Of a stretch of 22,500 nt of DNA, positions 1 to 22,500 are shown piece after piece. The position numbers were made by a program, and so were the translations under genes. Within the stretch, counting starts at the first letter, position 1; every line of letters begins with the position of its first letter. The notes under the pieces were generated by a model that saw nothing but the letters and a program-made list of their open reading frames with translations, was not told the origin of the DNA and did no database searches. The DNA is from a virus: IMG/VR virus record IMGVR_UViG_3300025671_000587, positions 1-22,500 of that record. The stretch is one strand, 5' to 3'.

Positions 1-761
1 GCTTCTGCGATTCTCTTTCTTTCCTCTGCTTCCTTCTTCTCTTGTTCTATACGTTTAGTAGCTTCTTCTTCTAACTTCTTAGTAGCTTCTTCTTCTGCAG
101 CTAAATTCTCTTCATACTTCTTTTGTAGTACTTCTGATGATGCACGAGAAGCTTCATCTATTTCTTTTTGTCCTACACCTAAGAACCTAGCAAACCTTTG
201 GAAACCAGCAGCTGCTTTATCTAATAATTCTATAAAGAACTCAAAGATAGGGAATGCTACTTTCTCTATAAGTGCAAATACAGGTCCGAGTATCTTACCA
301 AATGCTTCTGATGCTTTGTTTAATAACTCTTGTCCTCTTTCTGTTTTACTTAGGGATTCTCTAAAGGCAAGGAATAAACCTGCAAGAAGGGTAACCACTG
401 CGATGATTGGGTTTGCTGCAAGAACTTTCAAACCACCATCTAATCCTTTTAAAGATTGTCCTACTAAACCAACAATACCTGGTTGTTCTGCAAGAGCATC
501 TGAGAATCTACGAGAAGTTATCTCAGTATCTTCTAATTGTCTTTCTAAGGTGTTAAGTTCTTTTCTTAATCTTTTAAACTCTACCTTATCTCCATCTAAC
601 TTTGCTTTTTGTAATGCCTTACGAGTTTTCTCAATTACTGCACCAATATCTTCAAAACCTTCGATAGTTTCATCTAAGTTTTTATTTAGTTTAGCTAACT
701 GGTCAGTACCTTTGGTATCAACATCAACAACTGCTCTGTATGTAGTAGTATTATCTGCCAT
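1..761 (-). CDS. Tape measure protein, N-terminal 253 residues (runs off the window)
   Basis: This frame is open from an ATG at 761 to the window edge with no stop. The N-terminus reads MADNTTTYRAVVDVDTKGTD, which is typical of phage tape measure proteins. It is followed by long charged helices with coiled-coil spacing (about residues 20-90, including KLNKNLDETIEGFED). Next come hydrophobic segments at about 110-135 (NPIIAVVTLLAGLFLAF) and about 155-175 (PVFALIEKVAFPIFEFFIEL). A run of Glu/Lys/Ala helix reaches the edge (EEATKKLEEEATKRIEQEKK). Tape measure proteins set tail length and leave the tail during DNA injection; the hydrophobic segments are usual for the family. The start is supported by AAGAGA about 7 nt upstream and by a TAATG overlap with the preceding 44-residue ORF. 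A tape measure implies a siphovirus- or myovirus-like long tail. The C-terminus, where any lytic domain would lie, is not visible. Confidence 0.85.
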   Translation of the reverse strand, partial: MADNTTTYRAVVDVDTKGTDQLAKLNKNLDETIEGFEDIGAVIEKTRKALQKAKLDGDKVEFKRLRKELNTLERQLEDTEITSRRFSDALAEQPGIVGLVGQSLKGLDGGLKVLAANPIIAVVTLLAGLFLAFRESLSKTERGQELLNKASEAFGKILGPVFALIEKVAFPIFEFFIELLDKAAAGFQRFARFLGVGQKEIDEASRASSEVLQKKYEENLAAEEEATKKLEEEATKRIEQEKKEAEERKRIAE

Positions 762-895
762 TATAATCTCTTGAATAGATTTTTAACACCTTTCCAATCG
801 TGAGGTATCTGATACTTACCTTTAGCAGTATCTACATCTTTGGAAACAGAGTAGAAATCATCCATCTTTAATAAATCTATTATGTTCTTTATCAT
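761..895 (-). CDS. Small 44-residue ORF just before the tape measure gene
   Basis: A short ORF runs from the ATG at 893-895 to a TAA whose last A is also the first base of the tape measure ATG (TAATG), suggesting translational coupling. The product starts MIKNIIDLLKMDDFYSVSKD, contains KGKYQIPHDWKGVKNLF and is basic at the C-terminus. It fills the gap between the 173-residue tail protein, which stops at 911, and the tape measure. I do not recognise a family. A TTGTTATAA element lies just upstream of the ATG. The close packing makes it likely to be translated, but I see no clear Shine-Dalgarno sequence. It is probably a small virion or assembly factor, judged from position only. Confidence 0.5.
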   Translation of the reverse strand: MIKNIIDLLKMDDFYSVSKDVDTAKGKYQIPHDWKGVKNLFKRL

Positions 896-910
896 AACTT
901 TATAACAAGT

Positions 911-1432
911 TTAATCTAAACTATCCTTTATGATAGGTCCAAGTAATTGTAGTTTACAATCACCAGTCTTTAGGTTATAATCGTTTATCGCTCTTAAATG
1001 AAAGTGAGAACCTTTAAATAATACAATATCGTTTAACTTTAAATTGATAAACATATTGAAAGGTAAGTTTGCCTCACATTCTATAAATCTTGTTTTAGGG
1101 TTATATAATAACTCTATATATGTACTCCAATACTTTGTGTATAGTGTATCTGTTGGTAAAGAACCATAAGCAGTTCCTTCGTTAAAGAATAACATTGATT
1201 CAGATGTAGAATCAGGTGTTTCATCTACTGAACCACTTGAATAATGGTCAAAGTAAGGAAAATGACCTGGTCTACCTACAAATTGAGAAAACCTATCTTC
1301 AGATAATCTTTTTAAAACAAAAGAAGGTGATACTGTTTTTAACCCATTATAGAAAAATACTCTTGGGTTAACAGTTGCAGAATCAAAGTTCTCGTTTGAT
1401 ATAAAAGTTGGTATGTATAATCCTTGTGCCAT
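911..1432 (-). CDS. Tail tip/baseplate-hub-like protein, C-terminal-half homologue (173 aa)
   Basis: The product has the sequence style of the C-terminal part of Bacteroidota phage tail proteins. NPRVFFYNGLK lies near residue 23, FPYFDHYSSGS near 60, and LYTKYWSTYIELLYNPKTRF near 97-116. These are followed by LPFNMFINLKLNDIVLFKG and a closing KLQLLGPI. From memory of the family, these motifs normally sit at the end of one long tail protein whose first part resembles the 651-residue neighbour immediately upstream. Here they start in a new frame, with an ATG 4 nt after the neighbour's stop. I therefore read it as the separate C-terminal half of a split tail-hub gene. It probably works at the tail tip with the 651- and 433-residue proteins. 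There is no signal peptide or membrane segment. Function is by family resemblance, not by a catalytic motif. Confidence 0.6.
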   Translation of the reverse strand: MAQGLYIPTFISNENFDSATVNPRVFFYNGLKTVSPSFVLKRLSEDRFSQFVGRPGHFPYFDHYSSGSVDETPDSTSESMLFFNEGTAYGSLPTDTLYTKYWSTYIELLYNPKTRFIECEANLPFNMFINLKLNDIVLFKGSHFHLRAINDYNLKTGDCKLQLLGPIIKDSLD

Positions 1433-1436
1433 AATT

Positions 1437-3392
1437 TTAACAATTTCCTAATGATGATATAATTTCTCCTGACCAATAGTTTACATAGAACAGATTACCA
1501 TTTGAGTTATCTCTAACAACACTATAATAACGTAATGGTTGAGTTAATGCACTATCCCAATAAAGAACATCTCCAATTGCAAGAGCTCCACTTGATGTTG
1601 TATAAGCAACCCCTATAAACCTACCATCATTACAAATAGTTGTAGATGAGTTATTATAAGTTATAGCATGAGCATATGCTGTTGGTGCTCCAGTTCCAGT
1701 TCCACCTGTACCTTCAATGTATCTTAAAGGTGAAGAAGCAAATACAGGCATTATATCTATCTTACCTTGTGAGAACTGATTCTCTGTATCCTTGTATATA
1801 GATGCTCCATACTTTCTAAGGTTAACATCGTTAAAGTTTCTTGCAAGATAATCTTTACCAAGAGTATCAGTAAACTCTAATTCATTAACTGCTAGGTTAT
1901 TAGCAGGAGTTACTTTAAGAGTTTTATCCATCTTAATGAATTGAGTTAAATCTTTGGTGTTACCTGATTTATACCAATCATTAAAAGTTTCTATCTCAAA
2001 CTGATTAACGTTTAATTTTGATGGGGTAATTACAAGGTTGAACTTCTTCTGCAATCCTTTAATGAAATCTAAACAAGTGATACCATTCTCTCCAAATGGC
2101 ATATTTCTTGGAATCTCCATCACTCTCCAATCAGCTGCAAAGTTTAGTTTAGTAACTTCTATATAAGATTCTGTATTTCCATCCTTTGCAATTGTGATAT
2201 TAAAATCACCACTACCAACAATAGAATATTTTGCTTTGAATTGATAAGCACCTGCATCTATTACAGTTGGTGTATTATTTATCCAAGTTTCTTCAAGAGT
2301 ATAAGATTTATCACCAATAGATTCCAACTGTGAATAAGTTTCTCTAAGATATTTGTTTATCTCATCTACATCTATTGATTCGGTATCACTACCACTAATC
2401 ATAGCAACTTGTAGTTGAGGATAACCTAATCCTCCACCTGTGGTAGAACCTGATACTTGCATTTGTAATTTAATATTACCACTTAAAACATCTTTCTGTG
2501 CTAAGTTATAAGTTGCATTAGCAGACATTACAAATGATTCATCTGATTCTATATTATCGAACTCTAAAGTTGTATAAGTAGATGTATTTAAAACAATATC
2601 AGTAGTTGAACCTGAGATAGGTGATATCTTTACTTTACCATAAGTTTCTAAATCTACATCATCGAACTCTGCATATTGTTTGTTTCTATCACAAATCATG
2701 TAGATATTATCCCACATAGGTTGTGCAAAGAATGATGAAGTGTAGGTATATCCAAACTCTTCAAAGATTTTATCTACAACTTTCTTAACTCTAATAGCAG
2801 GTTTAAAATCTTGAGTAGTTAACGCACCATTAGAATTATCTATACCGAATTGTCCAGGTTGTGCTGATGCTTGGTAGATATATCCACTACCATAATCTGC
2901 AAGAGGATAAACAATATCACCATTAAATAAATGACCTGCCCATGAACCTGTTATAGCATCATAAGATGCTGTGTGATTATATACAGATAATCCACTTATA
3001 TCTGTAAGAAAGTTTGTTTGTAAATCTCTTGAGAAGTTAGAAAGAGAACCATATAAAGAGATATCATAAGATTCTACTTTGTTGTTTACTACATTTACTG
3101 CGTTTAATTGTAGATAACCTTGAACTAACAAATATCCACTAATCTCAATATAACACTCTACTTTTTGAGATTCTTGAAACAAAAAGGGTGTATCAATATC
3201 AATATCGTAAGCAAGTTGAAAGAATGAGTTATTTCTTTTAGAGCCAGGTATAGTTAACTGCCTTGTAAAATCAGAGGGTAGTTTATCTATATCAAATAAA
3301 CCTGTGGAGTTATTGGATACTAAAACTTCCTCATCTTGGAAAGTATCTAACTCAACATCATTCGCTATTATTCTAAAGAAGTAATTGGTCAT
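1437..3392 (-). CDS. Tail tip/baseplate-hub-like protein with added C-terminal module (651 aa)
   Basis: The N-terminus (MTNYFFRIIANDVELDTFQD, then SDFTRQLTIPGSKRNNSFF near residues 40-58) matches what I know of large tail proteins of Bacteroidota phages, which occupy a tail-hub position next to the tape measure gene. A middle region at about 200-240 contains KVVDKIFEEFGYTYTSSFF, and CLDFIKGLQKKFNLVITP near 445-460 is another family-like segment. After about residue 545 the style changes. A Gly/Thr-rich linker (GTGGTGTGAPTAYA) leads to a roughly 75-residue module with CNDGRFIGVAY, DVLYWDSALTQPLRYY and a terminal GNC. I read that as a grafted beta-rich surface module. The ATG overlaps the upstream gene's stop by 1 nt (TAATG). 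The next gene, only 4 nt downstream in another frame, carries what looks like the missing C-terminal half. Confidence 0.65.
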   Translation of the reverse strand: MTNYFFRIIANDVELDTFQDEEVLVSNNSTGLFDIDKLPSDFTRQLTIPGSKRNNSFFQLAYDIDIDTPFLFQESQKVECYIEISGYLLVQGYLQLNAVNVVNNKVESYDISLYGSLSNFSRDLQTNFLTDISGLSVYNHTASYDAITGSWAGHLFNGDIVYPLADYGSGYIYQASAQPGQFGIDNSNGALTTQDFKPAIRVKKVVDKIFEEFGYTYTSSFFAQPMWDNIYMICDRNKQYAEFDDVDLETYGKVKISPISGSTTDIVLNTSTYTTLEFDNIESDESFVMSANATYNLAQKDVLSGNIKLQMQVSGSTTGGGLGYPQLQVAMISGSDTESIDVDEINKYLRETYSQLESIGDKSYTLEETWINNTPTVIDAGAYQFKAKYSIVGSGDFNITIAKDGNTESYIEVTKLNFAADWRVMEIPRNMPFGENGITCLDFIKGLQKKFNLVITPSKLNVNQFEIETFNDWYKSGNTKDLTQFIKMDKTLKVTPANNLAVNELEFTDTLGKDYLARNFNDVNLRKYGASIYKDTENQFSQGKIDIMPVFASSPLRYIEGTGGTGTGAPTAYAHAITYNNSSTTICNDGRFIGVAYTTSSGALAIGDVLYWDSALTQPLRYYSVVRDNSNGNLFYVNYWSGEIISSLGNC

Positions 3393-4693
3393 TATAAAGT
3401 TAGTTTATAAGGTGTTGAGAATCTAAACTCAAATGTATATTGTATTAATTTATCTGCAACTTTTGTCTTAAACTGTACTGTGTTGTTTGTTAGTACAAGT
3501 GGTAAGAAGGTTGCAAATAAACCATCCTCGTATATTGTTTCTTGTGGTTTAGCAGTTACTAAATATATCTCATCACTTACCAACATTCCTTTGAAGAAAT
3601 CGTTAAATTTTTCATCTATATAATCTGTGTTTACAGTAAGAGTTTCACTTCCTTCGGTATAATATAACTTATCACCTTTGAAAGTATCGTAGGTCGAATA
3701 TAAAGGGGTTTCTAAGGCGTTCTGTTTGTATGATTTAACTTGAGTAGAGAATGATTTTCTACTAACTAACCCAAAATCAAATTGTTCAAAAGCACCATAT
3801 CTGTTTTTAAATACAATTCTAACTGGATCATACTTCTTTTGACACTCATCTATTCTGAAATGAATTTTTTCACCAATTGGTTGGAACGATGAATCAGTTA
3901 CCTGTATTGATACACCTTCAGGCCCTTGTGCTGACATTGAAGCAAACATAAAAGGTTCAATTAAAGTTTCTACTGCAATCTGTGAAGATGTTGTATATGA
4001 ATCTGCAGTACCTAAAACTATATTATATCCTGTTTGTGTACCTTGCACTGGCCATTGTCTTATCTCTGCCAAATAAGTTTGTCCTTGAGTTGCATTATCT
4101 TTTAGATTGTAAACGGAAAAGTAATAAGGAATATCAAGATTCAATAAACTTTGTGTAGCATCATTAGGTATAGTACTTAGGATTGGATATTGTTCTACTG
4201 ATTCACTAAATGGTGTAGTGGATGTTAAACCTTCATTACCTGTTCTTTCACCCCATAGGTTATAACCAGGTAAAGCAACAAAGTTATCCCAACCACTAAC
4301 TGATTGATGTGATGTTGTTACATAAGTTTGTGTAGTTGTATTTAAGTATTTACCATAAAACTCTGCGGTGAACCAACGATTTGCGTGTATAGGTTCTATA
4401 AATGTACCTTGGTATATATCAGCAAGAGATGCTGTCATTGTAGAGTTTAGAATTGGTGATAAATCAAATATAGTACCAGGATTACCTGTATAATCTGTTA
4501 CAGGAAACTTGTTTAGTATATATGAGGGTGAAGTAGGTTTATCTGTTGTAATATCACCTTGCCAAGTATATACATCACATACAAACTGATATGATGAACT
4601 TGTTGGAGCATCAGTAGTATCGTTTACTTGAAACATTACTGGTGATTCTACTAATGATGCCGTTGCTGGATAATTGAGTATAGTTACAGCCAT
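3392..4693 (-). CDS. Tail protein, distal tail/baseplate type (433 aa)
   Basis: This beta-rich protein starts MAVTILNYPATASLVESPVM and contains segments characteristic of a conserved tail protein in Bacteroidota phages: SPVMFQVND near the N-terminus, an aromatic stretch around HANRWFTAEFYGKYL, and KKYDPVRIVFKNRYGAFEQF near residue 290-310, followed by FDFGLVSRKSF. The C-terminus (KLIQYTFEFRFSTPYKLTL) is also beta-like. It sits two genes before the tape measure and directly before the 651-residue tail protein, with which it shares one base (TAATG). A tail-tip role is the best inference. Upstream are a 50-bp gap and the leader TTAAAAAACGAGATATAACC, which resembles the leaders of the scaffold gene and the 120-residue gene. 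No enzymatic motif is visible. Confidence 0.6.
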   Translation of the reverse strand: MAVTILNYPATASLVESPVMFQVNDTTDAPTSSSYQFVCDVYTWQGDITTDKPTSPSYILNKFPVTDYTGNPGTIFDLSPILNSTMTASLADIYQGTFIEPIHANRWFTAEFYGKYLNTTTQTYVTTSHQSVSGWDNFVALPGYNLWGERTGNEGLTSTTPFSESVEQYPILSTIPNDATQSLLNLDIPYYFSVYNLKDNATQGQTYLAEIRQWPVQGTQTGYNIVLGTADSYTTSSQIAVETLIEPFMFASMSAQGPEGVSIQVTDSSFQPIGEKIHFRIDECQKKYDPVRIVFKNRYGAFEQFDFGLVSRKSFSTQVKSYKQNALETPLYSTYDTFKGDKLYYTEGSETLTVNTDYIDEKFNDFFKGMLVSDEIYLVTAKPQETIYEDGLFATFLPLVLTNNTVQFKTKVADKLIQYTFEFRFSTPYKLTL

Positions 4694-4743
4694 TGGTTAT
4701 ATCTCGTTTTTTAACATATAACCAACAAACAAAGAAATGTATG

Positions 4744-5187
4744 TTATGTAGTATCTACCTTAACACCTGCTTTTTCCATCTGTTCGTTGATATTATTAAA
4801 GAAAGAATCTAACTTACCTTGAACTACATTGGTATTGATGTATTGGTCTAATGCAAACTTAAACTCAGGTGATTCTGCAGCAATCTCTGCAAAGGGTCTC
4901 TTACCCATTTTGTATGTACCATTGTGTACATACTTTCCATAAGGTGCTCCATTGGGTGCGATATCAAAAGAAAATACAATCTGTTCTGTGTTCTTATCTT
5001 TTCTAAAGATGTTAGATATCCTATTCTCAGAAGCAATAGAACTAAGTAATCTACCAGTCTTGTATGCTTTAGATGAACCTGTCTTATAGTTTTTATAAGG
5101 TACACCAGGATTGATTGCTTGGAGTGCCTTATCTTTATAGACCTTTGCTACATCTTTTAAACTCTTTTGTTTACCTCGTATTGCCAT
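4744..5187 (-). CDS. HK97-gp10-like neck/tail completion protein (147 aa)
   Basis: The protein has the layout of the HK97 gp10-like family, small proteins at the head-tail joint. A basic N-terminal helix (MAIRGKQKSLKDVAKVYKDK) is followed by a TGRLLSSIASE segment near residue 45. Then comes the family-like core APYGKYVHNGTYKMGKRPF (about 80-98) and a closing amphipathic helix (SPEFKFALDQYINTNVVQGK). The Tyr-x-x-(x)-Val-His-x-Gly-Thr...Arg-Pro-Phe pattern is the strongest evidence. Its length is normal for the family. The ATG overlaps the stop of the upstream 1344-residue gene by 1 nt. An overlapping 85-residue ORF in another frame at 4848-5105 is a shadow of this gene. Confidence 0.65.
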   Translation of the reverse strand: MAIRGKQKSLKDVAKVYKDKALQAINPGVPYKNYKTGSSKAYKTGRLLSSIASENRISNIFRKDKNTEQIVFSFDIAPNGAPYGKYVHNGTYKMGKRPFAEIAAESPEFKFALDQYINTNVVQGKLDSFFNNINEQMEKAGVKVDTT

Positions 5188-8100
5188 TAGTACCTCGGAT
5201 ATAATAAATCATCGTTATGTCTCATCTCATCCCATGTTAGAGATGCTGTATAGATTGCAGTTAAGTTAAAGGTTGAATCATCACCTAAACCAATTGCAAT
5301 ATTACCAGAAACAGGTCTATCTTCTAAACAATCATTCCATCCACTTAAAGATGAAGTTACATTTGTCATAAATCTACCACCACCAAATGATGGAGTTCTA
5401 TCTTCATATATAAACAATGAGTTTTGAGATGCATTAGTATAACTTACAGTTCTGGTAGCTCCAGTACTAACTATACGTTCAAATGAATGAGTGTATGCAC
5501 ATAAATCAGTATCATAGTAAAGACTAACTAACTTTTTACTTGCAAATGGACTATAACCAGGCATATTAAAGGTAGTATTTGAATCTCTTCCGTTATATAA
5601 TTCAGCATCAGGATAATAAGAACCAGTTCCTACATAAGTAACAAGTAAACCTGTTGAACCTGTTACTGGTCCTATTGATGCAACAACATATCCTGTATTA
5701 TACCCTTCACCATCTTTTACTACTATTGTTGTACTTTCGTTGTTAAGGGGATTTACAAATGTAAATGGTTTATCTCCAATTGGGTCATTAACTTCTACTT
5801 CATATACATTAGCACTTGTTCTATTTCCATATGTTACACTATAATCAGAATAGTTTGTAGGTTGCCATGCAGGATAATATTGAGGTATATTTAATGATGA
5901 TGAGTTAAAGTTAAATGTCAACGATTTATCATCTATTGTTTCATTTACAGTAGCCGAACCACTATAACCATCAACATACCAAAGTAATTCATTTGTGTTT
6001 TGGTTATAAGAGAACTGAGATATATGGAATCCTTGTCTTGGTACAAAGTCTCCTGCTGTATCAGGTTCTGTTACAATTTCTGTATCACCTACTCTAATTA
6101 CAATTGCTTCATCGTAAGTTGCTCTATCACCTGCATACATACCAAATGATGATGTACCAAATGTTTCATCAGATATAAGTGGATATGAATTAGATGCAGT
6201 ATCATATATTACGTTATTACTAAACCAAGTAGTTATAACTGATATTTCAGATTGTGTTGATTCTGTTTCTGTGCTAATATATGGGTGTAATGAAGAACTT
6301 ATAACTTCTAACGAACCACTACCATCCAATACAGTAGTGTTATACTCCCATCCTTGTTCGTTTCCTAACGAAGCAGTACCTTCGTTCCATAAAGAATAAA
6401 CAAGAGAACCTGTACCATCATATGAATCTTTAGAGTACATATCGTAGTATTGTGATAAACCTCTATAAGTTATAAAATCAACAGGTGATGTGTTTGGTTT
6501 CCACTTGTAGTTAATGATAACTACTCCACTACCACCTTCACTATTTAAATTAGATGCACCACCTCCAGCACCATATTGTGTTCCTCTTGAATCACCATTT
6601 AATGAAGAATCTCCTCCTCCACCTCTACCACCATCAGATGGTCCGCCTGGTCCATATCCTGCACCACCACCTGCGAAATATATAGGTGTTCCTAATATTG
6701 AAGATTGAATACCATCTCCACCTTTTCCACCTTTTGCAGTAAGTCCTGCAGAACCGGATTCTCCATTTTGACCAGCTCCACCACCACCACCAGCAGAACC
6801 TGTTGGTTGTGTTAGTGAACCACTCCAACCATTTCCACCTGTTGTTTGTGCATTTGGATTATCAGGTACTTTCCAAGATACATTATATGGAGGGAGTAAA
6901 CTACTATTTTTATCTACACCGGCACCTCCACCCATAGAACCACTTACATCATTTGGAGCAGTTTGAATACCACCACTTGCTCCTTGTGCACCTTTATCTG
7001 CTATTATTTCATAATGAGATGCTGTAAATATTGTTTCTTCAGCGTAGTAGAATGGAGATTTATTACCACCTCTACCTGCTTGTATGTAGTAATCTCCTAT
7101 TTCATTACAAAGTTGTAAAGTGGTTTCAATAACTTGTCCAGCACCTCCACCACCACCATATACCCAAACATCTTGAGGGTCAATTGGTCTAGCATCTACA
7201 TATGCATCTCCTCCTGCTCCACCTCCACCAATTATTAAAACATTAGCATCGTTAAATCCGGATATTACTGAGAATGTTGCAAAAGAAGCTGTATTATCAA
7301 AAATATGATATTTGTATATCCATTCATTACCAATACCTGAACCACTAACGAATGTACCTTCTATACCACCACTTGCAGAAATAATACCAGGCTGTATTGG
7401 GTCACAATCATAATATGTGTAACAAGATGAACCTGTTGTGAAATCTACATTCTGGTCTTGGTACGATGTACTAAAAGATGCAGAAGGTAAGTAGTTAGAG
7501 TAAGGGATATCATCATCAAAATCATTTGAGAATGCACCAAAACGAGTTTCGAAGTAACTCTCACTATCATGGTTGTTGTATCTCGATGATGTAATGTAAT
7601 CTTGTGATGATGTCCAATGTATTGTTGTATCAGGATACTTGTAGTATGGAAGAGGGTTAGTTCTTCCACTAGAACCACTTATATCGAATCCTATGTATAT
7701 ACCAGCAGGTGCTGATTCCTTACAAGGTCCACAAGTTTCCCATCCTTCGAATGGAACGTATGCTTTACATTCTGAACCTGTTGTAAATGTTACAGTTCCA
7801 CTACCACTTGGTAATGAAGCCATTTGTTTTTCTGGTGAGAACTTATATTGGTCTGAACTACTAACAGGTAACTCTACCTCTCTCCACCATAGTTCAGCAG
7901 TTTTACTTCTACCACTTATGTACATATCAAAAGGTGTATCTAATGCACAGATACAAGCTTGTTTACCTGCAGGAACTGTAAGAGTTTCTATTCTTACTTC
8001 ACCACAAGGTATAAAACTAAATGTACCTCCTGTTGCTCCTCCATCTATATAATGTAATTTACCACTTGTTAATTGTGAGCCAGTTAATGCATATGTTATA

Positions 8101-9221
8101 ATTGCTTCACCTGGTGTTCCACTTGTATATCCTAAATCATCTATCCAACCACCTTGATTATATCCTGGAGGTGATGGTAAATCATAATTACTTAAAGGTA
8201 TATTAGCGGTTAATCCATTTCCCCCAACTCCTTTTACAAAGTTTCTTTGAGAACCAGATATAAAAAGGCCTTGAGGTGAGAAAGTACCTAAATTTTCATA
8301 AGTAAATTGTCCATTACCTCCTGGTGAATAATCTTCTTCATATCCTCTAATGAACTCTTCTATTTTTACTCCACCAGTTCTAGTACTAGTACCAGCACCA
8401 CCAGCTCCTCCACCTCCACCTGCACGAAGATTTGCAGGTACATTATCACCTCCATCGTTTCCTTGATTTCTAAAGGGATATTCTACTGAACCTGAATCTC
8501 CATTTGATGGAGAACATACAGAACCATCTGCACTATGACCACCTCCACCACCAGAACCACCATCTCCTGCGTTAAATGTTCTTATTTCGTAGTGTGGTCC
8601 TACTTGTCCACAATCATCGAATGGGTTAATAATCCACTCAGAATATGAACCAAATCCACCACCACCAGCTTTAATTAAAACAGAATCATAATCATATCTT
8701 GATGAGGTTGCAGAACCAGATGGTAAATCTGCATCATTGGCTAATCTAAATGGATATCTAAGTGTTGTATCTTCACCGTTTGAAAAAGTACCTTGATTGT
8801 TAAAATTAGTTGAATCAATAAATCCGTTTTGAAATCCACCTGCACCAATGGTGATTGGATATTTACCTGGTACAATTTGTAAAGAACCTGTTAGTTCTCT
8901 ATCAGGGTTTATAAATAAAACTCCACCAGCTCCACCACCACCTGCACCACCTAACATTCCACCTGCAGGGTAATTTGGTGGGTTCTGAGCTACTGATTGT
9001 GATGGAATAAATCCTCCACTACCTCCACCACCTACCATGAAGAGTTGAGTAGAATCAGTACAACCTTGATGAACTTCAAACTCATATTGGCCTGTGTTCC
9101 ATCCAAAGTAATGAACTCTACGAATCTGTGAACCTGTTATATAATCATATACAACATCTCCACCAGAAGCAGAGATTTCAGATGTTAAACAATCTTCTAA
9201 TACTGGCTTTGGTATGTACAT
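5187..9221 (-). CDS. Large glycine-rich virion adhesin/receptor-binding candidate (1344 aa)
   Basis: Several regions are visible. After a short lead, residues about 60-385 are glycine-rich, with repeated GGGGSGG and GGAGGGGAGG strings and the phrase YPITIGAGG. Residues about 390-650 form a non-glycine-rich region with Cys pairs (IPCGEV, ACICAL, WETCGPCKES, CYTYYDCDP) and much Ser/Gly. Residues about 660-905 are a second glycine-rich domain (LIIGGGGAGGDAY to GGSGVVIINYKW). From about 915 to the end the sequence looks like a concanavalin/LamG-type beta sandwich, closing with AIYTASLTWDEMRHNDDLL. Glycine-rich domains built this way are known in phage adhesins, where they form polyglycine-II bundles (for example gp38 of S16-like phages). 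Receptor binding is therefore the likely role. The gene lies between another fibre-like gene (3 nt away) and the neck gene (1-nt overlap). Several open frames inside it on either strand come from the repeated GGN codons. Confidence 0.7.
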   Translation of the reverse strand: MYIPKPVLEDCLTSEISASGGDVVYDYITGSQIRRVHYFGWNTGQYEFEVHQGCTDSTQLFMVGGGGSGGFIPSQSVAQNPPNYPAGGMLGGAGGGGAGGVLFINPDRELTGSLQIVPGKYPITIGAGGFQNGFIDSTNFNNQGTFSNGEDTTLRYPFRLANDADLPSGSATSSRYDYDSVLIKAGGGGFGSYSEWIINPFDDCGQVGPHYEIRTFNAGDGGSGGGGGHSADGSVCSPSNGDSGSVEYPFRNQGNDGGDNVPANLRAGGGGGAGGAGTSTRTGGVKIEEFIRGYEEDYSPGGNGQFTYENLGTFSPQGLFISGSQRNFVKGVGGNGLTANIPLSNYDLPSPPGYNQGGWIDDLGYTSGTPGEAIITYALTGSQLTSGKLHYIDGGATGGTFSFIPCGEVRIETLTVPAGKQACICALDTPFDMYISGRSKTAELWWREVELPVSSSDQYKFSPEKQMASLPSGSGTVTFTTGSECKAYVPFEGWETCGPCKESAPAGIYIGFDISGSSGRTNPLPYYKYPDTTIHWTSSQDYITSSRYNNHDSESYFETRFGAFSNDFDDDIPYSNYLPSASFSTSYQDQNVDFTTGSSCYTYYDCDPIQPGIISASGGIEGTFVSGSGIGNEWIYKYHIFDNTASFATFSVISGFNDANVLIIGGGGAGGDAYVDARPIDPQDVWVYGGGGGAGQVIETTLQLCNEIGDYYIQAGRGGNKSPFYYAEETIFTASHYEIIADKGAQGASGGIQTAPNDVSGSMGGGAGVDKNSSLLPPYNVSWKVPDNPNAQTTGGNGWSGSLTQPTGSAGGGGGAGQNGESGSAGLTAKGGKGGDGIQSSILGTPIYFAGGGAGYGPGGPSDGGRGGGGDSSLNGDSRGTQYGAGGGASNLNSEGGSGVVIINYKWKPNTSPVDFITYRGLSQYYDMYSKDSYDGTGSLVYSLWNEGTASLGNEQGWEYNTTVLDGSGSLEVISSSLHPYISTETESTQSEISVITTWFSNNVIYDTASNSYPLISDETFGTSSFGMYAGDRATYDEAIVIRVGDTEIVTEPDTAGDFVPRQGFHISQFSYNQNTNELLWYVDGYSGSATVNETIDDKSLTFNFNSSSLNIPQYYPAWQPTNYSDYSVTYGNRTSANVYEVEVNDPIGDKPFTFVNPLNNESTTIVVKDGEGYNTGYVVASIGPVTGSTGLLVTYVGTGSYYPDAELYNGRDSNTTFNMPGYSPFASKKLVSLYYDTDLCAYTHSFERIVSTGATRTVSYTNASQNSLFIYEDRTPSFGGGRFMTNVTSSLSGWNDCLEDRPVSGNIAIGLGDDSTFNLTAIYTASLTWDEMRHNDDLLYPRY

Positions 9222-9224
9222 ATC

Positions 9225-10808
9225 TTATAAATAATTTTTACCTAATACTCCGAACAATGCTCCTGTATCGAATGATACTAGTGTTAATACATCTATTGCT
9301 TCACTACCATTAGTAGTTTGTGGGTTTGATGTGAATGGGAATTTGATTGAACCTGTATCCCATGTTACTGAACCATAAGAAGCTCCTACATCAGAACCAC
9401 TTGGTTGGTTTAATCTAACTGTAATAGTTTCACCACCATATATATTTTCTGCTGTGATTAAGTTATCACCTTCTTTTAAATAAAAATCAAAGAAGTTACC
9501 TAAAGAACAATCTATTGAGTGTGTATAATCATTAGGGTCTGTTGTAGATGATGATACATAGTGTACATATCCTTTTACAGAACCACTATAATAAGATGAA
9601 CCAGTTACTGCCCATCCACCATCAATAGAAGCAGATGTTGTTACTCTTAAAGTTCCATCTAAGGTTAAAGAACCTGATACGAACTGTGAACCACTTTGTG
9701 TAGTATCTCCTAAGTGATTTACAGAACCTGTAAGTTGTTGATTACCAGTTTGTTGTGAATCACCACTTAAAGTAGTACTTCCATCTATTACAAGTGAACC
9801 TGTAATGGTTACATCACCATCAATTGATTGAGAACCAAAGAAGTTATTTGAACCTGTGGTTGCGTGTGTGTTAGCATCATTAACTAAATCTATAATTCTT
9901 GTATCTACCGAACTTGAGAACGGTTCAAATACTGATGAAGTCCAAGATGATTCTAATTTTGTATCTATCAGTATTGATTGTGAATCTAATTGATTTTGTA
10001 CTGATTGTGTGTATGGTTCAAATACTGAACCTGTCCATAATGAAAACGAAGCAGTATCAATAACAAGTGATTGTGAGAATAACTCTAATGCATCTAATCT
10101 ATCATCAACAGAACCACTAAAAGGAATAAACACAGAACCAGTCCAAGAACTTGGTAGTGCATCTTGTACGATTTGTTCTAATTGGTCCTCAACCGATGCT
10201 GAGAATATTAAGAACGAACCTGTATCTAACTTTTCGTTGATTCTTAAATCTGTATCTTTGGGGTTTCCTGCTAAGTAATGTAAGTTTGGAACATATACTG
10301 AACCACTAAATATTTGTGTATCTGATGGTTCATCACCTAAGATGTTTGAACCACTTGAGAAGATTACAGATGCTGATTCAGTAATTGTATGTATCTCATA
10401 CGCTGATAGAGAACCACTAATGGTTACATCTCCTTTAAAATGTGTATCAATACCACTAACAGTAAAAGCATCCTTTAGAGAGGATGTATATAGTTCTATT
10501 GCATCTACTCTTTTATCATGGTCTGATGCAGTTGCTTCTACTTCATCTAATCTTAAATCAACAGATGCTGAATAAGTTTCTACATTTCCTATACCACTAA
10601 TGGTAGAAGATGATATATCAGATTCTACAAACAAAGAACTTGTTAAGGTTACATTATAAGAACCTGTTTCTATTGATATACCAATCCCATTACCTAAACC
10701 ATCTTGTAGTTGGAAATCAGATTGAGAGGCAAAACCTTGAGTTGAATCTGCAAAGTTTACTAACCCCTTATAGGATTGTGATATATATAAATTACTTAAA
10801 TCACTCAT
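9225..10808 (-). CDS. Ser/Gly-rich fibre-like virion protein with heptad repeats (527 aa)
   Basis: The protein begins MSDLSNLYISQSYKGLVNFA and is rich in SGS/TGS turns. Residues about 80-110 and 195-310 carry helical coiled-coil repeats, with phrases such as SVDLRLDEVEATASDHDKRV, SVDDRLDALELFSQSL, SVQNQLDSQSILIDTKL and SVDTRIIDLV, each preceded by a VFxPF/Y-SGS turn. Then come beta-type repeats (GDVTITGSLVIDGSTTLSGD). The final 100 residues form a compact domain (NFFDFYLKEGDNLITAENIY and ITVRLNQPSG, ending LFGVLGKNYL). I recall this type of C-terminus in many uncultured marine phage structural proteins. A trimeric fibre or capsid/tail decoration is likely. The GSNNFFGSQSIDGDVTI stretch parallels GSNTFNGDQIISGSVTI in the 992-residue protein, so the two probably share a module. 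The start follows AAAGAGAT directly. Confidence 0.65.
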   Translation of the reverse strand: MSDLSNLYISQSYKGLVNFADSTQGFASQSDFQLQDGLGNGIGISIETGSYNVTLTSSLFVESDISSSTISGIGNVETYSASVDLRLDEVEATASDHDKRVDAIELYTSSLKDAFTVSGIDTHFKGDVTISGSLSAYEIHTITESASVIFSSGSNILGDEPSDTQIFSGSVYVPNLHYLAGNPKDTDLRINEKLDTGSFLIFSASVEDQLEQIVQDALPSSWTGSVFIPFSGSVDDRLDALELFSQSLVIDTASFSLWTGSVFEPYTQSVQNQLDSQSILIDTKLESSWTSSVFEPFSSSVDTRIIDLVNDANTHATTGSNNFFGSQSIDGDVTITGSLVIDGSTTLSGDSQQTGNQQLTGSVNHLGDTTQSGSQFVSGSLTLDGTLRVTTSASIDGGWAVTGSSYYSGSVKGYVHYVSSSTTDPNDYTHSIDCSLGNFFDFYLKEGDNLITAENIYGGETITVRLNQPSGSDVGASYGSVTWDTGSIKFPFTSNPQTTNGSEAIDVLTLVSFDTGALFGVLGKNYL

Positions 10809-10825
10809 ATCTCTTTATTTTCTTT

Positions 10826-11719
10826 TTAAGTGTACTGCCACTTTCTTAATGCTTCATCTATATGTCCACCATCCCATCGTTCAGGAGTTGTACTCCATAC
10901 TTTGGGAGATATCCAAAGTTCACAATTCTCACAAGTTTCATAATCCTCGTAAGGAAGAGCTAAAACAGGAAGATTGTAAAAATCCCAATCATCTCTACCT
11001 TCTATCTCTTCTAATATTTCAAAACATCTTAGATACTCATAAGATGTTAAATCTACTCTTGCGTTCGGTGTATATTTGGTACTGAATACCTGTCCTACCG
11101 AACCTGTTGTATTTAATACTGCATTGTATAACTCACTTGTTTCACAATCTTGTATTTTAAAATACTGCCCCTCAGGGGCTATCAAAAAAAAAAGACAACG
11201 GTTTTTATCGTTGTGACAAGTTAGGTTGAATGTTGCTGACCAACCAGCCAACCCATTATCAAACCTATCCACGAAGGGTTCACAACTGATATCACCGAAT
11301 ATCTCAAATCCCTCTACTTTATTTTGTGTGTATGATGTTAAATCATTTATTACTGCTAATGTATTAGCATGTATATCAACCACATCATCAGTGCCATAAT
11401 AAGGAACTGATTGTTCATTCGTTCTCCCATCACTTTCGTTCTGTAATACTTTATGTTTATCTGCAACAATGAGTTGAATACGATAATCTGTTGTACTCTG
11501 TCCAAAGGTTGCATCTTGTATCATCACATTACCAACAGGATACTCTGGAAATTGCATATTATCTATTGAGAACACATCTCCTTGAGTTACATGAGAAATC
11601 GAAGGATGGTTCTTCATTATAGTTTTAAAGAAGTTAAGAGTGTTGTAATACAACGTAAAGTTTGTATCACCTTTCTTAACTATCTGTGCCTGTGCTGGTG
11701 TTTGTGATGGTGTACTCAT
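10826..11719 (-). CDS. Tail completion/terminator-like protein with 118-residue extension beyond a T10 run (297 aa)
   Basis: Residues 1-178 look like the tail-completion or minor tail proteins of Bacteroidota phages. FFKTIMKNHPSISHVTQGDV lies at about 30-50, IQLIVADKHKVLQNESDG at about 82-99, and RFDNGLAGWSATFNLTCHND-KNRC at about 152-175. As I know the family, the protein normally ends within a few residues of that last motif. Here codons 176-179 (CTT TTT TTT TTG) contain ten consecutive T, and the 0 frame continues for 118 more residues. That part has no Met. It carries Cys-containing beta-type sequence (KIQDCETSELY, YEYLRCFEI, ETCENCELWISPK). In the -1 frame translation stops after 4 more residues (182 aa). 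In the +1 frame it stops at once at TGA TAG (178 aa). Both short and long products are thus possible. The gene lies 3 nt after the DUF6712-like connector gene. Confidence 0.6.
   Translation of the reverse strand: MSTPSQTPAQAQIVKKGDTNFTLYYNTLNFFKTIMKNHPSISHVTQGDVFSIDNMQFPEYPVGNVMIQDATFGQSTTDYRIQLIVADKHKVLQNESDGRTNEQSVPYYGTDDVVDIHANTLAVINDLTSYTQNKVEGFEIFGDISCEPFVDRFDNGLAGWSATFNLTCHNDKNRCLFFLIAPEGQYFKIQDCETSELYNAVLNTTGSVGQVFSTKYTPNARVDLTSYEYLRCFEILEEIEGRDDWDFYNLPVLALPYEDYETCENCELWISPKVWSTTPERWDGGHIDEALRKWQYT
11167..11194 (-). promoter_or_regulatory. Candidate slippage/frameshift element: T10 run plus GC hairpin
   Basis: On the coding strand, CTTTTTTTTTT (11194-11184) provides the heptamer T_TTT_TTT in the 0 frame. 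Four bases later (GATA) comes a perfect hairpin, GCCCC-TGA-GGGGC (11179-11167), with five G-C pairs in otherwise AT-rich DNA. A slippery heptamer followed at short distance by a stem is the standard layout of a -1 ribosomal frameshift signal. A T10 run can also cause RNA polymerase slippage. Both alternative frames meet stops at once: -1 at 11174-11172, inside the hairpin loop, and +1 at 11184-11182. It is not a terminator for this strand, because the T-run precedes the stem. Confidence 0.5.
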
Positions 11720-11722
11720 ATC

Positions 11723-12235
11723 TTATAAGTTTATTCCTCCAAAGTATTGGTTAGATTGGTCTGGATAAATCTGTGTTGTATCCCCAACCGATTGTAAATA
11801 CTCAGGTATCTGTGATGATTTAGCTAATAGAAAATCTTGTAATCTTGTAGAGTAATATCCTGCATTATCTAATGCTTTACTCAATAGGTAATCTACTTCA
11901 TTCTTTCCTGGTGATACAGATGTTTCACTAATGTGTTTTACTGCACCATTTGATTTGAATGAGATTGCACTGAATGGAATATACTCAACACATGAATACC
12001 AAATCAATGTTGGTTTTACATAATCTTGTACAAGTGTTTGATATATACCACTAAATGAATCACCTGCTTCTATATCATCTTGTAATTTATTGTAAAGAAC
12101 AGTACCCAAAAGATTTAACAAGTATTTCTCTTGTGCAGTTCTTACAAAAGGTAAAAGTGCATCAGCATCAATTGCTCCACCAAGTGGTGTGTTCTTGATG
12201 ATATCGTTTCGTGTTATGAATAATCCAAATGCCAT
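11723..12235 (-). CDS. Head-tail connector-like protein, DUF6712 type (170 aa)
   Basis: This is a mostly helical protein with the phrases I associate with the DUF6712 family of Bacteroidota phage structural proteins: MAFGLFITRNDIIKNTPLGG at the start, YLLNLLGTVLYNKLQDDI near residues 38-55, and YVKPTLIWYSCVEYIPFSAI near residues 72-91. It also has NEVDYLLSKALDNAGYYSTR and a short tail ending QYFGGINL. The gene lies directly after the portal gene (12-nt gap) and before the tail-completion-like gene, which is the usual place for an adaptor protein at the portal ring. An AAGAAT element lies just upstream of the ATG. Family membership is from memory of conserved phrases; the function within the neck is inferred from position. 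Confidence 0.65.
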   Translation of the reverse strand: MAFGLFITRNDIIKNTPLGGAIDADALLPFVRTAQEKYLLNLLGTVLYNKLQDDIEAGDSFSGIYQTLVQDYVKPTLIWYSCVEYIPFSAISFKSNGAVKHISETSVSPGKNEVDYLLSKALDNAGYYSTRLQDFLLAKSSQIPEYLQSVGDTTQIYPDQSNQYFGGINL

Positions 12236-12247
12236 AATTCTTAAATT

Positions 12248-13501
12248 TTATAAATCCTCGTAGTTTCTAGTGAAACCAAAATCTGAGAATCTTCTGATAT
12301 TATCTTCTGATTCCATCTCAGTTGTTTCATCGTTCTGCATTGATTCATTAACCTCTTCTTGTACTGTTTCAATATCCTCTCCAGTATCTTCTGCTGTATC
12401 TGAAAGAATAACCAAAGGTGTTAATTGGTCAAAGTATAAATCTTGTTTACCCCATCCACCTTCTACCAATGCTTTATCTATTGCAGTTAGTATCAATTGT
12501 TGGAATGGTTGTATTGTCATTGTTTGGAAGATTGAGAATGCTGTTTTCATTTCTTCTGCTTGAGAAGAGAATCCATTTGCTGCAGTTCTAATACCAAACA
12601 ATAAAGGTGATACGATTCTGTGTGCAACCAAGATTCTATCTTGGGCATATTCTGCAACGTATTGATACTTCTCGTGAAGGTTCTCAATAGGAATGGTATC
12701 AATGGTTGGTTTGTTGATTGCATCATCGTTAAATGATACCATAAACCTTCCAGCGTTTCTTGTACCACTAAACTTATTCTCTAACAATGATTCAATCGTC
12801 TGTCTTTCTTCAGGTGCAGGTACTCCGTTATTGAAGTTTACCATAGCAACTGGTAAGAATCCATTCTCAATATTGTTGAGGTGTAAGTTAGATAATTCTG
12901 CTTCTGTAAACGAGTATTGTAATGCAGATATCCAATCTGGTAAGGAGTAATAGTATCTGTTTGGTTCGTACTCTTTAATGAAAAGAATTTCTCTTTCTTC
13001 TGTTGAAGTACCGAAAGAAGGAATACGAATCTTTTCTTTTTGTTTTCTTGTATCGTTCCAATCAGTACAATAGTAGTAAGCTTGTACTTTAGTTACACCA
13101 TGTAATTTCTCTGCACGAAGTGTTTGAACAGGAACGTGGAATAATTTAGTAATCTTTGTATGTTCTTTATTCCACATTACTTGGAAAGCAGCATTACCAT
13201 AGAGTTTGATATCAAAAGAAACTCTTCTTAAATCTTCTGCTGGTATTAACTTTGCAAGTGTATCTTCGAACTCTTCGTTATCTGTAATTAATCCTTTACC
13301 ATATATTAAATCTGCTACACCTTCTATACAAGCTGCATTAGTTGTAGATGTATTATATGCTTCTGTTAACATATCATAGTAGTCATCTTGGTGGTGAATA
13401 CCAACAGGTACCCATTGATATCTTGTTTTGATATCTTCTGTTACAATTGGTACTTCCTCCCTTGTAAAGTTTACCACAGAAAAGTTTTGTTGTTGTTTCA
13501 T
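12248..13501 (-). CDS. Phage portal protein (417 aa)
   Basis: The portal is the dodecameric ring through which DNA enters and leaves the capsid. The sequence reads like the HK97/PBSX-type portal fold: ACIEGVADLIYGKGL near residues 58-72, DLRRVSFDIKLYGNAAFQVM at about 90-109, and KLFHVPVQTLRAEKLHG near 120-136. These are followed by LPDWISALQYSFTEAELSNL around 188-207. The later helical region has the phrase AHRIVSPLLFGIRTAANGFS near 290-309 and EMKTAFSIFQTMTIQPFQQL at about 314-333. The C-terminus is acidic (EDTGEDIETVQEEVNESMQN). Its length is typical. The ATG overlaps the preceding gene's TGA (ATGA), indicating coupling. The N-terminal MKQQQNF nearly repeats the MRKQQNF of the capsid protein. 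No protease domain is fused to it. Confidence 0.85.
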   Translation of the reverse strand: MKQQQNFSVVNFTREEVPIVTEDIKTRYQWVPVGIHHQDDYYDMLTEAYNTSTTNAACIEGVADLIYGKGLITDNEEFEDTLAKLIPAEDLRRVSFDIKLYGNAAFQVMWNKEHTKITKLFHVPVQTLRAEKLHGVTKVQAYYYCTDWNDTRKQKEKIRIPSFGTSTEEREILFIKEYEPNRYYYSLPDWISALQYSFTEAELSNLHLNNIENGFLPVAMVNFNNGVPAPEERQTIESLLENKFSGTRNAGRFMVSFNDDAINKPTIDTIPIENLHEKYQYVAEYAQDRILVAHRIVSPLLFGIRTAANGFSSQAEEMKTAFSIFQTMTIQPFQQLILTAIDKALVEGGWGKQDLYFDQLTPLVILSDTAEDTGEDIETVQEEVNESMQNDETTEMESEDNIRRFSDFGFTRNYEDL

Positions 13502-13860
13502 AATACTATATAATCATTATCTGTTTCATAAGATACATACCCATCGTTTTGAGTATTATATACTGTCTTATCTATTGACTGTGATGCATATACTTGGATA
13601 CTACCTCTCCATATTGAACCACTAACTGTATCAGTTAAAGTTGCCAAGAACTCTTGTGCCGTTCTTACCGAACCTTCTAAGGATTGTGAGAACGTTAAAA
13701 TGTTTTCATAGGGATTGAATGAATACGAACCACTTAAATCATATGATGAGGTTGTATGTGTCATCATATCATATAAATCTAAAGTAATGGTTGAACCACT
13801 ACCTGTATTCTCTGTTCTTACTACGAATTCGTTCGATTGGGATATGTAATAACTAAGCAT
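13498..13860 (-). CDS. Small beta-rich structural protein of unknown role (120 aa)
   Basis: This is the first gene after the bidirectional terminator and the first of the portal operon. It overlaps the portal ATG by 4 nt (ATGA). The product begins MLSYYISQSNEFVVRTENTG and is rich in Ser, Thr, Tyr and Gly with alternating beta-strand character (STITLDLYDMMTHTTSSYDL). It contains SGS turns like the fibre proteins and ends SYETDNDYIVL. There is no membrane segment, signal peptide or catalytic motif. I do not recognise a named family, though small proteins of this style often lie beside the portal in related phages. The leader carries AAGGAG 4-5 nt before the ATG, a good ribosome binding site, and a candidate promoter motif lies at 13885-13913. 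Confidence 0.6.
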   Translation of the reverse strand: MLSYYISQSNEFVVRTENTGSGSTITLDLYDMMTHTTSSYDLSGSYSFNPYENILTFSQSLEGSVRTAQEFLATLTDTVSGSIWRGSIQVYASQSIDKTVYNTQNDGYVSYETDNDYIVL

Positions 13861-13884
13861 TATCTCCTTATTATCTCGTTTTAA

Positions 13885-13913
13885 CTTATAACAATCTCAA
13901 CAGAACTTATAGT
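13885..13913 (-). promoter_or_regulatory. Candidate promoter motif of the portal operon
   Basis: On the coding strand ACTATAA is followed by 12 bases and TTGTTATAAG. The same two blocks with the same 12-base spacing occur upstream of the scaffold gene (16226-16254), and nearly so upstream of the Cys-rich gene (19515-19543). This copy lies right after a terminator and 24 bases before the ATG, where a promoter is required. Then follows TTAAAACGAGATAATAAGGAG. It does not match the Bacteroidota TAnnTTTG box well, so a phage-specific factor is possible. Confidence 0.45.
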
Positions 13914-13919
13914 AAAAAG

Positions 13920-13950
13920 AAAACCCCTCTCACTAAGAGAAGGGTTTTTT
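13920..13950. terminator. Strong bidirectional intrinsic terminator
   Basis: A 12-bp stem with one G-T wobble (plus strand AAAACCCCTCTC paired with GAGAAGGGTTTT) encloses a 5-base loop, ACTAA. On the minus strand the stem is followed by TTTTCTTTTT; on the plus strand by TTTTTTATTT, so either direction could terminate. It lies in the largest gap of the window (13861-13983), between the tail tube gene and the 120-residue gene, and separates the capsid operon from the portal operon. The rest of this gap holds the candidate promoter and ribosome binding site. Confidence 0.85.
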
Positions 13951-13983
13951 ATTTAAAAGTGTATCTTCTGATATACCGTTAAC

Positions 13984-14517
13984 TTACGATGCTACTATCG
14001 TTGGTGCAGTTACTAACCCAGCGAATGGGTCTGTTGCAGTTGCTCCGTTTAGGAATGCTGCTGGTAACGCTTCTTCACCGGTGAACGTCATTGAATAACC
14101 ATAAAGGTCTCCAAGTGCTGCTCCAGTCTGAATTGTACCTGCAGTTAAATCTGCTCCATTTACTTCACCTACTAATAGTGCTTCTCCGTTCTTAGTATGA
14201 ACGATGATTTGTGGTCTACCATAAGCTAACAACTTCAACTGAGTTGTCATCTCGTTAGTTAACTTTTTCAAGTTAACAGTCAATTCTTGTGAAAAGAAAG
14301 TAGTTCCATTTTCACGAGATGAGTTTACAGTCTCAGTATAAGCAGAAGTACCTTTTAGTTCATATTTGTACACAGTATATCCAGCCAAGTCATCAACTTC
14401 ACCGTCTGTGTTTTTATCGAAAGAGCCTGAAGAGTAATTAATAAAATAAACGGCTTGTAAACCACCTATTGATTCTTTACATACTTCTTCTCTTCCTGAT
14501 GTTATTAAACATGCCAT
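13984..14517 (-). CDS. Putative major tail tube protein (177 aa)
   Basis: The N-terminus MACLITSGREEVCKESIGGL followed by QAVYFINYSSG matches a small, abundant structural protein that I associate with tail tubes of Bacteroidota phages. Further family-like phrases are YTVYKYELKGTSAYTETVNS near residues 48-67, SRENGTTFFSQELTVNLKKL near 68-87, and LKLLAYGRPQIIVHTKNGEA at about 95-114. The C-terminal GYSMTFTGEEALPAAFLNGA completes the pattern. The protein would polymerise into the hollow tube around the tape measure. The gene has one of the best ribosome binding sites in the window (ACAGGAGACC before the ATG), as expected for an abundant product. It follows the capsid gene by 33 nt and ends just before the strong terminator. 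Confidence 0.65.
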   Translation of the reverse strand: MACLITSGREEVCKESIGGLQAVYFINYSSGSFDKNTDGEVDDLAGYTVYKYELKGTSAYTETVNSSRENGTTFFSQELTVNLKKLTNEMTTQLKLLAYGRPQIIVHTKNGEALLVGEVNGADLTAGTIQTGAALGDLYGYSMTFTGEEALPAAFLNGATATDPFAGLVTAPTIVAS

Positions 14518-14550
14518 ATCGGTCTCCTGTTTTTAAATGTTAAACTTATG

Positions 14551-15510
14551 TTATAGTAGGTTAAATGCTGCTACTTCATTGGTAAATCCAACTGCAGTTC
14601 CAGCAGTATATCTCATGATTACTCTAAAGTTTTGTGAACCATCAATGTCAGCCATATCTAGCACACGCACTTCGTTATAATCACTTAGAAGTCCTGTCCC
14701 AAAGTGGAAGTTGGATTTCTGTCCAGCGATAATTGTGTTATCACTCATACCAGGTGAATGAATCAATTCGATTCCTTGGAAGTTAGATGGTTTCTCACCT
14801 ACGTTTAATTGGCTGTTAAATGAACCAACGTTTACAATACCTGATTGAGATGATTGCCATGCTTTCATTACTTTAGTACCTACATAGATTACAGTATCTT
14901 CTTTACCATATACAGTTGATGGAATAGCATCAACAACACCAGTAAGAATATCTACTACGTTATCTTTAGATACAGCTCCATTTGGCCATACAGTTGAACC
15001 AGAAATTGCTGGTTGGAATGATGTAGCTGAACCAGATGATGCAGCAACTACTGTTTCAAATCCTATAAAGCTACCATTACCAATACCACCTTGCCAGATT
15101 GAAGTTTCAGTTGCTTCTGCAACTTTACCACCTACATAAGAAATTAGGTAATCAGTAAAGTTTCTTGGGATTTCATCAAAAGCAGAATATCCTAAAGATA
15201 ATGCTTCCCATGAATCTAAGAAGTTTTGCTTACATAATTCTAAGTTTACTTGCAATTCTTTTGGTTCTAAGATAGTTTCTGTAATTGCTACAGAACCAGA
15301 AGTTGCAAAATCACATGATGCATCTTGTACGATACCAGATACATCTAATTTTTGAATCACCTCTTTGTATTTTACATTCGGGTGAATCTCTACGTTTCCT
15401 TGGTCAAGTGTTTTTGCACTTAACAACGCTGCTGCAATATAATCTGAACTAGCTTCTCCAGCATAAGTTGAGGTTACAGTTGGCAACGCAAAGTTTTGTT
15501 GTTTTCTCAT
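14551..15510 (-). CDS. Major capsid protein (319 aa)
   Basis: The product begins MRKQQNFALPTVTSTYAGEA and continues with a helical region and phrases that I associate with major capsid proteins of Bacteroidota phages. These include EIHPNVKYKEVIQKLDVSGI near residues 41-60, ILEPKELQVNLELCKQNFLD around 80-99, FDEIPRNFTDYLISYVGGKV at about 111-130, and ATETSIWQGG near 133-142. Later it has YVGTKVMKAWQSS and IAGQKSNFHFGTGLLSDYNE. Its length fits the HK97 fold. It follows the acidic scaffold-like gene and precedes the putative tail tube gene, the normal capsid cluster order. The ATG is preceded by AGAGAGAAAAA. No separate prohead protease is visible nearby, so maturation may not need cleavage, or the protease is elsewhere. 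Confidence 0.8.
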   Translation of the reverse strand: MRKQQNFALPTVTSTYAGEASSDYIAAALLSAKTLDQGNVEIHPNVKYKEVIQKLDVSGIVQDASCDFATSGSVAITETILEPKELQVNLELCKQNFLDSWEALSLGYSAFDEIPRNFTDYLISYVGGKVAEATETSIWQGGIGNGSFIGFETVVAASSGSATSFQPAISGSTVWPNGAVSKDNVVDILTGVVDAIPSTVYGKEDTVIYVGTKVMKAWQSSQSGIVNVGSFNSQLNVGEKPSNFQGIELIHSPGMSDNTIIAGQKSNFHFGTGLLSDYNEVRVLDMADIDGSQNFRVIMRYTAGTAVGFTNEVAAFNLL

Positions 15511-15527
15511 TTTTTCTCTCTAATTAA

Positions 15528-16199
15528 TTAGTTGTTATACATTCTTGAAAGAACAGATGAATGATAGTTAGGAGTAAGTTTCTTATTAGCTACTTTACTA
15601 AACTTAGATGCTTCAACAGGTGCTCCATCAAGTTTTTTAGCTTCTACTTCCTTCTCATCTTCTTCCTCTAGTTCCTCTTCAATAGTTTCTTCTTGTGCTT
15701 CTTCTAGTTTCTTTTCTAACTCATCAATACGATAAGCCATCTCTTCTACTTTCTTAGCAACATCTTCTAAGTTGATAGTGATTTCATCTTCACCTTCTTC
15801 AGTTACTTCTTCTTCGAGTTCTTCCTCGTCAGTTTTCTCTAAAGCCTGTGGGATATCTTCATCAACTTCAATAGTTTCTGCTGACATGTCCTCTTCTTTA
15901 TCATCTCCGTGTTCTTCAAGTTCTACGTTTTCACGTTCTTTGATGACACCTCCCTCCGTAATGATTTTGAAACGAACAGTTTCACCTTCAGCACCGGTGA
16001 GTTCTAATTCGTGTTCTCCATCTGGTGCTGGTGTTTTTGTTCCATCTTCTGAAACAACTTCAACAGATTCACCTACATCGAAAGTTGGAGATTCAAGAAT
16101 AGTACCATCTGCAAGTTTTGCGTAAGCAAGTTTTACATCTTCTTCGTTCTTTAACGATAAAAGTTGCATAATCCTACCTAATACTGTGTTTGAATCCAT
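15528..16199 (-). CDS. Acidic scaffold-like protein upstream of the capsid gene (223 aa)
   Basis: Residues about 20-85 form a small beta domain (VKLAYAKLADGTILESPTFD, then PAPDGEHELELTGAEGETVR). I have seen this ADGT...PxPDGEH pattern in proteins encoded next to the capsid gene in Bacteroidota phages. Residues about 90-185 are extremely acidic with long Glu/Asp runs (KTDEEELEEEVTEEGEDE) and a coiled-coil stretch (KKVEEMAYRIDELEKKLEEA). The C-terminal 40 residues turn basic (EASKFSKVANKKLTPNYHSS). An acidic helical body with a basic C-terminal hook is the classical scaffold protein design, in which the basic end binds the capsid shell. Position directly before the major capsid gene (17-nt gap) agrees. 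No protease triad is visible. An open frame on the plus strand at 15772-16125 is only the complement of the Glu-rich codons. Confidence 0.65.
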   Translation of the reverse strand: MDSNTVLGRIMQLLSLKNEEDVKLAYAKLADGTILESPTFDVGESVEVVSEDGTKTPAPDGEHELELTGAEGETVRFKIITEGGVIKERENVELEEHGDDKEEDMSAETIEVDEDIPQALEKTDEEELEEEVTEEGEDEITINLEDVAKKVEEMAYRIDELEKKLEEAQEETIEEELEEEDEKEVEAKKLDGAPVEASKFSKVANKKLTPNYHSSVLSRMYNN

Positions 16200-16225
16200 A
16201 ATTATCTCTCGTTTTTAAATTTAAC

Positions 16226-16254
16226 CTTATAACAAATAAGGTTGGGTTTATAGT
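16226..16254 (-). promoter_or_regulatory. Candidate promoter motif upstream of the scaffold/capsid operon
   Basis: On the coding strand ACTATAA, 12 bases, then TTGTTATAAG, as at 13885-13913. The gap between the fibre gene (stop at 16260) and the scaffold start (16199) holds only this element and the leader TTTAAAAACGAGAGATAATT. The downstream block also lies inside a perfect 8-bp hairpin, AACCTTAT-TTGTT-ATAAGGTT (16243-16223), which is not followed by a T-run and so is not a terminator. It could be an operator or a 5' UTR stem. Confidence 0.45.
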
Positions 16255-16259
16255 AATTT

Positions 16260-19238
16260 TTAATTTATTTGTGACCAACTAGTACCATTGTGATAATACA
16301 AGTTAGAAGCTGATACTGCTAATTGACCAGTAGCACCTGTTGGTAGAGGGTCTTGTGCTGGTAATTGAACTACCGAATTAAACTCTACTGTTCCTGTTGG
16401 TGAATTTATACTTGGTGTAACTAGTTCTTCTACTGCTTGAAGTTGAGTAGCTTCTATTGGGTTACCTTGTTCTAATATTAAAGAACCACTAAGGATGGTG
16501 TTATTAGATATAGTTAGGGTACCTGTTGATGAAGCTATAGCTGGTGTAACTAGTTCTTCTACTGCTTGAAGTTGAGTAGCTTCTATTGGGTTACCTTGTT
16601 GTAAGATTAAAGAACCACTAAGAATAGTGTTATTAGATATAGTTAGAGTACCTGTTTGTGAAGTTATAATTGGTGCAACAAGTTCTTCTTCTGCAACTAC
16701 TTGAGTTGCTGAAATTGAATTGTTAGCTTCTAAGTTAACAGAACCACTAATATCAACATTGTTAAATATAGTTACTTTTCCAGTTGTTGAGATTATAGAT
16801 GGAGTAACTAATTCATCATATGCTTGAACTTGAGTGGCTTCTATTGGGTTACCTTGTTGTAAGATTAAAGAACCACTAACAACAGTATTCATCCCTAAAG
16901 TTATAGTTCCTGTTGGTGAAGCTATACTTGGTGCAACCAATTCTTCATATGCTTGAACTTGAGTGGCTTCAATTGGGTTACCTTGTTCTAATATTAAAGA
17001 ACCACTAATAATAGTGTTATTTCCTATCGTTACTGTTCCTGTTGGTGAAGCGATATTTGGTGCAACTAACTCTTCTGCTTGAAATTGAGTTGCTACTACT
17101 GGGTTACCAGATTGGACTTGTATTGAACCACTAACAACAGTATTGTTAAATATAGTTAGGGTGCCTGTTGGTGAAGCGATACTTGGTGTAACAAGTTCTT
17201 CATCTGCAACTAGTTGAGTTGCTGAAGCTGAACCAGTTACTACTAATCCTCCACCTAATCCAATTTTAGGTCCAATATCTAATATTCCCTCATGTCTTAA
17301 AGTACCATAAGTTTCAATATCAGGATCTCCAAGATTAACTAAACCTTGTGAGTTTACTTTTAATTTTCTACTACCTGATGCAAATATATCTAAAGGAGTT
17401 GTTCCACCTAAAATATTTACTGATGTTCTAAATCCTTTGTCTGCTACAATATTACTACCAAAATGAACTGAAGCATCTCCTCCTTGATATTCTGCAGAAG
17501 ATGAAATATATTGGTAGAATAAAGGTACTAATGGTGTTCTTGGAGTAGTATATTGTGGTCCTGTTGCAACATATACACCAACTGTATCATAGTATGAAGA
17601 ATCTAAACTATATCCATACGAAATAATTCTTGATGGAGTACCTGATATCCATAATGAGGTATCGTTATTATCTGAATCTTCAGACCTACCCCATAAACCA
17701 GCACTTGTAAATTTAGTTAATGGAAAACTATCCACATTACTTTGAATACCAATTGAATCAGTACCTATTGTAGCAAGATTATCCTCATTATCTCTTACAT
17801 ATATTTTAGCTTGAGTTCTATCTGATTTTAGATACATAGAACCTGTTAATTCTAATCTTCCCTCACCTTGTTCAGCTGATGATGAGTTGTATAATGTTAA
17901 GATATCCTGACCTTGTTTCTGTATTGTAAATGCCTTAAAATCAGTATTTGATGTTTGGTCATTTATTGTTTGTGGTTCAGTAAATGTATTAGCTACGTTT
18001 GTATAAGCAACATCACTACCTAAAGTTAATCCACTACCATCACCAACGAAAGAACCTGTAAAGGTTGAACCTGTTACATCACCTGATGCACTTATATTAC
18101 CTGATGCGGTTACATCACCTGTTACTTGAACTGATGTTGCACCTCCACCTAATGCTTGTAATTGTATAGGATTGCCTACTATTCCAGTAAATCCTCCGTT
18201 TACTGATACAAATGAAGAACCGCTTGAATGTCCTAATACTATATAAGATGCAGCCCCACTACCAGTATTTGCATTGTATATACCTACTTGACCAGATTGA
18301 CCTGTAAAACTAATTCCATTACCTGCTTCTCCCCAAGAACCACTAATTTTATCTCCACCATAGGTACTGATACCTCTAATAGATGAATTAGTAAACTTAT
18401 CTACACCATTAAATCCACCTTCTATGATTACTGGTGATGAATCTCCAGGACCTGATGTTACTGTAAATGCTGTTGAGGATGGGTCATCAATTGTTACTGA
18501 CCCACTAATTATTTGGTCACCATTAAATGTATTTGAACCAGTAGTTGCTACTCCTACTGGTACGGCTCCTGAGAATGATGAGGTTGGTATTGGTTGAGCA
18601 ACTCCATCTATATCTCCTACCCATGCATATCCTTCTTGTATATTTGGAACATCATTACTTCTACCACTACCTAATACTAATATCTCTCCTTCTGTTGCAT
18701 TTGATTTTACACAAGTACCAATGTTCTGTATTAAAGCAGAACCTGTTGGTTTAGTTGAAGTTAAAGAACCATCTCCATTTACATATACTGTAGCTCCTGG
18801 TGTAAGGTTAGAAGTATTAACACCTCGTATTCTACCAGTTAAGATTACTTCTCCTACTGCATTATTTGAAATTGCTTCTTGAGTAATACCAATTGCTGGC
18901 ATTAGGGTTGGTTCATCATAAGAAGCTGTATTAATGTTTATCTTATCACCAGTTACACCTGATGAATGTACTGCATATCCTTTAGGGATATCATGACCTG
19001 ATGTATTCTTTGCAAGTACGAATATTTCATAGGCGTTATCTGAAATAATTGCGTGTGATGCAGATAATGCGTTATCAGCATATGAAGCTGATAAAACAGC
19101 TGAACCAGTTAATGCAAGTGAATCTGCTATATCACTATTGAATTGTCTGATATCAGCAGGTGTGATTTCTTGTGATGTGTTGTCAGGAAACAGAAAATTA
19201 CTCTGTGATATTAACCCTTGTCTATCTAATTGACTCAT
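16260..19238 (-). CDS. Large fibre-like virion protein with C-terminal tandem repeats (992 aa)
   Basis: The N-terminal third contains AYEIFVLAKNTSGHDIPKGY (about 68-87), MPAIGITQEAISNNAVGEVI and VNTSNLTPGATVYVNGDGSL. I recognise this domain type from many uncultured marine phage structural proteins. The middle has beta-helix-like repeats (GSNTFNGDQIISGSVTI, GDVTASGNISASGDVTGSTF). From about residue 673 there are six full repeats of 42-43 residues and one partial repeat, each running ATQ-x-x-A-EELV-P-I-S-TGT-NN-SGS-L-GN-PIE. The end (PTGATGQLAVSASNLYYHNG-TSWSQIN) is a common fibre terminus. There is no S74 chaperone domain at the end. A trimeric fibre or head/tail decoration is likely. It lies between the Cys-rich gene (15 nt) and the scaffold gene. 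The start follows GAGATAAGAT directly. Confidence 0.65.
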   Translation of the reverse strand: MSQLDRQGLISQSNFLFPDNTSQEITPADIRQFNSDIADSLALTGSAVLSASYADNALSASHAIISDNAYEIFVLAKNTSGHDIPKGYAVHSSGVTGDKININTASYDEPTLMPAIGITQEAISNNAVGEVILTGRIRGVNTSNLTPGATVYVNGDGSLTSTKPTGSALIQNIGTCVKSNATEGEILVLGSGRSNDVPNIQEGYAWVGDIDGVAQPIPTSSFSGAVPVGVATTGSNTFNGDQIISGSVTIDDPSSTAFTVTSGPGDSSPVIIEGGFNGVDKFTNSSIRGISTYGGDKISGSWGEAGNGISFTGQSGQVGIYNANTGSGAASYIVLGHSSGSSFVSVNGGFTGIVGNPIQLQALGGGATSVQVTGDVTASGNISASGDVTGSTFTGSFVGDGSGLTLGSDVAYTNVANTFTEPQTINDQTSNTDFKAFTIQKQGQDILTLYNSSSAEQGEGRLELTGSMYLKSDRTQAKIYVRDNEDNLATIGTDSIGIQSNVDSFPLTKFTSAGLWGRSEDSDNNDTSLWISGTPSRIISYGYSLDSSYYDTVGVYVATGPQYTTPRTPLVPLFYQYISSSAEYQGGDASVHFGSNIVADKGFRTSVNILGGTTPLDIFASGSRKLKVNSQGLVNLGDPDIETYGTLRHEGILDIGPKIGLGGGLVVTGSASATQLVADEELVTPSIASPTGTLTIFNNTVVSGSIQVQSGNPVVATQFQAEELVAPNIASPTGTVTIGNNTIISGSLILEQGNPIEATQVQAYEELVAPSIASPTGTITLGMNTVVSGSLILQQGNPIEATQVQAYDELVTPSIISTTGKVTIFNNVDISGSVNLEANNSISATQVVAEEELVAPIITSQTGTLTISNNTILSGSLILQQGNPIEATQLQAVEELVTPAIASSTGTLTISNNTILSGSLILEQGNPIEATQLQAVEELVTPSINSPTGTVEFNSVVQLPAQDPLPTGATGQLAVSASNLYYHNGTSWSQIN
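16380..17222 (-). repeat. Tandem coding repeats of 129 bp (six full units plus a partial one)
   Basis: The plus-strand marker TTGAGT(A/T/G)GC (complement of the Ala-Thr-Gln codons) recurs at 16443, 16572, 16701, 16830, 16959, 17085 and 17214. Spacings are 129 bp except one of 126 bp, where a single codon is missing. Reading frame is kept throughout. The two units nearest the 3' end of the gene are almost identical at DNA level, pointing to recent duplication. The array codes for the C-terminal stalk of the 992-residue fibre protein. Confidence 0.9.
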
Positions 19239-19253
19239 ATCTTATCTCTATAT

Positions 19254-19502
19254 TTAATCTATCAGTATATCAAAACCACTTGAGAATCCACTTGAGAATG
19301 CTCCTGTCTCTACTGGAGGTATTGCATTGATTCTACCAATTCCTTGATTGGTCAAATACCCATCACAACATCTTACCGAATATGTGTTGGAATTTAAACA
19401 CAAACAACCTCTACGAGAGTTTCTCGGAGAAGAGTGTGAAAGAGTAGGTCCAATATAAAGACCAGATGCTCTGTGTTTTCTAAGTTTCCTTGAATATGAC
19501 AT
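19254..19502 (-). CDS. Small Cys-rich protein of unknown function (82 aa)
   Basis: The N-terminus is basic (MSYSRKLRKHRASGLYIGPT). The centre carries RRGCLCLNSNTYSVRCCDGY, that is C-x-C followed after 9-10 residues by CC. It continues YLTNQGIGRINAIPP and ends with SGFSSGFDILID. I recall similar small proteins with a TYS...CCDG...QGIG core in related uncultured phages, where they are also encoded beside fibre genes, but without a known function. The four closely spaced Cys could bind a metal or form disulfides. The gene is 15 nt upstream of the 992-residue fibre gene and has its own promoter-like motif (19515-19543). There is no signal peptide. A small virion protein or fibre partner is possible. 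Confidence 0.55.
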   Translation of the reverse strand: MSYSRKLRKHRASGLYIGPTLSHSSPRNSRRGCLCLNSNTYSVRCCDGYLTNQGIGRINAIPPVETGAFSSGFSSGFDILID

Positions 19503-19514
19503 TATTCTTTTATA

Positions 19515-19543
19515 CCTATAACAAACTTAACGAGGTTTATATT
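19515..19543 (-). promoter_or_regulatory. Candidate promoter motif upstream of the Cys-rich and fibre genes
   Basis: On the coding strand ATATAA is followed by 12 bases and TTGTTATAGG, the same spacing as the motifs at 13885 and 16226. This copy also fits the Bacteroidota -7 box, as TAAGTTTG matches TAnnTTTG. It starts 12 bases before the ATG and overlaps the last codons of the -1 frame of the chaperone gene. No clear TTG at -33 is seen. Confidence 0.4.
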
Positions 19544-20305
19544 TGTTCATATGTTCCTTATGGATAAGTTTTTCCATTAAGGCTTTATCAGATAGGTATG
19601 CGAGGTAGAGTAAACATTCCTCTAAGGGTTTACGAGTTATCTCATCAAACTTTAAGATATCTTCTCCTGCAAGTTGGACAACTGTTGAATAGCTTCCCCA
19701 CTTTCTTCCAAAATTGACTTGATGTTGGGTGATATCTCCATCTGGTTCTTCAAAGAGTTCAGGGTACCTTTCACTAAGTCCTTGTATAAACGAATAAAGA
19801 AAAAAAAACAGCCAAAGTGAAAATCCATTCCCACATCCCACCATTTATCTTCATCCCATGGTTCTACTCCATTGTATTGTTCTATCTCATAGAGTGCTCC
19901 TTTGGTTTTCTTTATAGGTCTGTATAAGATAGATAAGATAGTTGGCCATTCATTATTGAGTTGTATATTCTCAAACTTAGAGATATCCAAGTATGCTCCA
20001 TAAGGCATTGTACTCAAGTTAGGTTCAAACCCATACTCAGTATCACCAATGGTTATTCTTCGTTGTAAAGGATAATCTGTCTTTCCTAAGAGTTTAGTTA
20101 AATCTTGTCTGATATTTGATATAACATCACTATCTAACTCTTTAACCATATCAGGAGTTATTCCTGTCAGGTTATATACCAAGAATGCATCTTGTGCTTC
20201 AGTATCACCTTCGTGAGTATCTAAATCTTTTTGTAATTGAATATATTGTTTTAGTGATATTGCACTAAAATCATTGGGTACTGTTATCTCTATCTGTTTC
20301 TTCAT
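19527..20305 (-). CDS. Tail assembly chaperone-like protein, long form by -1 frameshift (predicted 259 aa)
   Basis: The predicted product joins residues 1-168 of the 217-residue frame to 91 residues of the -1 frame at the T9 run (19808-19800). The -1 part (SERYPELFEEPDGDITQHQV, then GRKWGSYSTVVQLAGEDILK, then EITRKPLEECLLYLAYLSDK) has good protein character. It resembles the short helical domain that I know follows this protein in Bacteroidota phages. Downstream of the slip site it has no Met until near its end. Two overlapping products made by a -1 shift are the hallmark of tail assembly chaperones (lambda gpG/gpGT), which load onto the tape measure. The alternative is independent initiation at an ATG at 19844 in the -1 frame, giving 105 residues. 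Position right after the terminase genes, far from the tape measure, is unusual for a chaperone. Confidence 0.55.
19652..20305 (-). CDS. Tail assembly chaperone-like protein, short 0-frame form (217 aa)
   Basis: The 0-frame product begins MKKQIEITVPNDFSAISLKQ and continues YIQLQKDLDTHEGDTEAQDA. Its centre has LQRRITIGDTEYGFEPNLST and PYGAYLDISKFENIQLNNEW, then an ILYRPIKK phrase. After the slip site it continues YKDLVKGTLNSLKNQMEISP and ends SGEAIQQLSNLQEKIS. I recall this whole length, including the end, as a conserved protein of Bacteroidota phages, so the 0-frame product is real and not simply a read-past. It is soluble, mixed alpha/beta. The gene overlaps the preceding coiled-coil gene by 35 nt. 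Bases 19652-19799 are read in two frames, so both ends are under selection. The chaperone role is inferred from the frameshift architecture, not from a catalytic motif. Confidence 0.7.
   Translation of the reverse strand: MKKQIEITVPNDFSAISLKQYIQLQKDLDTHEGDTEAQDAFLVYNLTGITPDMVKELDSDVISNIRQDLTKLLGKTDYPLQRRITIGDTEYGFEPNLSTMPYGAYLDISKFENIQLNNEWPTILSILYRPIKKTKGALYEIEQYNGVEPWDEDKWWDVGMDFHFGCFFFFIRLYKDLVKGTLNSLKNQMEISPNIKSILEESGEAIQQLSNLQEKIS
19799..19810 (-). promoter_or_regulatory. Candidate -1 frameshift slippery site (T9 run)
   Basis: The coding strand reads TGT TTT TTT TTC TTT in the 0 frame, so the run contains the canonical heptamer T_TTT_TTT. A -1 slip changes the downstream reading to TTT CTT TAT TCG and opens 91 codons to a stop at 19527. 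I see no strong hairpin just downstream, unlike the T10 site at 11184. Long T-runs also permit transcriptional slippage. Confidence 0.55.
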
Positions 20306-20555
20306 AGTTTATATCTATAATATCTTTTGGTTGTTCTAAATCTGATATCTTCATGTTCTGATATCCTATGTGAGATTTAAGTTGGAAGTTCTCACCTCTT
20401 TTCTTTATCACCTCACCATTCTTTAACTTGAGTTGAGCTTGTAAATCTTCTATATCGTTCTTTAGTTTGTTAACATAGTTGGATAACATAATGATATCCA
20501 TATACAAATCTTCTCTACTTTTCTCTGTAAACTCTTTTGGTATTTGTTGTGCCAT
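20271..20555 (-). CDS. Small coiled-coil protein of unknown function (94 aa)
   Basis: The protein starts MAQQIPKEFTEKSREDLYMD and forms one long helix with heptad spacing (about residues 20-60: IIMLSNYVNKLKNDIEDLQA, then QLKLKNGEVIKKRGENFQLK). Its end is acidic (DIINYEETDRDNSTQ-like composition). The ATG shares one base with the terminase stop (TAATG) and the 3' end overlaps the chaperone-like gene by 35 nt, so the three genes are tightly coupled. There is no signal peptide, membrane segment or catalytic motif. It could be an accessory packaging or assembly factor, but only position supports that. I do not recognise a family. Confidence 0.55.
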   Translation of the reverse strand: MAQQIPKEFTEKSREDLYMDIIMLSNYVNKLKNDIEDLQAQLKLKNGEVIKKRGENFQLKSHIGYQNMKISDLEQPKDIIDINYEETDRDNSTQ

Positions 20556-21712
20556 TACTTAAATGTTAGTGTGTATTTTCCTTTGTTCTGTTGTTTGATT
20601 GATAATCTTGACATTGCAACATATCTTAATCCATCAATCAAGTGGTCTAATCCACCTTCGGGTTTATCTAATGCAATCCCATACTTATCTGTTGCCCATT
20701 GGTAAGAATAAAGTTCGTTAATTAAGTTCTGTGAACTTCTTGGTACACATATACCATAGTTCTGTAATACTCCTATACCGAACTTAATTGAATCAGGTCC
20801 TTTCTTTACTGGTTTAATATTGAAACCACTTCTGTATATTTCTTCTATCAACCTTGGTTCTGCTGAATCTGCCCATATCTCTGTGTTACCAACATTTAGT
20901 TCATCAAGTTTATCTATGATATCTTTGGTTACCATACCTTTTTCATATAGTAACTCTCTAACATATAACATATCACCTTTCTTGTGAACTGCTACCAAAG
21001 CAGTTGGGTCATTGGAAAATCCAAAGTCAAGACCCATTGCAATCAATTCTTCTATTGGGTTATCATCTACTATTTGGAATGTAAAGATTGCTCTATCGTT
21101 AGGAGCAAACTCACCTTTACCATAGATTGCCCAATACTTTGGATTCTTCCATTCTAAATCCTCGATAGCCTTAACCATTTCTTGTGGTAAGTAAGGATTA
21201 TCTTTGTAGGTAGTTACAAATCTTTCTACATCATCTTGTTCTCTTAACCAATGGTAAGGTGAAACAGTTGGGTTATAAGCTAAAACTATATTGCCTTGAC
21301 AACGAATAGAAAGTTGGAAGTAACTTTCCTCATCTATCTCGGATGCTTCATCGATAAATAGGACATCTGATTTAACCCCTCTTAACTTCTCAGGATCATC
21401 TGTATTGATAAACGATAAGGTAGAACCATTCCCAAAAGAAAAAATCCTGTCTGAGATGTTGTATCTATCTGTTTCCCAAATTCCAAGTGTAGTAAGGATA
21501 TCCTTGAAATCTTTAATCACAGAACGTTTAAGGGAAGGAACAGTTCTTCTTACCACAGTTACATCTAATCTCTCTTGTAAACAACGAACAATCAACCATT
21601 GGAGTATCGCATATGTTTTACCCGAACGAGTACCTCCAATATGTTGAGTTATTCTCTTCTTAGCGTTAAGAAGATTATCAAAAGTTACAGTTGTATCAAT
21701 GGTTATCTTCAT
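20555..21712 (-). CDS. terL: Large terminase subunit, ATPase and nuclease (385 aa)
   Basis: All key motifs are visible. The N-terminal ATPase has Walker A GGTRSGKT (residues 26-33), Walker B VLFIDEA (117-123, Asp121/Glu122) and the coupling-type motif AYNPTVSP (145-152). The C-terminal RNase-H-like nuclease has its metal-binding acids at Asp229 (GLDFGFSNDP), Asp282 (EIWADSAEP) and Asp360 (DHLIDGLRY). The protein pumps DNA into the prohead through the portal and cuts concatemers. The length is slightly short for the family but nothing essential is missing. The ATG overlaps the TGA of the small terminase candidate by 4 nt (ATGA). It belongs to the PBSX/Terminase_6-like group by overall style; I cannot assign the packaging mode (cos, pac or other) from sequence alone. 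Confidence 0.95.
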   Translation of the reverse strand: MKITIDTTVTFDNLLNAKKRITQHIGGTRSGKTYAILQWLIVRCLQERLDVTVVRRTVPSLKRSVIKDFKDILTTLGIWETDRYNISDRIFSFGNGSTLSFINTDDPEKLRGVKSDVLFIDEASEIDEESYFQLSIRCQGNIVLAYNPTVSPYHWLREQDDVERFVTTYKDNPYLPQEMVKAIEDLEWKNPKYWAIYGKGEFAPNDRAIFTFQIVDDNPIEELIAMGLDFGFSNDPTALVAVHKKGDMLYVRELLYEKGMVTKDIIDKLDELNVGNTEIWADSAEPRLIEEIYRSGFNIKPVKKGPDSIKFGIGVLQNYGICVPRSSQNLINELYSYQWATDKYGIALDKPEGGLDHLIDGLRYVAMSRLSIKQQNKGKYTLTFK

Positions 21713-22014
21713 CCTTCAATTTGTTCGTCCGAACCACTCCTATTGATGTTAACAGTTATCTGTTGTATTCTCTGGTCTATCTCTGCTCTCATCTCTACCG
21801 ATTTTTGTTTAGGTACAATGTATTCTAACAATCTTAGATAAAGTTTTGCAGCCTCTGTGGGGTTTTCCTTCCTAATCTTCTCTAAATCCTCTGAGATGTT
21901 GTTTAAACCTTGATTTGCAACACGAGCAATAGTTAACTTTGCCTGTTCAGTACTTCTGTTCAGTGCTCCTTTTGGTCTCCCTTTACCTAACTTATTGTTT
22001 TTCTCGAATGGCAT
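21709..22014 (-). CDS. Small terminase subunit candidate (101 aa)
   Basis: The N-terminus carries GKGRPKGALNRSTEQAKLTI, a basic Gly-Arg-Pro-Lys-Gly motif common in phage DNA-binding packaging proteins. A helical middle follows (NNISEDLEKIRKENPTEAAK, LYLRLLEYIVPKQKSVEMRA) and a polar end. The gene directly precedes and overlaps terL by 4 nt, the standard place for the small subunit, which recognises the packaging site and regulates TerL. At 101 residues it is short compared with many TerS proteins but similar to others in Bacteroidota phages. The upstream 45-bp gap holds a TATCTTTG box. The assignment rests on position and the basic motif. Confidence 0.6.
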   Translation of the reverse strand: MPFEKNNKLGKGRPKGALNRSTEQAKLTIARVANQGLNNISEDLEKIRKENPTEAAKLYLRLLEYIVPKQKSVEMRAEIDQRIQQITVNINRSGSDEQIEG

Positions 22015-22034
22015 GTTTTCGTATGTTATTTAAA

Positions 22035-22051
22035 CATATAACAAAGATATA
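22035..22051 (-). promoter_or_regulatory. Candidate Bacteroidota-type promoter before the terminase genes
   Basis: On the coding strand TATCTTTG fits the Bacteroidota -7 consensus TAnnTTTG exactly and continues into TTATATG, giving the TTTGTTATA string shared with other intergenic sites in the window. It lies 20 bases before the small terminase ATG, in the 45-bp gap after the SET-domain gene. A -33 TTG is not evident. The surrounding sequence is almost pure A/T, so chance matching is possible. Confidence 0.4.
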
Positions 22052-22059
22052 TAGATATA

Positions 22060-22353
22060 TTAGTAAAGAGTGTATTGAACTAATAACTCTTCTCCTTCAC
22101 TTATCTTTCTAATACTATGCAAAGTTCTTATTGTCAACCCTTCTTTTATTATACAGTTAGGATTATCTGAATGATTGATAAAACCTCCTAATGGTGTTCT
22201 AATTATCTCATCTTCTATCCAATGGTGTGTTATACCAAATGAATGATTATCGTTTATCTCAGTTGTTGTAAATAACCCCAGTCCATCTATATTAGATTGT
22301 TTTATGGTTACTTCATTTGGTAAAGGTCTATATGTACCTTTAAAATCCTTCAC
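22060..22353 (-). CDS. Miniature SET-domain protein, putative protein lysine methyltransferase (97 aa)
   Basis: SET domains transfer methyl groups from S-adenosylmethionine to lysines. The order of motifs fits. IDGLGLFTTTEI (about residues 23-34) matches the start motif G-x-G-L/V-F. FINHSDNPNC (about 59-68) contains the NHS...PNC core that binds SAM and forms the pseudoknot. ISEGEELLVQYTLY (the last 14) matches GEEL-x-x-x-Y with the catalytic Tyr position kept; the usual Asp/Asn before that Tyr is Gln here. At 97 residues it is smaller than the 119-residue chlorovirus vSET, and the SET-I insert and post-SET Cys are missing. The start is GTG: an in-frame TGA lies five codons upstream and no ATG is available. 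AGAAGG lies about 10 nt before it. It follows a Lys-rich gene by 2 nt. Confidence 0.75.
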   Translation of the reverse strand: MKDFKGTYRPLPNEVTIKQSNIDGLGLFTTTEINDNHSFGITHHWIEDEIIRTPLGGFINHSDNPNCIIKEGLTIRTLHSIRKISEGEELLVQYTLY

Positions 22354-22355
22354 TT

Positions 22356-22500
22356 CTATTGATGGTCACCTTCTCTACGAAGTTCTTTCAACATTCTATC
22401 GTTTTCTCTGATAGCTTCTTGTTTTTCTTTTCTACGTTTAGTAGTAGGTTTGATGTACTCTTTTCTTTTCTTTAACTCTTGTATATGTTCTGATTCTTTT
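22356..22500 (-). CDS. C-terminal 47 residues of a Lys/Arg/Glu-rich protein (runs off the window)
   Basis: The frame is open from the window edge to a TAG at 22358-22356. The visible part reads KESEHIQELKKRKEYIKPTT, then KRRKEKQEAIRENDRMLKEL, and ends RREGDHQ. It is a highly charged helix with alternating basic and acidic residues, probably a nucleic-acid-binding or coiled-coil tail. The start and any recognisable domain lie outside the window. The stop is 2 nt before the GTG of the SET-domain gene, so the two are co-transcribed and probably translationally coupled. I do not recognise the family. Confidence 0.55.
   Translation of the reverse strand, partial: KESEHIQELKKRKEYIKPTTKRRKEKQEAIRENDRMLKELRREGDHQ

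Follow-up and report, generated by a model that had tools for sequence, protein, structure and literature searches.

A run of ten T's and the stem-loop directly before it, both within the gene of a predicted phage tail terminator, probably form a programmed transcriptional slippage site, judging from comparison of the homologous genes. The T10 run, the stem, the stops in both shifted frames and the correspondence between short and long forms are conserved and selected at the base level. We infer from these features that slippage occurs, that it is RNA polymerase and not the ribosome that slips, and that both forms are built into the virion. A sequence-only reading of this DNA had proposed that the T run switches the protein between a short and an extended form, in a layout inverse to that of the usual frameshift. 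This switch was supported, the 0 frame being long and both shifted frames short, and slippage of RNA polymerase is more likely than the ribosomal frameshift that had been envisaged.

The window, that is, the whole 22.5-kb stretch of DNA analysed, is a tailed-phage fragment from a virus record. Its genes for terminase, portal and DUF6712 proteins and for a tail-fibre-like protein all lie on the minus strand. The closest cultured relatives are the Nonlabens phages P12024S/L by portal (37% identity) and Flavobacterium phages by terminase (38%), so the host probably belongs to the Bacteroidota. A small protein encoded at 22060-22353 (minus strand) matches the SET domain (Pfam PF00856, E = 4e-8), and a large protein at 5187-9221 (minus strand) contains a Gly_rich_2 domain, a domain that is fused behind the extension of the T10 gene in one homologue (L329). 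Rfam and tRNA scans found nothing.

The gene carrying the slip site (10826-11719, minus strand) encodes 297 aa, with a tail-terminator-like N-domain at residues ~20-170 and a C-terminal extension of 118 residues. The T10 run was located at 11184-11193 on the minus strand (A10 on the plus strand), where codons 176-179 read CTT TTT TTT TTG. It is followed by GATA and then by GCCCCTGAGGGGC (11167-11179, minus strand), a GCCCC-TGA-GGGGC hairpin. By frame reading, the loss of one T (T9) or the gain of two (T12) leads immediately to a TGA (11182-11184, minus strand), and the gain of one T (T11), or a -1 shift of the ribosome, leads to F-D-S-P and then to a TGA (11172-11174, minus strand). Only the 0 frame encodes the extension (residues 180-297; 10829-11182, minus strand), with no Met among its 118 residues. 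The sequence-only reading had described the slip site exactly but missed the conserved stem-loop ACAACG-ATAAAAAC-CGTTGT (11195-11214, minus strand) that ends one base 5' of the run and that we propose as a nascent-RNA stimulator. The T10 run exceeds chance, since only two homopolymers of at least 7 bases are present on either strand of the 22.5 kb (the T10 and a T9 at 19800-19808) and about 0.1 A-runs of at least 10 are expected.

Protein-level searches combined with DNA-pattern scans of IMG/VR led to a set of 372 loci with 223 distinct gene copies. Exactly ten T's, after C or A, are found in 177 of the 181 in-frame long copies, and in none of the 37 dedicated short copies, which have at most five T's there. 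Such conservation of an A/T homopolymer of at least 9 bases across divergent homologues is expected of programmed transcriptional slippage. The dedicated short genes end 5-19 residues after Cys175 of the NDKNRC motif, mostly as LF[D/E]LYPN, in agreement with the earlier statement that proteins with this motif usually stop near here. Full-length homologues with a normal codon mix at the site, which would have spoken against a switch, amount to four long copies (L245, L337, L343 and L367). In these four, residue 178 is Asp and not Phe (LFDL), and the short genes mostly have Asp or Glu at this position (LF[DE]L). These replacements argue that the run is maintained for its bases and not for its amino acids, and that Phe178 of the T10 copies is dictated by the run.

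The codons that make up the run point in the same direction. Leu176 is encoded by CTT in 173 of the 177 T10 copies (the rest have ATT) and in 73/73 representatives having Leu, and CTT accounts for 13% of Leu codons elsewhere in the genes. Synonymous bias could be tested at 137 codons; it is strongest at L176, which opens the T10, and next strongest at R174, with H169 fifth. A coincidence or a constraint on the protein, in which LFFL is required and AT-rich codon use yields ten T's, would account for LFFL being nearly invariant in long copies and for TTT being the common Phe codon (77%). To this explanation we give almost no credence: by the sequences, it is already contradicted by the use of CTT, as well as by the LFDL of the four T-less long copies. 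Across the family, the choice of synonymous codons is also atypical in a second patch at residues 151-158 (D151, R152, L157 and A158; approximately window positions 11246-11269).

Four further contigs have a T9 (L021, L086 and L106) or a T11 (L112), which cuts the 0 frame short. These could reflect phase variation, with replication slippage giving subpopulations of genomes, T9/T11 making the short form only and T10 the long form. Very similar T10 sequences are among the matches for L021, L106 and L112, and stops in both frames would serve phase variation too. However, run lengths are extremely uniform (177 T10 against four others), unlike the wide variation of contingency loci; phase variation gives the adjacent conserved stem no role; and some of the four contigs may be assembly errors. 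We consider phase variation quite improbable.

The stops in the shifted frames are themselves selected. In the T9 frame, a stop follows immediately in 173/175 long copies, and in the T11 frame a stop is reached at most about five codons past the run in 175/175. Among 128 unique sequences, 125 have a T11-frame stop by codon index 8, against 57.7 ± 5.2 under synonymous resampling, and 126 have the T9-frame stop, against 115.8 ± 2.6. The slip site ranks first along the gene for stops in the two shifted frames (0.99 of 74 representatives, against a mean of 0.05). After thinning at 85% identity to 46 lineages, a first-codon T9 stop remains in 45, and the third base of codon 180 is T in 34 of the 36 lineages where T creates the stop (39% in the control, p = 3e-12). 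The bias for the T9 (+1) stop is weaker in this thinned set, with TTG before G in 0/11 (p = 0.08) and before A in 16/34 (p = 0.003). In different lineages the T11 and T9 frames are closed by different stops. The shifted mRNAs thus encode a defined product through their prompt stops, as is expected for slippage, and the shifted products correspond to the natural short genes of relatives.

Directly 5' of the run, the homologues share a stem of the form CAAYGA-loop-TCGTTG, with folding energies of -5.9 to -7.1 kcal/mol for common variants. All five core pairs are present in 165/175 long T10 copies, versus 16% of random synonymous sequences; they are present in 0/4 long copies without T10 and in 32/37 short copies. 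Arg174, in the 3' arm, is nearly always CGT and His169 nearly always CAC; in the T10 copies found by protein search only, Arg174 is CGT in 149/156 (2% elsewhere in the genes) and His169 is CAC in 154/156 (27% elsewhere), with loop codon 172 more variable. The weakest stem codon combination is nearly absent (1/77 versus 21/59), and the p-values of these stem-codon tests treat related sequences as independent. The codon choices indicate that the stem is under selection at the base level, and a conserved stem in this position is also what is expected from the Roseiflexus type of slippage described below. Short copies without a T run, for example L330, L094 and L229, keep the stem with its CAC...CGT codons, and it may therefore serve a different or a further function.

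The GCCCC-TGA-GGGGC hairpin 3' of the run behaves differently from the upstream stem. It had been proposed as the stimulator, with its conservation to be checked by alignment; it is found only in the closest relatives and in L022 and is lost in most other homologues. It was therefore ruled out as a slippage stimulator, the conserved structure being the stem 5' of the run.

These positions also bear on programmed -1 ribosomal frameshifting, in which the HIV-like heptamer U_UUU_UUR would produce the short form in the manner of E. coli dnaX. All T10 copies carry T_TTT_TTR in frame, and the -1 stops are the strongest stop signal. Yet the CTT of L176 is invariant although it lies upstream of, and outside, any -1 heptamer; -1 frameshifting would require no more of the run than its final six T's plus R, usually together with a 3' structure, and no conserved 3' stimulatory structure was found when judged on the GC hairpin alone. 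The conserved 5' stem would be inside the ribosome at the moment of the shift, and the +1 stops are kept too. We therefore regard ribosomal frameshifting as unlikely. The possibility was also considered that the stem and U-tract form a weak intrinsic terminator attenuating the downstream tail genes, the stops merely limiting damage from incidental slippage. A simple terminator scan does flag the stem and T10, and slippage sites and terminators have features in common (Penno 2015, as cited in PMC5009743). However, the stem contains only some three G-C pairs. The site is also internal to an ORF, and 177 copies conserve the part downstream of it in frame; termination does not need strongly selected prompt stops in the T11 frame, and T10 does not occur in the dedicated short copies. 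Attenuation is thus very improbable in our estimation.

Programmed transcriptional slippage accommodates these features as follows. While RNA polymerase copies the T10, the RNA:DNA hybrid would be entirely rU:dA, the 10 nt spanning the whole hybrid, and the nascent stem-loop would stand just outside it; with both, a share of transcripts would gain or lose U's. The unshifted mRNA (and those changed by ±3) would give the 297-aa decorated terminator, and other indels would lead to a stop within about five codons and so to a plain terminator of ~178-182 aa, a form for which related phages have a separate short gene. The number of appendages on the hexameric cap could then be below six. Slippage on A/T runs in E. 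coli and Buchnera mostly inserts a single base (PMC5574713), which corresponds here to the T11 frame, the frame with the strongest stop signal, and this fits transcriptional slippage.

Short and long genes were also found side by side. At 40 loci a short and a long copy are neighbours, and the long copy has T10 in 39 of them, so a dedicated short gene would not simply make the short isoform superfluous. Tandem paralogues with the dedicated short gene directly followed by the long gene were observed in L034, L047, L052, L074, L094, L107, L111, L126, L222 and L245, among others. We rejected the notion that only loci with a dedicated short gene lose T10, because 39 of the 40 tandem loci keep it. 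For three of the four T-less long genes no short copy was found in their contig, so three long-only lineages lost T10 without one and the switch is not universal. In a tree of the N-domain built with the slip site excluded, the short forms are scattered in several places among the T10 clades; this gives 5 to 7 independent pairs, and in nearly all of them T10 accompanies the extension (p ~0.06). The run is also retained where further modules are fused to the extension, namely a Gly_rich_2 domain in L329 and a Lcl_C-like stretch, below the cut-off, in L324.

The 297-aa protein has no family in Pfam, and its single match in PHROGs is weak and to an unnamed group (phrog_30964). No relative was found in bacterial genomes, and tblastn against annotated phages gave no match. 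Gp09 of the Nonlabens phages P12024S/L, at a similar position, is without a T run, and relatedness was not obvious by eye. AlphaFold2 on 92 sequences gave a model of moderate confidence (pLDDT 68) in which residues 172-182 fall below 50, so the slip site sits in a probable linker. The N-domain is predicted to fold as an alpha helix, a four-strand sheet and an alpha helix, and Foldseek matched it to tail terminators: lambda gpU (3fz2, E = 2e-4) as well as T5 p142, Mu and the pyocin collar. It thus models as a lambda gpU-like tail terminator, in place of the tail-completion protein suggested earlier. Tail terminators form hexameric rings with very poor sequence conservation among them; comparison with the solved terminators gave chance hits only, so the fold evidence stands alone. 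In BFVD, similar folds occur in proteins whose lengths differ greatly and many of which have long C-termini. The extension was modelled with a pLDDT of 74 and had no significant match in the PDB. Four Cys are invariant in the extension (10829-11182, minus strand) across 77 sequences, two of them in a CxxC, and a metal site or disulphides are possible. The extension may be a surface appendage or module.

Several known systems resemble parts of this arrangement. According to PMC5009743, transcriptional slippage at 9 T's in the Thermus thermophilus dnaX gene (tau/gamma), where a stop follows in either shifted frame, gives a short form beside the long 0-frame form. The phage site shares the long 0 frame, the T homopolymer, the nearby stops in both shifted frames and the shorter shifted product. 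It differs in that dnaX is a bacterial replication gene with a run of nine, whose slippage was shown by experiment in that account, whereas the phage site has a T10 and its slippage is inferred. The passage on dnaX in that paper describes no 5' stem-loop, and the phage site has one. In a Roseiflexus IS transposase, a nascent-RNA 5' stem-loop promotes slippage (Penno 2015, as cited in that paper). There too an inverted repeat lies directly 5' of the slippery tract in a terminator-like layout, but the tract is a T5C5 heteropolymer, the stem is GC-rich and a one-base deletion gives the transposase, whereas the phage has a T10 behind a weak stem, and its shifted product would be short. As in SPP1, where a translational frameshift adds a domain to the major tail protein (gp17.1/gp17.1*; PMC8718954), one gene of a tail ring protein would yield plain and C-terminally extended forms. 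In SPP1, however, the shift adds a domain to a tail-tube protein, and here it would remove one from a modelled terminator. Finally, the predicted fold and the position after a DUF6712 gene in the head-tail region are like those of tail terminators such as lambda gpU and T5 p142; the protein studied here differs in having no sequence match to the solved terminators and in carrying an extra conserved C-terminal domain.

The other long homopolymer of the window is the T9 at 19800-19808, within 19527-20305 (minus strand), where two overlapping ORFs, the C part in the -1 frame, are joined over the run. A T9 or T10 is present in 18/18 homologues covering it (L373-L390), with the phase of the run differing among them. 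From the sequence, it resembles the frameshifts of tail-assembly chaperones, here placed on a homopolymer. With this second conserved site in the genome, homopolymer slippage may be a standard mode of expression of these phages.

Productive use of transcriptional slippage is known from few cases in bacteria, and a search of open-access papers found none in a virion gene of a tailed phage. Gene callers give only the long product, and the short one would be missed. The ~180 natural variants, with four natural losses and 37 dedicated short copies, make the run length, the stem and the stops each testable. Whether the stem-loop and T10 cassette is a widespread and ancient transcriptional slippage switch in a large, uncultured and probably Bacteroidota-infecting group of tailed phages, setting the proportions of plain and appendage-bearing subunits in the terminator ring, and the first such switch in a tailed-phage structural gene, is in our view an evenly balanced question. 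Such a switch points to a way in which only some of the like subunits in a ring could bear an appendage.
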